64,000 nt of DNA from Kineosporia succinea. GTDB lineage: Bacteria > Actinomycetota > Actinomycetes > Actinomycetales > Kineosporiaceae. The DNA is taken from contig NZ_JAUSQZ010000001.1 in the NCBI RefSeq assembly GCF_030811555.1, forward strand, positions 6,321,241-6,385,240, read 5' to 3'. Shown piece after piece: positions 1 to 64,000 of the stretch (its first letter is position 1; the number at the start of each line of letters is the position of its first letter). The position numbers and the translations under genes are program-made. A model generated the notes under the pieces. That model saw only the letters and a program-made list of their open reading frames with translations. It ran no database searches and was not told where the DNA came from.

Positions 1-98
1 CGGTCGCCCGGAGCCCGGGCCGGTGCCAGCACGATCACCGGGGGACGCGTCGGCGCACCGGAACGGGGCCGGCCCGGGGGCCCCGTAGAGTTCGCCGG

Positions 99-1037
99 AT
101 GAGGAAGCGCCCGGCCGCGGTGGCCGTCCTGCCCACCGAGCCCGGGGTCTACCGGTTCCGCGACGAGGCCGGGCGGGCCCTGTACATCGGGCGTACCGGC
201 AACCTGCGGCACCGGGTCGGCTCGTACTGGGGCGACCTGCGCGACCGCCCGCGGCTGCGCCGGATGGTGGCCCAGGTCACCGGAATCGAGGCGCTGGTCT
301 GCGAGTCCGAGCACGAGGCGGCCTGGCTCGAGCGCAACCTGCTGGAACACCGCAAGCCCCGCTGGAACCGGGCCCGCGGCGGGCAGGAGCTGCCGGTCTG
401 GATCCGTCTCGACCCCTCCCCGGCCGCACCCCGTCTCGACCTGGTGCACCGCGTCGAAACTCGTCCCGGCGTCAGCCACTTCGGGCCGTACCTGGGCTCC
501 CGCAAGGTGCGCGAGGCCGTCTCGGCCCTGCTGCGCTGCTATCCGCTGCCCTACACCGCGACCCGCCTGACCCCGGCCGAGAAGGACATGGCCGCCACCC
601 GCGGTGTGGCCCTCGACGACCGCGAGCGCCTGATCACCACGATCACGGCCGTGCTCGAGCGCTCGCCGCAGGCGGTGGCGCAGGCGCACGAGCTCCTGCG
701 GGTGCGCCGCGACGAGGCCGCCGCCGGGCTGCTGTTCGAGATCGCCGGGGCGGTGCAGACCGAGATCGCGGGGCTGGCCTGGGTGGTCGCGCCGCAGCGG
801 GTCACGGTCGAGGGAGCCGGTGACCTGACCCTGACCGGTCGCCACGACGGGCTCGACGTGCGGCTGCGCATCCGCGCGGGCCGGATGTGCGAGTGGCAGC
901 AGGTGGTCTCGAAGGGAGCGGCGGCCGAGATCCCCGGCGAATGGGGGCCGTTCCTCGGCCGGAACGCGGAACTGGCCGCGCGGCTGGCGAATCTGGCCGT
1001 CACGAACGAATCGCCCACCGGCCTGACCCGCGCCTGA
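99..1037 (+). CDS. GIY-YIG nuclease domain protein (UvrC N-terminal-like)
   Basis: The first ~95 residues form a GIY-YIG endonuclease domain like the N-terminal half of UvrC and Cho. GVY is at 16-18, YIG at 29-31, followed by the conserved GNLRHR stretch, and a Glu-rich segment (EAAWLERNLL) should supply the metal-binding Glu. The protein is 312 aa, about half of UvrC, and I see no RNase H-like or HhH region, so it is not UvrC itself. The remaining ~200 residues are unrecognised. A role in DNA repair or processing is inferred from the domain only. It appears to be a single-gene unit, convergent with the downstream DUF4184 gene. Confidence 0.8.
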   Translation: MRKRPAAVAVLPTEPGVYRFRDEAGRALYIGRTGNLRHRVGSYWGDLRDRPRLRRMVAQVTGIEALVCESEHEAAWLERNLLEHRKPRWNRARGGQELPVWIRLDPSPAAPRLDLVHRVETRPGVSHFGPYLGSRKVREAVSALLRCYPLPYTATRLTPAEKDMAATRGVALDDRERLITTITAVLERSPQAVAQAHELLRVRRDEAAAGLLFEIAGAVQTEIAGLAWVVAPQRVTVEGAGDLTLTGRHDGLDVRLRIRAGRMCEWQQVVSKGAAAEIPGEWGPFLGRNAELAARLANLAVTNESPTGLTRA

Positions 1038-1058
1038 CCCGCGCCTGACCAGGGTGAT

Positions 1059-1832
1059 TCACGGCACCGGGACGCTCGCCGCCCCGGCCAGCCGCCCGAA
1101 CTGCCACACCACGCAGTACACGCCGAGCCCGACCAGCAGCACGAGCACCGAGCTGATCGCGAACTCCCGCAGCGCGTAGTCGGCCAGCGTCGTCGGCCCG
1201 GCGCCCGGGATGTCGACGCGCACCTGGCGCAGGCGCAGCGTGACCTGCACCAGGCTCACGACGGCCGCGGCCCCGGCCAGCACCGAGACCAGCAGCCGGC
1301 GCCGGGCCGCGCTCAGCACCGCCCCGGCGGGCAGTGACGCCGGGCGGGTCGAGTTCCACCAGTGCACCAGCCAGCCGGCGAGCAGCAGTGCGCCGGCCAG
1401 GTCGCTGAGCAGGTTCAGGCGCTGCGAGAGGCCGAGGCCGAACAGGTCGCAGAACGCGTCCCAGCCCACGTGCGTGGCCGCGCCGATGACGGCCGAGACC
1501 ACGACGGCCGCGAGCGTTCGCGCGTCCGTCATGCGAAAACCCTGGGCCGACCACCACGCCCGCGCCGCGACCGCCGGGGGCAGCAGAGCCACCAGCGGGC
1601 GCTTGGCCACGAGCTGGAACACCGCCAGCATGACCAGCGCGATCATCGGGTCGAGCCACAGCAGTGAGGACGCCCGGTGCGTGAGCGTGAGGTTGTAGTC
1701 GCCGCCGAGCCACTGCAGCGACACGTAGTACGGCAGGTCAGGGGCGAGCGCGCCGAAGACCAGGGCGGACGGGACGAGCGGGCGCCGGGCGAGGGGCACG
1801 ACGGCGACCGGGTGGATCAGGGTGAACGGCAC
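1059..1832 (-). CDS. DUF4184 family membrane protein
   Basis: The 257-aa protein begins VPFTLIHPVAVVPL and continues with APDLPYYV, the characteristic opening of DUF4184 integral membrane proteins. About five to six hydrophobic segments follow, and THVGWDAF resembles the histidine-bearing motif of metal-dependent membrane hydrolases. I chose the GTG at 1832 because the family motif starts there; upstream in-frame codons read through the intergenic terminator and into the regulator gene. Function in the family is unknown. It lies downstream of the response-regulator gene but is separated from it by a strong terminator. Confidence 0.75.
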   Translation of the reverse strand: MPFTLIHPVAVVPLARRPLVPSALVFGALAPDLPYYVSLQWLGGDYNLTLTHRASSLLWLDPMIALVMLAVFQLVAKRPLVALLPPAVAARAWWSAQGFRMTDARTLAAVVVSAVIGAATHVGWDAFCDLFGLGLSQRLNLLSDLAGALLLAGWLVHWWNSTRPASLPAGAVLSAARRRLLVSVLAGAAAVVSLVQVTLRLRQVRVDIPGAGPTTLADYALREFAISSVLVLLVGLGVYCVVWQFGRLAGAASVPVP

Positions 1833-1961
1833 CCGTTCATCGTGGCGACGACGTGAGGCGGCGCGCCTCGTCCTCAGGTGCAGGAGTCCGGTACCTGGGT
1901 CTCGACGTGCTGGTACCCGTGCGGCGGTGCGGGCCCCGGGCCGCCGACCACCCGGGCGGGA

Positions 1962-2008
1962 CATGGTGGACGCGTCGGGAGACCCGGTCTCCCGACGCGT
2001 CCACCATG
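1962..2008 (-). terminator. Strong perfect inverted repeat, transcription terminator
   Basis: Arms of 21 bases (1962-1982 and 1988-2008) are perfectly complementary around a 5-base centre. It starts 15 bases past the stop codon of the response-regulator gene (2023) on the minus strand. There is no long T-run, which is usual for high-GC actinobacterial terminators. It should separate the regulator from the DUF4184 gene. Confidence 0.75.
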
Positions 2009-2022
2009 GGTGGTCGCGAAGG

Positions 2023-2829
2023 TCAGGGGCTGGACCAGCGGTAGAGGTTCTTGGGACGCCCCGCCGTGCCGTAGCGCTGACTCTGTGAGACCAGGTGCCG
2101 GTCGGTGAGTTCCTCGAGGTAGTGCCGGGCCGTGACCCGGGAGATGCCCAGGGCCTGGGCGACGTCGTTCGCGGAGACCGGCACCGTGGAGGTGCGCAGG
2201 TGTGCGGCGACGCGGTCGAGCGTGCGGCGGGCCGGGACCTTGCCGGCGCGGGGGATCGTGCCGTTCTCGGGGCCACCCGCGAGCAGGCCGTCCGCCGACC
2301 AGGACACCGGGGGAGGGGCCTGCGGTCGCAGCAGCGCGAGCGCGGAGTCGATGTCGCGCTGGCTGACCGGGCCGGATCCGGCGGACGTCTGGCGGCGGAA
2401 GGCGGCGTAGCGGCGCAGGTGCTGCTGCAGGTCCTGGCTGTGCAGGGGCTTGAGCAGGTAGTGCACGACCCCGTACGACGCGGCCCGGCGCACCAGCCGC
2501 AGGTCTCGCTCGGCGGTGATGACGATGAAGTCGACGGCGCAGTCGCGGGCGCGCAGGGTGCGGCACAGCTCGAGACCGCAGGCGTCGGGCAGGTTCACGT
2601 CGAGCAGGATCAGCTCGGGGGTGAGGTGCCCACCGGGGCCTGGATGTTCGGCGTGGTCGGGCGGCTCGGTCCGGCGCAGGAGCTCGGCGCCGGTGTTGAC
2701 GATGCCGGTCACGGTGAAACCCGGCGTGCGGCTGACGTACTCGGCGTGCCGGGTGGCGACGACCGGGTCGGCGTCGGCGATCAGGGTGCTGATGCGCCGG
2801 TCGGTCCGGCGGGCGGAGTGGTCAGGCAT
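2023..2829 (-). CDS. Response regulator with receiver and C-terminal HTH (CitB/DcuR-like)
   Basis: The 268-aa protein has an N-terminal receiver domain: ISTLIADADP supplies the acidic pocket, LILLDVNLPD the phospho-acceptor Asp, and LLKPL the conserved Lys. A linker and a C-terminal winged HTH follow (VSANDVAQALGISRVTARHYLEEL). This arrangement is typical of CitB/DpiA/DcuR-type regulators of two-component systems. No sensor kinase gene is in the window, so it is an orphan here. The ATG at 2829 is preferred because upstream in-frame sequence is low-quality and lacks domain homology. It is divergent from the globin/NOS-like operon across a 453-base spacer, so control of that operon is plausible but unproven. 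Confidence 0.85.
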   Translation of the reverse strand: MPDHSARRTDRRISTLIADADPVVATRHAEYVSRTPGFTVTGIVNTGAELLRRTEPPDHAEHPGPGGHLTPELILLDVNLPDACGLELCRTLRARDCAVDFIVITAERDLRLVRRAASYGVVHYLLKPLHSQDLQQHLRRYAAFRRQTSAGSGPVSQRDIDSALALLRPQAPPPVSWSADGLLAGGPENGTIPRAGKVPARRTLDRVAAHLRTSTVPVSANDVAQALGISRVTARHYLEELTDRHLVSQSQRYGTAGRPKNLYRWSSP

Positions 2830-3282
2830 GGGCGTCCGGATCGGACCGTCGTCACTCTCCTCCACGCCGGCGGTGCGCCCGTCACCGGGCGTGTACGTAG
2901 AGCGTGATTCTAGTAACAGTGCGCGGCCGGGATCAATCCGGGGTCGGCACCGTTTCCCGAGGCACCCATATATCCGTTTCCCTTGCATTCCCGGAGGCGG
3001 CGCATGTCTGTCAATAGTTTTCGCGGTTCTTCTCATTCTGTGGACCGGTATTCGCCGAGGTGACGCAGAGTTGAGCTTCATCGACGACTGTTTGTGATGT
3101 CTGGCGTGGCGTTTCAGCAGGGCTGACGTGCAATGCGTGCCTATCTCGTAACTTTCAGTGATCACTTTCGTAGGTTGTGTCGAGTTTGCATCTTTCCGTG
3201 TTTCCTCGGTAGAACGGTCCTCGACGCAACCTCATCCGGTGGCCCTGTTCGTCGGCCCGACCGAATTTTTAGGGAGAGCTGG
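2830..3282. promoter_or_regulatory. Divergent intergenic control region
   Basis: This 453-base stretch has no convincing gene and is clearly richer in A/T than its flanks (for example around 2960-3270). It separates the response-regulator start from the globin start and must carry both promoters. A TTGACA-like hexamer is readable on the minus strand near 3003-3008. An AGGGAGAG ribosome-binding site lies just upstream of the globin ATG. I could not define a confident operator by eye. Confidence 0.45.
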
Positions 3283-6282
3283 ATGTTTCGCGAGCCGCGA
3301 CGATTGGAGGAGCTTCCTCCTTTCGACCCGCGGACGATCGCGGTCGTGCGCAAGAGCTGTGCTGCCCTCCCGCCCGACCACATCGAACTGACGCGGGAGT
3401 TCTACCACCAGCTCTTCATCATGGCGCCGCACGCGCGCGCGATGTTCCCGGAAGACATGGACGCGCAGAACGAGCGCCTCCTCAAAGCCATCCTCATGAC
3501 GGTCGAGAACCTCGACAAGCCGGAGATGGTCGAGGCGCACCTGCGGCGCTGGGGTGCCCACCACCGTCGCAAGCACTCCGTCACCAACGACCTGTACCCC
3601 TATGTGGCGCACTCGCTGGTGCGGGCCCTGCGGGAGCTGAACGGTGGTGACCTCGAGACCACCGTCGCCTCGTGCTGGATGGCGGTCTACGAGTGGATGG
3701 CCGCCGTGATGATCGCCGGCGCCGACGACGCGGAGAACGCCGAGCAGCAGGCCGGTACCCGGGAGGGTGCGGTCGTGCGTCCGTACTACCAGGACGACGA
3801 GGCGGCCGACCAGGCCGGTCAGTACTACGGCGGGCACGGCGCGGCTTCCTCCGTCAGCCCCGAGACCGTTCAGCAGCCCGCGATCCGCGACGTGCGCGGT
3901 GCGTCCACGCGCCAGGACTACCCGGAGCCCGCGCAGCAGGCCTACCCCGAGGCCGGACGGCAGTCCGAGGTCGCGCGGTACAGCGGGACGGGTGGCCCGG
4001 CTGCCCCGGTTCGCGCGGCCGGCGCCGTGCGTCAGTCCGCGCCGCAGGTGGGGCAGTCCTACGGTGAGACCGGATCCGCGGCCGCCGTTTCGCCGTACGC
4101 CGAGGTCGAGCCCTACGGCGCCCAGAACCCGGCCCCCTCGAACGACGCCTGGTCGGCGCCGGAACCGTACGACGCGCAGGCCGCCGGTTACGCCGACCCG
4201 CACGACCACACTCAGGGCTCCTCCGCCGCGGCGGGCCACGAGCGCGACCAGGGCTGGTTCGCGGGGGAGAACTCCGCGGGGCCGTCCACGGGACAGTTCG
4301 CCGGTTCCGCGCCGAACCCGGCCCCGGCGTCGGGCAGCTGGTTCGACCAGCGGCCGGGTGACGAGTCGCCGTCCGGGCCGTCGGGCGCGCAGGTTGCCGG
4401 CCCGGGAACCGGGTCCGGTCAGGACTGGTTCGCCGGGCAGGGGGACTCCTCGGCGGAGGCCTACGAGCAGCCGGGCCCGTACGAGCAGCCGGGCCAGTAC
4501 GAGGCGCAGGGTCAGTACGGGCAGTCGGCGCAGCATGATGCGCCGGGGCCGTACGGACAGCCCGAGGCGCAGGGGCAGTACCCGCAGCCGGGGCAACACG
4601 ACGCCGCGGACCAGTACGAGCAGCCCGGGCAGTACGAGCAGTCCGGTCAGCCGGGCCCGTACGAGCAGTCGGGCCGGTTCGGGCAGTCGTCGGCGGTGGA
4701 TCGCTCGCAGCCGCTCCCGCGCGGTCAGTACCGCGGCGGTCAGTCGTCGGCGGGGGCGATCGGGGCCGGTCCGGGTGCCGGTCACGGTGGCCCCGGCACT
4801 CAGGGGGGCGGTGGCGGGTACGGCGGCCAGGCCGGCCTGAACGTCGGTGGTCTGGGCGGCGGAGCCGGTCTGGGCGGGGACGGGCTGGGCGGCGGAAGTC
4901 GTCTCGGTGGTCTTGGGATGTCCGGCGGGGTGACGGAGGCGGCGGGTCCGCAGTTCGCGCGTCCGCCGCAGCGGCAGACCGGTGAGCAGCGGCAGGTGAC
5001 GCCCGAGCAGCAGTACATCGGCGAGACCGCGGCCATCGACCAGTCGAGCATCGCCGCGCACTTCGAGGAGCAGGGCGGCTACGACGGCTCCTCCTACGGT
5101 GCGCCTCAGCGGCAGGACGCCGCGCAGCCCGGGTACGACGCCCAGGGCTGGAGCACCGGTCAGTTCACCGCGCCGGAGCAGGGCTACGACGCCCCCGGCG
5201 ACGAGACGGACCAGCGCTGGACCTCCGGCCAGGTCCACGACGACCGGACCGACGCCGAGGGTCAGGGCTGGGGCACCGGCACCACGGGTCAGTTCGCCCA
5301 GCCCGGCCAGGGGTACGAGCAGGGGTGGAACGCGGGCGACACCGCCCAGCCCTACGACGACCAGGACGCCCAGCCCGCAACGGGTTACGACGAGCAGGAC
5401 GCCCAGCAGTGGGGCGCCGCGCAGCCGGATCAGCCCGAGCGGGCCGCCGCTCCCGAACAGCGCTGGATCGCCACCGGCCGCACCCGCGACGACTACGCGG
5501 ACGCCGCCGACCGCCGCTGGGGCACCACCGGCCAGTTCACCCAGCCCGGCCAGTTCACTCAGCCCGGTCAGGGCTACGAGACCGGCCAGCAGTGGATCAC
5601 CGGCACCCGAAACAGCAGCAGCCAGAACATCGGCACCCGAAACCCCGGCGCCGGCAACGGTGGAGCCGGTAACGGCGGTGCCACCGGCCCGGTTCGGCAG
5701 CCGGGCCTCACCCGCGGTGCGCAGGACGGCGCCCGTGGCCAGGAAAGCCGGGGCCAGGAAAGCCGGGGCCGTGAGCCCGGTCTGACCGACTCCGGCGAAC
5801 AGCGCTGGCACGTCGGCAACACCGGGCAGTTCGCCCTCCCGGCCCGCGCCGCCGACCCGGCCGGTCAGCCGGGTCAGGCCGGTCAGCCGGGGCAGACGAG
5901 CCGGCCCGGTCAGACCCGCCCGTCCGGCCGGGAACGAGCCGACAGCATTCGAGCCGACAGCATCCGAGCTGACAACCTGAGGGCCGACAACCTCAGGGCC
6001 GACAGCGCCAGGGGTGACGGCCCGCGGCAGCCCGGCCCGGCGAGCGCCGCCCAGCCCGGTGACCCGGAGCGTCCCTACCGCCCCGAGACCGCTGGTCGTC
6101 CGCGCGTGAACAGCATCAACGACAGCGGCAGCAGCGCGGTGAGCCCCGGCTCCTCGTCCGAGGGCCACCGTTACATCGATGTCACCCCGTACGACGAGGA
6201 CCGCACCGACGGTCCGGTGCGGCCCGACGACACGCAGCCGCAGCCGGGACAGCCGGCGGAGCACTGGCAGGGCACTGCATGA
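3283..6282 (+). CDS. Globin with very long Gln/Gly/Pro-rich low-complexity tail
   Basis: Residues ~14-145 of the 999-aa protein align with bacterial haemoglobin/flavohaemoglobin globin domains. Tyr41 fits B10, Phe55 CD1, Gln62 E7 and His94 (in WGAHH) the proximal F8 ligand, as in NO-dioxygenating flavohaemoglobins. There is no FAD/NAD reductase domain. The remaining ~850 residues are low-complexity: YEQPGQ-type repeats, a Gly-rich block near residues 490-550, five TGQF motifs usually next to a Trp, and ADSIR/ADNLR pentapeptides. The ATG at 3283 follows an AGGGAGAG site and begins the globin; an open frame extends upstream without homology. The stop overlaps the ATG of the NOS-like gene (ATGA), so the two are translationally coupled. 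NO or O2 chemistry is inferred. Confidence 0.85.
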   Translation: MFREPRRLEELPPFDPRTIAVVRKSCAALPPDHIELTREFYHQLFIMAPHARAMFPEDMDAQNERLLKAILMTVENLDKPEMVEAHLRRWGAHHRRKHSVTNDLYPYVAHSLVRALRELNGGDLETTVASCWMAVYEWMAAVMIAGADDAENAEQQAGTREGAVVRPYYQDDEAADQAGQYYGGHGAASSVSPETVQQPAIRDVRGASTRQDYPEPAQQAYPEAGRQSEVARYSGTGGPAAPVRAAGAVRQSAPQVGQSYGETGSAAAVSPYAEVEPYGAQNPAPSNDAWSAPEPYDAQAAGYADPHDHTQGSSAAAGHERDQGWFAGENSAGPSTGQFAGSAPNPAPASGSWFDQRPGDESPSGPSGAQVAGPGTGSGQDWFAGQGDSSAEAYEQPGPYEQPGQYEAQGQYGQSAQHDAPGPYGQPEAQGQYPQPGQHDAADQYEQPGQYEQSGQPGPYEQSGRFGQSSAVDRSQPLPRGQYRGGQSSAGAIGAGPGAGHGGPGTQGGGGGYGGQAGLNVGGLGGGAGLGGDGLGGGSRLGGLGMSGGVTEAAGPQFARPPQRQTGEQRQVTPEQQYIGETAAIDQSSIAAHFEEQGGYDGSSYGAPQRQDAAQPGYDAQGWSTGQFTAPEQGYDAPGDETDQRWTSGQVHDDRTDAEGQGWGTGTTGQFAQPGQGYEQGWNAGDTAQPYDDQDAQPATGYDEQDAQQWGAAQPDQPERAAAPEQRWIATGRTRDDYADAADRRWGTTGQFTQPGQFTQPGQGYETGQQWITGTRNSSSQNIGTRNPGAGNGGAGNGGATGPVRQPGLTRGAQDGARGQESRGQESRGREPGLTDSGEQRWHVGNTGQFALPARAADPAGQPGQAGQPGQTSRPGQTRPSGRERADSIRADSIRADNLRADNLRADSARGDGPRQPGPASAAQPGDPERPYRPETAGRPRVNSINDSGSSAVSPGSSSEGHRYIDVTPYDEDRTDGPVRPDDTQPQPGQPAEHWQGTA
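5938..6012 (+). repeat. 15-nt tandem repeat encoding ADxxR pentapeptides
   Basis: Five 15-base units in the globin-tail gene encode ADSIR, ADSIR, ADNLR, ADNLR and ADSAR. The period and the A(D/N)xxx pattern resemble a very short pentapeptide-repeat segment, but five units are too few for a full beta-helix. Synonymous differences between units argue for protein-level selection or an old duplication. Confidence 0.7.
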
Positions 6283-7976
6283 CGCAACAGAACGTGCACA
6301 CCGATGCCGGATTCGGCGTCCCCTCGTTCGAGACCGATGCGCAGGCCTTCGCGACCGGTCGCGAGGCCTACGCAGCCCGTGACGGTTACCGGGGCAGTGA
6401 AACGTACTCGGACGCCGACAGTTTCGAGGCCTCGGCCCCGACCGTCGCGGTGGTGACGGGCGCCGCCCGGGCGACCACCACGTCCACCATGAGCGACCGC
6501 ACGACGGGAGGCGGGCACCCCGTCTTCCGCCCGACCACCGCGTTCCAGCACGACACCGAGCGCCCCGGGATCGACCCCACGCGGGTCGCCGCGGACTGGC
6601 AGCTGATGTACGAGTGGCTCGAGCGTGACGCGGAGATGGCCTCGGTGTGCGGCTTCTCGGCCGAGGACCTGAGCTACTCCGCGCGCAGCGCCCGCGTCAA
6701 CGAGCTGATGCTGGAAGTCGGCCCGGGCCGGACGTTCACCGTGCTGCCGAACGAGATGCAGTTCTGGGTGCGGTATTCCTGGATCAATTCCGACCGCTGC
6801 TCCGGGCGCCAGCACGCGCTGCAGCAGGCCGTGATCCAGTACCGGCCCGAGGTGCGTGGCGCCGTCGACATGCTCCGCGCCGCGGTCGACCACGCGAACA
6901 TGGCCATGAACGCGCCGGTTCCGCCGCAGACCGTGATCACGGTGCTGGGCGGTCCGGTGGCTCCCGGTGAGCTGGGCCCGATGTTCGTCACCGAGCAGAT
7001 GCTGCGCGCGGCCGGCTACCACCAGGCCGAGGGCGGATGGAGCGGCGACGGCGGCTATCTCGACGTCACCGACTGGGTGCGCCAGCAGGGCGGCGGGCAC
7101 CTGATCCAGTCGATGCCCGGCTACCGGCCCGGTTCGTTCGACGTGCTGCCGATGCTCGCGATGGGCGAGGACGGCGAGCTGGTGATGGCCAGGGTCCCGA
7201 ACGCCGAGCGCTACCTCATCGACATCCCCTGGCCGCGTCACCCCGAGACCAACACCACCGCGGGCGACGACTCCGGGTACGGCGAGCCGTTCGCGTGCTG
7301 GCCGGCGATCCCGCTGCAGACGAACTTCGACATCGACATCGCCGGGCAGCGCTACTGCACGATCTTCAACGGCTGGTACGTCGACGAGGAGCTGGCCACC
7401 AACTTCCTCGACCCGCGCCGCTACGACTGGGCCGACCGCATCGGTGAGGCCATCCACGGGCCGGTCGATGCGCAGATGCTCTCGCGCACCGACAAGTTCG
7501 ACGAGTACCGGATGGCGCAGATCGAGATCGCGACGCTGCGCGCGATCCGGGCGGGGTTCAAGTCCAACCGGATGAAGATAAACAACCTCTCGGCCAGCCA
7601 GAGCGGTTTCGCGAAGTTCTGCCAGCGCCACCTGGCCACGCACGGCGAGATGCCGCCGAACGACACCGGCTGGACGTCCAACCGGATCGGCTCGCGGTTC
7701 CGTTTCCCCAGCCACCCGGTGCCGCACAAGGCCCAGGAGCGCGGCGCGGTGCTGGTCAAGCACTGGCTGACGGTCAAGTCGCTGCGCCCGAACGTGCCCG
7801 TGCACATCGTGGACCTCGAGGCGCTGGAACCCTCGCGCCCGGGCCGGCACGCCGCGGTCACGATGGCCGAGCCGATCACCCAGCCCAACCGTTTCGTGAC
7901 GTCGGACTGGTCCGACGAGGCGGCCCCGGAACGCGGCGGCTGCCCGGTGAACCACGGCGCGCGCCGCACCGTCTGA
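6279..7976 (+). CDS. Divergent nitric oxide synthase oxygenase-like haem protein
   Basis: From about residue 130 the 565-aa protein can be aligned with NOS oxygenase domains. W168-x-N-x-x-R-C174-x-G-R matches the haem-thiolate motif, including the Trp six residues before the Cys that stacks on haem. PQTVITV, then MLRAAGY, GDGGYLDVTDW and FDVLPML follow in NOS order. FNGWYVDEE (363-371) matches the FNGWY..E substrate segment, and Glu371 sits where NOS binds the arginine guanidinium. It differs from typical ~360-390-aa bacterial NOS by a ~100-residue disordered N-terminus, by lacking a recognisable C-terminal SGS..PVFHQE pterin segment, and by ending with GGCPVNH. No reductase is nearby. The ATG overlaps the globin stop. 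NO synthesis is inferred; another haem-thiolate oxygenation is possible. Confidence 0.72.
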   Translation: MTQQNVHTDAGFGVPSFETDAQAFATGREAYAARDGYRGSETYSDADSFEASAPTVAVVTGAARATTTSTMSDRTTGGGHPVFRPTTAFQHDTERPGIDPTRVAADWQLMYEWLERDAEMASVCGFSAEDLSYSARSARVNELMLEVGPGRTFTVLPNEMQFWVRYSWINSDRCSGRQHALQQAVIQYRPEVRGAVDMLRAAVDHANMAMNAPVPPQTVITVLGGPVAPGELGPMFVTEQMLRAAGYHQAEGGWSGDGGYLDVTDWVRQQGGGHLIQSMPGYRPGSFDVLPMLAMGEDGELVMARVPNAERYLIDIPWPRHPETNTTAGDDSGYGEPFACWPAIPLQTNFDIDIAGQRYCTIFNGWYVDEELATNFLDPRRYDWADRIGEAIHGPVDAQMLSRTDKFDEYRMAQIEIATLRAIRAGFKSNRMKINNLSASQSGFAKFCQRHLATHGEMPPNDTGWTSNRIGSRFRFPSHPVPHKAQERGAVLVKHWLTVKSLRPNVPVHIVDLEALEPSRPGRHAAVTMAEPITQPNRFVTSDWSDEAAPERGGCPVNHGARRTV

Positions 7977-8069
7977 CGGGCGGGTGACGGGCGGAGTGTT
8001 CATCCACACGTAGCCCGCGCCGTGCCCGTTTCGTGCCCGGCGCGGGTGCCCGCTGTGTGATCATTCCCT

Positions 8070-9620
8070 GTGAGCTTCGCACGGGTTCAGGCCGTCCGCA
8101 GAAACACTTTCGCGGGCGGCGGGGCCCTGCTCGCCGTGGCCTTCGTGCTGCTGGTGCTGCCGGCGGCGCTGGGCCCCTCCTCGGCCACCCCGCCGCTGGG
8201 CCCGCGCGGTTCCTGGCCGGCCTGGGACCTCGGCCTGAACCCGCCCGACGGGCTGGTGATCGTGGCGCTGGCCGGGGGTTACCTGCTGGCCGCCGCCGGG
8301 TTGTGGCTGGGCCTGCGCTCGGGCCGGGCGCCCACCCCGAAGCGCGTCGCCCAGTTGTCGGTGCTGATGACCGTGCTGTTCGTGCTGGTGGCGCCGTTCG
8401 GCTCGGCCGACCACCTCAGTTACGTGGCGTACGGCCGGATCAAGGCCCTGGGCGGCGACCCGTACCTGGTCCCGCCCGACGCCTGGCCCGGTGCGGACGC
8501 CGTGATCGGCTCGGTCGAGGCGCCGTGGGAGGGCACGACGAGCGTCTACGGCCCGGTCGCGACCGCCGTCTTCGACCTGGTGGCGCGTCTGGGTGGCGGC
8601 GACCTGCGGCTGACGGTGTGGCTGTGGCAGCTCGTGGTCGGGGCGGCGTTCCTGCTGACCGGCTGGCTGCTGTACCGCCTCGCACCGCCGGAGCTGAAGT
8701 CGCGGGTGAGCCTGCTCTGGCTGCTGAACCCCGCGCTGGCCGCCGTTCTCGTGGGCGGTGCGCACCTCGACACCCTCGCCGCGGCCGGTGGGGTGGCCGG
8801 TGCGGCGCTGCTGATCCTGGGGCGCGGCCCGGTGGTCTGGGTGCTGGCCGGCGCCGCGTTCGCGGTCGGCGCCGGCACCAAGATGCCCTACCTGGCGATG
8901 GCGGCCGCGGCCTGGTGGGCGATCCGCTCGCGCCCGGTGCGCGAGGTCGCCCTGGTCACGGGCTCGGCCGTGGTCGGCGGGCTGCTGGTGCTGGTGCCCG
9001 GTCATCTGTGGTCGGGCCCGCACACCTACGACCAGACGCAGGCGGCGAGTCACTACGTGTCGATCGCGAGCCCCTGGCGCTCGGTCGTCAGCCTGCTCGA
9101 GGCCCTGATCGGTTCCACGGCCCGTGACCTGCTGCCGTTCCTGTTCGCCGCGCTGGCGCTGGTGATCGTCGCGGCCGCGAGCCGGCTGTTCCGGAGCGCG
9201 CCGGTGAACGAGAGCCAGAGCTTCGGCCGGGCCCTGCTGGTGCTGAGCCTGGCCTATCCGCTCGCGGCGCCGTACGTGCTGCCCTGGTACGACGCCCCGC
9301 TGTGGGTCGCGCTGGTGCTGGCCGACGTCCCCGTGGTGCTGCTGGGGCTCCTCGTCACCCGGCTCGCGGGGCTGGCGATCTCCTACGTGCCGGGCAGGGC
9401 GGACGTGCCGGGCTCGTTGCCGCTCGACGTGATGCTGGGCGTGCGCCACGTGGCCGGCCCGTTGCTGGTGCTCGGGGTGCTGGCCTGGCTGTTCAGGGCA
9501 TCGCGGCGGGCCTCGGCGCAGCGCACGAGCACGAACGCGAGCGCGACCACGGTGACGCCACGCACGACCATGGCGGCGTTGCCCATGAAACCGGGCGTGC
9601 CCCAGAGCCACGACCACTGA
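8070..9620 (+). CDS. MptB-like polyprenol-phosphomannose-dependent mannosyltransferase (GT-C)
   Basis: This 516-aa polytopic protein has about 11-12 hydrophobic segments. Its loop DHLSYVAYGRIKALGGDPYLVPP resembles the D..xY..YGR....G.DPY motif of actinobacterial GT-C mannosyltransferases of the MptA/MptB group, which lengthen cell-envelope glycans from polyprenyl-phosphomannose on the outer membrane face. The GTG at 8070 gives a short basic N-terminus before the first membrane segment. The hydrophilic last ~45 residues run into the convergent glycosyltransferase gene, a 238-base tail-to-tail overlap. Sugar and acceptor are inferred from family resemblance only. Confidence 0.7.
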   Translation: MSFARVQAVRRNTFAGGGALLAVAFVLLVLPAALGPSSATPPLGPRGSWPAWDLGLNPPDGLVIVALAGGYLLAAAGLWLGLRSGRAPTPKRVAQLSVLMTVLFVLVAPFGSADHLSYVAYGRIKALGGDPYLVPPDAWPGADAVIGSVEAPWEGTTSVYGPVATAVFDLVARLGGGDLRLTVWLWQLVVGAAFLLTGWLLYRLAPPELKSRVSLLWLLNPALAAVLVGGAHLDTLAAAGGVAGAALLILGRGPVVWVLAGAAFAVGAGTKMPYLAMAAAAWWAIRSRPVREVALVTGSAVVGGLLVLVPGHLWSGPHTYDQTQAASHYVSIASPWRSVVSLLEALIGSTARDLLPFLFAALALVIVAAASRLFRSAPVNESQSFGRALLVLSLAYPLAAPYVLPWYDAPLWVALVLADVPVVLLGLLVTRLAGLAISYVPGRADVPGSLPLDVMLGVRHVAGPLLVLGVLAWLFRASRRASAQRTSTNASATTVTPRTTMAALPMKPGVPQSHDH

Positions 9621-10681
9621 GCCCACAGCCAGATGTCGGTGACCGTGAACGCGATCACCCAGCGCCACGGCACCATGAGCACGACGAGGAACGGCACGAC
9701 CCACAGGCCGTACTGCGGGGAGTCGACGCGGCCGATGCCGATGTAGCCGGCGATCATCGCGCCGGCCACGGCCACCGCGGGGAAGGTGCCCTCGGCCTTG
9801 AAACGCTGGTGGCCGATGCGGATGAGCAGGCCCCAGAGCACGAACACGGCCGTCCAGGCGCAGATGTTGGCGACGGTGGTCTGGTTCGCGTCGAAGATCC
9901 AGTACCAGAGCGAGTTCGTGGTCTTGTCGTTGACCCGCTTGGACTGCATCGCGAACGGTCCGTACCAGCCCTCGAAGTTGACGATCATGAACGGCACGTT
10001 GAGCACGAGCGTGGTGATCACGGCGGCGCCGACCATGCGCACGCTCTCCTGCACCCGCTTGTCGAGCAGCAGCGCGATCAGGAAGGGCAGCACGAGGAAG
10101 CCGGGGTAGATCTTGGCGCTGGCCCCGAGGGCCGCGAAGACGCCCACGAGGGCGTACTTCTCCTTGCGCCAGGCCCAGAGGGCGCCGACGGACGCGGCGA
10201 CCGGCAGCAGGTCCCAGTTCAGGTACGCGTAGGCGGCGAGCTGGGGGGAGGCGGCGAACAGCAGGGCGCGCGGGCCGGCCAGGCGGTACAGCGGGATGAC
10301 GCAGATGAGCGCGAAGGGCGTCAGCGCCAGGGCGGTCACGATCCAGAAACCGTTGACCGAGTTCACCGGCAGGGCGGTGAGCCAGGCGAAGACGCCGGTC
10401 ACGACCGGGTACTCGATCTGCCCGGCGCCGAGGCGGATGACCTCGTTGCCCGAGGCGTCGATGATGTGGTTGACGGCGCCCTGGTACGGGGCGAGGTGAG
10501 CGCCCATGTCGCGCTGGTACCAGAGGGTCTGGATGTCGTTGTAGCAGACCTTGGGCTGGTGCCCGGGGTCCCAGTCGGTGAGGCAGTACGACTTCAGGCC
10601 CGCCGCGACCACCAGGGTGAGGCCGGTGATGAGCAGGAGGGGCAGCAGCCCCAGGGCGATTGCACGAGTTGGCCGGGGCAC
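9383..10681 (-). CDS. GT87/DUF2029-type membrane glycosyltransferase
   Basis: The 432-aa polytopic protein starts with a GTG at 10681. A large first external loop (residues ~30-95) contains YNDIQTLWYQRDMGAHLAPY and IEYPVVTGVFAWL, typical of GT87 (DUF2029) polyprenyl-phosphate-sugar transferases. ASAKIYPGFLVLP is the usual conserved K-x-YP segment. About ten membrane segments are predicted by eye. The last ~45 residues are Ser/Thr-rich and overlap the 3' end of the convergent MptB-like gene. It follows the PIG-V-like gene on the same strand after 80 bases, suggesting a glycan-assembly cluster. Confidence 0.75.
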   Translation of the reverse strand: MPRPTRAIALGLLPLLLITGLTLVVAAGLKSYCLTDWDPGHQPKVCYNDIQTLWYQRDMGAHLAPYQGAVNHIIDASGNEVIRLGAGQIEYPVVTGVFAWLTALPVNSVNGFWIVTALALTPFALICVIPLYRLAGPRALLFAASPQLAAYAYLNWDLLPVAASVGALWAWRKEKYALVGVFAALGASAKIYPGFLVLPFLIALLLDKRVQESVRMVGAAVITTLVLNVPFMIVNFEGWYGPFAMQSKRVNDKTTNSLWYWIFDANQTTVANICAWTAVFVLWGLLIRIGHQRFKAEGTFPAVAVAGAMIAGYIGIGRVDSPQYGLWVVPFLVVLMVPWRWVIAFTVTDIWLWAQWSWLWGTPGFMGNAAMVVRGVTVVALAFVLVRCAEARRDALNSQASTPSTSNGPATWRTPSITSSGNEPGTSALPGT

Positions 10682-10761
10682 GCTGCCCCACGATAGAGCC
10701 AGTTGAGGACGTGGTGGTCGCCGACGGGTCTCGATGTCGCCTGATTTACGTCACGGTCGGT

Positions 10762-12069
10762 TCACGGCGGTGCGATGAGGGACGCCCCGAGCCACAGCAC
10801 CACGACGATCACCTGCAGCGCCGCCAGCACCGGAACCACCCAGGTCAGGGCCTTGGGTGGGATCAGCAGGCCGATCGCGACGAAGGCGGGCAGCAGCAGC
10901 ACCTCGGCGCGGGGCCGGAACCCGACCTGGCTGGAGACCAGGCTGACCACGATCAGCACGGCGGTGTACGCGAGCCAGGGCAGTGGCAGGGTGTGCCGGA
11001 ATCGGGCGAGCGCGACCAGGGCCACGGCCATGAAGACGACGGCGATGGTCATGACCGCGCGGCTCGGGCTGTGCAACGGGTCGTAGAGGCCTCCGAGCGA
11101 GGTGAGGGCCTTCCTGCCCCAGTCCATGTGCTGGTCCCAGCCCTCGGCCTGGGTGCGGTTCCAGGTGCCGGGGGAGCCGGTCCAGATCCAGACGAAGATC
11201 AGGTAGCCGATCGGTCCGAGGGGCGCGAGAGCGGGTGCGATCAGGGCCTTGAGGTCGCGGCCGGCGGCGCGCCGGGTGCGGTCGACGGGGGACGCCCCTG
11301 TCGCCTCGGCCGCCCCGGTCGTGTCGGGCGCGGCGGTCGCGTCCGTCGCCCCGGTCGTGTCGGTCGTGTCGGGCGCGTCGGTGCGGTGCGGGTTCCGCAG
11401 GGCGAGGAGGGCGGCGACCGCGCAGGCGACGGTGAGGGCGAGCCCGACGTCGGCGCGCACGGTGCCGGCGAGGAGGGCGGCGATCCCGGCGAACAGCCAG
11501 CGGCGGCGGTGCAGGAACAGGAGACAGGCGCCGGCCAGGGCGGCGGCGAGCGCCTCGGTGTAGGCCCACGAGAACACGGCCGTGCCGGGGAAGAACGCGA
11601 AGACGACGGCGGCGGTGCGCCCGGCCTCGGGGGCGCCGACGGCCTGGCCGAGTTTCAGCACCAGCAGCACGGCGACGGCCCCGCCGGCCAGCGACACCGC
11701 GACGCCGGTGAACAACGGGCCGAGGCCGATCGCGTCGCCGGCGGCGATGAGCGCGGGGTAGCCGGGGAAGAACGCGAGGGTGGTGGGTCCGCCGTCGGCC
11801 GGGAGGCTGTGCGGGTAGCCCTCGGCCGCCAGGCGCAGGTACCAGGTGGCGTCCCAGCAGCGGGCCAGCGCGGCCATGCCCTCGATCGGGCGGGGCTCGG
11901 TGTCGCCGCAGCGGATGCCCGAGAGGTTCAGCGTGTTCACGGTGGCCGTGGCCGCCGCGATGCTCAGGCGCGAGAGCAGGTAGAGCAGCAGTACGCCCGG
12001 GGCACCGGGGGCGCTCCGGGCGATCTGCTTCAGGACGCGTGGGCCGGACGGGACGGTGTCAGTCGCCAA
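10762..12069 (-). CDS. PIG-V-like membrane mannosyltransferase
   Basis: The 435-aa polytopic protein has the segment ARCWDATWYLRLAAEGYP followed by LAFFPGYPALI. These match the (R/C)WD..WY..IA..GY and FFP.YP motifs of PIG-V-type GT-C mannosyltransferases; the Asp is the expected catalytic base. A cytoplasmic insert of ~30 residues (Thr/Ala/Asp repeats near residue 232-262) splits the membrane segments and varies freely in such proteins. The start is a TTG at 12069. It is upstream of, and probably cotranscribed with, the GT87-like gene. Donor is likely polyprenyl-phosphomannose (family knowledge); the acceptor is unknown. Confidence 0.75.
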   Translation of the reverse strand: MATDTVPSGPRVLKQIARSAPGAPGVLLLYLLSRLSIAAATATVNTLNLSGIRCGDTEPRPIEGMAALARCWDATWYLRLAAEGYPHSLPADGGPTTLAFFPGYPALIAAGDAIGLGPLFTGVAVSLAGGAVAVLLVLKLGQAVGAPEAGRTAAVVFAFFPGTAVFSWAYTEALAAALAGACLLFLHRRRWLFAGIAALLAGTVRADVGLALTVACAVAALLALRNPHRTDAPDTTDTTGATDATAAPDTTGAAEATGASPVDRTRRAAGRDLKALIAPALAPLGPIGYLIFVWIWTGSPGTWNRTQAEGWDQHMDWGRKALTSLGGLYDPLHSPSRAVMTIAVVFMAVALVALARFRHTLPLPWLAYTAVLIVVSLVSSQVGFRPRAEVLLLPAFVAIGLLIPPKALTWVVPVLAALQVIVVVLWLGASLIAPP

Positions 12070-12173
12070 CGGGCGCCCCAGAGATCACGGTCGGCCAACT
12101 TACTGGGTCGATGTGTCCGGAAGCCATCCGGATCGGTGACCACGACGTCCACCGTCGAAGGGGTGGCCGTCGG

Positions 12174-13232
12174 TCAGGTCAGCGCGGGCACGGGGGAGGG
12201 GGCCGGGGTCCCGGCGTTCTGGTCGCGCCGCGACGAGCGGGCGGTGCCGATCGCCGTCAGCACCGCACCGGCCGCGAGCCAGACCACGAGCACGATGATC
12301 GAGTGCGTGGCGCCGTGCCCGTCGAAGAACGCGGTGGAGCGCAGCAGCCAGCCCGCGGCGCCCGGCGGCAGGAACTGCCCGAACTCCCCGGACCAGCCCG
12401 GCAGCATCTCGGGCGCGCTGGTGGTGCCCGAGAACGGGTTGCCCAGCAGCATCATGGTGACGGCACCGATCGCGAACCCGGCCGTGCCGAGCAGCGATTC
12501 GAGACCGAGGATGACGAACGACGTCGCCGCCACCGACAGCGCGATCGCCCCGGCGTTGGCCCAGTAGCTGCCCTCGAGCGAGCCCAGCCAGAACTGCAGG
12601 ATCGCGGCCATGGCGAGTCCGCCCGTGATCGAGTAGGCCAGGGCGCCGGTCAGACGGCGCCCGGCCCCGCGGACGCGGTTGCTGAGCAGCACGGCCGCGA
12701 GCATGCCGCCGAGCACGAGGGGCAGCGAGCCGGCCGCGAGACCGGCGCCGCGCGGGTCGTCGGCGGGCAGCGGGGCGAGGTCGCGGATGGCGGCGGTCGT
12801 CGAGGCGGTGGTCGAGGCGGCGGCCGGGGCCTCACCGGTGGTCTGGTTCTGGGCGGCGGCCAGGGCCTGACCCAGCGACTGCAGGGCCTGGGCCACGACC
12901 GGGCCGGCGGCCGTGGCCGTGATCACCTGCGGCGAGCCGGAACTCACGTCGATCGCGCCGTAGACCTCGCGCTCGCCGATCGCGTGCTCGGCGGCGGCGG
13001 TGTCGGCGAGGGGCACGACGTCGAAGGCGCCGGGGGACTTCTGCTCCAGCGCGGCGCTCACCTGCTCGACCGCGGCGGCGGGCCCGGCGACGGCCAGCGG
13101 GATGTCGTGCAGCGACGCGCGGGTCGCGGGCCAGGCGAACGCGGTGAGGATCGCGCTGATGATCAGGGTCAGGGCTCCCACCATGACGGCCACCTGCGAC
13201 CAGGGGGACTTCTCCGGGGTCCGCGTGGACAT
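12174..13232 (-). CDS. ABC-2/YhgE-like membrane protein, TetR-controlled
   Basis: The 352-aa protein has one N-terminal membrane helix (about 16-36), an extracytoplasmic region of ~130 residues with a Thr/Ala-rich linker, and five or six C-terminal helices. This layout is typical of ABC-2-type or YhgE/Pip-like (DUF3533-type) permeases. No ATPase lies beside it. The ATG at 13232 has AGGAG seven bases upstream. It is divergent from a TetR gene and the 107-base spacer holds two identical-type operators, so it is very probably repressed by that regulator. Drug or lipid export is a guess. Confidence 0.7.
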   Translation of the reverse strand: MSTRTPEKSPWSQVAVMVGALTLIISAILTAFAWPATRASLHDIPLAVAGPAAAVEQVSAALEQKSPGAFDVVPLADTAAAEHAIGEREVYGAIDVSSGSPQVITATAAGPVVAQALQSLGQALAAAQNQTTGEAPAAASTTASTTAAIRDLAPLPADDPRGAGLAAGSLPLVLGGMLAAVLLSNRVRGAGRRLTGALAYSITGGLAMAAILQFWLGSLEGSYWANAGAIALSVAATSFVILGLESLLGTAGFAIGAVTMMLLGNPFSGTTSAPEMLPGWSGEFGQFLPPGAAGWLLRSTAFFDGHGATHSIIVLVVWLAAGAVLTAIGTARSSRRDQNAGTPAPSPVPALT

Positions 13233-13263
13233 GACGACTCCTGAGTGACGCTGAATGAAAGAG

Positions 13264-13277
13264 AACGGACGTTCGTT
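13264..13277. promoter_or_regulatory. TetR-type operator, copy 1
   Basis: AACGGACGTTCGTT is a near-perfect palindrome centred on ACGT. A second copy lies 48 bases away (13312-13325), giving the consensus AACGRACGTTCGYT. Position between the divergent permease and tetR starts supports autoregulation and control of both genes. Confidence 0.7.
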
Positions 13278-13311
13278 TTGAACGATGGACCGCACCGCGC
13301 CGCTTGTCAAG

Positions 13312-13325
13312 AACGAACGTTCGCT
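13312..13325. promoter_or_regulatory. TetR-type operator, copy 2
   Basis: AACGAACGTTCGCT contains the perfect palindrome CGAACGTTCG. It lies 14 bases before the tetR ATG and shares 12 of 14 bases with copy 1, which favours binding by the adjacent TetR protein. Confidence 0.7.
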
Positions 13326-13339
13326 TTTAAGGTGACGCC

Positions 13340-13945
13340 ATGCCCCGCGTCACCGAGGAGTACCGCACCGCCCGCCGTGCCGAGATCCTGTCCGCGGCGG
13401 GGGAGCTGTTCGCCCGCAACGGGTTCCACGCCACGTCGATGGCCGACATCATCTCCGCCTCGGGGCTGTCGGCGGGTGCGGTGTACCGGTACTTCCGCAG
13501 TAAGGAAGAGCTGATCGGCTCGGTCGCCGACGTTGCTCTGGGGTCGGCCGACGAGGTCGCCGCCCGGATGCTGGCCGACGGGGCCGTGCCCTCGCCGGCC
13601 ACGGCGATCGGCGCCATGCTCGACAACATCGTGCACCGCGTGGCCCGCGAGGCCGTGCCCGGCGTCGACCTGACCCGCATCGTCATCCAGGTCTGGGCCG
13701 AGTCGGCGCGCAACCCGGCGCTGGCCGAGCGGGTGCACCAGGCGTTCGAGGTGATCCGGGGCTGCTACGCCGAGGTGGCCCGCCGGCGTCAGGCCGCGGG
13801 GCTCCTGCCCGCCGACGCCGACCCGCTGCAGGTGGCGTCGGCCATGCTCGGTGTCAGCCAGGGGTTCCTGGTGCAGAACCTGCTGATCCCCGGCACCACG
13901 ATCGACGGCTACCTGGCCGGCGTGCGCCCGCTGCTCGGGGACTGA
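13340..13945 (+). CDS. TetR/AcrR family transcriptional regulator
   Basis: The 201-aa protein has the standard N-terminal TetR HTH: AEILSAAGELFARNGFHATSMADIISASGLSAGAVYRYFRSKEEL spans about residues 14-60, ending in the diagnostic YRYF-K-EL. The C-terminal ~140 residues form the ligand-binding/dimer domain with QVWAESARNP. The ATG at 13340 follows a short GGTG-type site. It is divergent from the ABC-2-like membrane gene, and two palindromic operators lie between them. The ligand cannot be inferred. Confidence 0.92.
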   Translation: MPRVTEEYRTARRAEILSAAGELFARNGFHATSMADIISASGLSAGAVYRYFRSKEELIGSVADVALGSADEVAARMLADGAVPSPATAIGAMLDNIVHRVAREAVPGVDLTRIVIQVWAESARNPALAERVHQAFEVIRGCYAEVARRRQAAGLLPADADPLQVASAMLGVSQGFLVQNLLIPGTTIDGYLAGVRPLLGD

Positions 13946-13999
13946 CGTCCGCAGCCGTCGGCGACCACGTCGTCCCTCGTTGACGCCCGCAAAGACGAA

Positions 14000-14029
14000 C
14001 GGGCCCGGCGGGAGAACCCGCCGGGCCCG
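14000..14029. terminator. Bidirectional terminator between tetR and katG
   Basis: Thirteen-base perfect arms (14000-14012 and 14017-14029) of G+C only close on an AGAA tetraloop. It lies between the convergent tetR and katG stop codons and can serve both. Confidence 0.8.
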
Positions 14030-14065
14030 GACGTGGCGCCGAGAATCAGACCGCCGTGCTGAGGA

Positions 14066-16294
14066 TCAGACGGCCACGGCCTTCTTCAGGTCGAACCGGT
14101 CGGCGTCCATGACCTTGACCCACGCGGCCACGAAGTCGTTGACGAACTTCGTCTTCGCGTCCTCGCTGGCGTAGACCTCGGCCAGGGCGCGCAGCACCGA
14201 GTTGGAGCCGAAGATCAGGTCGACCGCGGTGGCGGTGTACCTGACCTCGTCGGTGGCCAGGTCCCGGATCTCGTAGAGGTGCTCGCCCTCGGCGGCGGCC
14301 TTCCACTTCGTGCCGGGCGAGAGCAGGTTGACGAAGAAGTCGTTCGTCAGCTGACCCGGCTTGTCGGTGAGCACACCGTGGGCGGAACCGCCGACGTTGT
14401 TGCCGAGCACCCGCAGGCCACCGATGAGAACGGTGGTCTCCGGCGCGGTCAGGTTGAGCATGTACGCGCGGTCGACGAGAAGCACCTCGGGCTGGGTCTT
14501 CTCACCCTCGCGCAGGAACTGGCGGAAGCCGTCGGCCCGCGGCTCGAGCACCGCGAACGACTCCACGTCGGTGTCCTCCTGCGTGGCGTCGGTGCGACCG
14601 GCGTGGAACGGGACGGTCACCTCGACCCCGGCGTCCTTCGCGGCCTTCTCGACGGCGGCCGAACCGGCCAGCACGATCAGGTCGGCGAGGGAGATCGTGG
14701 TCCCGGACTCGCTGCGGATGCCCTCGAGGACACCGAGCACCTTGGAGAGCTGCTCGGGCTGGTTGACCTCCCAGTTCTTCTGCGGCTCGAGCGCGATGCG
14801 GGCGCCGTTCGCGCCACCGCGCATGTCGGTGGAACGGTAGGTCGCGGCGCTCGACCAGGCGGTCTGCACCAGCTCGGACACGGACAGGCCGGATTCGAGC
14901 ACCTTGGCCTTGAGCGTGGCCACGTCGGCGTCGGAGACCGCGGAGGTCGCGGCCGGAACCGGGTCCTGCCACAGCTGCGGCTCGGCCACCCACGGGCCGA
15001 GGAAGCGGCTGACCGGTCCCATGTCACGGTGCAGGAGCTTGTACCAGGCCTTGGCGAAGGCGAGGCGGAACTCCTCCGGGTTCTCGAGGAAACGCTTCGA
15101 GATCGCGCCGTAGACCGGGTCGAAGCGCAGCGACAGGTCGGTCGTGAGCATCGTCGGGCGGTACTTCTTCGACGCGTCGTAGGCGTCGGGGATGATCTCC
15201 TCGTCGGTCTTGGCGACGTAGTGCTTGCCGCCGCCCGGGCCGGTCGTCAGCTCCCACTCGTAGCCGAAGAGGATCTCGAAGAAGCGGTTGCTCCACTCGG
15301 TCGGCCGGTCGGTCCACGTGACCTCGATGCCCGAGGTGATGGTGTCCTTGCCCTTGCCCGAGCCGTGGTTCGAGAGCCAGCCCAGACCCTGCGCCTCGAT
15401 GCCCTCGCCCTCCGGCTCCGGGCCGACGTCACCCGTGTGGGCGCCGTGCGTCTTGCCGAAGGTGTGGCCACCGGCGATGAGGGCGACGGTCTCCTCGTCG
15501 TTCATCGCCATCCGGGCGAAGGTCTCGCGGATGAAGTGCGCGGCCTGGACGAAGTCGGCGTTGCCCTTGGGACCCTCGGGGTTGACGTAGATGAGACCCA
15601 TCTCCGTCGCCCCGACGCCCGGGAGCATGTCCTTCTCCGAGGTGTACCGGGTGTCGGCCAGCCAGGTGTCCTCCGGGCCCCAGAAGATCTCCTCCGGCTC
15701 CCACACGTCGGGACGGCCGAAGCCGAAGCCGAACGTCTTGAAGCCCATCGACTCCAGGGCCACGTTCCCGGCGAGCACGAGCAGGTCGGCCCAGGAGACC
15801 TTCTGGCCGTACTTCTGCTTGACCGGCCACAGCAGGCGGCGGGCCTTGTCCAGGTTGGCGTTGTCGGGCCAGCTGTTCAGCGGGGCGAAACGCTGCCCGC
15901 CGTCACCGGCGCCACCGCGGCCGTCCTCGATGCGGTAGGTGCCGGCGGCGTGCCAGCTCATGCGGATCATCAGGCCGCCGTAGTGCCCGAAGTCGGCCGG
16001 CCACCAGTCCTGCGAGGTGGTGAGGACCTCGGTGATGTCGGCCTTCAGCGCCTCGACGTCGAGCTTGGCGAACTCGGCGGCGTAGTCGAAGTCGTCACCC
16101 AGCGGGTTGCCCTTGGACGAGTGCGCGTGCAGCACCGTCAGGTCGAGCTGGTTCGGCCACCAGTCGCGGTTGCCCCGCGGGTTGTCGACCTTGCTGGTCG
16201 GCGGCTTGATCGCCGGGTTCTCGCTCTCGCTGCCGTTCGCGGTCGCCGAGTCGTGCGCGACCGGGCAGCCGCCCGCGTTCTGGGTGTCGCTCAT
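14066..16294 (-). CDS. katG: Catalase-peroxidase KatG
   Basis: The 742-aa bifunctional haem enzyme removes H2O2 by catalase and peroxidase activity. All key residues are present: distal Arg111-Trp114-His115 (in [11 protein letters not shown]), proximal His277 (in [10 protein letters not shown]), and the Trp114-Tyr236-Met262 set that forms the catalase-specific cross-link. Length is full for the family and includes the non-catalytic C-terminal repeat domain. Of two in-frame ATGs, 16294 is preferred because GGAAGG is six bases upstream; the other (16300) abuts it. The stop of furA is 23 bases upstream, giving the classical actinobacterial furA-katG operon, presumably induced by peroxide through FurA. 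The N-terminus carries GGCPVAH. Confidence 0.97.
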
Positions 16295-16317
16295 GTGCAT
16301 CCTTCCGGGCTGGCCAA

Positions 16318-16746
16318 TCAATGACGTGTGCTCGCGGCCGAGCACTGCGGGCAGGTGCCCCAGTACACGACCTCCGCCTCGTCGACCACGAAGCCGTGAT
16401 CGTCCGAAGCGGTAAGACAGGGGGTGTGGCCCACGGCGCACTCCACGTCGGCGATCGCTCCACAGGATCGGCACACGACGTGGTGATGGTTGTCGCCCAC
16501 CCGGGTCTCGTACCGCGCGTTCGCCCCGGTCGGCTGGATCTTGCGGATCAGCCGGGCGTCGGTCAGGGCGCGCAGGACGTCGTAGACCGCCTGGTGGGAG
16601 ACGGTGGGCAGTTCGGCCCGCACCAGGCTGATCACCGTGTCGGTGTCGACGTGCGGGTGCTCGTGCAGGGCGGTGAGAACCGCCAGGCGGGGCCGCGTCA
16701 CGCGCAGCGAGGCCGAGCGCAGCTGGGCCTCGAAGTCGGACGTCAT
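16318..16746 (-). CDS. furA: FurA, Fur-family peroxide-responsive repressor
   Basis: The 142-aa Fur-family protein has an N-terminal winged helix (residues ~10-85, with [20 protein letters not shown] as the recognition region) and a C-terminal metal domain containing [10 protein letters not shown] second Cys pair (CPQC) near the end completes a structural zinc site. Genes directly upstream of katG in actinobacteria encode FurA, which represses its own operon and is inactivated by oxidation (established knowledge). A palindromic AT-rich element just upstream of the ATG is the likely operator. Confidence 0.93.
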
Positions 16747-16769
16747 GCCAACGACCTTAGGCCACTTTT

Positions 16770-16784
16770 CTTGACCAGTTCAAG
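16770..16784. promoter_or_regulatory. Probable FurA operator
   Basis: CTTGACCAGTTCAAG has inverted CTTGA/TCAAG arms in an A/T-rich patch 24 bases before the furA ATG. The location and symmetry fit autoregulation of furA-katG. Confidence 0.6.
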
Positions 16785-16960
16785 TTAACTCTCCGCGGCA
16801 TCCGGATGACGCAGAGCTGGCGGCAGCCCACTCTACGTGACGCCGGGCCGTCTGGCGTGGTCCTTACGGCATGATTCGGCCGTGACCGAACGTGTGGTGC
16901 GTGTGCCGCTGGAGGCGGACGCCGTCATAGCGCGGCTGGCTGCTCATCCCCGGCTTCCCC

Positions 16961-17977
16961 TTGCTGGCGGCTCGTGACCCTCGCGAGACGGTGGTGCGCA
17001 TCTGGGACTGCGGCGGTGAACAGCCCGAGCTCCGGGCCACCGTCCAGGACGACGGGGGCTGGGACATCTCGGTGCTCGTCTGGCATCCGGACGAGCCCCT
17101 GCTGCTGATCAGCAACCTGGGCACCCTGACGACGTGGACCCCGGGGAGAGCGACCGTCAGTGAGCGCCTGCCCTCGCAGATCTACTACCAAGCCCTGGGT
17201 TTCAGCGCCGACCGACGCCGGGTGTGGGCGTCGCCGCCCGCGCCCGGCCGTCAGGGATCCGACGTCATCGACCTCTCCCGGGGAATCGTCGGCACCGGCC
17301 CCGACTTCGACACCGGCATCACTGAGCACCCGGCCGGAGGACTGGTCGCGATGCTCGCCAGCGACCAGGGCGGCACCGATGTCCTCTTCGCTCGGACGGC
17401 GGGCGACGCACCCGAGATCACCGGCCGCACGCTGACTCTCGACGCGGACGGCTACGAGCCCGTGCTCTTCAGTCCCGACGGCCGCCTCCTGGTGGTCAAG
17501 GGCGACAGCTACGCCAACGAGCTGAACGTGTTCGAGTTCCCCTCGCTGCGCCGGATCCACCACCTGGGGCTGGAAGACCGCCCGCCCGAGGAATGGGACC
17601 CCGAGGACGGCGAGGACATCTTCGGCCACTCGCTGGGCAACATCGCCTTCGACCGCCGCTCCGGCCTGCTCTGGCTCGTCTCACCCGCGGGCCGCCTGCT
17701 GTCGCTCGACCTCGACCGCCGCGCCGCCCGGGAGCACGAGCTGCCGGGCCTCTTCCCGGTCACGGCGCTCGCCGCCCTGGCCGACGGGCGTCTGGTCGTC
17801 GCCGGTGCGGGCGAGCTCCGCATCCTGCTCCCGCCGGGTGACCCGGCCGACCTCACCCCTTCTCCCGAACGGGTCGAGGCCTTTCTGCGGGACGAGCCGG
17901 GCGAGCCCTGCGACGGCGGTGAGGACGCACCGGCCGACCCCCTGTGGGCCCGCCTGGCCGCCGGCCCCGGGAGGTAG
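16961..17977 (+). CDS. Beta-propeller (WD40-like) protein, 5' frameshift suspected
   Basis: The 338-aa frame begins LLAARDPRETVVRIWDCGG, a WD40-type blade. More blades follow, with motifs such as VLVWHPDEPLLLI, GFSADRRRVW and VLFSPDGRLLVV, so it is a predicted beta-propeller scaffold. An upstream frame from the GTG at 16882 encodes ~26 residues that read naturally into this blade (ending HPRLP) but hits a stop at 16975. Removing one C from the CCCC run at 16957-16960 would join them into one ~364-aa protein. Either the gene is mildly disrupted, the sequence has an error, or translation starts at the TTG at 16961. Function is unknown. Confidence 0.6.
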   Translation: MLAARDPRETVVRIWDCGGEQPELRATVQDDGGWDISVLVWHPDEPLLLISNLGTLTTWTPGRATVSERLPSQIYYQALGFSADRRRVWASPPAPGRQGSDVIDLSRGIVGTGPDFDTGITEHPAGGLVAMLASDQGGTDVLFARTAGDAPEITGRTLTLDADGYEPVLFSPDGRLLVVKGDSYANELNVFEFPSLRRIHHLGLEDRPPEEWDPEDGEDIFGHSLGNIAFDRRSGLLWLVSPAGRLLSLDLDRRAAREHELPGLFPVTALAALADGRLVVAGAGELRILLPPGDPADLTPSPERVEAFLRDEPGEPCDGGEDAPADPLWARLAAGPGR

Positions 17978-17987
17978 TGCCGAGCTT

Positions 17988-18000
17988 CCCCGAAAAGGGG
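17988..18000. terminator. Short hairpin between convergent genes
   Basis: CCCC-GAAAA-GGGG forms a small stem-loop just past the propeller stop and before the convergent VOC gene stop. The four-base stem makes it a weak terminator candidate. Confidence 0.3.
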
Positions 18001-18004
18001 CGGA

Positions 18005-18397
18005 TCAGCTGAACCGGGCCACCGCCTCCGGCGTCACCGGCGTGAAGAGGTTCACCAGGTTGCCGTCCGGGTCGCGGAACAGCAGGGAGCGATTGCCCCA
18101 GGGCATGGTCCGCGGGGCCTGGACCAGGTCGACATGGTCGGTGATCCGGGCGAATTCGGCGTCCACGTCGTCCACCCGCAACTCGATGATGACCGACCGG
18201 TTGGACGCGGGGACCGCCTCGATCCCGAAGGGCGCCAGGGTGGGCGGGCCGGCCAGGGCGATCCGGGCCGCCGGGGTGCGCACCTCGGCGAACAGGTCGG
18301 TGGCCCAGTCGGCGCGGGTGTCCGCGACGAGCTCGTAGAACGCGACCAGGCGGGCGACGTCGGCGGTGATGATCCGGAGCGAGGTGAAGGAGTTCAT
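18005..18397 (-). CDS. VOC (glyoxalase/bleomycin-resistance-like) family protein
   Basis: The 130-aa protein has the paired beta-alpha-beta-beta-beta halves of the vicinal oxygen chelate fold. The first half starts SLRIITADVARLVAFYE and the second ends RSLLFRDPDGNLVNLFTPV, the diagnostic F.DPDGN.V.LF motif. Metal-dependent lyase, isomerase or binding functions occur in the family; substrate is unknown. It is a single gene, start ATG 18397. Confidence 0.85.
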   Translation of the reverse strand: MNSFTSLRIITADVARLVAFYELVADTRADWATDLFAEVRTPAARIALAGPPTLAPFGIEAVPASNRSVIIELRVDDVDAEFARITDHVDLVQAPRTMPWGNRSLLFRDPDGNLVNLFTPVTPEAVARFS

Positions 18398-18424
18398 GCG
18401 GACGACCGTAGAAGGGATACCGGA

Positions 18425-18466
18425 CAGGACCCGCCCGGATTCGCGATCGATCCCGGACGGGTCCTG
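18425..18466 (-). terminator. Hairpin downstream of the 41-codon gene
   Basis: Nine-base perfect arms CAGGACCCG / CGGGTCCTG (18425-18433, 18458-18466) extend inward with four more pairs after one mismatch. It begins 10 bases past the stop of the small minus-strand gene, where a terminator would be expected. It is upstream of the VOC gene and would insulate it. Confidence 0.6.
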
Positions 18467-18476
18467 CCGGTGCCGG

Positions 18477-18602
18477 TCACTCCGGCGGGGCCTCGACGCC
18501 CGGGCTGAGCGTGCTGTAGGTCAGCATCCGGTAGTGCGAGACGGAATACCCCAGCGTGCGGTGGAAGCAGCCGTCGCTGCCGTTGCCGGTCTTCGTGACC
18601 AT
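18477..18602 (-). CDS. Small 41-aa protein, unknown
   Basis: An ATG frame of 41 codons lies divergent to the WYL regulator, 37 bases from its start. Nearly every third codon position is G or C, as in real genes here, and a hairpin follows the stop. The product (starting MVTKTGNGSDGCFHRTLGYS, ending SPGVEAPPE) has no signal peptide or membrane segment and one Cys. I see no clear ribosome-binding site, which lowers confidence. It may be a target of the neighbouring regulator, or the degraded end of a larger gene. Confidence 0.4.
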   Translation of the reverse strand: MVTKTGNGSDGCFHRTLGYSVSHYRMLTYSTLSPGVEAPPE

Positions 18603-18639
18603 CGCGAGCCCGCGCCCGGGCCTCGAATATCGTGACCCC

Positions 18640-19587
18640 GTGACCCGCCCGACGTCCCGCGTGCTCGCGCTGCTCGAGATCCTGCAGTCCGGGGGCACCC
18701 GCCGGGTCGCCGAGCTGGCCGTGAAGCTGGGCGTCGACGAGCGCACCGTGCGCCGGTACGCCGAACACCTGGTGGAACTGGGCATTCCGGTGCAGTCCGA
18801 GCGGGGGCGCTACGGCGGATACCGCCTCGCGGCGGGCTGGCGCATGCCCCCGCTCATGCTCACCGACGACGAGGCCGTCGCCGTCATGATCGGGCTGGTC
18901 GTCGGGCGCCGGGCCGGGCTGGTTCCCGACAGCACCGCTGCCGAGAGCGCACTCGCCAAGCTGCAGCGCGTCCTGCCCGGCGCGGGCCGGGACGGCCTGG
19001 AGGCCCTGCTCGCCACGGCCGCCTTCACCGCGTCCGCACCCTCGCCCGGACCGGTGGAAACCGCTGTGCTGCTGGCCCTCGCGAGCGCCGCCCACACCGG
19101 CCACCCCGTGAGCCTGGGGTACACGGACCGGGGCGGCCGCGCGTCCTCCCGCACGGTCCGCCCGCTCTCGGTGGTCGGGCACACGGGGCGCTGGTACCTG
19201 CTGGCTTCGACGCAGAACGACGAGCAACGGACGTTCCGGCTGGACCGGATCTCGTCGGTCACCCGGGAGCCGGGGTCGCCGGTGGAGCCGTGGATCGCGG
19301 ACCCGGCCGCCGCCCTGCTGGCCTCACTGGCCGAAACGCCCTGGAAGCATGAGGTTTCGTTCCGGGTGCGGGGTGACGTCGAGCGTCACCTCCCGGTCGG
19401 GCTGGCCACGGTCGAGCCGATGGCGGACGCGCCGGGCTGGTTCCGCGTGCACCTGAACGCCGAGCGGCTCGACTGGGTGCCGGCGCTGATCGCGGGGCTC
19501 GGCCGGGAGTTCGTCGTGGAGGAACCGGCCGAGCTCCGCGATCTCATGCGGGATTTCGCGCGGCGGCTGCAGGGCTGGGCCGGTTAG
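18640..19587 (+). CDS. HTH-WYL transcriptional regulator (YafY-like)
   Basis: The 315-aa protein has an N-terminal winged HTH (RVLALLEILQSGGTRRVAELAVKLGVDERTVRRYAEHL, about residues 7-45) followed by the GRYGGYRL turn. A WYL domain lies at ~140-215, with RTVRPLSVVGHTGRWYLLA and RTFRLDRISSV, and then a WCX extension. WYL proteins sense nucleic acid or small-molecule signals and often repress neighbouring genes. The GTG at 18640 sets the normal HTH length; upstream in-frame sequence overlaps the divergent 41-codon gene. Confidence 0.87.
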   Translation: MTRPTSRVLALLEILQSGGTRRVAELAVKLGVDERTVRRYAEHLVELGIPVQSERGRYGGYRLAAGWRMPPLMLTDDEAVAVMIGLVVGRRAGLVPDSTAAESALAKLQRVLPGAGRDGLEALLATAAFTASAPSPGPVETAVLLALASAAHTGHPVSLGYTDRGGRASSRTVRPLSVVGHTGRWYLLASTQNDEQRTFRLDRISSVTREPGSPVEPWIADPAAALLASLAETPWKHEVSFRVRGDVERHLPVGLATVEPMADAPGWFRVHLNAERLDWVPALIAGLGREFVVEEPAELRDLMRDFARRLQGWAG

Positions 19588-19599
19588 CGGCGCTGTGGG

Positions 19600-20286
19600 T
19601 CAGGGGCGGGGGACCGGTACCGAACCGGTCTGGACCGGAACGGTTTCCCCCTGGGCCCCGAGGTTCCAGGCGACGATGTCGAGGGCCCGCAGCGGGGTGA
19701 TCGCGGGTTCGGTGGCCAGGGCGGCGACGGCGGCCCAGGTCTCGGCGTCGGCGGTGAGGTCCTCTCGCAGGGCGGTGGCGACGGCCACCGCGAAGGCGCC
19801 GCTGCCGCGTCCCTGTACCGGGGGCACGGGCGCGCCGGTGCCGTAGTAACAGGCCCGCACCTGCCCGTCCCACAGCGGGATGAAGCCGGGGCGCTTGCGG
19901 TGCAGCACCTTCGAGAGCGTCGTCATGCGCACGCCCCAGCGGGTGTTGCCGTCGAGCACGCCGAACAGCGGCTCCAGGAGATCCGGGCTCAGGGACGCGT
20001 CGGTGAGACTCGCGTCCTCGGGGATCCTCTCGAGGGCCTGGTTGAGTGCGGGCAGCTGGCTCTGCAGCCAGTAGTAGGCCTCGAGCGTCGGCTTGGCGTT
20101 CAGGAGAACCGGTGCCAGCAGGTCGGCGTCCTCGAGCGGTCCCGAGCGGGTGCCGGAGCGGAAGTCCTCATAGGCCGGGTAGGCGTAGCGCGGGCGGCCG
20201 GTGTCGGCCGTGTACTGCCGCACCCAGGTCTCGGCCTTGACCACCGAGACGCTGAACCGGCCGATCCTCAGGGCACTGGCCGCCAT
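19600..20286 (-). CDS. DUF6308 family protein
   Basis: The 228-aa soluble protein matches my recollection of DUF6308 proteins: RYAYPAYEDF near the start, and VLHRKRPGFIPLWDGQVRACYY in the middle. The latter resembles the HhH-adjacent K.LH.KRP..IPI.D..V motif of DNA-glycosylase-like proteins. Function is unknown. It ends 13 bases from the convergent WYL regulator stop. Its start is an ATG at 20286. Confidence 0.6.
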   Translation of the reverse strand: MAASALRIGRFSVSVVKAETWVRQYTADTGRPRYAYPAYEDFRSGTRSGPLEDADLLAPVLLNAKPTLEAYYWLQSQLPALNQALERIPEDASLTDASLSPDLLEPLFGVLDGNTRWGVRMTTLSKVLHRKRPGFIPLWDGQVRACYYGTGAPVPPVQGRGSGAFAVAVATALREDLTADAETWAAVAALATEPAITPLRALDIVAWNLGAQGETVPVQTGSVPVPRP

Positions 20287-20391
20287 GTCGTCTCCCCCGA
20301 AACGCTCGTCCGAACCGTGGCTGGTGTCGTCGGCAGGAACGGGACAGGCCTTGACGGGGCCCGCGGTGCGGCGTGGCTCCGGTGGGCGGGC

Positions 20392-20799
20392 TCAGCGCCG
20401 GGCGTTCGCGCGCTGGGCGGCGAAGACGAGCTGGCGCAGGGCGTCCTGGTGGGCGTGGTTGCGGTCGAACTGGATGACGACCGGGCGCGAGTGTCCCGGT
20501 GCCCGCCGGATCGTGCCGCCCACGGTGATCGGCCCCTGAGTGGGCAGCTGCATCTCGACCCGCACACGCTCGGCCTCGGGCAGCACCTGGTTCACATGGG
20601 CGCGGATCCCGCCCTCGCTGACCTCGATGGTGGCGCCGGTGGCCAGGCGCACACCGTTCACGTCGAGCACCACGATGGGGACGCGCACCATCTCGCGCAC
20701 GAACCGGCGCCGCTGGCGCTGGGTGCCCGCGTCGTCACCGGGCTGCTGCCGTCCCGCGGTCTTCTTCTCGTTCTTACGGGGCCACGGAACGAATTTCAA
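20392..20799 (-). CDS. PilZ domain protein
   Basis: The 135-aa protein starts at a TTG (20799) preceded by an AGAAGGGA site. A basic N-terminal segment contains RQRRRFVREMVRVPI, where the RRxxR-type arginines of PilZ c-di-GMP binding are expected. It is followed by GATIEVSEGGIRAHV, corresponding to the D/N-x-S-xx-G motif with Glu in place of Asp. The rest is the six-stranded barrel. It probably binds c-di-GMP and relays it to an unknown partner. No cyclase is nearby. Confidence 0.75.
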   Translation of the reverse strand: MKFVPWPRKNEKKTAGRQQPGDDAGTQRQRRRFVREMVRVPIVVLDVNGVRLATGATIEVSEGGIRAHVNQVLPEAERVRVEMQLPTQGPITVGGTIRRAPGHSRPVVIQFDRNHAHQDALRQLVFAAQRANARR

Positions 20800-20998
20800 G
20801 GCTGCTCGGTCCCTTCTGTGCCGGCCGGGGGTTGTCTTCCGCCGCGCATGCCGACGGGAGGCAAACTGCACGCCCGGAACCAGGAGGACCTGACGACGAC
20901 GGAATGCCCGACGCGGAGAAGCTAACACCGGAAAGTGGCGACCGAGGCACATTCGGTAGCCGGAAGTCTGTCGTGTCGGACACGCGGCGGTCCGCCCC

Positions 20999-21040
20999 GG
21001 GGCCGGGCCGGGGCCGGGCCGGGGCCGGGCCGGGGCCGGG
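20999..21040. repeat. 11-nt GGCCGGGCCGG tandem repeat
   Basis: The unit GGCCGGGCCGG recurs from 21001 at 11-base spacing with no mismatch for over three copies. It immediately precedes a strong hairpin. It may be a simple slippage product. Confidence 0.7.
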
Positions 21041-21041
21041 G

Positions 21042-21072
21042 GACGTTCGTGCGGTCGGGGCGCACGAACGTC
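21042..21072. terminator. Hairpin with 12-base perfect arms
   Basis: GACGTTCGTGCG and its exact complement flank a 7-base loop. No gene ends directly beside it on either strand, so it may be an operator or processing structure rather than a terminator. Confidence 0.4.
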
Positions 21073-21548
21073 ACCCGGTCCCGAAGGTCGCGCCCTGCGT
21101 GCTTGCCGCGGCTCGCGCGGTCGGCGGCTCCGGGGGCTGCCCGGCCCGCCGTCCACGGTCCCGGTCGATCCTGCGTCCCTCGTTCGTCCCGTGCCCTCCG
21201 GGAGCGTGGCGGGCCTGCGGATCGTGACCCTCGCGTCGCTCGCGGTTCTCCTCGACGCCGCGCTCGCGTTGACCCGAGGCGGCGCACTAGCTGAAAACCC
21301 CTATAGTTGGGGTGCGCTCGCGATGCTGGCCGATGTAGCGCTGTGCCGATCCTTGATCAGCTCTGCGTGCTCTCGCCGAGGCGTCCAAATCATCAATGCC
21401 TACACGGCTTTTCACGCTGTGTCACAACTTTGCCCCGAGTGGGGTACGGAGTTGACCGAGCTGGGGCCAGGTGTGCCAATCTTCGCGATCAAGGCCGGTA
21501 AAACTCTCGGAACGGCTGGCCATTCGAGGCTCGGGGAGGGCCGTCCAA

Positions 21549-22016
21549 GTGCGCGCGCGGGTTGGAAAGACGCTGGCTGTGTTGGGGATGGTGCTCGTGG
21601 CTCTGGCCGGCTGCGGGCATCTGCGGGAGAACGAGGCCCAGGTGAAGGTGGAAGACGCCTATGCGGAGGCGTCCGGTGTGAAACTGCCGCTGCCCACCAC
21701 GATGCCGGCCACCTACACGCTCGACCGGTTCTGGTCGGTCGCGAACGTCTACGACGAAGAGGGCAACGCCCAGTCCATCGCCCGGAGCGCGGAGTTCAGC
21801 GGCCCGGCCGGGAAGGTGCGCGTCTGCACCGAGGTCATCGAGATCCCGGGCGACCTGTGCCCGAAGTCGAACGTCGGCATCACCCGCGACGACGAGGAGA
21901 AGGGGTTGCGGCAGACCGTCTACATCGACTCGCCCACCCCCGACACCGACGTCGAGGCGGTCTGGGGCGACGTGAAGTACTCGGCCTCACCCACCGACTG
22001 GAGCTGGCTCGCCTGA
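21549..22016 (+). CDS. Putative lipoprotein, unknown function
   Basis: The 155-aa product has a type II signal peptide: basic VRARVGK, a hydrophobic run, then the lipobox LAGC, so it should be anchored on the outer face of the membrane. The mature part (~133 aa) has a Cys pair near CTEVIEIPGDLC and no family I recognise. The GTG at 21549 is chosen because GGGAGGG lies nine bases upstream and it gives a normal signal peptide; the frame is open further upstream. A strong terminator follows. Confidence 0.7.
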   Translation: MRARVGKTLAVLGMVLVALAGCGHLRENEAQVKVEDAYAEASGVKLPLPTTMPATYTLDRFWSVANVYDEEGNAQSIARSAEFSGPAGKVRVCTEVIEIPGDLCPKSNVGITRDDEEKGLRQTVYIDSPTPDTDVEAVWGDVKYSASPTDWSWLA

Positions 22017-22057
22017 GTTCCCGGCGGCACCCGGTCAGGAAGCGGCCGGACCCCTCG

Positions 22058-22103
22058 CCGTGATCATGCGGATCCTCACGGACGAGAATCCGCATGATCA
22101 CGG
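22058..22103 (+). terminator. Terminator after the lipoprotein gene
   Basis: Sixteen-base perfect arms (22058-22073 and 22088-22103, CCGTGATCATGCGGAT and complement) flank a 14-base loop. They lie 42 bases past the lipoprotein stop, and before the convergent USP gene stop. Confidence 0.75.
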
Positions 22104-22163
22104 TCAATAAATGCCCTTCTGCCCGGATACCGGCGGACGCCGTGATCGCTTCGGTGCTCCGGC

Positions 22164-22580
22164 CTACTCGGGCGCGGGCACGCACAGCACCGGCCAGCGG
22201 CTGCTGTGCAGGAGCTTGTGCGGCACCGCCCCCACCACGGCCGCCCGCAGCGCACTCTCGCCGTTGTTGCCGATGACGATCATCGTGGCGAAGTGCATCT
22301 CGGCCGCCTGCAGCAGGGCGTCGGCCGGACGCGCGTCGATGAGTTCCGTCGTGGTACCGACGCCGGCCTCCTGGGCGCGGGCCACGGCCTTGTCCAGCGC
22401 GGAACGCCCGATCTCGGTGAGCGCCGCCCGCTGCGAGCGCATCTCCTCACTCGCCTGCCCCGGAACGCCCGCGCCGTAGACCAGCACGAGGCGCTCGCCC
22501 AGGCTGCCGGCGAGGGAGATCGCCGTCTCGAGGGCTGCGTGCGCGGCGGGGCTCTCGTCGTAACCCAGCACGATGCTCAT
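22164..22580 (-). CDS. Universal stress protein (UspA family)
   Basis: The 138-aa single-domain USP opens with MSIVLGYDESPAAHAALETA and contains IVIGNNGESALRAAVVGAVPHKLL. The latter is the G-2x-G-9x-G nucleotide loop, although the usual following Ser/Thr is Ala. It ends WPVLCVPAPE as in the family. It begins 3 bases after the APC permease stop and so is cotranscribed with it. Such USP partners often modulate the neighbouring transporter. Confidence 0.9.
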   Translation of the reverse strand: MSIVLGYDESPAAHAALETAISLAGSLGERLVLVYGAGVPGQASEEMRSQRAALTEIGRSALDKAVARAQEAGVGTTTELIDARPADALLQAAEMHFATMIVIGNNGESALRAAVVGAVPHKLLHSSRWPVLCVPAPE

Positions 22581-22583
22581 TGC

Positions 22584-24119
22584 TTAGCCCACCAGTCCGT
22601 CGGGGTCGGAGATCGCTGCTTTCAGGCCGTGCACCACGTCGGGGTCGGGCAGGGAGGGCCGTTCGTCCCAGTAGCGGCTGTCGCGCAAGCGCCACGCGAG
22701 CATGAGCACCGCGCCCACCACGAAGATGCCCACCCCGATGACGAGGGGAGGACCGACGCCCAGCCACGCGTCCCCACTGTAGGAGTTCTCGGGATCGGAC
22801 ATGTCGCGGGCGCTGAGCACCATGAGCCAGATCAGGAGCAGTGCCCCGGTGACCGGCGCGACGCCGATCAGCACCAGGTTCCTCACCGACTCGGTGAGGT
22901 GCTTGCGGTGGTACACGGCGCAGGCGATGCCGGACAGCGCGTAGTAGAAGGCGACGAGCAGCGACAGGGCGGTGGCCGAGTCGAAGAGCGCGTTCTCGCT
23001 GAGGGAGTAGATGCCGAGGTACCAGACGATGGCGATGCCGGCGACCCACCAGGTGCTGACGTCGGGGGTGCGATGACGCGGGTGGATCCGGCCGAACGTG
23101 GCGGGCAGCGCGTGGCGGCGGGCCATCGACAGGCCGGTGCGCGAGGCCGGGATGATCGTGGTCTGCGTGGACGAGATCGCGGCGGTCGCCACGGACAGCA
23201 GCAGCACCCAGTCCCAGCCGCCGAGCACGGTGCCGGCCAGGGACGCGAACACGGCCTCCTCCTGGCCGGCGTTCTCGGTGAGCCAGGTCGTCCCGGCGAA
23301 GGAGACCACGGCGGTGGTCACACCGAGGTACGTGATCAGGAGCAGGACGGTGGCGAGCAGGGACGCGCGCCCGGCCACCGAGGGCCCGCCGCGGGTCTCC
23401 TCGTTGAGGTTGACGGACGCCTCCCAGCCCCAGTAGGCGAAGACGCCCAGGAGCAGGGCGGTGGTGAGGGACGCGCCACCGGCGCCGAAGGGGTTGAACC
23501 ACTCCCAGGACGGCGTGATCGGGTCGAGGGGGCTGAAGCCCCAGTTCGCCCGGTAGAGCGCGACGGCCGCGAAGACCAGCAGCGAGGCCACCTGGATGAT
23601 GATCATGATGTTCTGCAGGCGGGCGGAGATGTCCGTCCCGAGCACGCACATCCAGGTCAGCACCAGGATGAGCGCCACGGTCAGGGGCATGCGGATCCAG
23701 TTGTTCTCCGCCCACCCCTCCTGACCGGCCGCCCTCAACGCGAAACTGACCCCCACGTCCGCCTGTGAGCCGATGATCAGGACACCCGTCATCGTGATGG
23801 CCCACCCACCCAGCCACCCGAACCAGGGGCCCATGGCCCGCGTGACCCAGCTGAACGTCGTCCCACAGTCCTGATCGACGCGGTTCAGGTAGAGGAACGC
23901 GGTGGCGATGAGGGCCATCGGCACGAACGACGCGATGAGGGCGCCCGGTGCGAAGACCCCGACCGCGGCGGCGATGGCGCCGACGATCGCGGCCAGCGAG
24001 TAGGCGGGGCTGGTGGCGGCCAGGCCGATGACGACGGCATCGGTGAAGCCGATGGCGCCGTGGTTGAGCTCGGGGGGTTTCTCGTCGGTCAAGAGGTGGG
24101 GCCGTTCGTGCGGGGGCAA
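22584..24119 (-). CDS. APC superfamily amino acid permease
   Basis: The 511-aa protein has about 12-13 membrane helices. Helix 1 carries GLAATSPAYSLAAIVG, the unwound substrate-binding segment of APC transporters, and helix 6 has GVFAYWGWEASVNLNEETRG, the classical APC motif. Substrate is probably an amino acid or amine. The start is TTG 24119, divergent from the DUF6578 gene. A USP gene follows with almost no gap. Confidence 0.9.
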   Translation of the reverse strand: MPPHERPHLLTDEKPPELNHGAIGFTDAVVIGLAATSPAYSLAAIVGAIAAAVGVFAPGALIASFVPMALIATAFLYLNRVDQDCGTTFSWVTRAMGPWFGWLGGWAITMTGVLIIGSQADVGVSFALRAAGQEGWAENNWIRMPLTVALILVLTWMCVLGTDISARLQNIMIIIQVASLLVFAAVALYRANWGFSPLDPITPSWEWFNPFGAGGASLTTALLLGVFAYWGWEASVNLNEETRGGPSVAGRASLLATVLLLITYLGVTTAVVSFAGTTWLTENAGQEEAVFASLAGTVLGGWDWVLLLSVATAAISSTQTTIIPASRTGLSMARRHALPATFGRIHPRHRTPDVSTWWVAGIAIVWYLGIYSLSENALFDSATALSLLVAFYYALSGIACAVYHRKHLTESVRNLVLIGVAPVTGALLLIWLMVLSARDMSDPENSYSGDAWLGVGPPLVIGVGIFVVGAVLMLAWRLRDSRYWDERPSLPDPDVVHGLKAAISDPDGLVG

Positions 24120-24192
24120 TCAGGGGACAGAGAACGGTACACGCCGGACGGGCCTGGCCCGAAGTGACGCATCGCCGGGAGAGGATGGGCGG

Positions 24193-24681
24193 ATGCGGAC
24201 ATATGTGTGGATGAGCGGATGGCAGCTCGAATGCTGCGGCTCATCTTTCGGTGTGGGGGAGTCGGTGCAGTGGCCGGTCGGGCTGGAGGAGCCTTCCGGT
24301 ACCGAGGAACTGCTGGAGGTGCTCGACGGCGACTGGGCGCGGCGGGTGCAGTACCGGGAGGACCATCACCAGGTGTGGGCGTCGGGGGTGCTGACCGGAA
24401 CGGTGGCCAGTATCGACGGGGTGACGTGCTCGACGAAGCTGGTCGAGGAGATCGCCAAGGTCCGGGTGCCGGGCAGCGGACGGGTGCTGGGCGTGCCCGA
24501 TCTGGAGGCGGCCTATCCGGTGGCTTCCGATCAGCGGACGCTGGTGGGCTGGGTCATCGGGGTGGAGGGGGCTTCGTACGAGGCCTTTCCCCCGCCTGCG
24601 CTGGAGCCCGCTCCTCGGCCGGGTTCCTTGATGAGGACGCTGGCGCTGGCCTCGCGCAAGGTGCTGGGCCGATCCGGTTAG
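24193..24681 (+). CDS. DUF6578 family protein
   Basis: The 162-aa protein starts MRTYVWMSGWQLECCGSSF and continues VGESVQWPV, the W.MECCG..F.VG..V.W pattern of DUF6578. The family is small, mainly actinobacterial and uncharacterised. Its last codons overlap by 4 bases, tail to tail, with the deaminase-like gene. That placement beside a possible toxin makes an immunity role conceivable, but nothing in the sequence proves it. Confidence 0.65.
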   Translation: MRTYVWMSGWQLECCGSSFGVGESVQWPVGLEEPSGTEELLEVLDGDWARRVQYREDHHQVWASGVLTGTVASIDGVTCSTKLVEEIAKVRVPGSGRVLGVPDLEAAYPVASDQRTLVGWVIGVEGASYEAFPPPALEPAPRPGSLMRTLALASRKVLGRSG

Positions 24682-25439
24682 GCCCGTTCGATGCCGATCC
24701 CCAGCTTGGCCAGCATCACCGCGCAGTCGGGGCAGGCGTCCTTGTGCATCCCACCGGGGCCACGGGTGGTGATCTTCCACCCCCTGAACGCGTCCGGCGG
24801 AAAGTCCTTGAGCTTCTTCGCCGCGATGGCGTTCGCCACGGCGTAGACCTCGGCGCACCCGAAGGCCCGCTGGTGGGCGGCAGGGTCGAAACCGAAACGT
24901 TCTCCGAGGCTCCTGAGGGTTCCCAGGTCGACGATCTGCCCCTGCTCGTTGCCGACGGTCCGGTTCTTGCCGGTGCCGATCGGCGCGCCGTTCAGGGTGA
25001 CCACGCTCGTCGTGATCCCGTGCGCCTGCGCCCCGCCCTCCTCGAGCGCATGGGTCCGCTCGGTCTGCAGATGCTGGATCCGGCCCGGTGCGTCCTCGAA
25101 GCGGACGTTGCTCGAGAGCTTCTGGGCGACCTCGATCGTGCGCTGCTTCTGGTCGGCGCGGGTGGTCTCCCTGAGCTCCCAGCCGCGTCCCCTCGGCGTG
25201 GGTGCTGCCTGCCGGGGCGCCTGCTCCTGCTGAATCTGGGCCAGGCTGGTCGTTCCGGGCGAAGCGGTGACACCCCAGGGATTGCGGGTGTAGGTGCTGT
25301 CGCCGGGTCTCTCCACGAGGGACGTGGTGACCGGGGTGCTCTGCCGGGCGTCGGCCGCGCTGGTGGTCGGGGTGAACGGCGCCGGCTGGGCCTTCTTCCG
25401 GCGGTTCCTCCGCGCATGATGATGAGTTTCCTCAGCCAT
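24678..25439 (-). CDS. Deaminase-fold protein (YwqJ-like), possible eCIS cargo
   Basis: The 253-aa protein has a basic, disordered N-terminal ~90 residues (HHHARRNRRKKAQP, then Pro/Thr-rich) and a C-terminal zinc-deaminase signature: Cys195-Ala-Glu197 followed by Cys236-Pro-Asp-Cys239. This is the C/H-A-E...CxxC pattern of the cytidine-deaminase superfamily, closest in layout to YwqJ-type toxin deaminases. The ATG at 25439 is 91 bases from, and divergent to, the eCIS AAA+ ATPase. A disordered N-terminus plus an enzymatic C-terminus at this locus suggests an injected effector; a housekeeping deaminase is the alternative. Confidence 0.6.
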   Translation of the reverse strand: MAEETHHHARRNRRKKAQPAPFTPTTSAADARQSTPVTTSLVERPGDSTYTRNPWGVTASPGTTSLAQIQQEQAPRQAAPTPRGRGWELRETTRADQKQRTIEVAQKLSSNVRFEDAPGRIQHLQTERTHALEEGGAQAHGITTSVVTLNGAPIGTGKNRTVGNEQGQIVDLGTLRSLGERFGFDPAAHQRAFGCAEVYAVANAIAAKKLKDFPPDAFRGWKITTRGPGGMHKDACPDCAVMLAKLGIGIERA

Positions 25440-25530
25440 GGGGGCAAGGTCGTCCGTTCGGCCGGGGAAGTAAGACAGGCGGGAGCGGTGTACCCGGGAA
25501 GCGGATGCCCAAGCCCTAGCATCTGCGCGC

Positions 25531-27489
25531 ATGGGGGACTCATTGGCGCCGCGCTGGCAGCGGTTTCTGGACGGCCTGGACGACGCGGTGGAACGGCGTT
25601 CGGCGCTCGCGGAACCCGATGTCCCGTCGGTTCTCGAATCCAGCCGGCGGGCGGTGCGGGAGGCGTGGGCGAGCGCGCCGGACCTGTTCGAGCGCCTGGA
25701 CGAGGCACTGGAAACGGTGGCCGGTGGGGCCGGGCTCAGTGAGTTCGAGTCCGACCTGATCGCGGTGGTTCTCGCCGCCGACATCGATCCCTCGTTCGCC
25801 GTCGCCCTGGACCAGCTGAGGCACTACGGCGGTCAGGCCGAAAGACCCACGGTGGGGCCGGTGCTCGAGATCCTGGGAATCGCGAACGTCGTTCCCGCGG
25901 TACGTTCCGCGCTGCGGCCCGGGTCCGCCCTGGACCGCACGGGTCTGGTGCGCACGAGCGGCTCGGGCCCCTTCCTCACCCGGCCGCTGGTGCTGCCGGA
26001 CCGGGTGGGCGCCCATCTGCTGGGGGACACCGAGCCGCACGCCGCCCTGGCGCCGTGTCTGGTGCATCCGGTGCCGCTCGAGCTCGACGGTGGTCTGGAA
26101 CTGGCCGCGCACTGGCAGCGCGGAGCCGCGCTGGTCTGGGTGCACGGCCCGCAGGGGAATGCCGGCCTGGCCCTGGTCGCGGGGGCGGCGGGGCGATTCG
26201 GCTTACCGGTGGTGGCGGTGGATCTGTCGAGAGTGCCTGCCGAGGAACAGATGCCGCGACTGGACGCCGCGATTCTGGAGGGCGTCCTCACCTGCGGCGT
26301 GCTGATCGTGACCGGCCTGCCCACCGATCAGCCCGCCGCCCTGATCCAGCGCCTGACCGGTTCCCGCCTGCCCACCGCGGTCGTGGCCGACTCCGGCTGG
26401 GACCCGGCCTGGGCGTCCTTCCTGCCGCCGGTGGTCGCGGCACCGCGACTGGCGGTGGATGAGAGGCGTGAGCTGTGGTCGAGCCTGGCCGATTCCCCGC
26501 CCGACGAAAGTGACCACTGGCGTGACCTTCTGGCTCTGCGCGTGACGCCGGAGGAGATTCAGGCGGTGGGTGAACTGGTCCGGCCGTCGGGAGCCGGTAG
26601 CGCCGAGGTGTTGCTGGCGGCGACACGCCGGCTCGGCGACACGACCGGAACCCTCCGGCGCACCGAGGTGACCCTCGACGACGTCGTGCTCCCCGCGTCC
26701 ACCCGCCAGGGGCTGGAAGAGATGATCAGCTGGGGTCGCCGTCGCGACGCGGTGCTGGCTCAGGGGCCGTTGATGGGGAAGGGCCGCGGGCGGGGGCTCG
26801 CCGCGCTGTTCGCCGGATCGTCAGGCACGGGAAAGACTCTCGCGGCGCAGGCGGTGGCCGGGAGTCTCGGGCTGGACCTGTACCAGGTGGATCTGGCTTC
26901 GGTGGTGGACAAGTACGTGGGGGAGGCGGAGAAACGGCTGGCACGGATCTTCGAGACGGCCGAGCGGCTGAACTGTGTGCTCTTCTTCGACGAGGCCGAC
27001 TCGCTCTTCGGGAGCCGGACGGCGGTGCAGGACGCGCACGACCGGTATGCCAACCTCGAAGTGTCCTATCTGCTGCAGCGTTTGGAGCAGTTCGACGGGC
27101 TGGTGGTGCTGGCGACCAACCTGCGGGGGAATCTGGACGTGGCCTTCACCCGGCGGCTGCATTTCATCCTGACCTTCCCGGAGCCTGATCCGGCTGGGCG
27201 AGCTGCTCTCTGGCAGACGCATCTGCGGCACGTGGCGGCGTTCGACCTCGACGACCCGGTGGACCTGGCCGCGCTGGCGTCGGTGGAGCTGACCGGAGGA
27301 ATCATCCGGAATGCGGTGCTTTCGGCAGCTTTCGCCGCGTACGACGACGGTGCCGGTCTGGTGGGGCAGCGGCATCTGACGGCGGCGGTGCAACGGGAGC
27401 TGCGCAAGATGGGGCGGCGAGGGGCGGGGCGGATGCCGTCGCCGCGTCGGCCGGTCGAGGAGGACGTGAGCGCGGTGTACCTCGGCTGA
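25531..27489 (+). CDS. eCIS AAA+ ATPase (Afp15/Cis15-like)
   Basis: The 652-aa protein has a variable N-terminal half (~400 residues) and one C-terminal AAA+ module. Walker A is GSSGTGKT (429-436), Walker B is LFFDEADSLFG with Asp487-Glu488, and RRLHFILTFPEPD follows the sensor/arginine-finger region. AAA+ proteins of this form are hallmarks of extracellular contractile injection systems, where they are needed for assembly or cargo handling. Its gene is the first of the cluster that continues with the cap, baseplate, tube and sheath genes. Confidence 0.88.
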   Translation: MGDSLAPRWQRFLDGLDDAVERRSALAEPDVPSVLESSRRAVREAWASAPDLFERLDEALETVAGGAGLSEFESDLIAVVLAADIDPSFAVALDQLRHYGGQAERPTVGPVLEILGIANVVPAVRSALRPGSALDRTGLVRTSGSGPFLTRPLVLPDRVGAHLLGDTEPHAALAPCLVHPVPLELDGGLELAAHWQRGAALVWVHGPQGNAGLALVAGAAGRFGLPVVAVDLSRVPAEEQMPRLDAAILEGVLTCGVLIVTGLPTDQPAALIQRLTGSRLPTAVVADSGWDPAWASFLPPVVAAPRLAVDERRELWSSLADSPPDESDHWRDLLALRVTPEEIQAVGELVRPSGAGSAEVLLAATRRLGDTTGTLRRTEVTLDDVVLPASTRQGLEEMISWGRRRDAVLAQGPLMGKGRGRGLAALFAGSSGTGKTLAAQAVAGSLGLDLYQVDLASVVDKYVGEAEKRLARIFETAERLNCVLFFDEADSLFGSRTAVQDAHDRYANLEVSYLLQRLEQFDGLVVLATNLRGNLDVAFTRRLHFILTFPEPDPAGRAALWQTHLRHVAAFDLDDPVDLAALASVELTGGIIRNAVLSAAFAAYDDGAGLVGQRHLTAAVQRELRKMGRRGAGRMPSPRRPVEEDVSAVYLG

Positions 27490-27700
27490 CCCCGGTGCGG
27501 TGTCGCACAGTCCCGTGCGAGAGTTCGGGTCAACGGCAATGTCGGCGTGGTGGGCCGTCTTCCATGACTTCCTGAGCGTCCCGTTCCCCGGTCCCGAGAG
27601 GAGCTCCCGGGTTGGCGATGCAGTGGTCAACCGGCCTCAGCGGCTCACGGAACTCTGGAGCCCCCGGCAACATCGTGGCAGTCGCCGACCGTGTCACGCC
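27490..27700. other. Intergenic, no gene seen
   Basis: These 211 bases between the ATPase stop and the convergent cargo-gene stop show no coding frame. Base composition drops here towards the low-GC cargo gene. Only a weak 5-base stem near 27495-27508 is visible. Confidence 0.4.
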
Positions 27701-28591
27701 TCAACGATAAGGGTTTACCTTGACATCGGCCCACGCAATATCCCTGAAGTCACTCTCGCCGGGCTTTCGGCAACTCTTGATCTTCTCCATTTCGAGTTCG
27801 AAAAGAAGTGTGACCTCTGTATCCTTCTTGCCCTTGTGTACTGTACTTCCCTTTTTGGTGTCGAGAGCAAGTCTGCTGGCCTGACGTAGATCTGCATGGT
27901 CGGCAAGAATAGTAGCGCCATCAGGCGGACCAAACTCGTACCAGGTTCCTTCCAGGTCGATTTTGTAGATGTATCGATCGTTGCTCGCAAAACCTCCGCA
28001 CTCTTCAGTGCTTGCAAAAGAAACGAGATCGCTTCGATTGCTTCTGATTTGATCCTGGATGAAGGTTGCGAGGCCCATGGAGAACAGTGATGCGCGCAAG
28101 ACCTCGGCAGGTGTGACACTTTTCATGGTGAAGCCATGCTTGTGCTTCAGTTCTTCTGGTGGACGCGTGTCGGCCCGAAAGAGGGAGAGTTGCCCGATCG
28201 CCCTTGAGTTGTCGGCATAAACGGCCTCCTTGGCTCTGTTGAAGGGATCTTCGACTCCGTCGTGCTTGCGGACATGGTCTTCGATCTGTTGAAGGCTCGT
28301 GAATTTTGTGAGCTTATCGTTGAGGATAAAATCTTTGCTCGGATGATTGGCGAGAAGATTCCGGACCCGCAAATTGGCCTCTCCGTTCTGTAGTTTGCCG
28401 GAAAGAACGCGCCGGATCGAGACGTCAGGATAGGGTGGTCTGCTGAGAGAGAGCCTGGTCGGTACGGGACAATGTGAGGTCCGTGGGTGAAAGACTGTCA
28501 CTCCCGCAATCGCGGGAATGTTCTGTGGGTCCGGGGCGTGACGGGACTGAACCTTCGTCCGGTGTGTCGACATTGAGTATTCGTTGACCAA
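27701..28591 (-). CDS. Putative ADP-ribosyltransferase toxin, candidate eCIS effector
   Basis: The 296-aa product has a C-terminal domain laid out like the cholera/heat-labile/pertussis toxin A family. LFRADTRPPEELKHKHGF (Arg139) matches the NAD-binding LYRADSRPPDEI segment. LVSFASTEE (189-197) takes the place of the STS motif. DTEVTLL (257-263) aligns with the catalytic ExE segment, giving D-x-E with Glu259. The first ~125 residues look partly disordered and could be a loading signal. The gene is near 50% GC inside a ~70% GC region, indicating acquisition. The TTG at 28591 has AAGGAGGG six bases upstream and is preferred over the ATG at 28573. It is transcribed opposite to its neighbours inside the eCIS locus. 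Confidence 0.7.
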   Translation of the reverse strand: MVNEYSMSTHRTKVQSRHAPDPQNIPAIAGVTVFHPRTSHCPVPTRLSLSRPPYPDVSIRRVLSGKLQNGEANLRVRNLLANHPSKDFILNDKLTKFTSLQQIEDHVRKHDGVEDPFNRAKEAVYADNSRAIGQLSLFRADTRPPEELKHKHGFTMKSVTPAEVLRASLFSMGLATFIQDQIRSNRSDLVSFASTEECGGFASNDRYIYKIDLEGTWYEFGPPDGATILADHADLRQASRLALDTKKGSTVHKGKKDTEVTLLFELEMEKIKSCRKPGESDFRDIAWADVKVNPYR

Positions 28592-29274
28592 TGAGTACCC
28601 TCCTTGAAAAGGATTCCCGAACGAACTCTTCTCTCAAGCATCTTCGGAATCAACATTGCGATCATCGGTCATGTGCCGGTGGATGTGACCGGTCGAGTCT
28701 GCGCGACGCCCAGTCCTGTGAATCGGCTTCGCTCTCACTGCAGTCTTGTCGGGCGGTGGGTTCCCCGACTTGACCTCGGGATATCGCCGACGCTGCGAGA
28801 ACGTTCGCAAAAGGTGAAGCGCCCGTCGAGTAATGCGTTCCCTGATCCGGTCGAGAGATCAGTACTGCAGGGACACTTCGCTGCAGAAGATCCAGAATGG
28901 CGTTCGCGGCGTTGTGGCCGCTGTGAGCTCGGCCTGATGGCCGCGGCGCCCGCCTGATCAGCGGGGAGCGTGATGGACGGGGTGCACGAGGCGGGTCGCT
29001 GAGCTCAGGAAACGGCAGACCTCGTCTCGATGCAACGGCATCAAGAGATGGGGAGTTCTGGGCAGGGTCGGTGCCGGGCCCGGGGTGCAGTCGTCAGGGG
29101 AAAGTGGCTCAGCCGGGCGGCATACGGGCGCTGCTCGGGCGAATGGCCCATGCCGGTTCCTGGAACCCGGGATTCAAGTCGGTTAGATTCCCGAAGCGCT
29201 CACGTTCTGAGGCCGGGGGATGATCCGCGAGGCGGCGGGTTCTTGCGGGCGTGAGTTCTCGTGGAGGGGGATCC
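28592..29274. promoter_or_regulatory. Low-GC intergenic region ahead of the eCIS cap operon
   Basis: These 683 bases hold no frame with coding character. The stretch from about 28592 to 28860 shares the lower GC of the cargo gene. Promoters for the cargo gene (leftward) and for the DUF4255 operon (rightward) must lie here. GGAGGGGG at 29263-29270 is the ribosome-binding site of the latter. Confidence 0.45.
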
Positions 29275-29892
29275 GTGCCATTACCTGTGCTGGAGAGTGC
29301 ACTCAAGACCTGGCTCCGGGACCAGCTCCCGCTGCCGGACGACAGCGGCGACGTCTCCTTCGACGCTCCGGAAGGCACGTGGGGCACGTCGGTCACCCGC
29401 CCGACCGTGAACCTGTTCCTCTTCGACATCGCCCGCGCCGCAACCCAGCCCGTGGCCGTCGGCCCCTATCGCGACGCCGCCGGCGTCATCGTGCGGGAGA
29501 AGCCGGCGCAGCCCCTGGCGTTCTCCTACCTGCTCAGCACCTGGGGCGGTGGAACCCGGGAGGAGCACCAGCTGCTGGGCGACGCGGTCAAGGCTGTGCT
29601 CAGGACACCCACGCTCCAGGCCGGCCTGGACGGCGAGATCGTCGGCCCCGTCCACATCAGTCTCGCCGAACCGGAAAAGGTTCGAAGCCGGGACCTCTGG
29701 GCTGGTCTGGGGGGCAGACTGCGGCCCTCGCTCGTTCTGGTCGTCACCACCGCTGTCACCCTCGACCGCCCGGAACGCGTCGCGCCCCCGGTTCAGCGGG
29801 TCGGCGTCAGTGTCGCACCGGAAACCGCGGAGCCGACGCGAAGATTCGTCTGGTTCGGCGGCAATCGCCAGCGTGTCCGGAGCGGCGACTGA
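29275..29892 (+). CDS. DUF4255 protein, eCIS tube/sheath terminator (Afp16/Cis16-like)
   Basis: The 205-aa protein begins PLPVLESALKTWLRDQL and contains RPTVNLFLFDIARA and FSYLLSTWGGGTREEHQLLGDAVKAVL, characteristic of DUF4255 (Pvc16/Afp16) cap proteins. These close the distal end of the contractile tube and stop its polymerisation. The GTG at 29275 is preferred over the one at 29251 because GGAGGGGG is five bases upstream. Its stop overlaps the ATG of the next gene (TGATG), so it leads an operon with three membrane proteins. Confidence 0.88.
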   Translation: MPLPVLESALKTWLRDQLPLPDDSGDVSFDAPEGTWGTSVTRPTVNLFLFDIARAATQPVAVGPYRDAAGVIVREKPAQPLAFSYLLSTWGGGTREEHQLLGDAVKAVLRTPTLQAGLDGEIVGPVHISLAEPEKVRSRDLWAGLGGRLRPSLVLVVTTAVTLDRPERVAPPVQRVGVSVAPETAEPTRRFVWFGGNRQRVRSGD

Positions 29893-31472
29893 TGGAGGTC
29901 TCGCTCATCACCCAGGACGTCGTCCTGGAGCCCGGTGTCCCCGGCGACGTCCTCGTCGACATCGTCAACACCGCCGACGTCATCGACGCCGTCCATGTCG
30001 AACTCGACGGCGTCCCGGGCACGACCGTCAGTGTGGAGGGCACACCGACCCTGTTCCCCGGCGAGCGCCGTCGCGTCACGCTGCGGGTGCAGCTGCCCAC
30101 CCACACGCCGGCCGGCCGCCACCTCACAATCGTCCGGGTCAACGCCGACGCCACCGAGGAACTGGCCGAAAGCCCTCTCACCATTGATGTCCGGCCCAGG
30201 CCGGTCCTCACGGTCGGTGCCAAGGTCAAGGTGCAGCGCGGTGTCCGGCACGGCGACTTTCCCCTCACCGTCGCCAACCGGGGCAACACGCCGATCACCG
30301 TCAGGGTGAGGGAGACCGACGCGCCGGACGGGGTCAGCGTCGTCTTCCGGCCCGAGACCGCCATCGTCGAGCCGTGGCACGTCCACACCTGCCGGGTGCG
30401 GGTCACCGGCCCTCGGCACCTCGTCGGTGGCGTCCGCGAGCACTCCGTCGATCTGCGCGTCGACGCCGAGGCTTTCACGCCGAGCCTGCCCCTCCTGCGC
30501 GAGGAGCTGACGGGGGACGCGCGGGTCACCTTTCGCCAGCGCCCGGTGATCAGTACGGGGCTTCTTCTCGCGCTGGGCCTGGTCGTCGTGCTCACGGCCT
30601 GGGGGCTGGTCGGGCGGATCGGGGTGAAGCGGTTCGCGCCGGCCGAGGCGGCGCCCCTGGCCGCGCCGGTCGGGTTCGCCCGCAACGTGCTTCCGGCCCG
30701 GTCGGACGTGGGGGTCACCCTGTCGGGGAAGGTGCGGTCGGGGGCGGACGAGTCGGCGGTGGCCGGCGTGCGGTTGCTGCTGTGCAGTCTGGAGACCGAT
30801 GACCAGGCCCGCACGTGCACGGCGAGGCGAGCCGCCTATCGGGGCGTCAGCGATGCCGACGGTGACTTCTCGCTGGCCGAAACCGTTCCCGGCACGTACT
30901 CGGTCGCGTTCGAGTCCGAAGGACGCGGCCTCCTCCAGCAGGGGAGGTTCGCCCTCGACGACTCCTGCTCGCTGCAGCCAGAGGTACCGCCCGCACCGGG
31001 AGCACTGCGGCTGAGGGTGATCCAGGAGGGATCGCCGGCGGCGGTGGCGGTGAGTGCCCAGATCGCCGTCCGTCCGGTCGAGACCCCGGAGCCCTCGGCC
31101 GAGAGCACCGGGGCCACCGAGCCGGCCCCGGCGTGTCAGCGGGTCGGCTCACCACCGCCGCCGTACGAGCCGCATCCGGGTCTGACGGCGCCACCACGAT
31201 CCACCACGTCCGGCTATCCGGCGGGAATGCCCGAGGACGAGGCGAACCGGAACCAGTACACGGCGGCCACCAGCTCCACCGGAACGCAGGTCACGGCGGT
31301 GATCGAGAACCTGCCCGCACCGGGACGCTACGACGTGACCGTGGACGCCGGCGGCCGGTCGGTCGTCCTGCATTCGGTGCCGGTCGAACCGGGGACGAAG
31401 GATCCGGGGGCCCTGACCGTACGTGTCCCCGCGGCGGACGAACCCGCAGCGGCAGAACCTCCGGTCCCGTGA
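29892..31472 (+). CDS. eCIS-linked single-pass membrane protein 1 (CARDB-like domains)
   Basis: The 526-aa protein has ~215 N-terminal residues resembling two beta-sandwich repeats (VVLEPGVPGDVLVDIVNTADVID, LFPGERRRVTLRVQLP), one membrane helix at ~222-242, and a C-terminal region. The C-terminal region starts with a carboxypeptidase-regulatory-like fold (VGVTLSGKVRSG...GVSDADGDFSLAETVPGTY) and ends Pro-rich. There is no signal peptide, so the N-terminus is probably cytoplasmic. It is translationally coupled to the cap gene and to the next, related gene. It may tether the injection particle to the membrane. Confidence 0.65.
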   Translation: MEVSLITQDVVLEPGVPGDVLVDIVNTADVIDAVHVELDGVPGTTVSVEGTPTLFPGERRRVTLRVQLPTHTPAGRHLTIVRVNADATEELAESPLTIDVRPRPVLTVGAKVKVQRGVRHGDFPLTVANRGNTPITVRVRETDAPDGVSVVFRPETAIVEPWHVHTCRVRVTGPRHLVGGVREHSVDLRVDAEAFTPSLPLLREELTGDARVTFRQRPVISTGLLLALGLVVVLTAWGLVGRIGVKRFAPAEAAPLAAPVGFARNVLPARSDVGVTLSGKVRSGADESAVAGVRLLLCSLETDDQARTCTARRAAYRGVSDADGDFSLAETVPGTYSVAFESEGRGLLQQGRFALDDSCSLQPEVPPAPGALRLRVIQEGSPAAVAVSAQIAVRPVETPEPSAESTGATEPAPACQRVGSPPPPYEPHPGLTAPPRSTTSGYPAGMPEDEANRNQYTAATSSTGTQVTAVIENLPAPGRYDVTVDAGGRSVVLHSVPVEPGTKDPGALTVRVPAADEPAAAEPPVP

Positions 31473-32893
31473 TCGCCGACGTCACCCCGACCTCCCTCGT
31501 GCACCAGCGGGGCATACCGGGCGAGCTGACCGTTCGCGTCGAGAACGTCCGCGACACCATCATCGGTGTCTCCGTGCGTGTCCTCGGCGCCGATCCGGAC
31601 TGGGCGCCGGTCTCCGAACCCGGGTTCTCCCTGTTCCCCGGTGAGGCCCGCAGCATCGGCCTGCGGGTGCTGCTGCCGGACGCCTTCCCGGCGGGGTCCC
31701 ACATCGTCACCGTCCAGGTCCAGGAGCACGGGGGCAGCGAGGAGAGCGTCCTGCTGCCGGTGCGGGTGCAGGTCAACGCCCAGGAACTGCTCCTGCTCAC
31801 GGTCAGGCCCCCGATGGTGCCGGGCGGGGGACACGCCGACTTCTGGGTCCGGGCCGAGAACACCGGCAACACGGCCGTTTCCCATCCGCTGGTGGGGCAG
31901 GACGAGGAGGACTCGCTCGACTTCGAGTTCAGCCCGCGCCGGCTGGACCTCGCGCCCGGCCAGCGCACGCGCGTCGCCCTGACCGTGAGCCGCCGCCGCC
32001 CGCTCACCGGGATGCCGGCGCCGAGGATGTTCACGGTCCACGCCGACTCCCGCACCCACCTGGAGACCTCGGCGGGCGTGCCCCTGGACGGTGCCGCGGC
32101 TCAGGGCGTGTTCCTGCAGAAACCCCGCATCCACCGGGTCGTGCTGTCGCTGGCGGGCACGGTGCTCACGGTCCTGGTGGTCGTCTGCATCGCCGTCTTC
32201 ACGATGGGCGTGGTGCTGGAGAAGAACGATCTCGACAAGAACAACGTCGAGCAGCGGGTCAGGGCGGTGGGAGATCCCGCGGCCAGGGCCGCCCTGGCCG
32301 CGGAAGAGGCCTGTCCCTGCCAGTTCTACGGCCGGATCCTGGCCCCGAACGGCACGATCGGGAACGGGACGATGGTCGAGGTCTACACGGCGGACAACGC
32401 CGAGAGCCCCCTCCTGGATGTTCATGTCGGCGTCCGGGGCGTGTGGACGACGTCCGTCACCGAGAGGGGCGAGTACCGGTTCCGGCTCGTCGGGCCCGGT
32501 CTCGTGCCCATCTGGTTCTCCCAGGCGAAGGACGCGGACCGGGCGACGCCGGTGGCTGCGGTACCCGGACCTGGAGTACGGCTCGCCTCGTTCGTGCCCG
32601 AGCTCACCCTGGGCTCGATGAGAGTCATGGTGGACGGGGACGATCCCTCGGGCGCGAGGGTGGAGGTCCGTCTCTCGGACGGGACCGCCGCACCCGGTGC
32701 GCTCGTCGCGACGGGCGTGCCGCAGGAGGAGGAAGGCGTCTACCTCCTGGCCGACCTGCCCAGCCCGGCCAGCTACACCGTCTCCGTCGCGAAGGCCGGG
32801 TACGTCTCCACCCCGGTCCCGGTACGCCTGGCCGGGGGAGAGGACCGCGACCTGGAGGTCGTGAAACTGACGCTGGAGCAGGCGCCCTCGTGA
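31469..32893 (+). CDS. eCIS-linked single-pass membrane protein 2, paralogue of 1
   Basis: The 474-aa protein repeats the layout of the preceding gene. N-terminal beta-sandwich repeats (SLVHQRGIPGELTVRVENVRDTI, LFPGEARSIGLRVLLP) are followed by one membrane helix at ~223-247 and a C-terminal domain of beta-rich, carboxypeptidase-regulatory-like repeats (GVYLLADLPSPASYTVSVAKAGY). LFPGE..S/R..LRV is shared with protein 1, showing duplication. Its GTG overlaps the previous stop (GTGA). Function is inferred as for protein 1. Confidence 0.65.
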   Translation: MIADVTPTSLVHQRGIPGELTVRVENVRDTIIGVSVRVLGADPDWAPVSEPGFSLFPGEARSIGLRVLLPDAFPAGSHIVTVQVQEHGGSEESVLLPVRVQVNAQELLLLTVRPPMVPGGGHADFWVRAENTGNTAVSHPLVGQDEEDSLDFEFSPRRLDLAPGQRTRVALTVSRRRPLTGMPAPRMFTVHADSRTHLETSAGVPLDGAAAQGVFLQKPRIHRVVLSLAGTVLTVLVVVCIAVFTMGVVLEKNDLDKNNVEQRVRAVGDPAARAALAAEEACPCQFYGRILAPNGTIGNGTMVEVYTADNAESPLLDVHVGVRGVWTTSVTERGEYRFRLVGPGLVPIWFSQAKDADRATPVAAVPGPGVRLASFVPELTLGSMRVMVDGDDPSGARVEVRLSDGTAAPGALVATGVPQEEEGVYLLADLPSPASYTVSVAKAGYVSTPVPVRLAGGEDRDLEVVKLTLEQAPS

Positions 32894-33825
32894 CCGGCGA
32901 CGCACCCGAGGACGACGCCCCGACGCTTCTCCCGGTCCACGCACCGGAACGGGCCGACGGGGTCATCGACCTGACCCACCCGGTCACCCTGGTGACCCGC
33001 ACACCCGTCCCGACCGGCGCGTCCGCCGTTCTCGACCTCGATGTCGACGACCGGGCGGTGGACGCGGGGCAGACCGTGGTCGTGCCCGCGCGGGTCCGGA
33101 ACCTGACGGCGCAACCGGTGCGGGTCGTGCTGCTGGCCCAGGGACTGCCGGCGGCCTGGTGCCCACCGGCCCAGGTGCTGAACCTGACCGGGCACAACAC
33201 GGCCGAGATCTTCCTCTATCTGAGCCCGGCGATCGGGACTCCGCCGGGCCGCTACGCCTGGGCCCTCACGGCACAGACGGCGCATCGCCCCATGCAGGCA
33301 GCCGTGGGGGAACTCGAGGTGCGGCGCGCCGAGCCCGAACCCCTGCCGCGAAGGCCGAAGCAGAAACAGCCCTGGTGGCCGGTTCTCGTCGGCGCCGTCG
33401 CGATCATGCTGATCATGACCTCCATCGCGTTCGCGGTGGCCCTGCACACCGAGAAGCCGACTCAGCTGCCCCAGAGCACCTCCCGGCGCACGCAGAGGCC
33501 CGAGGCGGAGTCGACGAGGGACGACGGGTACGTGCGCGTCGTCGGCACCATCCTCGTCGACGGCACGGCCGACACCACCGGCGTGAAGGGCACGGCGCGG
33601 CAACTCGGGCCCGACGGTCTGAAGGACCTGGGCCGGCAGGAGCGGCCGGAGCCCAGCCCGATGGAACCCAGGGTCAGGGGCAAGAGGTGGGAGGTGAAAC
33701 TGGACGGCGGGATCTATGCCCTGACCTTCTCCAAGCCCGGCTACGCGCCGGAGACCGTCGTCGTCACGGCCGCGATCAGCCCCGGGCCGCAGCAGATCCC
33801 GATCGTGCGACTCACCCGAGAATGA
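32890..33825 (+). CDS. eCIS-linked single-pass membrane protein 3, shorter paralogue
   Basis: The 311-aa protein has a shorter N-terminal part with one beta-sandwich unit (VVVPARVRNLTAQPVRVVLLAQGLP), a membrane helix at ~162-185 just after a Lys/Arg-rich stretch, and a C-terminal domain ending YALTFSKPGYAPETVVV. It is the third member of the consecutive set; GTG overlaps the previous stop. Its last 14 bases overlap the 3' end of the convergent tail-protein gene. Confidence 0.65.
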   Translation: MTGDAPEDDAPTLLPVHAPERADGVIDLTHPVTLVTRTPVPTGASAVLDLDVDDRAVDAGQTVVVPARVRNLTAQPVRVVLLAQGLPAAWCPPAQVLNLTGHNTAEIFLYLSPAIGTPPGRYAWALTAQTAHRPMQAAVGELEVRRAEPEPLPRRPKQKQPWWPVLVGAVAIMLIMTSIAFAVALHTEKPTQLPQSTSRRTQRPEAESTRDDGYVRVVGTILVDGTADTTGVKGTARQLGPDGLKDLGRQERPEPSPMEPRVRGKRWEVKLDGGIYALTFSKPGYAPETVVVTAAISPGPQQIPIVRLTRE

Positions 33826-34771
33826 ACGCGGCCGCCATCAGCAGCGTGACCAGGAGCGGCACGAGGATCGCGGCGACGACCGGCCAGATCACCCGGTCGT
33901 CACCGCCGTGGCCGTCGTCGCCCCACAACGGCTCGATCACGGGCTCCGGCTCGATCGCGACCGGCTCGGGCGCCACGGCCCGAAGCGGCGACCCGCAGCG
34001 CAGGCAGGTCAGTACCCCGTCGTCGTTGTGCTCGAAACAGGTCGCGCAGATCCGCCCGGGCCGTACCGCCCGCCCGGCCGTCCCCGGCAGACGCCGTACC
34101 GAGCCGGGAAGAGGCTCGGGCGCGGCCGGCTCAGGCCGTCGCGGCGCGACCTCGAGCAGCGCCGGGTGAACGTCCTCCCGGCCACCGTCCCAGTAGTACG
34201 GCCCACCCGGAACCGGCTCCCAGATCTCGGCGACCACGTCGTCCTCGATCCCGACGTCCGCGACCACCTCGTTGAGCTCGATCTTCACCCCGAGCGGAAC
34301 CTCGGCCCGGATCAGGCTGACGACCTGCCGCTTCTCGACGCCGTCGGGCAGGGGCATGGTCACCCGCACCCAGCGCGTGTCGCCGTCAGGGCATTCGCCG
34401 TCGCCGTAGACACCGCCGCCGTCCTCGATGAGAACCGGGGCGCCCCCGGCGATCACGCTCAGCCACTGCTGCAGGCCCGACGACGTGCCGCGTGCCGTCA
34501 GGGCCTGCGACTGGGCCTGCAGCCAGTCCCGCGCCCGGTACTCGTGCAGCCCCTCGACCGGATCGGCCGGGCTCGCGATCCAGCTCCCCAGCCACGGCAC
34601 GAAAGCGTCCGGCGTGACGCCGACATCGGCTGCCGACCCGATCGTGTCGACCGAGTGCACCAGCGTGTCCGAGACCTCCTCGAAGATCGCCAGGAAGCGC
34701 ACCATGAAGTCGTCCTGCTGCATGACGACCGGCATCTGCCGGGCCAGCCAGCCTGACGCCTGGGCGCTCAT
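33812..34771 (-). CDS. Phage tail protein I-like baseplate protein fused to zinc ribbon and membrane helix
   Basis: Residues ~1-190 of 319 match tail protein I / Afp12-type baseplate components (MVRFLAIFEEVSDTLVHSVD, FVPWLGSWI, WLQAQSQALTARGTSSGLQQWLSVI). A Pro-rich linker leads to a zinc ribbon with Cys242, Cys245, Cys256 and Cys259 (ICATCFEHNDDGVLTCLRC), and then a hydrophobic helix at ~295-317 that ends the protein. A C-terminal anchor on a baseplate part is unexpected and suggests direct membrane docking. ATG overlaps the baseplate J stop (ATGA). Confidence 0.8.
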   Translation of the reverse strand: MSAQASGWLARQMPVVMQQDDFMVRFLAIFEEVSDTLVHSVDTIGSAADVGVTPDAFVPWLGSWIASPADPVEGLHEYRARDWLQAQSQALTARGTSSGLQQWLSVIAGGAPVLIEDGGGVYGDGECPDGDTRWVRVTMPLPDGVEKRQVVSLIRAEVPLGVKIELNEVVADVGIEDDVVAEIWEPVPGGPYYWDGGREDVHPALLEVAPRRPEPAAPEPLPGSVRRLPGTAGRAVRPGRICATCFEHNDDGVLTCLRCGSPLRAVAPEPVAIEPEPVIEPLWGDDGHGGDDRVIWPVVAAILVPLLVTLLMAAAFILG

Positions 34772-36696
34772 CGCGTCGTCACGATCAGCTCGCCGGGCAG
34801 GAACAGGCTGTCCTCACCGGGATGCACCACGTCCCGGACCGTCCCGACCCGCACGCCGCGGCGCAGGTCGTACTCGTACAGATGGACCTCCTCGATCCGG
34901 TCCACCCCGTCGACCGCCTCGAGCCGGTGCCGCACAGCCGCACTCGTCAGGTCACGGTCGAAGGCCCAGCCGGCACCACCGTCGCCGCCGGTCAGCGGAT
35001 CCAGCCAGGTGCGCAGCAGCGCCTCGACCTCGTGCCGCACCGTCGCCGCGTGCTTGCCGGCGGCCACCCGGATGACGGTCCCGACGGAGAGGCCCACGTA
35101 ATAGGGCGTGGTGAGCTCGATCCGGGTCCCGACCAGCCTCCGGGGTTCCAGCGCAGCCGTCACCTGGGAGATCAGGGGCTCCTCCAGCGCCAGGTCGTCG
35201 ATCTCCCGCAAACCGCTCTCAGCAGGAAGGCGGGGAACGATCAGCAACCGCACCGGGCCGCCGTCGTCCCTCGGCGCGACGCACCGCACCCGGGCGATCC
35301 GCGGGCTGCTCTCCATCGTCAGCTGCTCGAAGTCGGCGGCCGTCACCGCCCGGCGCCCGGTGCGCAGGCTCAGCGGCCCCCGGACCTTGAGCTCCTCCAC
35401 GGTCTCCGGATCCGAACCCCCGGTGGCCGGCTGGAGATTGGCCACGGTCGTCACGTAGGGCAGGGGAGTGCGGGGCACGATCAGCGTCCGCGCACCCACG
35501 TTCCCGGCCGCCCCACCACTGACGCGGTACCCCGTGACGGACACCAGCGAACCCTCGAGAGGCACCGCCCCGTACCGGCGGACCTGACCGTCGGGCTGCC
35601 GGACCGCCGGACCGAAGGTGATCACCCCGTCCGAGGAGTCCCAGGTGTAGTGCCGGTCGAAAGGCCCACTGCGGGTGAAGTTCGTGACCTCCGTCCACAC
35701 GTCGGTGCCCTCCGCGCCGGTCACCGTCACCCGCTCACCGGCCCGGCGCGGCGCGACCGGCCACCGCCGCGTCCGGAACGTCTGCCCCGGCCTCCCGTCG
35801 CTGCGGCCGATCACCTCCGTGTCCATGTGCTCGGCATGTTCGGCGGCGACCGAACCACCGACGACGGACGCGTCGACCCGGCTCAGACGCGGGGCTCGCG
35901 TGTACGTGGGCTCACCGGGATCCGGCTCCCGCAGCACGGCGCGGATCCAGTACGCCGTGCGCCCGGCCACCGCGCGCGCCCCGTGGGACGACGGCATGAG
36001 CAGCACGATCTCCCCGGCCCGGTTGAGACCACCGGTCGTGTCGCGGTGAACCGTGACCGTCGTCCACCGCTCACCGGTCCAGGCCTGCCACAGCAGCGGG
36101 GGCCGGTCCGGGTGGATCCCCCGCCCCTCGGCATCGGCGACGACGAGCAGACGCAGGGCGGAGCCGGCCAGCGAATCACCGAAACCCAGGTTGACGGCAT
36201 CCCCCTCCACCGCCTCGGCGAAGCAGTCCACCGCGACCCCTGACCGCAGAAGCGGCAGCAGGTCCCGCGGCGTCTCCCGGCCGGTCCCCATCACCTGGGT
36301 CAGGCGCGGCGGGCTCATCACGAGATCGTCGACCGTGCTGAACACGACCGTCTCACCGGATCCGGAACCGGTCGCCACCTGACTCCCGGCCGGCACGTGC
36401 ACGGCGTGGTCGAGCACGTCGGACAGCCAGAACGTCAGCTCGGCCGAAGCCACCCCGGGCGCGAACGGCTTGATCCCCAGCAGCTCCAGGAACTGCAGGT
36501 ACAACCGGTCCGGCACCTGATTCAGCCGGTACACCACCTGCTCGCTCATCCACGCGAAGAGCTCGATCAGGGCCACCCCGGGATCGTTCAGGTTGTGGTT
36601 GGTCCACTCCGGGCAGTGCCGCGGGATGGCGCGCTTGGCCTCGTCGACGAAGTCCTGGAAATGGCGGTTGTCGAGACTGGGCACGGGAAGTGACAT
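34768..36696 (-). CDS. Putative baseplate assembly protein (baseplate J/gp47-like)
   Basis: The 642-aa protein begins with NLNDPGVALIELFAWMSEQVVYRLNQVPDRLYLQFLELLGIKP across residues ~34-76, a hallmark of TIGR02243-type putative baseplate assembly proteins (Afp11-like). VKGPLSLRTGRRAVTAADFEQL-like sequence and a Gly/Asp-rich C-terminal region follow. Baseplate J proteins form the wedge ring that triggers sheath contraction. The ATG at 36696 overlaps the gp25 stop, and the stop overlaps the next gene. Confidence 0.9.
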   Translation of the reverse strand: MSLPVPSLDNRHFQDFVDEAKRAIPRHCPEWTNHNLNDPGVALIELFAWMSEQVVYRLNQVPDRLYLQFLELLGIKPFAPGVASAELTFWLSDVLDHAVHVPAGSQVATGSGSGETVVFSTVDDLVMSPPRLTQVMGTGRETPRDLLPLLRSGVAVDCFAEAVEGDAVNLGFGDSLAGSALRLLVVADAEGRGIHPDRPPLLWQAWTGERWTTVTVHRDTTGGLNRAGEIVLLMPSSHGARAVAGRTAYWIRAVLREPDPGEPTYTRAPRLSRVDASVVGGSVAAEHAEHMDTEVIGRSDGRPGQTFRTRRWPVAPRRAGERVTVTGAEGTDVWTEVTNFTRSGPFDRHYTWDSSDGVITFGPAVRQPDGQVRRYGAVPLEGSLVSVTGYRVSGGAAGNVGARTLIVPRTPLPYVTTVANLQPATGGSDPETVEELKVRGPLSLRTGRRAVTAADFEQLTMESSPRIARVRCVAPRDDGGPVRLLIVPRLPAESGLREIDDLALEEPLISQVTAALEPRRLVGTRIELTTPYYVGLSVGTVIRVAAGKHAATVRHEVEALLRTWLDPLTGGDGGAGWAFDRDLTSAAVRHRLEAVDGVDRIEEVHLYEYDLRRGVRVGTVRDVVHPGEDSLFLPGELIVTTR

Positions 36697-37202
36697 CAGA
36701 CGTCTTCCTGCGGGATGAGGTAGAACGGGTGGACGAGGTTGCGCCGGTCGTTCGTCGAGCGGATCCGGTAGGCGACGTGAATGTGCACGAGCCCGGCCGC
36801 GTCGGCGTCGGCCAGCACCTCCACCGCCTCGACGGTGATACGCGGCTCCCACTTCGCCAGCGCCTCGATCACGGCGTGCCGCATCAGGCCCAGCGTGTTC
36901 GGCGTGACCGGCTCGAACACCAGCTCATGGATGCGACACCCGAACTCGGGCCGCATCAGGCGCTCGCCGGGTGCGGTCAGCAGGACCAGGCGCACCGACG
37001 AGTCCAGGTCGGCGGCTCCCTGGCTCAGCGCGATGACGCCGGTGTGGTCCACCCGCAGGGGCCAGGCCAGACCGCGCCCGATGAAGTCGGTGATCTCGCG
37101 CGGCACCGCGACGTACGCCGCCGGCTCGATCGTGGGCGGGCGCGAGATCTGCTCGACGAAACCCGCCGGACCCCGCTGGGCCGGACCCGGGCGCGTGCTC
37201 AC
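36696..37202 (-). CDS. GPW/gp25 family baseplate wedge protein
   Basis: The 168-aa protein contains FIGRGLAWPLRVDHTGVIALSQGAADLDSSVRLVLLTAPGERLMRPEFGCRIHELVFEP spread over residues ~40-98. The GERLMRPEFG signature and the E-x-R-like segment are those of gp25/Afp9 proteins, which fix sheath subunits to the baseplate. A GTG at 37202 overlaps the DUF4157 stop; the TGA overlaps the baseplate J ATG. Confidence 0.9.
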   Translation of the reverse strand: MSTRPGPAQRGPAGFVEQISRPPTIEPAAYVAVPREITDFIGRGLAWPLRVDHTGVIALSQGAADLDSSVRLVLLTAPGERLMRPEFGCRIHELVFEPVTPNTLGLMRHAVIEALAKWEPRITVEAVEVLADADAAGLVHIHVAYRIRSTNDRRNLVHPFYLIPQEDV

Positions 37203-37753
37203 GAGGTTCCCCGCAGCGCCGCGGCCGCCATCTGATCGGCCTGGCGCTCGGCCGGATCCGCCGCCCGCCCGATCGTCACCCCGGACGAGGCGGACGAGGA
37301 CGGAACGCTGCTCTGCACCACGTGCGCCAGCTCATGGGCCAGCAACCGACGCCCGGCCGAGACGTGCGGACGGTACTGGCCACTGGCGAAGTACAGGTCC
37401 GAGCCGTAGCTGAACGCCGACGCCTGCAGGCTCCGCGAGATCGTCGCGGCCTCCGGATCCGTGTGCACCCGAACATGACGGAAGTCCACGCCGAACCCGT
37501 TCTGCAGGTCCCGCGCCACGGCGTCATCCAGTGGACGCCCCGAGCCCTGACGCCTGCGCAGCGCCGACTCGATCGGCGCCGGTGCGGCACGGCCCCCGAG
37601 CGGGTCCTCGACGTGCTGGTGCTGACGGCGTAAGGAGCAGGCGAGCAGCGTGGGCAGGGGACGTGCCACGAAGGCGTCGCCCGCCGGCCGGGCGGCCGGT
37701 TCCGTACGTCGCGCCGCCGGTTCGGGCGCCGGCATCATGGTGGTCACGAACAT
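37199..37753 (-). CDS. DUF4157 (eCIS core) protein with HELAH motif
   Basis: The 184-aa protein carries a DUF4157 domain in its C-terminal half. FGVDFRHVRVHTDPEAA is followed by ASAFSYGSDLYFASGQYRP and LLAHELAHVVQ, which contains a zincin-like HExxH. DUF4157 is strongly associated with eCIS loci and with eCIS cargo. Here it is short, without a toxin extension, so a structural or maturation role is likelier. The ATG at 37753 has GAAAGG upstream. Confidence 0.87.
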   Translation of the reverse strand: MFVTTMMPAPEPAARRTEPAARPAGDAFVARPLPTLLACSLRRQHQHVEDPLGGRAAPAPIESALRRRQGSGRPLDDAVARDLQNGFGVDFRHVRVHTDPEAATISRSLQASAFSYGSDLYFASGQYRPHVSAGRRLLAHELAHVVQSSVPSSSASSGVTIGRAADPAERQADQMAAAALRGTS

Positions 37754-37758
37754 GCCTT

Positions 37759-39546
37759 TCAGTTGATCGCCACGGTGGCGCCCTTGACCGAGGCCATCGC
37801 GCTCGCGGTGACGTCGACCTTCGCGCCCTTGAGCTCGCTGGTCGCGGTTCCCTCCAGGGCCAGCGTGGTCGAGGCCTTCGCCGCGACGGTCACCCCCTTG
37901 ACCTCCACGCCCTTCTGCCCGGTGATCGTGATGTCGACACCCTCGATCCTCACGTTGCCCTGGGCGTCGAGCGTGATGGACGCCTTGCCGGCCACGAGTC
38001 TCAGCGGCTTCCCGGTCGCGGCCCTCAACACGGTCTCGTTGCCGGACATCTGCAGTTCGTGCCCGTCCTTGTGCTTGAGACTGACGCCGTTCGTGGCCGG
38101 GGCGCTCGCGTCGGTCATGACGAGGGTGTGCCCGTTCGCGCTGGTGAGCCCCGAGGACAGATCGGCCTGACGGCCCGAGGTCGCGGCCGGTGCGCTGTCG
38201 CGCCCGTTGTGCACGGCGCCGAGCACGAACGGCCGTTGCAGATCGCCCTCCTCGAACCCGACGAGGACCTCGTCGTTGACCCGGTGCGGCACCACCGATC
38301 CCCGGTCGGGCCCGGCCGCGGGCAGAACCACCCGGGCCCAGCCGCTTTCGACGTCGGGCCCGAGCGTCGGCAGCTTGACCTTCACCCGTCCCCAGTTCTT
38401 CGGGTCGTGAATGTCGGAGATCAGCCCGGGCAGCATGCCCATGGTGCCGCCGATCATCTGGTCGGCCGCCGAAGGGTGGACGACGTGCGCACCGTCGAGG
38501 GCCCCCGCACCCCGGGTGCGGTCCCCGGCCACCACGGTGGTGCCGTTCGTGCGTCCCCACTCGTGCCGGACCGCGACGACGGCGTGTCTGCCCGACATCG
38601 GGCCGGCGCCCTCGAGCGAGAGATCGGTGCGGGGCGCGATCGAGGGCTGGACGAGATGCGTCCTCACCGTGAGAACCGTTCCCGACCGGGCGAAACGACC
38701 GGCCTGCGCCGTGGCCTGGGCGGTGATGTCGGCCTCGCCGGCGGTCGAGAGCGCGCGGCTCTCGTAGCTGCTGGCGGAATCGGCCTGGGCGAAACCGTTG
38801 GCGCCGGTCAGCAGGGCCGGACCGCCCGGGGCCGCGGTCGCGGTCGTGTTCCGCCCGGTGACCTCACGTTTTGCGACGGGGTCCCAGCCCCGCAGCACGA
38901 CCGTGCCGGTGGACCTGCCCGCGGTGACGAAGTCGAGCTCGCGAAGGTCGGCGCCCAGGTCCAGCGTCACCGACGGGCTCGAGGTGGGCGCCGGTGCGAC
39001 GTTGAGGGAACCGTCGGCCGGATCCACCCACCATTCGACGCCGTACCGCTCGCACACCTGCTCCAGCAGATCGAGCGGGGAGCAGGCGACGATGACGGCG
39101 TCCCGGGTGCCGGCCGGCAGCCCGGCGATCCGCACCGGGCGCACGTGCGGTGTGAGGGCCGCGCTCAGGGCGTCGGTCAGAGGGGCGTTGGCGGTGTTGA
39201 CGGTGCGGCCCACACTCCCGAGCCCGTGCGCCGCGTCCTCGGCCACGATCGTGACGGCGGTGTGATGGTCGCCCTCCTCCGGGCAGGACACGCGCAGGCC
39301 GCTGACAGTGCCCGTGAACACCTTCACCGGCGAACCCTGGGCGGTGGGAAACGCGATCGACACCTCGGTGCCCGGCCTGAACGAGCTCGCCCGATCGGTG
39401 AGGATCCGGAAACCCGGGTCGTCGAGGGTCATCTCGGCCCGCGCCGAGCGCCGCACCCCGCGCTCGACCGAGACCTGGAGCAGCCGCACGCCGAGGTCCC
39501 AGGGCAGCTGGCTGCCGTCGAGCGTGATGATCGGAACGCTGGTCAT
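37759..39546 (-). CDS. VgrG-like spike protein (Afp8/Cis8)
   Basis: The 595-aa protein has an N-terminal gp27-like hub (residues ~1-340). A gp5 OB-fold follows (ISDIHDPKNWGRVKVKLP, then VNDEVLVGFEEGDLQRPFVLG), and last comes a C-terminal repeat-rich beta-helix (KASITLDAQGNVRIEGVDITI). This is the central spike of the baseplate. ATG 39546 overlaps the stop of the LysM gene. Confidence 0.9.
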   Translation of the reverse strand: MTSVPIITLDGSQLPWDLGVRLLQVSVERGVRRSARAEMTLDDPGFRILTDRASSFRPGTEVSIAFPTAQGSPVKVFTGTVSGLRVSCPEEGDHHTAVTIVAEDAAHGLGSVGRTVNTANAPLTDALSAALTPHVRPVRIAGLPAGTRDAVIVACSPLDLLEQVCERYGVEWWVDPADGSLNVAPAPTSSPSVTLDLGADLRELDFVTAGRSTGTVVLRGWDPVAKREVTGRNTTATAAPGGPALLTGANGFAQADSASSYESRALSTAGEADITAQATAQAGRFARSGTVLTVRTHLVQPSIAPRTDLSLEGAGPMSGRHAVVAVRHEWGRTNGTTVVAGDRTRGAGALDGAHVVHPSAADQMIGGTMGMLPGLISDIHDPKNWGRVKVKLPTLGPDVESGWARVVLPAAGPDRGSVVPHRVNDEVLVGFEEGDLQRPFVLGAVHNGRDSAPAATSGRQADLSSGLTSANGHTLVMTDASAPATNGVSLKHKDGHELQMSGNETVLRAATGKPLRLVAGKASITLDAQGNVRIEGVDITITGQKGVEVKGVTVAAKASTTLALEGTATSELKGAKVDVTASAMASVKGATVAIN

Positions 39547-40196
39547 GCGGGCCTCCCCGGTATGGCCAGCGTCGCCCCCACACGGACGGCCAGCGGATCG
39601 TGAATGTTGTTGGCCTCGGCGATGAGCCGCCAGGCGGTCGCGTCGCCGTAGTAGCGCGCGGCGATGCGGTCGAGCGTCTCGCCCGGGCTGACCTGGTGCA
39701 CGGTGTGCGGCCAGGGCGTGCCGGACGTCGGGTTCTGCGGGCCGAAGGCGGTGTCCTTCCTGTACTGCAGCAGCTCGACCTGCACCCGCGCCCGCAGCGG
39801 AACACCGGTCGAGGAGAAGTGGACGAGCTTGACGTCGAGCGATGTGACGACCGCCTCGAACGACTTGAAGCTGCCCCAGTGGAACGAGACCGTCGGTGGG
39901 CGCAGCCTTCCCGTCGCCTGGTCGCTGCCGGGCAGGCCGGTGTTGACGTCCATGAGCCCGATCAGCGCCCCGGTGTGCGTGGTGACCGTCTCGCCGGTGT
40001 CGGTGGTGTCGAAGAAGACCTCGAACGACATGGTGCCGCTCTCGGCCCCGGCGTACTCGAGGGTGGGCACGTCGCGCCCGGTCCGGGCCGCCGAACGCCA
40101 CTGGTTGGTGCGGGAGATCGCGAGTTCGGACGGGTTGAACAGGCACGGGATGTTCGCGCCGGTCTCGGGCTTGAAGTAGGCCTTGGTCTGGGTCAT
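39543..40196 (-). CDS. LysM-domain baseplate hub protein (Afp7/Cis7)
   Basis: The 217-aa protein has an N-terminal tail-hub region (FNPSELAISRTNQW, FEVFFDTTDTGETV) and a C-terminal LysM motif (HQVSPGETLDRIAARYYGDATAWRLIAEANNI..P..V..G). In contractile systems this protein sits between tube and VgrG; the LysM fold is structural here and need not bind cell wall. Start and stop both overlap neighbours by four bases. Confidence 0.9.
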   Translation of the reverse strand: MTQTKAYFKPETGANIPCLFNPSELAISRTNQWRSAARTGRDVPTLEYAGAESGTMSFEVFFDTTDTGETVTTHTGALIGLMDVNTGLPGSDQATGRLRPPTVSFHWGSFKSFEAVVTSLDVKLVHFSSTGVPLRARVQVELLQYRKDTAFGPQNPTSGTPWPHTVHQVSPGETLDRIAARYYGDATAWRLIAEANNIHDPLAVRVGATLAIPGRPA

Positions 40197-40666
40197 ACGA
40201 ACGTGGCCGAGGTGAATCCGTGGTGAGCGACCTCGAGTTCCTCGTAGAGCACGGAACTGTCCTGGGTGGCCAGGGCCGGCCCGGTCCAGCGCACCGGGAA
40301 GGCGTCGCGGACCGCGAACGAGCGCAGCCGGTTGCCGGTCACGTCGATGAGGGTGACGGAGGCCGTCTTGCGCTCCAGCTTGCCCCCGGCGGACTGGAAC
40401 CCGTCGCCGGCGCTGCGGTTCATCCAGGCGAAGAGGTTGTCCGACGTGGTCAGGCCGCGGCTGAAGACGAGACTGGGCCAGCTCATCTGACCGGGCAGCC
40501 GGTGCACGAAGCCGCTGACCCCACCCTCCGCGTACTCGTGGGTGGCCACGGTGACCTCGAGGCCGGAGACCTTCTGGAAGGTCCCGATGGCGACGCCGTC
40601 GACCTCGAGCAGGAAGTTCGCCGCCACCGGGGGCTGGCCACCGAGGATCTCGGTGTCGCTGGGCAT
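40193..40666 (-). CDS. Tail tube protein 2 (Afp5-like baseplate-proximal tube)
   Basis: The 157-aa T4 gp19-type tube protein contains ANFLLEVDGVAIGTFQKVSGLEV near the start and ALATQDSSVLYEELEVAHHGF near the end. It is the first gene after the internal hairpin and heads the baseplate genes, matching the eCIS order where the second tube paralogue joins the main tube to the spike. Confidence 0.88.
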   Translation of the reverse strand: MPSDTEILGGQPPVAANFLLEVDGVAIGTFQKVSGLEVTVATHEYAEGGVSGFVHRLPGQMSWPSLVFSRGLTTSDNLFAWMNRSAGDGFQSAGGKLERKTASVTLIDVTGNRLRSFAVRDAFPVRWTGPALATQDSSVLYEELEVAHHGFTSATFV

Positions 40667-40688
40667 GGGTCTGGTCCTCCGGAAGAGG

Positions 40689-40720
40689 GCTCTTGCCCCG
40701 CACGACGGCGGGGCAAGAGC
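40689..40720 (-). terminator. Intra-operon hairpin between the two tube genes
   Basis: Thirteen-base perfect arms (GCTCTTGCCCCGC, 40689-40701, and complement 40708-40720) flank a 6-base loop. It begins 8 bases past the tube 1 stop. It would let only part of the transcription reach the baseplate genes, keeping sheath and tube 1 in excess. Confidence 0.75.
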
Positions 40721-40728
40721 ACACGGGA

Positions 40729-41202
40729 CTACTTGGTGCGGACGAGGCTGTCGATCTCCAGCTTGATGGTCTCCTTCAGCGGGTTGCCGCTGGAGACGTC
40801 GAGCGAGTCGGTGGAGATGCTCGAGACCCAGGCGTTGGTGAAGGTGAAACGCCCGAGCTCGGTGGCGTGGTCAGAGGCGTAGAGCACGACGGAACCGTTC
40901 TTGCGGGCGTCGGTGAGCGAGCCCTTGTCCTTGATCTTGGTGAACCACTGCCAGATGCCGTCACTGGTGGCGTTGTCCACGGCCAGGCGGTTCAGGGTGA
41001 GGGTGCCGCTGTTCTTGCGGCTGCCGAGCGTGCGGGTCCAGACCATCTTTCCCTTGTCGGTGGTCTGCTGCATGTCGGTCGCCTCGACGCTGACGTCCAG
41101 GCCCTGGATGCCGGTGAGCATGGTCATGGGTGTGCCGTCCACCTCGAGGTAGAAGGCGTTGGACATCAGGCCGGTGTTCGAATCGATCACGGTCTCAGCC
41201 AT
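40729..41202 (-). CDS. Tail tube protein 1 (Afp1/Cis1-like inner tube)
   Basis: The 157-aa gp19-type tube protein contains NAFYLEVDGTPMTMLTGIQGLDVSVE at residues ~15-40 and ends ETIKLEIDSLVRTK. Six-subunit rings of it form the inner tube lumen that holds cargo. The gene lies 33 bases after the sheath gene, the usual sheath-tube order, and is followed by a strong hairpin. Confidence 0.9.
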   Translation of the reverse strand: MAETVIDSNTGLMSNAFYLEVDGTPMTMLTGIQGLDVSVEATDMQQTTDKGKMVWTRTLGSRKNSGTLTLNRLAVDNATSDGIWQWFTKIKDKGSLTDARKNGSVVLYASDHATELGRFTFTNAWVSSISTDSLDVSSGNPLKETIKLEIDSLVRTK

Positions 41203-41235
41203 TTCGACAGCTCCTTGGGTTCAGGTTCAGGGGGT

Positions 41236-42801
41236 TCAGGCGGCGGACTGCTTGTGCTGCGCGATGCGGAAGATGACGAACTCGGCGGGCTTGACCGGCG
41301 CCAGCCCGACCTCGACGATGAGGCGGCCCGCGTCCACGCTCTCCGGCGGGTTCGTCTCCTCGTCGCACTTGACGTAGTACGCCTGGTCGGGCGAGGCGCC
41401 GACGAGAGCGCCCTGCGTCCACAGCCCGCGCAGGAACGCGTCGAGCGTGCGCTTCACGCCCTCCCACAGGGCCACGTCGTTCGGCTCGAACACCGCGAAC
41501 TGGGTGCCGTCCTGGATGGTCTTCTCGGCCATGTTGAACAGCCGGCGGACGTTGATGTACGTCCAGTCCGTGTCACTGGTCAGGGTGCGCGCACCCCAGA
41601 CCCGGATGCCCCGCACCCCGAACGGCCGGATGCAGTTGATCCCGATCGGGTTCAGCAGCGACTGCTCGTTCTGGCTGATCGTGCGCTCGAGGTCGAGCAC
41701 GCCGCGCAGGGTGTCGTTGGCCGGGGCCTTCCACACGCCCCGGGTGGCGTCGGTGCGTGCCCACAGGCCGGCGATGTGACCGCTCGGCGGGACCAGGATC
41801 TCGGTGTCGGCGCCCACCCCGACGGGGTTCTCGATCTTCACCCACGGGTAGTACATCGCGGCGAAAGGACTGTCGTACATGGCGACGTCGCTGCGCCACT
41901 CCTTGATCTGCTGCGCGGTCATCCCCGGAGGGGCGTCGAGGATGGCCATGCGGTTGGTGTACTGCTCGCAGTGCGTGATCAGCGAGGTCTGCACCGCCTT
42001 CCACAGGCCCAGGTCGATCGACCCGTCCTCCCGGGTCGCGGCGGTGACCAGGTCGGGCAGGAGCACCATGGTCACGTCCTCGGCCAGGGACAGGCCGCCG
42101 AGGCCGCGGCGCTCGCTCTCGCTGCCGGCGAAGTGGCGGCCGGTCACGGGAACGGGCGTGGGCTGGGCCTTGAGCAGCTCGTAGTGGCCCGGGCGCAGCA
42201 GCTCGAGCTGCGTGGCGAGGTCGGCGTCGGCGCTGACCTTGACCTCCACCTTGACCCGGGTCGAGGTGCCGTTGATCTTGGTGGACGCCTCGTCCGGCCC
42301 GTCGAGGGTCAGGCCGGGGTACGACTCGACGGTCAGGTCGCCCTCGTGGACGTCCAGACGGAAGGTGACCGGGGCGTCCTCGCTCTCGGGCTCCTCGGGG
42401 TGCACCGAGATGGTGAGAGGTGCGTCCGGCTCGATGGACTCGACATTGAGCGGTGCACCGAGGGCCCGGTCGGCCGCGGGAACGGCGATGGCCGAGGGGG
42501 CTCCGGCGGGAGCGGTGTGCGGGACGCGCACGATGTAGGCGAGCTGTCCGCCGTTCTGGAAGTACGCGTACACCGACAGGGGCAGCATCGCGCCGGCGAT
42601 GAAGCCGCCGTACAGCGACTCGAACTGCATCCAGCTGGTGACGAGCCGGGGTGCCAGGCCCTCCGGGTCCCGCGGGTCGTCCGTCGGGAACCGCTCGGTG
42701 AAGCCGACGAACGCGGCGACCGCGGTGGGCGCTGCCGTGAGCACCTTCTGGCTGGAGGTGACTTCCTCCACGTAGACACCGGGCGCGGTGTAGGTGGGCA
42801 T
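41236..42801 (-). CDS. Contractile tail sheath protein
   Basis: The 521-aa protein starts TYTAPGVYVEEVTSSQKVLTAAPTAVAAFVG, typical of sheath proteins. Its conserved C-terminal half contains WGARTLTSDTDWTYINVRRLFNMAEKTIQ near residue 415 and ends VIFRIAQHK. The middle (~130-200) is a variable surface domain. A single sheath gene is present, as in actinobacterial eCIS. It is the first gene of the sheath-tube transcription unit, with a 198-base spacer upstream that should hold its promoter. Confidence 0.93.
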   Translation of the reverse strand: MPTYTAPGVYVEEVTSSQKVLTAAPTAVAAFVGFTERFPTDDPRDPEGLAPRLVTSWMQFESLYGGFIAGAMLPLSVYAYFQNGGQLAYIVRVPHTAPAGAPSAIAVPAADRALGAPLNVESIEPDAPLTISVHPEEPESEDAPVTFRLDVHEGDLTVESYPGLTLDGPDEASTKINGTSTRVKVEVKVSADADLATQLELLRPGHYELLKAQPTPVPVTGRHFAGSESERRGLGGLSLAEDVTMVLLPDLVTAATREDGSIDLGLWKAVQTSLITHCEQYTNRMAILDAPPGMTAQQIKEWRSDVAMYDSPFAAMYYPWVKIENPVGVGADTEILVPPSGHIAGLWARTDATRGVWKAPANDTLRGVLDLERTISQNEQSLLNPIGINCIRPFGVRGIRVWGARTLTSDTDWTYINVRRLFNMAEKTIQDGTQFAVFEPNDVALWEGVKRTLDAFLRGLWTQGALVGASPDQAYYVKCDEETNPPESVDAGRLIVEVGLAPVKPAEFVIFRIAQHKQSAA

Positions 42802-42999
42802 GCGGAAAGCTCCTGTGAGTCGTGAGAAGTCGGCTGCGCAGAAACTGTCCGGGCCTTTCCCGTACCCGCCCCCGTGGGTCCATCCCCCGAACCCTTCCGC
42901 CGGGAGATGTCAAGAGCACCACCCTGAAACGGAGCAACCGTCAAGGCTTTCGGTGGACGGTTCAACGACCTTGAGGGCTCATCGCGGAGACAGGGCCTG

Positions 43000-43392
43000 T
43001 CAACTCACCTGACTGCGCAGAGCGCCCGGCATCTGCACGCTGATGACACCGCCGTATGCACACATGCAGGTGCTTCCGGCTGCCAGCAGAGGGATTCCGC
43101 CGGCCGTGCTGCGGGTGGCGGGGCTGATCCACGGACCCGCCGGAACGGGCCAGCACGGCATCGGGGTGAGAACCCCCAGGGCGGCGGCGGTCGCTGCGGC
43201 AACCGCGGGGTTGGCGGGGCTGCGGCAGAGCCCGAACGGGGTGATGTTCAGTCCGGGTACGTTGTCGGTGATCCTTGCGGCGGGCCGCTTCTCGATCATC
43301 ACCCGGGCCACCGGCAGCACGGTCAGGGGGGTCGGGACCAGGCCCATCGAGCACTGCAGCAGTGCGCCCGAAACCACGGGCAGCGGGCTCAT
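43000..43392 (-). CDS. DUF4280/PAAR-like spike tip protein
   Basis: The 130-aa protein starts PVVSGALLQCSMGLVPTPLTVLP and has regularly spaced Cys residues, with FGLCRSPANP in the middle and AGSTCMCAYGGVISVQMPG near the end. This is the DUF4280 pattern of PAAR-like proteins that cap the VgrG spike. Its ATG overlaps the stop of the lipoprotein gene upstream. It should be the eCIS tip. Confidence 0.82.
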   Translation of the reverse strand: MSPLPVVSGALLQCSMGLVPTPLTVLPVARVMIEKRPAARITDNVPGLNITPFGLCRSPANPAVAAATAAALGVLTPMPCWPVPAGPWISPATRSTAGGIPLLAAGSTCMCAYGGVISVQMPGALRSQVS

Positions 43393-43925
43393 GACCTGAG
43401 GGCCCGCACCGAGTGCTCCACCAGGCCGTCGGTCGTCCGGACGATGCAGACGACGTCGCGGCTGGCCTCGGGGGCGTCACCGACCAGGGAGTTCAGCGGG
43501 CCCAGGTGAAGCGAGTCCGCTCCGACCGCGTTCCAGGACTCGACGGAGGGGTAGAGGTAGGTGAGGAACTGGTTCGAGGTGTGCGCCGCCCCGTCGAGGT
43601 ACGGCCGGTAGGCGCCCGCGCACTCCTCACGGGCGAAGTCCATGAGGACGTCGCGGCCCGGGTACTCCTGGTCGGAGCCGGTGGTGGCTTCGGCCTGCTT
43701 CTGGGTGCGGTAGGGAATGCGCCCGAAGACCTCGAGATCGTGCTTGCTGGTGCAGGGCACCACGCGGACCCTGGTGATCTCGCCCGGCTGGTCGGCCGGG
43801 TTGACGGCGCAGTCGCTGGGCTGCAGCTCCGAGGCCCACTCCTCGTCGCCGCCGGAGGAACAGGCCGAAAGGGACAGGAAGACGGCGGTATTGGCGATGA
43901 GCGCAGCCGCCGCAGAGCGTTTCAA
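43389..43925 (-). CDS. Putative lipoprotein (septum-formation-like family)
   Basis: The 178-aa product begins LKRSAAAALIANTAVFLSLSAC, a type II signal peptide with lipobox LSAC. The mature protein contains VRVVPCTSKHDLEVFGRI, which matches the V.C...H..EV.. motif of actinobacterial septum-formation-type domains. The TTG at 43925 has GGGGGTG upstream and fits the signal peptide; the frame is open further upstream. Coupling to the PAAR-like gene by an ATGA overlap places it in the eCIS unit, although such lipoproteins also occur alone. Confidence 0.7.
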   Translation of the reverse strand: MKRSAAAALIANTAVFLSLSACSSGGDEEWASELQPSDCAVNPADQPGEITRVRVVPCTSKHDLEVFGRIPYRTQKQAEATTGSDQEYPGRDVLMDFAREECAGAYRPYLDGAAHTSNQFLTYLYPSVESWNAVGADSLHLGPLNSLVGDAPEASRDVVCIVRTTDGLVEHSVRALRS

Positions 43926-44168
43926 GAACCGTTCACCCCCGTGTGCGGAACGCTGCGGGCCGTCCACCCGCGGATCTCGACCGTAGCAGCGCGCCGGTCC
44001 GTATCTGACTCTCACACGCCGGGTTTCGGTCGTGGCTGACGCCGGGCGAGCCGTCAGACGACGGTCCGCCGTCCAGAAGCTCACTCCAGTCCGCTTGAAC
44101 GATCGAGAGCCGCGGGGGTCGTGTCGACAGCAACCGTGCTTCGGCACGGGTGAAGCCGCACGACCGGA

Positions 44169-44238
44169 AGGCCTCTCTGCAAGCGCCTCCCTGCAAGCGC
44201 CTCTCTGCGAGTGCCTCCCTGCGAGTGCCTCCCTGCAA
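44169..44238. repeat. 14-nt tandem repeat, 5 copies
   Basis: Five consecutive 14-base units follow the consensus GYGCCTCYCTGCRA with one or two differences each. No spacers are present, so it is not a CRISPR array. Confidence 0.75.
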
Positions 44239-44366
44239 GTGCCGTGGCGGAGATTTCGTGGGGGACTCCGGTGGGGCAGCGTTGAGGGGGTCCCGGTCGG
44301 AGCGGATCGCCTGCGGGGACGTGGCGCGGACCGTCGAAGGGATCACCCGGTCGAAGGGATCATCCC

Positions 44367-44604
44367 GTGGGCGTGGGCGTGGGCGTGGGCGTGGGCGTGG
44401 GCGTGGGCGTGGGCGTGGGCGTGGGCGTGGGCGTGGGCGTGGGCGTGGGCGTGGGCGTGGGCGTGGGCGTGGGCGTGGGCGTGGGCGTGGGCGTGGGTGT
44501 GGCGTGGCGTGGCGTGGCGTGGGTGTGGGCTGCGTGGGGTGTGGGCTGTGTGGGTGTGGGTGTGGGTGTGGGTGTGGCCGTGGCCGTGGGTGTGGGTATG
44601 GGCG
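44367..44604. repeat. (GTGGGC)n microsatellite with degenerate tail
   Basis: Twenty-one perfect GTGGGC units run from 44367 to 44492. They degrade into GTGGC pentamers and GGGTGT hexamers up to about 44604. All G is on the plus strand, giving strong strand skew and potential to form G-quadruplexes. Copy number is likely variable between isolates. Confidence 0.9.
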
Positions 44605-44640
44605 CGGGGCGTGGGCTGCGTCGGAGCCGGGCGCGGGCGA

Positions 44641-44680
44641 CCGTGCTGCTTTCGATTATCGATAATCGAAAGCAGCACGG
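44641..44680. repeat. 40-bp perfect palindrome
   Basis: The two 20-base halves are exact reverse complements with no loop; the centre is TTCGATTATCGATAATCGAA. It lies in a divergent spacer, ~95 bases before the 50-codon gene, so it is not placed like a terminator for either neighbour. A large operator or a cruciform-forming site is possible. Confidence 0.8.
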
Positions 44681-44775
44681 TTCCGCTTCCGGGCACCCAG
44701 GACCGCTACCTCCGTAGGCCCTCCCCGAGCGGACGTCGGCCGTAGTACCGTCAACGCCCGACGAAAGGACCACCC

Positions 44776-44928
44776 GTGCCCGCCCACGTCGCCGTGCTCC
44801 GCGCGGCTGCCGTCCTGGTCCTGCTCGGCCTGGCGATGCTTCCCCTGACCGGCCCCGGCTACCTGGTCATCGCGACAGGAGCGACGCTCGCAGTCGCCGG
44901 TCCCGTGCTCAGAACCGCGCGCCGGTGA
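44776..44928 (+). CDS. Small 50-aa membrane protein
   Basis: A GTG with GAAAGGA upstream starts a 50-codon frame that encodes two hydrophobic segments ([19 protein letters not shown] and [14 protein letters not shown]) and a basic tail RTARR. Its stop overlaps the GTG of the M28 peptidase gene, so the two are coupled. I do not recognise the family. Confidence 0.65.
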
Positions 44929-45899
44929 CCGAGGCAGCAGCCGAGCGGATCGAACACCACGTCCGCACCCTGGCCGAGACCCCTCGAGGCCGTCGCCATC
45001 ACCCGGAGGGCCTTCGGCGGGCGATGGCCTACATCACCGCCGAACTCGAGACCTACGGCTGGACGACCAGGCAGGCGCCCTTCGTCATGCGCTGGGCCAT
45101 CGGCGTCACCGAGAAGGGCGGCGTAGCTCCTCTCTGGAAGCGTGTGCGGCTCTACCCCCGGCTGGAGGGAGTCAACCTGCTGGCCCACCTGCCCGGCCAG
45201 AAGACCGACAGCCGTGCGGTCCTCCTCATCGCCCACGTCGACACCGTCGAGGACAGCCCCGGCGCCGACGACAACGCCTCCGGCGTGGCCGCGGTGCTGG
45301 AGTGCGCGCGGCTGCTGGCCGAGTTGCCCGACCCGCCGAGCGTGCGCCTGGCCTTCGTCGACCTCGAAGAGCTCGGCAAGATCGGTTCGCGGGCCCTGGC
45401 CCGTCACCGCAGCGTCCGGCGCAACACCGAGCACGTCATCTGCCTGGAGTCCGTCGGCACCTTCACCGGCGAACCGGACACCCAGCGCGTCGGTGCCCTG
45501 CGCTGGGTGTTCCCGCAGGCCGCCGCCGAGATCGCCGCCAACGACGGCCGGGGCGACTTCGTCCTGGCCATCTGCCGTCGCTCGTCCCGGCGGGTGGCCG
45601 CGACGATCCGCGAGAGCGCCGACGGCGTGAACGTTCTCATCGGTCTGGATCCCCGACCGGACGGCTGGGCGGGCCGGCTGATCACGCAGATCGCCCGTCC
45701 CCTGCGTAATCTCGACCGCTCCGACCACGCCCCGTTCTGGGACCGCGGTGTGCCCTCGCTCATGCTGACGTGCACCGCGTCGTTCCGGAACCACCGCTAC
45801 CACCTGCCGGGCGACACCGCGGACGAGGTGGACTTCGCCCGGGTGGCCCGCCTGGCGGAAACCGTGGTGCGAGCCCTGCGGACCAGCCCCGAGGCGTGA
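44925..45899 (+). CDS. M28 family metallopeptidase
   Basis: The 324-aa protein keeps the five co-catalytic zinc ligands of M28 aminopeptidases: His in LLIAHVDTV, Asp in GADDNASG, Glu-Glu in DLEELG, a ligand in ESVG, and His in the late RYHLPGDT segment. SDHAPFWDRGVPSLML is the usual late motif. No signal peptide is seen, so it is likely cytoplasmic or tethered through its small membrane partner. Substrate is unknown. Confidence 0.87.
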   Translation: MTEAAAERIEHHVRTLAETPRGRRHHPEGLRRAMAYITAELETYGWTTRQAPFVMRWAIGVTEKGGVAPLWKRVRLYPRLEGVNLLAHLPGQKTDSRAVLLIAHVDTVEDSPGADDNASGVAAVLECARLLAELPDPPSVRLAFVDLEELGKIGSRALARHRSVRRNTEHVICLESVGTFTGEPDTQRVGALRWVFPQAAAEIAANDGRGDFVLAICRRSSRRVAATIRESADGVNVLIGLDPRPDGWAGRLITQIARPLRNLDRSDHAPFWDRGVPSLMLTCTASFRNHRYHLPGDTADEVDFARVARLAETVVRALRTSPEA

Positions 45900-45957
45900 G
45901 GCCCTCGCCGCGATCATCCCCGGCGCCCGGAACTCGTCGGGTGGCGAGCCCGCGGAT

Positions 45958-46563
45958 CTACTCCGCTATCAGCTTCCCCACCACGGTCGGCGAATCCGGT
46001 TCGCCCGCAACGTAGTCCAGAGTGCCGTCGGCGTTGAGGGACAGGTGCAGGTCGATGTCCTGACAGCCCACGGTCGCCTCCTCCCGGATCACCACGTCGT
46101 CACCACCGCTGATCAGCGTGAGCTTGCCGGTGCAGTCCAGCGGCGGGTAGGAGCTGTCGCCCACCTCCTCGCCCGCCTCGCCGCCCCGAAGACGAACGAT
46201 GGTCAGATACTTCTGCGAGCCCTGCGTGCCGATTCCACGCCACGTGCCGATGTACTCCTCGGGCAACCGGAGCTGAGCTGCAACCGCGTCGGCGGCGCTG
46301 CTGGGCCCGGCGTCTTCCGTGACGCCCGTGGATTTCCCCGGTTCGAGGTTCGCTCCCCGTTCACCGTCCGCCGCCGTTCCTCCGGTGGCACTTGCGGAAG
46401 GAAGAGGCTGGGCCTCGGAAGAAGCCCGGTTGTGGAGGAAGAGCGGCAGACCTATGAGTGCGGTGGCGAGCGTGACGACCGCGGTGGCCAGTTCCAGTCG
46501 CACCTTCCAACCGGATGCACGCCCTGGCTCGCCACCGTCCGGCCCGTAGAACTGCGTTTCCAT
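45958..46563 (-). CDS. Single-pass membrane protein, unknown
   Basis: The 201-aa protein has a short cytoplasmic N-terminus, a membrane helix at ~24-46, a Ser/Ala/Gly-rich linker, and a C-terminal domain of ~100 residues. That domain begins LPEEYIGTWRGIGTQGSQKYLTI and ends DGTLDYV. The layout and YIGTWRG...L.I resemble extracytoplasmic domains of actinobacterial Ser/Thr-kinase-associated proteins, but no kinase is here. ATG 46563 has GGAGG upstream. Confidence 0.65.
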   Translation of the reverse strand: METQFYGPDGGEPGRASGWKVRLELATAVVTLATALIGLPLFLHNRASSEAQPLPSASATGGTAADGERGANLEPGKSTGVTEDAGPSSAADAVAAQLRLPEEYIGTWRGIGTQGSQKYLTIVRLRGGEAGEEVGDSSYPPLDCTGKLTLISGGDDVVIREEATVGCQDIDLHLSLNADGTLDYVAGEPDSPTVVGKLIAE

Positions 46564-46939
46564 CGTTCCTCCGAACGTCCCCCGGCATTGCCGTCAACGC
46601 TACGGGCTGGGCCGTTGGCCGGCTGGGAGACGGCCACACTTTCTGTCGGGTGACCTCAGGAATGGCCACGCCCTCGTTCGACGCCGGGTCGCGCCCGACG
46701 GGCGAACCGGGGAACACGAGCTCACCGTCACCCGCCGCGAGTGCCACCTCCAGCACCTGGGTATCCGACCGGGGGTGGCCCGGTGCATCGTCTCGAAGTA
46801 CTACCCCAGACGTACGACTGGTACGACAGGAGGAACTCCAAGAGCCATCTCCTGGGGGATGTACGGAATCAGGCGCTGGCGACATCGTTGACGGTAAGCA
46901 GGGCGGAGACGACGAAGCCCTGAATATCACTGTCCGCGA
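46564..46939. other. Intergenic, nothing assigned
   Basis: These 376 bases between divergent genes have no frame with coding character and slightly lower GC towards the FAD gene. Presumably they carry the two promoters; no palindrome stands out. Confidence 0.35.
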
Positions 46940-48370
46940 ATGGAAGTCATGTCTGCGTCACTGTCAACGGCTCTGGTCATCGGTGGGGGCATCGGCGGGT
47001 GGGCCAGCGCCGCCGCCCTGGCCCCGCACTGCGACCGGGTGCTCGTGATCGAACGTGACGACCTGTCGCCCCAGCCGGGCCGGCGCCGCGGCGTTCCCCA
47101 GGGTGACCACTTCCACGTGCTCGCGGCGGGCGGGCGCATCGCGCTCGAGGAACTGCTCCCCGGCACCAGCGACGACCTGCGTGCGAAAGGCGTCCCCTGG
47201 ACGGATCCCGCGCAGGACACGGCTTTCGCGTGGGGCTCCGGCTGGCTGCCGCGCGGTCCCTCGACGATGCACACGCTGCAGCCCTCGCGTCATCTGCTCG
47301 AGTGGTACCTGCGCGAGCGCGTCAGCAGCCTGCCCAACGTCGAGATCGTCCCCGGCACCCGCGTCATGGGCCTTCACCTGCAGCGGGGCCGGGTCGCGGG
47401 TGTGGACGCCGTGGTCGAGAACACCGGTGAACCGGTACGTTTCGCGGCGGGCCTGGTGGTCGACAGCAGCGGACGCGCCTCACAGTCACCCTCATGGCTC
47501 ACCCGCGCCCGCTTCGACGCCCCCGGCGAGACCGTCGTCGACGCGCACTGGGGTTTCGCCAGCACCCACGTCACCGTGCCCGACGGCTGGGACCCCGGCT
47601 GCCTCGCCATGGTCATGGCCCCCACCCTCACCGGCGACGGCCCCTCGTCCACCCGCGGCGCGGCCATGTGGCTCCAGGAAGACCACCGCCTCGTCATCGC
47701 CGCCCTGGGCGCGGGCCGCGACCACCCACCCCGCGATCCCGACGGCTTCGCGGGCTTCCTGCACAGCTGCGGCGCCGGCGAGATGGCCCACCTGTACCGC
47801 CGTTTCACCCGCGGGGAGCCGATCGCGACCTGGCGCAACGCCGCCAGCCGGCGCCGCGACTTCGCCTCCCTCGAACGCCGCCCCGAGGGCTTCGTGGTGC
47901 TCGGCGACGCCGTCATGGCCGTCAACCCGCTCTACGGGCAGGGCATGGCGACCGCCGCGATGGGCGCCCGCCTGCTCGGCGAAACCCTGGCCGAACGCGC
48001 GGGCACCCACCTGCTCGGCCTCGCCGCCGACTTCCAGCAGCGCCTGAACCAGCTGCTCCTGCCCGCCTGGCAGTTCGCCACCAGCTCCGACTTCGGCGTT
48101 CCGGGCGTCGAGATCGACGGCCGCCCGCAGGCCCCCAGTGTCTGGGCGGGCCGCACCCTGGCCCTGGCCGCCGAAGACCCGGCGCTGTCGCTCAAACTGA
48201 TCGAGACCCTCCATCTGGTGCGCGGCATGGACTGGCTGAACGACGACCGATTGAGGACGCGCGTGGTCGCCGACTGGGAGCGGCTCGGCTCTCTGAGCCG
48301 CCCCGGGCCGCCTCTGCACTCGCGGCCCCCGGCCACCCGTGATAGCCATCAGAACGTGGTCTTCCCGTAG
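46940..48370 (+). CDS. FAD-dependent oxidoreductase/monooxygenase
   Basis: The 476-aa flavoprotein has an N-terminal Rossmann ALVIGGGIGGWASAAAL (GxGxxG), a mid-sequence motif with VVDSSGRAS, and FVVLGDAVMAVNPLYGQGMATAAMGA. The last is the GD...NP..GQG motif of group A monooxygenases that contacts FAD phosphate and NAD(P)H. Genes of this subgroup occur in secondary metabolism and halogenase-like pathways; substrate is unknown. It is a single gene 123 bases before the MFS gene. Confidence 0.85.
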   Translation: MEVMSASLSTALVIGGGIGGWASAAALAPHCDRVLVIERDDLSPQPGRRRGVPQGDHFHVLAAGGRIALEELLPGTSDDLRAKGVPWTDPAQDTAFAWGSGWLPRGPSTMHTLQPSRHLLEWYLRERVSSLPNVEIVPGTRVMGLHLQRGRVAGVDAVVENTGEPVRFAAGLVVDSSGRASQSPSWLTRARFDAPGETVVDAHWGFASTHVTVPDGWDPGCLAMVMAPTLTGDGPSSTRGAAMWLQEDHRLVIAALGAGRDHPPRDPDGFAGFLHSCGAGEMAHLYRRFTRGEPIATWRNAASRRRDFASLERRPEGFVVLGDAVMAVNPLYGQGMATAAMGARLLGETLAERAGTHLLGLAADFQQRLNQLLLPAWQFATSSDFGVPGVEIDGRPQAPSVWAGRTLALAAEDPALSLKLIETLHLVRGMDWLNDDRLRTRVVADWERLGSLSRPGPPLHSRPPATRDSHQNVVFP

Positions 48371-48493
48371 GGGCAAAGGTCCTGATCGAGTCCCGAACGT
48401 TATTCGGATCCGGGGTCTCACAACAGGGCTTATGCCGCTTACCTGTGCAAGCCTGGTGGGCGTCAGCCCAATGGTGAGCACGAGGTAGCCAGC

Positions 48494-49852
48494 ATGTCTT
48501 CAGTCCTTGACCGCGAACGCACCGTGGCCCCGCCCGGGTACAACCGGTGGCTCGTCCCGCCGGCCGCCCTCGCGGTACACCTCTCGATCGGCGAGGTCTA
48601 CGCCTTCAGCGTCTTCAAAGGCCCACTCGTCACGCACTTCGACTCCAGCCTGACCGCGATCGGCGTCGTCTTCTCGATCGCGATCGTCATGCTCGGCCTG
48701 TCCGCCGCGTTCGGCGGCACCTGGGTCGAGCGCAACGGCCCGCGCAAGGCCATGGTCGTCTCGATGGCCTGCTGGGTCACGGGCTTCCTGGTCAGCTCGC
48801 TCGGCGTGGCCACGAACCAGCTGTGGCTGGTGTACCTCGGCTACGGCGTGATCGGCGGCATCGGCCTGGGCATCGGCTACATCTCGCCGGTCTCCACGCT
48901 GATCAAGTGGTTCCCCGACCGCCCGGGCCTGGCCACCGGCCTGGCCATCATGGGCTTCGGCGGTGGCGCGCTGGTCGCGTCCCCGCTCACGAGCCGTCTG
49001 CTCGCCGCCTACGCGGACAAGCCGGAAGACGCGATCGCCCCGACCATGCTGACGCTGGCGGCGATCTACGTCGTGCTCATGTCGCTCGGTGCCTGGGTGG
49101 TGCGGGTGCCCGCCGCGGACTGGACGCCCCCGGGCTTCAGCTCCGCCTCGGCCGTCACCGCCGCCGCGCGCCGTCCCGGCCTGGGTCACGGTGCCGTCGC
49201 CGACGTGACCGCCAACCAGGCCATCCGCACGCCGCAGTTCTGGCTGCTGTGGACGATCCTGTTCTGCAACGTGACCGCCGGCATCGGCATCCTCGAGCAG
49301 GCGTCCCCGATGATCCAGGACTTCTTCTCCGACGTCGACGCCACCGAGGCCGCGGGCTTCGTGGGCCTGCTGTCGCTGTGCAACATGGCGGGGCGCTTCG
49401 TCTGGTCGACGGCCTCCGACCGCGTCGGCCGCAAGCCGATCTACGCCGTCTACCTGGGCGTCGGCGCGCTGCTGTACCTGTTGCTGGCGCTGTCCGGCAC
49501 CTCCGGCGTGGGCCTGTTCGTGGCCACGGCCTGCGTCATCATCAGCTTCTACGGCGGCGGTTTCGCGACCATCCCGGCCTATCTGAAGGACCTCTTCGGC
49601 GGTGTGCAGGTCGGCGCCATCCACGGCCGTCTGCTGACGGCCTGGTCCGCGGCCGGCATCGTCGGCCCGCTCGTGGTCAACCGGGTCGCCGACCACCAGA
49701 CGGCCGCCGGCAAGTCCGGCTCGGACCTGTACGCCCTGTCGTTCCAGATCATGGTCGGCATCCTGGTGATCGGTTTCGTGGCCAACATCCTGGTGCGCGC
49801 CCTGGGCGCCGAGAAGCCCGCCGCGGAAGCCGTTTCCGAGACCGCGGCCTGA
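48494..49852 (+). CDS. OFA family MFS transporter
   Basis: The 452-aa protein has 12 membrane helices. GEVYAFSVFKGPL in helix 1 and GIGLGIGYISPVSTLIKWFPDRPGLATG in the first half are signatures of the oxalate/formate antiporter (OFA) branch. DRVGRK in the central loop is the MFS A-motif. The gene is followed after 13 bases by a 44-codon partner gene, an arrangement known for this transporter group. Confidence 0.9.
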   Translation: MSSVLDRERTVAPPGYNRWLVPPAALAVHLSIGEVYAFSVFKGPLVTHFDSSLTAIGVVFSIAIVMLGLSAAFGGTWVERNGPRKAMVVSMACWVTGFLVSSLGVATNQLWLVYLGYGVIGGIGLGIGYISPVSTLIKWFPDRPGLATGLAIMGFGGGALVASPLTSRLLAAYADKPEDAIAPTMLTLAAIYVVLMSLGAWVVRVPAADWTPPGFSSASAVTAAARRPGLGHGAVADVTANQAIRTPQFWLLWTILFCNVTAGIGILEQASPMIQDFFSDVDATEAAGFVGLLSLCNMAGRFVWSTASDRVGRKPIYAVYLGVGALLYLLLALSGTSGVGLFVATACVIISFYGGGFATIPAYLKDLFGGVQVGAIHGRLLTAWSAAGIVGPLVVNRVADHQTAAGKSGSDLYALSFQIMVGILVIGFVANILVRALGAEKPAAEAVSETAA

Positions 49853-49865
49853 AAGGACCTGAAAA

Positions 49866-50000
49866 ATGAGTGACGACGTGAAGACCACCGTCCAGGGTCC
49901 GGCCGCGATCGCGGCGATCGCCCTGTGGGTCATCGTCAGCGGTGCCCTGGTGTACGGCATCTACGAGACGATCCAGAAGGTGTCGGCCCTCTTCGGCTGA
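49866..50000 (+). CDS. MFS transporter small subunit, 44 aa
   Basis: The frame encodes a short soluble start (MSDDVKTTVQGPAA), one membrane helix (IAAIALWVIVSGALVYGIYETI) and a short end KVSALFG. Tiny single-helix partners of this form regularly follow OFA-type MFS genes. A perfect terminator follows the stop by six bases. Codon use is like that of real genes here. Confidence 0.8.
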   Translation: MSDDVKTTVQGPAAIAAIALWVIVSGALVYGIYETIQKVSALFG

Positions 50001-50006
50001 TCCCCT

Positions 50007-50046
50007 CACGAAGAAGCCCCCGCACGCGTGCGGGGGCTTCTTCGTG
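50007..50046. terminator. 40-bp palindromic bidirectional terminator
   Basis: Two perfectly complementary 20-base halves (from CACGAAGAAGCCCCC to its complement) end both the MFS operon and the convergent MmpL gene. The arms include AAGAAG/CTTCTT, so each transcript ends with a T-containing run. Confidence 0.85.
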
Positions 50047-50053
50047 TCGGCAC

Positions 50054-52222
50054 CTATCCCTCGTGGACCGGGTCCTGCGTCCGGGTCCCCGCCGGAGGTT
50101 CGTGCTGCTGGCCCGGGGGAGCGATGTCCGAGTGCCCCGGCCACCACGCCGCGTGCCCGAACAGCGCCGTCAGCGCCGGTGTGAAGAACATCGACATCAC
50201 GAACGCCGCGATGGTGATGCCGAACGACACCGCGAAGCCCATCGTGGTGAGCAGCGAGTTGCCCGCCAGCATCAGCGAGGCGAACGTGCCGGCCAGGATC
50301 ACCCCGGCCGCGGCGATCGTCGGCCCGGCGTGCCGCACGGCCTGGGCCGCGGCCTCCCGGGGATCCTTGCCGTCCCGGGCCTCCTCGCGCAGCCGGGCCA
50401 CCATCAGGATGTTGTAGTCGGTCCCGAGGGCGACCACGAACAGATAGATGTAGATCGGCAGCAGGAAGATCAGGCCCGGGTCACCCTTGATCATCTGGAA
50501 CACGATGGTCGCCGCGCCCAGGGTGGCCGCGAAGCCGAGCCCGACCGACAGCATCAGGTACCACGGCGCCACGAGACTGCGCAGCAGCACCATCAGGATG
50601 AGCAGGATGATGAGCGCCGCCACCGGGAACACGACCGAGTAGTCGCGGTTCATCGCGGCCTGGAAGTCGACGAACACCCCCGACGTCCCGGCCACGTAGG
50701 CGACCGTCCCGTCCGGCGCCGCCTCGGAGGCGGCCGGGCGCAGCCGGTCCTTCACCGTCTCCAGCGCCCGGGTGGACGCCGAGTCCGCGTCGAGGATCGT
50801 CATCACCAGCGCGGTGCCCGGGTCGGCCTGCGACAGCGTCGACGCGCTCACCTGCCCGACCCCGTCGACCCCGCCGATGGTGTCGGCGAACGTCTTCACC
50901 TCGGCCTCGGTCAGGGCCTGCCCGTCGGAGGCGTGCAGGATGATCGGCGTCGGGTCGGTCGCGCCCGCGCTGAAGCCCTTGGCCTCCATCGTGGCGGTGG
51001 CCCGGGCCGACTCGACGTCGCTCGAGGAACCGGCCGATCCCAGGTCGAACGTCGGGTTGAACGACAGCGCGAACACCGACAGCACCAGGAGGAACGCACC
51101 GGAGAGCGCCGCGTACCGCACCGGGTGGGCTCCCAGCGACGCCCCGACCCGGGCGAACCGCGTCCCGGTCGGCTGCTGCCGCCACTTCTTCGACGGCCAG
51201 AACAGCGCCCGGCCCAGCAGCGTCACCACGGCCGGCACCAGCGTCAGCGCCGCGACCAGGGTCACCGCGACCGCCACGGCCAGCGACGGCCCGATCGACT
51301 GGAAGATGCCCAGTGACGAGAGCACCAGCGTCATGAAGGCCACGAACACCGCACCACCGGCGGACGCGATGGCCTCACCGGCCCGCTCGATGGCGTGCGC
51401 CACGGCACTGCGGTGTTCCTCCCCGTCCCGCCGCGCCTCGCGGTAGCGGAACAGGAAGAACAGGATGTAGTCGGTGCCGATGCCGAACAGCACCACGATC
51501 AGGATGACGCTGGTGGACGGGTCGTGGTTGAGGTCGAACGCCTTCTCGACCATCGCGATCAGGCCCCCGGCCACCACCGACACCAGGCCGACCAGGAACA
51601 GCGGCATGACCGCGATCAGCACACTGCGGAAGATGATGCCCAGGAGCACCACGATCAGCAGGATCGTGGCGACGAAGACGATCGCCTCGGCGTTCTGCCC
51701 GGACTGGGTCTGGTCGTACCCCTGCGCCAGCGAGCCGGTCACGCCCTGCTCCAGGCCGCTGCCGCCGACCGCCGCGTCCAGGCTGTCGCGCAGATCCTTC
51801 ACCTGGTCGAGGTCTTCGGGGTCCTGCCCGGTGACGCCCGGCGCCAGGCCGATGTTGACGATGGCCGCCTCGCCCGACGGCGACGGGATCGGCGCGTCGA
51901 CCGTGCCGAACGCGTCACCCAGTTTCAGGCCCTTGCTGATCTCGGTGATCTTCGCCAGGTCGGCCTCGGTCAGCCTGGCGTCGTCGGCGCGGTCGAAGAC
52001 GATCGTCGCGCCGGACTGCTGGGTCTGCGGAAAAGCCTCGTCCAGCAGTTCATAACCCTTGATGGAGTCATACTTGTTCGGCAGGAAGTCCGCCTGGTCG
52101 GTGGTCGCGGTGACGGTCGGTGCGAGCACCACCGACAGCACGGCGAAAATCACCCACCCGAGAATCACCCACCACGGTCTCTGCGAGACCACATGGCCGA
52201 GACCTCTGAAAACCCGTGTCAC
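50054..52222 (-). CDS. MmpL/RND family transporter
   Basis: The 722-aa protein has the RND pattern of two repeats, each with one helix, a large extracytoplasmic loop and five helices. First-half GIGTDYILFFLFRYREA and second-half ALGTDYNILMVARLREEA are the MMPL GxxxDY motifs that carry the proton-relay Asp-Tyr pairs. The GTG at 52222 has GGAGGGG upstream. Such proteins export lipids, pigments or drugs; cargo is unknown. Confidence 0.9.
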   Translation of the reverse strand: MTRVFRGLGHVVSQRPWWVILGWVIFAVLSVVLAPTVTATTDQADFLPNKYDSIKGYELLDEAFPQTQQSGATIVFDRADDARLTEADLAKITEISKGLKLGDAFGTVDAPIPSPSGEAAIVNIGLAPGVTGQDPEDLDQVKDLRDSLDAAVGGSGLEQGVTGSLAQGYDQTQSGQNAEAIVFVATILLIVVLLGIIFRSVLIAVMPLFLVGLVSVVAGGLIAMVEKAFDLNHDPSTSVILIVVLFGIGTDYILFFLFRYREARRDGEEHRSAVAHAIERAGEAIASAGGAVFVAFMTLVLSSLGIFQSIGPSLAVAVAVTLVAALTLVPAVVTLLGRALFWPSKKWRQQPTGTRFARVGASLGAHPVRYAALSGAFLLVLSVFALSFNPTFDLGSAGSSSDVESARATATMEAKGFSAGATDPTPIILHASDGQALTEAEVKTFADTIGGVDGVGQVSASTLSQADPGTALVMTILDADSASTRALETVKDRLRPAASEAAPDGTVAYVAGTSGVFVDFQAAMNRDYSVVFPVAALIILLILMVLLRSLVAPWYLMLSVGLGFAATLGAATIVFQMIKGDPGLIFLLPIYIYLFVVALGTDYNILMVARLREEARDGKDPREAAAQAVRHAGPTIAAAGVILAGTFASLMLAGNSLLTTMGFAVSFGITIAAFVMSMFFTPALTALFGHAAWWPGHSDIAPPGQQHEPPAGTRTQDPVHEG

Positions 52223-52520
52223 TGCAACCCCTCCATCGCACCGATGTGCTCCGGTTCTTCACCCGTTCACATCCCGGCCGGCCGAGGGCGAGCGCAGGTG
52301 CCGAAAAGGAAAAACGACAACTGGCGGACGTCTTTGGGCGCCATTGCGCTCACGACGGACCGAGGATTCCCCACACGTAACGCGCAGACCCTATCCAAAG
52401 GCCGGTTCGGTTCGCGCGCAATTGTTCGGCAGGCGTTCCGGGAATGACGAACGAATGACCGAAAGGGCAGCGCACGCATCGGAAATCGACAGGTGCGGGA
52501 AAGGGGAATAGGGACAGGAA
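52223..52520. promoter_or_regulatory. Intergenic region upstream of the MmpL gene
   Basis: About 300 bases with lower GC than the flanks and no coding frame lie between the MmpL start and the terminator of the next gene. It should carry the MmpL promoter; no clear operator is visible. Confidence 0.4.
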
Positions 52521-52548
52521 AGGGCCGGACCCGGGGGAGTCCGGCCCT
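52521..52548 (-). terminator. Terminator of the Pro-rich membrane protein gene
   Basis: AGGGCCGGAC and its exact complement flank an 8-base loop, 12 bases past the stop at 52561 on the minus strand. Confidence 0.7.
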
Positions 52549-52560
52549 GCTCGCCTGCTT

Positions 52561-54213
52561 CTACCGCCCGGCCCGGTCCTGCAACGTGGCGACGAGCTTC
52601 TTCACGTCGATCTGGGCGACCCCGCGCACCAGGCCCTCGCCGTAGTAGGGCACCGAGTACTGCACCCGCGCACCGCCCAGCGCCCGCGAGCGCACCAGGG
52701 CGTCCGCGCGGGCGTCCGCCATCGCGTCCTTCATCTCCCCGGCCGCCGAGCGCGTCGTGCAGCCGATGGTGCGGGCCTGGTCGCTCCGGAAGGTCAGCGC
52801 GGTGGTGCAGGCGCCGACCCCCTTCTTGCCGTCGACCTCGAACGAGGCGGTCAGGGCGATACGTGAGGTTGCTGCCGCGTCGTCGCCCCCGGCCGTGGCG
52901 TACGTCGTGACCTTCACCTTGTACGAGCACTTCTCGAGGGTGCAGTCGACCGTGGGCACGCCGAGGGCGAGGTCGACCCCGGCGTCGAGCACGTCGTCGA
53001 GCGTGCCGGCCTGCTGCGCGAGCTCGTCGTAGACCTTCGAGACCTGGGCGGCGTCGAGCGGGGTGAGGGTGACCCCGTCGAAGGTGGTGGTGGCCGGGCC
53101 GGGATCGCGGTCCGCGACCGGGCGCGTGAACGAGACCTCGTCGGTGCTCCCGCCCGGGTTCTGAGGGCCCTGCGGATTCTGCGGGTTCTGCGGGGCGTCG
53201 GCCCCGTCGCCCGTCTCGCCGGTGAACACGGCGTCGGGCACGTGCAGCAGGGTGTGGGGGGACGCGGCGGTCACGTAGATCGCCCCGGCGGGGGTCTCGG
53301 CCATCAGGGCGGGGGTGCCGTTCAGGGTCACCGCGGTGTTGCCGGTGCCGCTGTTCGGTTGCCCGGCGGCCGTGGTTCCGTCGGTCGGTGGGGTGAAGTC
53401 GCTGGTGGACGCGTTGATCGCGTCGAGCACGGCCTCACCGGCCGCTTCGGGGGACTCGGGCACGGAGCCGTCGACGGACAGCGTGTCCAGGTCGCCCGGG
53501 CTCATCGACACCCAGCTCCGGGCGCCGCCACCGCTGACATAGGGCAGGAGGGTCCGCACCGCGCTCGCGCCGAGCTGGGCGTAGAGGGAACCGTCGGTGC
53601 GCATGATCGGTGCGACGGCGCTGTGGATCCGGGCGGTGCCGGTGTAGTCGCCGAAGCTGGTCAGCTGCACGTCGTAGGTGCCGTCGTCGAAGCGCAGGCC
53701 CGGGGCCTCCTTCAGCGCGTTCGCGGCCTCGACGAACGGGGCCGCGTACCTCTCCCGCTTCTCGTCGGCGCTCTCACCGCTGCCGGCCAGCACGACGACC
53801 CCGGCGACGGCCGCGAGCGCGAGCACCAGGAGGCCGCCGAGCACGCCGACGAGGATGCGCTTCTGCCTGCGCGGCATGGGGGTTCGGGGCTGTGGGGCTC
53901 CCCAGGCGGGCGGCGGGCCCCACCCGGGCTGAGGTGTGCCGGCCGGTGGTGCGCCCGCGCCGGCCGGTGGTGCGTCCGCGCCGGCCGGAGTGCCCCAGCC
54001 GGGCTGCGGTGAGCCGGCCGGGACGGCGCCGGGGGATGCGCCCCAGGCCGCAGCGGGCGAGGATCCCGGTGTCACGTGCGGGGTTTGGGGGTTCGCCCAG
54101 ACGGTCGCGCCGGGTGCGTCCGGCCCGGGGGAACCGGGCCGGCCCGGCTGACGGGACGCCGCGGGCGTCCCCGGTCCGACGGGTTCCTGCTGACCTGAGT
54201 CCTGCTGATCCAC
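52561..54213 (-). CDS. Pro-rich membrane-anchored extracytoplasmic protein
   Basis: The 550-aa protein begins with ~115 Pro/Gly/Ala-rich cytoplasmic residues containing repeats of PPAGAGAPPAGTPQPGWG type. A basic stop (MPRRQKR), one membrane helix at ~120-142 and a large external domain follow. The external domain (FVEAANALKEAPGLRFDDGTYD..., later CTLEKCSYKVKV with two Cys) resembles LppX/LprG-like or DUF-type substrate-binding proteins of actinobacteria. The GTG at 54213 (or TTG at 54216) starts the Pro-rich region. Function is unknown; the MmpL gene downstream on the same strand is separated by a terminator. Confidence 0.65.
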   Translation of the reverse strand: MDQQDSGQQEPVGPGTPAASRQPGRPGSPGPDAPGATVWANPQTPHVTPGSSPAAAWGASPGAVPAGSPQPGWGTPAGADAPPAGAGAPPAGTPQPGWGPPPAWGAPQPRTPMPRRQKRILVGVLGGLLVLALAAVAGVVVLAGSGESADEKRERYAAPFVEAANALKEAPGLRFDDGTYDVQLTSFGDYTGTARIHSAVAPIMRTDGSLYAQLGASAVRTLLPYVSGGGARSWVSMSPGDLDTLSVDGSVPESPEAAGEAVLDAINASTSDFTPPTDGTTAAGQPNSGTGNTAVTLNGTPALMAETPAGAIYVTAASPHTLLHVPDAVFTGETGDGADAPQNPQNPQGPQNPGGSTDEVSFTRPVADRDPGPATTTFDGVTLTPLDAAQVSKVYDELAQQAGTLDDVLDAGVDLALGVPTVDCTLEKCSYKVKVTTYATAGGDDAAATSRIALTASFEVDGKKGVGACTTALTFRSDQARTIGCTTRSAAGEMKDAMADARADALVRSRALGGARVQYSVPYYGEGLVRGVAQIDVKKLVATLQDRAGR

Positions 54214-54531
54214 CAACGCCCCACAGCCACGCGTGTCCCGGGGCGCAACCCGAAGAATGCCCCCACTCCGGGCGCGGACACTAGCAGGCACGGGCGACAG
54301 GCAGGTTTCCGGGCCGGAGTGCGAACACCCAGGTGAGAGACCGGTGCGGCTCGTGAGCGGGCGCCGGGCGGGCCCGCACCGTGACGCAACCCACCCGGGA
54401 AGGTGACGGTTACGGGCGCGGGTGCGCCGACGCGTCCTCAAGCAGCACCGCCGGCAGCACACCCGACCACCCCGCCGGCCCGCGACCGGCAGCGTGGACG
54501 GGGTGCCCGAAAGAATCCGCCGGCACGTTCC
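54214..54531. other. Intergenic, no gene seen
   Basis: These 318 bases separate the Pro-rich protein start from the stop of the TIM-barrel gene. They are GC-rich and contain no coding frame or strong palindrome. Confidence 0.4.
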
Positions 54532-55386
54532 TTACAGCTGTCCCGCCACCGTCTCGTCGAACGCCTTCACCACGCGTGCGACGACCTGGGCGGGATCGGC
54601 GTCCCAGAGCTCCTGGTTGAAGATCTCGACCTCGACGTCACCGGTGTACCCGGCGTCGAGCACCAGCCGGGTGATCGACGCGAAGTCCACGTGACCGTCA
54701 CCCATCAGCCCGCGCGAGAGCAGGGCGTCGCCGGGGAACGGGGTGATCCAGTCGCCCACCTGGTACGAGGCGATCCGGCCCTCGGCCCCGGCCCGCGAGA
54801 TCTGCGCCGGCAGGGTCGGGTCCCACCACACGTGGAAGGTGTCGACCACCACGCCCGCCACCTTCGCGGGCAGGTCACAGACCAGGTCGAGCGCCTCCCG
54901 CAGCGTGGAGACCACGCCCCGGTCGGCCGCGTAGATGGGGTGCATCGGCTCGACCGCCAGCACCACCCCGGCCCCGGCCGCGTCCGCCGCCAGGTCGCCC
55001 ACGGCCTCGGCCGCCCGGGCGCGGGCGCTCGCCAGGTCGCGGTCGCCGGCGGGCAGCCCACCGGCCACCAGCACCAGGACCGGCGCCGAGCCGGGAGCCC
55101 CGGCCTCGGCCAGGGTGGCGATCTCGTCGATGGCGCGCCGGTTCTGGTCCAGCGCCCGGGCCCGCTCGGCCGGGTCGGACGCGGTGAAGAACCCGCCCCG
55201 GCACAGACTCGAGACCCGCAGCCCGGAGTCGGAGACCATGGTCGCGGCCCGGCCGAGCCCGACCTCGGCGACCGGCTCGCGCCACAGCCCGATCGAGGTG
55301 ATGCCCGCCTCGGCCGTGAGTGACAGTGCGGTGGCCAGGTCCGCGTGCTTGATCGTGGCCTGGTTCAGGGAGAGCCGGGGGTTCAT
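54532..55386 (-). CDS. Sugar phosphate isomerase/epimerase family TIM barrel
   Basis: The 284-aa protein has the AP-endonuclease-2/xylose-isomerase-like barrel. VVLAVEPMHP supplies the first Glu ligand, VVVDTFHVWWDP the Asp/His pair, and VEVEIFNQELW the late Glu. Members interconvert keto sugars or dehydrate inositol derivatives with a divalent metal. Its ATG overlaps the DUF993 stop, making it the last gene of the leftward sugar operon. Confidence 0.87.
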   Translation of the reverse strand: MNPRLSLNQATIKHADLATALSLTAEAGITSIGLWREPVAEVGLGRAATMVSDSGLRVSSLCRGGFFTASDPAERARALDQNRRAIDEIATLAEAGAPGSAPVLVLVAGGLPAGDRDLASARARAAEAVGDLAADAAGAGVVLAVEPMHPIYAADRGVVSTLREALDLVCDLPAKVAGVVVDTFHVWWDPTLPAQISRAGAEGRIASYQVGDWITPFPGDALLSRGLMGDGHVDFASITRLVLDAGYTGDVEVEIFNQELWDADPAQVVARVVKAFDETVAGQL

Positions 55387-56564
55387 GCGCGCACCACCGT
55401 CGGCACGGGCACGCCGTTCAGGCTCAGCAACCGGTTCCAGCGGTACGCGGCCAGTTCCGGTTCTTCCAGCGCCCCGACGTCGTCGGCCAGCTCGATCAGC
55501 CTCGACAGGTGCGGCAGGCCCCGCGCCGCGTGCAGCCCGCCGACCATGGTGAACGCCGGCTGGTGCCCGTTCAGCCAGGCCAGGAACGCGATGCCGGTCT
55601 TGTAGTGGAACGTCGGCGCCTCGAACACGTGCCGCGCCAGGGCCTCGGTCGGGCCGAGGACGCGGTGGTAGCGGTCGTGCTCGCCCGCGTCGAGGGCCTG
55701 CACGGCAGCGGACGCGTGGGGCGCCAGGGCGGCGAACGCGCCCAGGAGGGCGTCGGAGTGGCGGACGCCGTCACCGGCGATGAGACCGACGTAGTGGTAG
55801 TCGTCGCCGGTGAACATGGCCACGCCCTCGGGGAGCTGGGCCCGCAGGGTGATCTCGTGCCCGGCGTCGAGCAGGCTCATCTTGATACCGCGCACCTTGT
55901 CCGCGTGCGCGGAGATGATCCGGGCGACCACGTCGATGCGCCCGCCCACGCTCAGCCCGGGCCCGAAGTACCCGGCCAGCTGCGGGTCGAACGCCTCGCC
56001 GAGCCAGTGCAGCACCACCGGGGAGCCGGCCCGCCCGAGCACCTCGGCGTACACCCGCTCGTAGTCGGCGGCCGAGGTCGCGGCCCGCGCCAGGTGGCGT
56101 GAGGCCATGAGAACCACGCCCGCGCCGTTGTTCTCGGCGTGCTCCAGCTGCTCGAGGTACGCGGTGACCACCGCGTCCAGGGTGACCACGTCGTCCTCGA
56201 GGTGGTCGGTGTTCACCCCCACCACGAGCGCGCCCCCGGTCGAGGCCGCCTCGGCCGCGCTGCGCGTGACGAGCTCACGCACGGCGGCGGGATCGAGGCC
56301 CATGTTGCGCTGGGCGGTGTCCATCGCGTCGGCGACGCCCAGACCCCACGACCAGAGGTGACGCCGGAACGCGAGCGTGGCGTCCCAGTCGATGTCGGCG
56401 GGCGCACCGGGAACGTTGTCACCGGCGACCCGGGGAACCACGTGCGCCGCCGCGTAGACGACCCGAGAGCGCAGCGGCCCGGCGGGGCGGTCGAAACGCG
56501 GGGGCTCGTTCAGGTCCCGGCTGCCGTGCACCCCCTCGGCGGTGATCGTGCCGATGGCGGGCAT
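55383..56564 (-). CDS. DUF993 (dihydrodipicolinate synthase-like) protein
   Basis: The 393-aa protein is a DUF993 member, an aldolase-type TIM barrel related to DapA. Segments include DIDWDATLAFRRHLWSWGLGVADAMDTAQRNMG, VVLHWLGEAFDP and IKMSLLD with the probable Schiff-base Lys. The family usually sits between Gfo/Idh/MocA and isomerase genes in sugar-catabolic clusters, as here. ATG 56564 shares a base with the stop of the upstream gene. Confidence 0.8.
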   Translation of the reverse strand: MPAIGTITAEGVHGSRDLNEPPRFDRPAGPLRSRVVYAAAHVVPRVAGDNVPGAPADIDWDATLAFRRHLWSWGLGVADAMDTAQRNMGLDPAAVRELVTRSAAEAASTGGALVVGVNTDHLEDDVVTLDAVVTAYLEQLEHAENNGAGVVLMASRHLARAATSAADYERVYAEVLGRAGSPVVLHWLGEAFDPQLAGYFGPGLSVGGRIDVVARIISAHADKVRGIKMSLLDAGHEITLRAQLPEGVAMFTGDDYHYVGLIAGDGVRHSDALLGAFAALAPHASAAVQALDAGEHDRYHRVLGPTEALARHVFEAPTFHYKTGIAFLAWLNGHQPAFTMVGGLHAARGLPHLSRLIELADDVGALEEPELAAYRWNRLLSLNGVPVPTVVRA

Positions 56565-57727
56565 CAGGCGTCGTCCCCGGCGGTCAGCGACGGCAGCTCG
56601 ATCCGGCGCCCGGTGCGGGAACTCTCGAGCCCGGCCTCGGCCAGCCGCACGCCGCGGGCCCCGGCCAGCAGGTCGAAGGTGTAGGGCGCGTCCTCGGCGA
56701 CGTGCCGCAGGAACTGTTCCCACTGCTCGCGGAAACCGTTGGCGTAGACGTCGTTGTCAGGGACCTCGGCCCAGTCGTCGAAGTAGTCGTGGGTCTCGGC
56801 CAGGTCGGGGTTCCAGACCGGCTTGGGGGTGCCGGTGCGGTGCTGGGCGCGGCAGCCGAACAGGCCGGCCACGGCGCTGCCGTGGGTGCCGTCGACCTGG
56901 AACTCGACGAGCTCCTTGCGGTTGACCCGCACCGCCCAGCTCGAGTTCAGCTGCGCGACCACGCCTCCGGCGAGCTCGAACACCGCGTAGGCGGCGTCGT
57001 CGGCGGTGGCCGCGTAGGCCTGGCCCTGCTCGTCCGAACGCTCGGGGATGTGCGTGACGGCCCGCGCGTAGACCGCCTCGACCGGCCCGAACAGGTTCTC
57101 CAGCACGTAGTTCCAGTGCGGGAACATGTCCGCGACGATGCCGCCGCCGTCCTCGCTGCGGTAGTTCCAGCTGGGGCGCTGCGCGGCCTGCCAGTCGCCC
57201 TCGAACACCCAGTAGCCGAACTCGCCGCGGATCGACAGCACCCGCCCGAAGAACCCGGACTCCACCAGCCGGGCGAGCTTGCGCAGGCCCGGCAGGTAGA
57301 GCTTGTCGTGCACCACGCCGTTCTTGACCCCGGCGGCCTTCGCCAGCGCGGCCAGCTCCAGAGCCTCCTCGAGGGTGCCGGCGGTCGGCTTCTCGGTGTA
57401 GACGGCCTTGCCCGCCGCGATCGCCCTGCGGATCGCCGGAACCCGCGCGCCGGTGATCTGGAAGTCGCCGTACACCGTCCATCGCGGGTCGCTCAGCGCG
57501 GCGTCGAGATCCGTGGTCCAGTCGGCGATGTCGTGCTTCTTGGCGATGTCGGCCAGCTTGCTCTCGCTGCGGCCGACCAGGATCGGCTCGACCTGCACCC
57601 GGGTGCCGTCGGACAGCTGGACGCCGCCCTCGGCGCGGATCGCGAGCACCGAGCGCAGCAGGTGCTGCCGGTAGCCCATGCGCCCGGAGACGCCGTTCAT
57701 GATGATGCCGATGGGGTCGTGTGCCAT
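56564..57727 (-). CDS. Gfo/Idh/MocA family oxidoreductase 1
   Basis: The 387-aa protein starts PIGIIMNGVSGRMGYRQHL, a GxxGRMG-type Rossmann loop. It has VYTEKPTAGTLEEA, the E-K-P motif whose Lys helps hydride transfer. It first reads into a C-terminal alpha/beta domain with FPHWNYVLENLFG. It probably oxidises or reduces a sugar hydroxyl with NAD(P). It is the first gene of the leftward operon; ATG 57727 has GAGGAGT upstream, and the shared control region with LacI-type boxes lies ahead. Confidence 0.9.
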   Translation of the reverse strand: MAHDPIGIIMNGVSGRMGYRQHLLRSVLAIRAEGGVQLSDGTRVQVEPILVGRSESKLADIAKKHDIADWTTDLDAALSDPRWTVYGDFQITGARVPAIRRAIAAGKAVYTEKPTAGTLEEALELAALAKAAGVKNGVVHDKLYLPGLRKLARLVESGFFGRVLSIRGEFGYWVFEGDWQAAQRPSWNYRSEDGGGIVADMFPHWNYVLENLFGPVEAVYARAVTHIPERSDEQGQAYAATADDAAYAVFELAGGVVAQLNSSWAVRVNRKELVEFQVDGTHGSAVAGLFGCRAQHRTGTPKPVWNPDLAETHDYFDDWAEVPDNDVYANGFREQWEQFLRHVAEDAPYTFDLLAGARGVRLAEAGLESSRTGRRIELPSLTAGDDA

Positions 57728-57787
57728 GCCGACTCCTCGTTCTATGGCTCGCGCACAGGAAACACGCGTCGAGAAGGGACGCGCGGC

Positions 57788-57801
57788 GGTAAACGCTTTC
57801 C
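57788..57801. promoter_or_regulatory. LacI-family operator-like box 1
   Basis: GGTAAACGCTTTCC is a pseudo-palindrome around CG, the usual LacI/GalR form. It lies 61 bases upstream of the leftward oxidoreductase start. A second related box is at 57968-57981. Confidence 0.65.
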
Positions 57802-57967
57802 AGCAGACTGGCAGCCGACTCCCGGCCCGGTCAACCGATCCACGACCGTTCGTCGCACGACGGCCGCCACCTGCGGGTCAGTCTGACGACAGGTCGGATT
57901 CCTGAACAAAAAGTGGAGGGGGACCATTGCGGCGCCCTTCGTGACCTGTTTCACTGGAGCCCGCGCT

Positions 57968-57981
57968 GGATAGCGCTTTCC
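57968..57981. promoter_or_regulatory. LacI-family operator-like box 2
   Basis: GGATAGCGCTTTCC shares the CGCTTTCC half with box 1 and has an AGCGCT centre. It is 37 bases upstream of the first permease start. The 180-base spacing from box 1 would allow one repressor to control both divergent operons. No lacI gene is in the window. Confidence 0.65.
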
Positions 57982-58018
57982 CTGCGGCAGTGTGGCTTGG
58001 CAGGCAAGGAGGTCGGCC

Positions 58019-58963
58019 TTGAGTGTGGTCAGCGAGATCCGGGCGCTGAACAAGAGTCCCGGACGCTCCGGGCGCAAGGGCCAGGGGGTGAGGACCCACG
58101 ACGGGAAGGCGGCAGCCGTCTTCCTGGCACCCTGGCTGATCGGGCTGGTCGTGATCACGGCCGGGCCCATGCTGATGTCGTTGTATCTGTCCTTCACGGA
58201 CTACAACCTGCTCAGCGCAGCGAATTTCACCGGTCTGGAGAACATCCAGCGGATGCTGGACGACCAGCGTCTGGCGAACTCGCTCGGTGTCACCATGATC
58301 TACGTCTTCGTCTCCACCCCGATCCAGCTGGCCGTGGCGCTCGCCCTGGCCATCTTCCTGGACCGGGGGCTGCGCGGACTGGCCCTGTACCGCTCGATCT
58401 TCTACCTGCCCTCACTGCTCGGCTCGAGCGTGGCGGTGGCGGTGCTGTGGAAGCGGGTGTTCGGGGCCGAGGGCCTGGTGAACCAGTTCCTCGCGGTGTT
58501 CGGCATCGACGGCCCGGGCTGGATCTCACAGCCCTCGACCGCCCTGTCGACGCTGATCCTGCTCCACGTCTGGACTTTCGGTGCGCCGATGGTCATCTTC
58601 CTGGCCGGCCTGCGGCAGATCCCCCGGGAGTTCTACGAGGCGGCGGCGGTCGACGGGGCGAGCCGCTGGCAGCAGTTCCGCAACGTCACGCTGCCGATGC
58701 TCTCCCCGATCATCTTCTTCAACCTCGTGCTCGGCATCATCGGCGCGTTCCAGTCGTTCACCCAGGCCTTCGTGGTGTCCGACGGACGGGGCGGGCCCTC
58801 CGACTCGACGTTGTTCTTCACGCTGTACCTGTACCAGCAGGGCTTCGTGAACTTCAACATGGGCTACGCGTCGGCACTCGCCTGGCTGCTGCTGCTCATC
58901 GTCGCGGTGTTCACGGCCATCAACTTCTGGGCCTCGAAATTCTGGGTGTTCTATGACAACTGA
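58019..58963 (+). CDS. Carbohydrate ABC transporter permease (MalF-like)
   Basis: The 314-aa permease has six membrane helices and the EAA loop YEAAAVDGASRWQQFRNVTLPMLSP. The TTG at 58019 is chosen because AAGGAGGT ends five bases upstream. It is the first gene of the rightward sugar operon. It pairs with the next permease. No ATPase gene is present, as usual for actinobacterial sugar transporters that share MsiK-type ATPases. Confidence 0.92.
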   Translation: MSVVSEIRALNKSPGRSGRKGQGVRTHDGKAAAVFLAPWLIGLVVITAGPMLMSLYLSFTDYNLLSAANFTGLENIQRMLDDQRLANSLGVTMIYVFVSTPIQLAVALALAIFLDRGLRGLALYRSIFYLPSLLGSSVAVAVLWKRVFGAEGLVNQFLAVFGIDGPGWISQPSTALSTLILLHVWTFGAPMVIFLAGLRQIPREFYEAAAVDGASRWQQFRNVTLPMLSPIIFFNLVLGIIGAFQSFTQAFVVSDGRGGPSDSTLFFTLYLYQQGFVNFNMGYASALAWLLLLIVAVFTAINFWASKFWVFYDN

Positions 58964-59846
58964 TGCCCCGGTGGCGCCGCCCGTGGCCGTGCCCCCCTCC
59001 GCCGACCGGCCACGCACCACCTTCCGCGTGAGATCCGTGCTGAGGCACGGCGTCCTGCTCCTCGCCGCGTTCATCATGCTCTACCCGCTGCTGTGGATGC
59101 TGGCCAGCTCGATCCGGCCGGACAACGAGATCTTCAACAGCTACGGCATTTTCGTGAACACGTTCGACACCACGCACTACCCGGACGGGTGGAACGCGCT
59201 CGCCCGCCCGTTCAGCACCTACCTGCTGAACTCGGCGATCGTGGTGCTGGGCGCGATCCTCGGCAACCTGGTCTCCTGCTCGATGGCCGCGTACGCCTTC
59301 GCCCGGCTCGAGTTCCCCTTCAAGCGCACGGCTTTCACGATCATGCTGCTCACGATCATGCTGCCCGTGCACGTCGTGATCGTTCCGCAGTACATCCTGT
59401 GGGCGAACCTGGACCTGATCAACACGTTCGTGCCGCTGATCGCGCCGAAGATGCTGGCCACCGACGCCTTCTTCGTCTTCCTCATGGTGCAGTTCATCCG
59501 TGGCATCCCGCGTGAGCTCGACGAGGCGGCCCGCATCGACGGGGCCGGTCACGCCCGGATCTTCGGCCGCATCATCCTGCCCCTGATGGTGCCGGCCCTG
59601 GCGACCACCACGATCTTCACGTTCATCTGGACCTGGAACGACTTCTTCGCCCAGCTGATCTTCCTCACCGACCCGGACCTCTACACCGTGCCGGTCGCCC
59701 TGCGCTCGTTCATCGACGCGCAGGAGAACAGTTCTTTCGGCGCCCTGTTCGCGATGAGCGTCGTGTCCCTCGTCCCCATCTTCCTGGCGTTCCTGATCGG
59801 TCAGCGCTACCTGATCCAGGGCATCGCCACCACCGGAGGCAAGTGA
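58953..59846 (+). CDS. Carbohydrate ABC transporter permease (MalG-like)
   Basis: The 297-aa permease has six helices and the EAA loop LDEAARIDGAGHARIFGRIILPLMVP. LYPLLWMLASSIRP near the start is typical of the MalG branch. Its ATG overlaps the end of the first permease by 11 bases and its stop overlaps the binding-protein ATG (TGATG). Confidence 0.93.
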   Translation: MTTDAPVAPPVAVPPSADRPRTTFRVRSVLRHGVLLLAAFIMLYPLLWMLASSIRPDNEIFNSYGIFVNTFDTTHYPDGWNALARPFSTYLLNSAIVVLGAILGNLVSCSMAAYAFARLEFPFKRTAFTIMLLTIMLPVHVVIVPQYILWANLDLINTFVPLIAPKMLATDAFFVFLMVQFIRGIPRELDEAARIDGAGHARIFGRIILPLMVPALATTTIFTFIWTWNDFFAQLIFLTDPDLYTVPVALRSFIDAQENSSFGALFAMSVVSLVPIFLAFLIGQRYLIQGIATTGGK

Positions 59847-61162
59847 TGACCACCCCCTTCTCCCGCCGCACGCTGCTCGGTGGCGCGTTCGCCGGGCTCT
59901 CCACGCTCGCGCTGGCGGGCTGCGCCGTCGGTGGTGACGACGCCGACGTGGCCCTCTCCAACGAGGAGGTGACGCTGCGGTTCACCTGGTGGGGCTCGGA
60001 CGCCCGGCACGAGCTGACCCAGAAGGCGATCGACGCCTTCCAGAAGGAGAACCCGAAGATCAAGGTCAAGGGCGAGTTCGCCGACTGGCAGGGCTACTGG
60101 GACCGGCTGGCCACCACGTTCGCGGCCAACGACTCGGCCGACATCATCCAGATGGACGAGCTGTACCTGCGCACGTACGCCGACCGCGGCTCGCTGATGG
60201 ACCTGGCCAAGACCAAGGAGTTCCTCGACCTCAGCGGTTTCGAGGACGTCACGCTGCAGGCCGGTCAGGCCGGCGGCACCCAGTACGCGCTGCCGATCGG
60301 CAACGGCGCGATGTCGCTGGTGGCCAACAAGACGCTGTTCGAGAAGTACGGCATCGCGCTGCCCGACGACAAGACCTGGACCTGGGACGAGTTCGAGTCC
60401 CTGGCGGCCGAGTTCAGCACCAAGTCCAAGGGGGACGTGGTGGGTGTCGGGGCGCTGGGCACCGAGGCCGGGCAGATCACGAACTACGCCCGCCAGAACG
60501 GTGGCGACCTGTTCGACGACTCCGGCAACGTGGTGCTCGAGGCGGCCGTGCTGGCCGAGTTCTGGGAGCGCACGGCCCGGATGGCGGGCAAGGGCGCGCC
60601 CTCGGCCGAGTCGTCGGTGGAGCAGATGACGGCCGCGCTGAACCAGACCTGGCTGGTGCTGGGCAAGCAGGCGATGAACTTCAACTACAACACGCAGATC
60701 ATCTCCCTGCAGGCCGCCACCAAGGACGCCGAGCTGGTGCTGCTGGAGCTGCCCACGGTCGACAGCGCCAAGCCCGGCTTCTACTACAAGCCGTCGATGT
60801 ACTGGTCGATCGCGGCGCGCACGAAGCACCCCGCCGAGGCCGCGAAGTTCGTGGACTTCCTGGCCAACTCGCCGGAGGCGGCGAAGATCATCGGCGTCGA
60901 CCGGGGCATCCCGGCCAACTCCAAGGCGCTGCAGACGCTGCGCCCGGAGCTGGACGCGCCCTCGGAGCAGGCCGCCGCGTTCAACGACCTGGTCTCCAGC
61001 CGGGTCAGCACGCCGCCGGCGCTCACCCCGGCCGGGGCCAGCGACATCAACAACCTCACCGGCCGTTACGTGCAGGAGGTGCTCTTCGACCGGCAGAAGC
61101 CGGCCGAGGCGGCGCAGAAGTACATCGACGAGCTGAAGACGGCGGTCGAGAACGCCAAGTAA
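59846..61162 (+). CDS. Sugar-binding lipoprotein of the ABC transporter
   Basis: The 438-aa protein begins with SRRTLLGGAFAGL and lipobox LAGC, a lipoprotein signal with a twin-arginine-like start. The mature part has the SBP type 1 fold: LRFTWWGSDARHELTQKAID, IIQMDELYLRTYADRGSL, and YALPIGNGAMSLVANKTLF. It captures the sugar outside the cell and delivers it to the two permeases encoded just upstream. Confidence 0.92.
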   Translation: MTTPFSRRTLLGGAFAGLSTLALAGCAVGGDDADVALSNEEVTLRFTWWGSDARHELTQKAIDAFQKENPKIKVKGEFADWQGYWDRLATTFAANDSADIIQMDELYLRTYADRGSLMDLAKTKEFLDLSGFEDVTLQAGQAGGTQYALPIGNGAMSLVANKTLFEKYGIALPDDKTWTWDEFESLAAEFSTKSKGDVVGVGALGTEAGQITNYARQNGGDLFDDSGNVVLEAAVLAEFWERTARMAGKGAPSAESSVEQMTAALNQTWLVLGKQAMNFNYNTQIISLQAATKDAELVLLELPTVDSAKPGFYYKPSMYWSIAARTKHPAEAAKFVDFLANSPEAAKIIGVDRGIPANSKALQTLRPELDAPSEQAAAFNDLVSSRVSTPPALTPAGASDINNLTGRYVQEVLFDRQKPAEAAQKYIDELKTAVENAK

Positions 61163-61219
61163 CGCCGGACCGGTCGCCGGTTTCACCGGACGTCTGCGGG
61201 ATCTCAGAGGAGGACGAAC

Positions 61220-62329
61220 ATGCCCAGCGGCACCCCGTACCGGGTCGCGATCGTCGGGGCCGGTGCCATCGCCGGGGCCCACCTGTCCGCGGTGGAGGCG
61301 GTGGGCGACCGGGCGCAGGTGGTCGCGGTCGCCGATCTGGACGCGGAGCGGGCCACCGCGTTCGCCGCCGAGCACGGCATCGCGCAGGCGTTCGGTGACC
61401 TGGCCACCCTGCTCGCCGAGGCCAGACCCGACCTGGTCTCGATCTGCACCCCGCCCGGCGCCCACCGTGAGGCGGTTGCGGCCGTGCTCGCGTCGGGCGC
61501 CTGGGTGTGGTGCGAGAAACCGCCGGCGCTGTCGCTGGCCGAGTACGACGCGATGGCGGCGGCCGAGGGCGAGAACGGGCCCTACGTGGGCTACGTGTTC
61601 CAGCACCGGTTCGGGTCGGCCGCGAGCACGCTGCGCCGGCAGGTCGCCGAGGGCACGCTGGGCCGTCCGCACGTCGCGGTCTGCCACACGCTCTGGTACC
61701 GCGACCACGACTACTACGCGGTGCCGTGGCGCGGGCGGTGGGAGACCGAGGGCGGTGGCCCGGCCATGGGCCACGGCATCCACCAGATGGACCTGATGCT
61801 GTCGCTGCTCGGTGACTGGCACGAGATCCGCGCGCTGATGGGTACTCTCGACCGGGACGTCAGCACCGAGGACGTGTCGGTCGCCGCGGTCTCCTTCTCC
61901 AGCGGCGCTCTGGCGAGCGTGGTCAACAGTGTGCTGTCGCCCCGTCAGGAGAGTTACCTGCGGTTCGACTTCACCGACGCCACGGTCGAGGTCTCGCACC
62001 TGTACGGCTACGACAACTCCCACTGGACCTGGACGCCGCGCGAGGGGGTCGAGGCCGACGGCTGGGCGCCGGAGACCGACGAGGCGAGTTCGCACGCCGC
62101 GCAGCTCAGCGCCTACCTCGACGCGATGGACGCCGGGGTGCGCCCACCGGCCAGCGGTCACGACGGGCGGCGCAGCCTCGAACTGGTCACGGGGCTTTAC
62201 CAGTCGGCGATCACCGGGCGGCCGGTGCTGCGCACCGACCTGACCGAGGACAACCCCTTCTACACACAGCTGGACGGCGGAGGGCAGTACAAGCCGGTGC
62301 GCCCGGGTCGTCCGGAGGAGCTCTCATGA
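61220..62329 (+). CDS. Gfo/Idh/MocA family oxidoreductase 2
   Basis: The 369-aa protein has the Rossmann start VAIVGAGAIAGAHLSAV and the motif WVWCEKPPALSLAEYDAM. The C-terminal half has GGGPAMGHGIHQMDLML, with the His near the active site. ATG has GAGGAGGA upstream. Its stop overlaps the DUF6807 gene (ATGA). It differs clearly from oxidoreductase 1, so the two probably act at different steps or positions. Confidence 0.92.
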   Translation: MPSGTPYRVAIVGAGAIAGAHLSAVEAVGDRAQVVAVADLDAERATAFAAEHGIAQAFGDLATLLAEARPDLVSICTPPGAHREAVAAVLASGAWVWCEKPPALSLAEYDAMAAAEGENGPYVGYVFQHRFGSAASTLRRQVAEGTLGRPHVAVCHTLWYRDHDYYAVPWRGRWETEGGGPAMGHGIHQMDLMLSLLGDWHEIRALMGTLDRDVSTEDVSVAAVSFSSGALASVVNSVLSPRQESYLRFDFTDATVEVSHLYGYDNSHWTWTPREGVEADGWAPETDEASSHAAQLSAYLDAMDAGVRPPASGHDGRRSLELVTGLYQSAITGRPVLRTDLTEDNPFYTQLDGGGQYKPVRPGRPEELS

Positions 62330-63219
62330 TCACCGTCACCCACGAGCACGGTCACCACATCGGCGTCGGTGTCGGGTCCGTCGAGATCCTGCAGTACGTC
62401 TACGGTGCGGACATCCCGCAGTTCGAGGCGCCCAAGCCCTACCTGCACCCGATCCGCACGCTCGGGGGCGCGCCGGTCAGCGCCTACCGGCCGTGGGACC
62501 ACCGCTGGCACAAGGGTCTTCAGATGACCTGGTCGCACGTGTCGGGCCAGAACTTCTGGGGCGGCTTCAGCTACGTGCACGGCGAGGGTTACGTCCCGCT
62601 GGAGAACGTCGGTGGGATGCGGCACGACGGGTTCGACATCATCGAGTACGACGGCACCGAGCTCACGCTCAAGGAGCAGCTGACCTGGGTGACGCAGGCC
62701 GGTGAGGCGTGGGTGAGCGAGAGGCGCACGCTGCGGGTGCACGCGGTCGACCGGGAGAACGGCTCGTACGCCCTGGATGTCGCCAGTGAGCTCACGAACA
62801 TCCGCGGCGAGAACCTGGAGCTGGGCAGCCCGACCACGCACGGACGCGAGAACGCCGGCTACACGGGGTGGTTCTGGCGGGGGCCGCGCGGCCTGACCGG
62901 CGGCACGGTGCTCGCCGCCGACGGGGCGGGGCCGGAGGCGATGGGCGCCGCGTCGCCATGGCTGGCCTACACCGGGCCGAACGACGACATCGACGGGGAG
63001 GTGACGATTCTCGCGGTCGCGGGGGAGACCTCGCACGGGCAGCTGACGTGGTTCGTGCGCAACGAGCCGTTCCCGGCGATCGCGCCCTCGCCCGCGTTCC
63101 ACACCGAGATCGTGCTGCCGCCCGACGAGACCCTCACGCTGTCGCACCGTTTCGTGGTGGCCGACGGCGCCTGGTCGAAGGACGACGTGCTCGCCTACCT
63201 CGCGGGGGCGCCGGCATGA
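62326..63219 (+). CDS. DUF6807 (PmoA-like) family protein
   Basis: The 297-aa protein contains PYLHPIRTLGGAPVSAYRPWDHRWHKGL and SPTTHGRENAGYTGWFWRGPR, the family's His-rich and R-x-N-x-GY motifs. DUF6807 proteins (often named PmoA, though unrelated to methane monooxygenase function) recur in sugar-catabolic clusters with Gfo/Idh/MocA enzymes. The fold is probably a beta-sandwich binding carbohydrate. Exact reaction is unknown. Confidence 0.83.
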   Translation: MITVTHEHGHHIGVGVGSVEILQYVYGADIPQFEAPKPYLHPIRTLGGAPVSAYRPWDHRWHKGLQMTWSHVSGQNFWGGFSYVHGEGYVPLENVGGMRHDGFDIIEYDGTELTLKEQLTWVTQAGEAWVSERRTLRVHAVDRENGSYALDVASELTNIRGENLELGSPTTHGRENAGYTGWFWRGPRGLTGGTVLAADGAGPEAMGAASPWLAYTGPNDDIDGEVTILAVAGETSHGQLTWFVRNEPFPAIAPSPAFHTEIVLPPDETLTLSHRFVVADGAWSKDDVLAYLAGAPA

Positions 63220-63938
63220 GTGCCCTACCGGGCTCGGTGGGGATCAGCGCCCTGGCGGTGTATCCCTGGGAGGCGCTGGACGGCATCTGCGGCGGATCCC
63301 CGCACCTGCACCTGGCCTGCACCGAGGCGTACGTCGTGGTCTCGGGGGCCGGGCGGCTGCAGACGCTGACGGCCCAGGGTTTCTCCGAGCAGCCTCTGAA
63401 GCCGGGGGACGTGGCGTGGTTCACGCCCGGCACGATCCACCGCGCGGTCAACGACGGCGACCTGAACGTGCTGGTGCTGATGCAGAACTCGGGGCTGCCC
63501 GAGGCCGGGGACGCGGTGCTCACCTTCCCGCCCGCGCACCTGGGCGACCGGGCCGCCTACGACAAGGCTCGCGACCTGACGGGCCCGGACGGGGTTCCCT
63601 CCGCCGAACGGGCCCGTCAGCGCCGCGACCTGGCCGTCGAGGGATTCCTCGCCCTGCGCGAGGCGGCCGAGGCCGCAGACCCCGAACCGCTGGCGGCCTT
63701 CCACGCGTCCGCCGCGCACCTCGTCCACGACCTGCTGGGAAACTGGCGGGACATCCTCGCGGAGGGGGCCGCCGCGTCCGTCGACGCGACCGCGGCCCAC
63801 CTGGCCGCCCTGACCAGTGGCGACCACACGCACCTGCGGGAGGCGAGCGTGTCGCGGATGACGAGGCCGGAGGCCGCGACGTTCGGCATGTGCGGCTACC
63901 TCAACGCCTATCCGGTACCGAAAGGCCAGACATGGTGA
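63216..63938 (+). CDS. Cupin domain protein
   Basis: The 240-aa protein has an N-terminal cupin (residues ~25-95) with PHLHLACTEAYVVVSGAGRLQTL and LKPGDVAWFTPGTIHRAVNDGD. These supply the two cupin motifs with His, Glu and His metal ligands. The C-terminal ~130 residues are helical. Its ATG overlaps the DUF6807 stop and its end overlaps the next gene, so it belongs to the sugar operon, perhaps as an isomerase or lyase. Confidence 0.85.
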   Translation: MSALPGSVGISALAVYPWEALDGICGGSPHLHLACTEAYVVVSGAGRLQTLTAQGFSEQPLKPGDVAWFTPGTIHRAVNDGDLNVLVLMQNSGLPEAGDAVLTFPPAHLGDRAAYDKARDLTGPDGVPSAERARQRRDLAVEGFLALREAAEAADPEPLAAFHASAAHLVHDLLGNWRDILAEGAAASVDATAAHLAALTSGDHTHLREASVSRMTRPEAATFGMCGYLNAYPVPKGQTW

Positions 63939-64000
63939 CGCGTTACGGCATCGTCGGAACCGGGGCCCGGGCCGGGATGTACATCGAGGCCCTGACCGGT
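63932..64000 (+). CDS. Gfo/Idh/MocA family oxidoreductase 3 (5' part only)
   Basis: Only 23 codons are present before the window ends. They encode TRYGIVGTGARAGMYIEALTG, a Rossmann GxGxR/G start like that of the other two oxidoreductases. The ATG at 63932 or the GTG at 63935 overlaps the cupin stop. Assignment rests on this short segment and the context. Confidence 0.65.
   Translation, partial: MVTRYGIVGTGARAGMYIEALTG

Follow-up and report, generated by a model that had tools for sequence, protein, structure and literature searches.

The window, a stretch of 64,000 nucleotides from the genome of Kineosporia succinea (8.07 Mb, a single contig), which belongs to a genus of soil bacteria, contains a globin gene followed by a divergent gene similar to the oxygenase of nitric oxide synthase (NOS). 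The following features were annotated at the locus:

2023..2829 (start codon approximate), reverse strand: DpiA-like response regulator, divergently transcribed (Pfam Response_reg and HTH_64)
3166..3246 (borders approximate), forward strand: upstream conserved block of about 80 bases (conserved in six species)
3283..6282, forward strand: globin gene, 999 amino acids, with a globin domain (approximately residues 15-150) and then an 843-residue tail rich in Gln, Gly, Ala, Pro and Tyr (open reading frame, Pfam, composition)
3325..3732, forward strand: globin domain (Pfam, PDB match, orthologue alignment)
3751..6279, forward strand: low-complexity tail, predicted to be disordered from its composition
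6279..6282, forward strand: ATGA overlap of the globin stop codon and the NOS-like start codon, 4 nt
6279..7976, forward strand: divergent NOS-oxygenase-like gene, 565 amino acids (open reading frame, Pfam, phmmer, hhalign)
6675..7673, forward strand: part aligning with NOS oxygenases, residues 133-465 (Pfam, phmmer, hhalign)
6798..6800, forward strand: codon of the haem-thiolate Cys174 (orthologue alignment)
7317..7319, forward strand: codon of Gln347, where known NOS have the Val/Ile gate (alignment; role of the gate from PMC6104048)
7389..7391, forward strand: codon of the substrate-type Glu371 (orthologue alignment)

Organization and distribution of the gene pair

The globin and NOS-like genes form a two-gene operon of the Kineosporia core. 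Both were found in six of six Kineosporia genomes and in none of seven other genomes of the family; in K. mesophila the pair lies on two contigs, which were not joined, one with the globin gene and residues 1-125 of the NOS-like protein, the other with the remainder. The reading frames overlap by 4 nt in five of the six genomes, and in K. babensis, where the globin stops earlier, they are separated by an 8-nt gap. The predicted four-base overlap and tight coupling are thus borne out by the ATGA at 6279-6282 and by the retention of the pair across the genus. A Shine-Dalgarno-like AGGG falls inside the stretch coding for the terminal WQG motif, so that the ribosome site may account for the conservation of this tripeptide.

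The response regulator is located divergently beside the globin gene in all six genomes; its window copy comprises a receiver and a DpiA-like HTH domain (Pfam). Among the window genes tested at the other loci (12-19 kb), it alone accompanies the pair in six of six; each downstream gene tested is missing from some loci, and no conserved biosynthetic genes were found among them. The block at 3166-3246 is strongly conserved and is probably the promoter/operator region, and the divergent response regulator probably controls the pair. Rfam search over 2800-8200 gave no match at gathering level, only two weaker ones; neither PADLOC, for both window proteins, nor PHROGs, for the globin domain and the NOS-like protein, returned a match at E 0.01.

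Beyond the genus, a search of 58 relatives for the divergent NOS-like protein returned matches only in the six Kineosporia, and the same six, with no other, matched among 13 genomes of the family. In 296 genomes of the class, 40 matched, including the window genome, the other 39 with at most 82.8 bits and 28-34% identity. In 396 genomes of the phylum, six matched among the matches listed, with at most three candidates scored for the rows listed, the five others reaching no more than 88.4 bits; a search of these genomes with PF02898 found eight, seven others scoring 214-515 bits. Outside Kineosporia, all matches listed for the divergent type are therefore below 89 bits, and those included in the tree fall outside the Kineosporia clade. 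The plasmid collection yielded 14 records, all below 60% identity.

Homology and active site of the NOS-like protein

Sequence analysis of the NOS-like protein showed a match to PF02898 (NO_synthase) of 96.8 bits over residues 133-459 (cut-off 22.7), with 93.3-103.7 bits for the five orthologues. In the PDB, phmmer found NOS3 at 4.2e-17; for a profile of the six orthologues the best match was SyNOS 9q05 (3.8e-19), and the best 60 of its 81 matches are all named NOS except 4imx_A ('subunit A'). Comparison with 20 canonical NOS by hhalign gave a probability of 99.8 (E 2.5e-29). The matches listed by these fold searches are NOS chains, and families absent from the lists could also be related. Judged by homology, the protein has the NOS fold and is a true member of the NOS-oxygenase superfamily. 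The original prediction of NOS-oxygenase homology is confirmed by the Pfam, phmmer and hhalign matches, and neither of the outcomes named beforehand as speaking against it, a non-NOS fold match or loss of Cys174 or Glu371, was found in the six orthologues. AlphaFold reached a pLDDT of 33.9 with four Kineosporia rows alone and of 50.5 after three canonical NOS from IMG/VR were added to the alignment; at a pLDDT of only 50.5, no pocket geometry is claimed.

The motifs WINSDRCSGR (with Cys174), TVITV (218-222), FDVLPML (287-293) and FNGWYVDEE (with Glu371) are present, as had been noted from the sequence, and are invariant in six of six orthologues, including the catalytic Cys and Glu, the exceptions being position 289, which is Leu in one orthologue, and position 293, which is Leu, Ile or Val. 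Of 132 columns at least 90% conserved in a set of 32 canonical NOS, 49 keep the canonical residue in all six orthologues and 83 do not. The residues kept include Trp168, Cys174, Gln240, Arg243, Trp366, Tyr367, Glu371, Asn375, Arg381, Tyr382 and Trp465; from NOS structures, we take the Glu to be the substrate site and the Gln and Arg to bind the substrate carboxylate. The Arg equivalent to iNOS Arg375, presumably of the pterin site, is absent from all six (the alignments show Thr374 or a gap there). Trp465 aligns with iNOS Trp457, presumably the pterin-stacking Trp, in six of six, and beyond it the alignment is weak. One conserved Trp of NOS is replaced by Thr463, and the conserved DHH by NL(S/T), in all orthologues. 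The gate residue, Val or Ile in known NOS and Ile in the canonical set, is Gln347 in 6/6. According to PMC6104048, the gate lies beside the haem O2/NO site and governs NO release, and the Trp and Tyr also belong to the substrate site.

Since the changes affect the gate and the pterin Arg and spare the substrate set, the handling of O2 and NO and the binding of pterin are probably altered, as far as can be judged from aligned residues. Neither of these two tested features of NOS was found, and the protein should accordingly not be classed among the nitric oxide synthases. The Gln347 gate and the loss of the pterin Arg in all six genomes would also suit a protein that is no longer a synthase and serves as a haem-thiolate sensor of gases or a partner that binds NO, which would sense NO or O2 together with the globin and signal, for example, to the response regulator, the only constant neighbour of the pair among the window genes tested. 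Such a function appears somewhat unlikely, considering that a pure gas sensor needs none of the guanidine/carboxylate pocket, whose residues (Gln240, Arg243, Trp366, Tyr367 and Glu371) are invariant in the six orthologues, as in canonical NOS.

A further comparison is provided by canonical NOS itself, which is present in one of the six Kineosporia genomes. The copy in the window genome (L001, positions 1378-2565, 395 amino acids) scores 468 bits against 97.7 bits for the NOS-like protein, and the two are 26% identical; the latter is thus not simply a replacement of the former there. Canonical stand-alone bacterial NOS shares with the NOS-like protein the fold family, the haem Cys motif, the substrate Glu and the lack of a fused reductase. 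The NOS-like protein differs in the pterin Arg and the gate, in extra N- and C-terminal parts, in roughly 10 residues inserted near 323-332 and in an altered C-terminal region. Retention of the Glu among changed surrounding positions, together with the insert, the C-terminal region and the coexistence with canonical NOS, would be compatible with a haem-thiolate oxygenase for another substrate, a guanidino compound or peptidyl arginine, with the globin supplying O2 or removing by-products; this is unlikely, and the 12-19 kb loci, where no conserved biosynthetic genes were found beside the pair, speak against it.

The C-terminal motif GCPVxH of the NOS-like protein is invariant among the orthologues. 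As a link to the peroxidase encoded at 14066-16474 (GGCPVAH) it was rejected, the DNA pattern showing no clear enrichment genome-wide, with 7 matches against 5 for the reversed control; a literature search on the CPV motif gave no match.

The globin, its tail and the evolution of both proteins

The globin reading frame matches PF00042 (39.5 bits, residues 39-143), and its closest PDB chain is 3wfw, 'Hemoglobin-like flavoprotein fused to Roadblock/LC7 domain' (1.6e-10). Tyr41, Phe55, Gln62 and His94, which by comparison with flavohaemoglobins we take to be B10, CD1, E7 and F8, are invariant in the six orthologues, in agreement with the pocket of Tyr B10 and Gln E7, similar to that of NO dioxygenases, that had been read from the sequence. 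No FAD or NAD reductase domains were found in this frame by Pfam, which reports Globin only; the low-complexity tail stands in their place, and the score with the flavohaemoglobin model NF009805 is 57.1 of 432 bits. The globin is of the single-domain, flavohaemoglobin-like kind. Only two of the six Kineosporia genomes have another globin match as long as a flavohaemoglobin, so that among globin matches no dedicated globin reductase was identified.

The tail makes up about 84% of the first gene and in the window contains no Cys and no Lys, with 8.8% VILMFWC. In the six species it is 334-843 amino acids long and contains 12-23% Gln, 4-11% Tyr, 6-9% VILMFWC, 0-2 Lys and no Cys; the species differ in its length and sequence but are similar in its composition. 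The extreme C-terminus, TQP(Q/R)PGxPA, is conserved in six of six. In composition the tail resembles prion-like disordered regions, and disorder and phase separation are predicted on this basis.

Among 49 NOS domains placed in a tree (midpoint root; without animal or SyNOS rows), the six Kineosporia proteins form one clade (100/100), whose stem measures 6.5 changes per site and which lies outside the 43 other NOS, an archaeal and a cyanobacterial NOS among them; given the midpoint root and the long stem, the exact attachment of the clade is unsure. Pairwise comparison inside the genus gave pN/pS values of 0.09-0.45 for the NOS core and 0-0.43 for the globin, in 15 of 15 pairs each, which indicates that both are under purifying selection. 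In the globin tree, the sister group of the Kineosporia globins consists of 11 single-domain globins from a single actinobacterial family (f35; 100/99, a starred fork). The globins of two NOS-linked flavohaemoglobins from IMG/VR, L118 and L119, branch next, at an unstarred fork (88/79); taken together, globins adjacent to NOS are spread over the tree. An origin of the Kineosporia globin in a NOS-linked flavohaemoglobin was considered and is not borne out by this tree, in which it groups with the single-domain globins.

The f35 globins carry only 7-89 amino acids after the globin domain, unlike those of Kineosporia; the one scanned with Pfam has no FAD domain, and the rest are too short to hold one. 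No NOS was found within 15-kb stretches of the f35 loci (11 of 11). A PNPOx-like gene adjoins the globin in six of these 11 loci (one by Pfam, five by tblastn with 72-75% identity to it).

NOS-globin coupling and the proposed function

Coupling of globin and NOS is itself known. SyNOS of Synechococcus PCC 7335 fuses a globin to a full NOS (PMC6104048), and this globin is an NO dioxygenase (PMC12922734). In SyNOS, as in the Kineosporia pair, the NOS oxygenase comes after a globin coupled to it, but SyNOS is a single fused chain that includes a reductase of its own and has a gate Ile, whereas the Kineosporia pair has separate reading frames in six of six genomes, a Gln gate and a long low-complexity tail. 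The original prediction had also stressed the absence of a reductase: no reductase domain was found by Pfam in either window reading frame, but this does not distinguish the pair, since bacterial NOS is normally an oxygenase alone, according to PMC6104048 and PMC12922734.

Separate pairs were found as well. On the Micromonospora zamorensis plasmid NZ_CP107937.1, NOS is followed by flavohaemoglobin on the same strand, abutting or overlapping; in G147 the same order is found with 2 bases between the genes, and in G312 the two genes are divergent. At each of the three NOS loci found in IMG/VR, NOS has a neighbour that contains a globin: L118 has a flavohaemoglobin frame (1565-2893) that overlaps NOS (2890-4020) by 4 nt, in L119 the two abut on the same strand, and the end of NOS in L117 is overlapped by a frame that matches globin in part (Pfam, 41.3 bits). 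Two further pattern scans of IMG/VR gave no new NOS, one of 28 loci encoding NOS (L172, the contig of L117). The plasmid, G147, G312, L118 and L119 pairs consist of canonical NOS and a full flavohaemoglobin (globin, FAD and NAD domains), unlike that of Kineosporia. Among 43 NOS genomes from the class and phylum searches, with the window genome excluded and G063 (3.3-kb contig) left out, a globin was located within about 5 kb of NOS in two of 42, these two having been picked from coordinates beforehand and some flanks ending at contig ends. The association is thus recurrent but not the rule.

Similarity of layout to L118, with its overlap of 4 nt, and the position of the L118 and L119 globins next in the tree, with support of only 88/79, would be expected if the Kineosporia genes were an ordinary bacterial NOS and flavohaemoglobin pair that looks odd through fast evolution only. 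This is very unlikely: the core evolves slowly within the genus (pN/pS at most 0.45) although the stem is long, and the globin, devoid of FAD and NAD domains, is sister to single-domain globins (100/99). To call the pair a new module was too strong, given the SyNOS fusion and the separate pairs elsewhere. What is new is a variant, namely, a divergent NOS lineage with a single-domain globin bearing a prion-like tail. In open-licence literature, as covered by titles and the openings of abstracts, no Kineosporia NOS and no separate NOS-globin operon were described.

The leading explanation, tentatively given a probability of about 0.42, is a coupled operon in which NOS-like guanidino oxidation at a retuned haem pocket would be joined to a globin acting as NO dioxygenase or buffer, with the tail concentrating the proteins. 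The NOS-oxygenase fold, indicated by homology, would hold a Cys-ligated haem and a guanidine-binding Glu, as the invariant residues suggest; L-arginine or a related guanidino compound would most likely still be converted to a nitrogen oxide, with electrons borrowed from general cellular reductases, as in other bacterial NOS. Gln347 and the reduced pterin site would retune the haem pocket. The globin, produced by coupled translation, would most likely serve as NO dioxygenase or NO/O2 buffer, as its Tyr B10/Gln E7 pocket suggests, and the long tail rich in Tyr, Gln and Gly would most likely concentrate the proteins locally. Guanidine oxidation of NOS type with removal or buffering of NO by the globin is the most likely mechanism, proposed with modest confidence. 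The Gln gate, the loss of the pterin Arg, Thr463, NL(S/T), the 83 of 132 columns, the extremely long branch, the second globin in only two of six genomes and the pLDDT of 50.5 count against it.

For the study of NOS, the pair represents a genus-wide natural test of essential features, with the substrate pocket fixed and the gate and pterin Arg altered. With a NOS-like protein and a tailed single-domain globin, it extends the known forms of NOS-globin coupling, the fused form and NOS with flavohaemoglobin; the several forms suggest that pairing of NO formation and removal was favoured more than once. Distinctly unlikely is a more far-reaching reading, in which a new Gln-gated branch of the NOS fold, free of the canonical pterin site, would form with the globin and its prion-like tail a condensate making and immediately consuming, or sensing, NO. 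With its Tyr/Gln/Gly-rich tail of 334-843 residues, the globin is a candidate bacterial scaffold for haem-protein condensates.

Single-domain globins and the region upstream of the Kineosporia globin gene

Genes for a pyridoxamine-phosphate-oxidase-like protein adjoin the gene of the single-domain globin in 6 of the 11 loci L104–L114, which belong to one actinobacterial family and encode the sister group of the Kineosporia globins. This protein is a possible reductase partner of the single-domain globins in these loci.

Strong conservation across six species was found in a block of about 80 bases 5' of the Kineosporia globin gene (window 3166–3246), inside which no Rfam match was detected at the gathering level.

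Peroxidase gene with a CPV motif

One further gene of the window encodes a peroxidase, which we take to be KatG:

14066–16474, (-) strand, peroxidase gene (Pfam PF00141, 223 bits)

The sequence GGCPVAH, similar to GCPVxH at the C-terminus of the NOS-like protein, is located close to the N-terminal start of this peroxidase. In a genome-wide pattern count, the DNA pattern of the CPV motif showed no clear enrichment across the whole genome.

NOS genes on IMG/VR contigs and plasmids

The NOS oxygenase gene is adjoined by a globin or flavohaemoglobin gene on L117, L118 and L119, contigs of 125–165 kb that bear the label 'viral' in IMG/VR. NOS genes are also present on plasmids:

L166, 3848–6270, Micromonospora zamorensis plasmid: NOS oxygenase gene, followed directly by a flavohaemoglobin gene
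L163, 3914–5188, Jannaschia plasmid (21 kb): NOS gene overlapping a radical SAM gene
L161, 2801–8444, Nostoc plasmid: NOS gene amid SDR, desaturase and aminotransferase genes

The Jannaschia NOS forms a long branch in the tree of NOS domains, and the surroundings of the Nostoc gene resemble a biosynthetic cluster. In the Micromonospora zamorensis plasmid, a gene of the tryptophan dioxygenase family is located farther 3' of the NOS–flavohaemoglobin pair.
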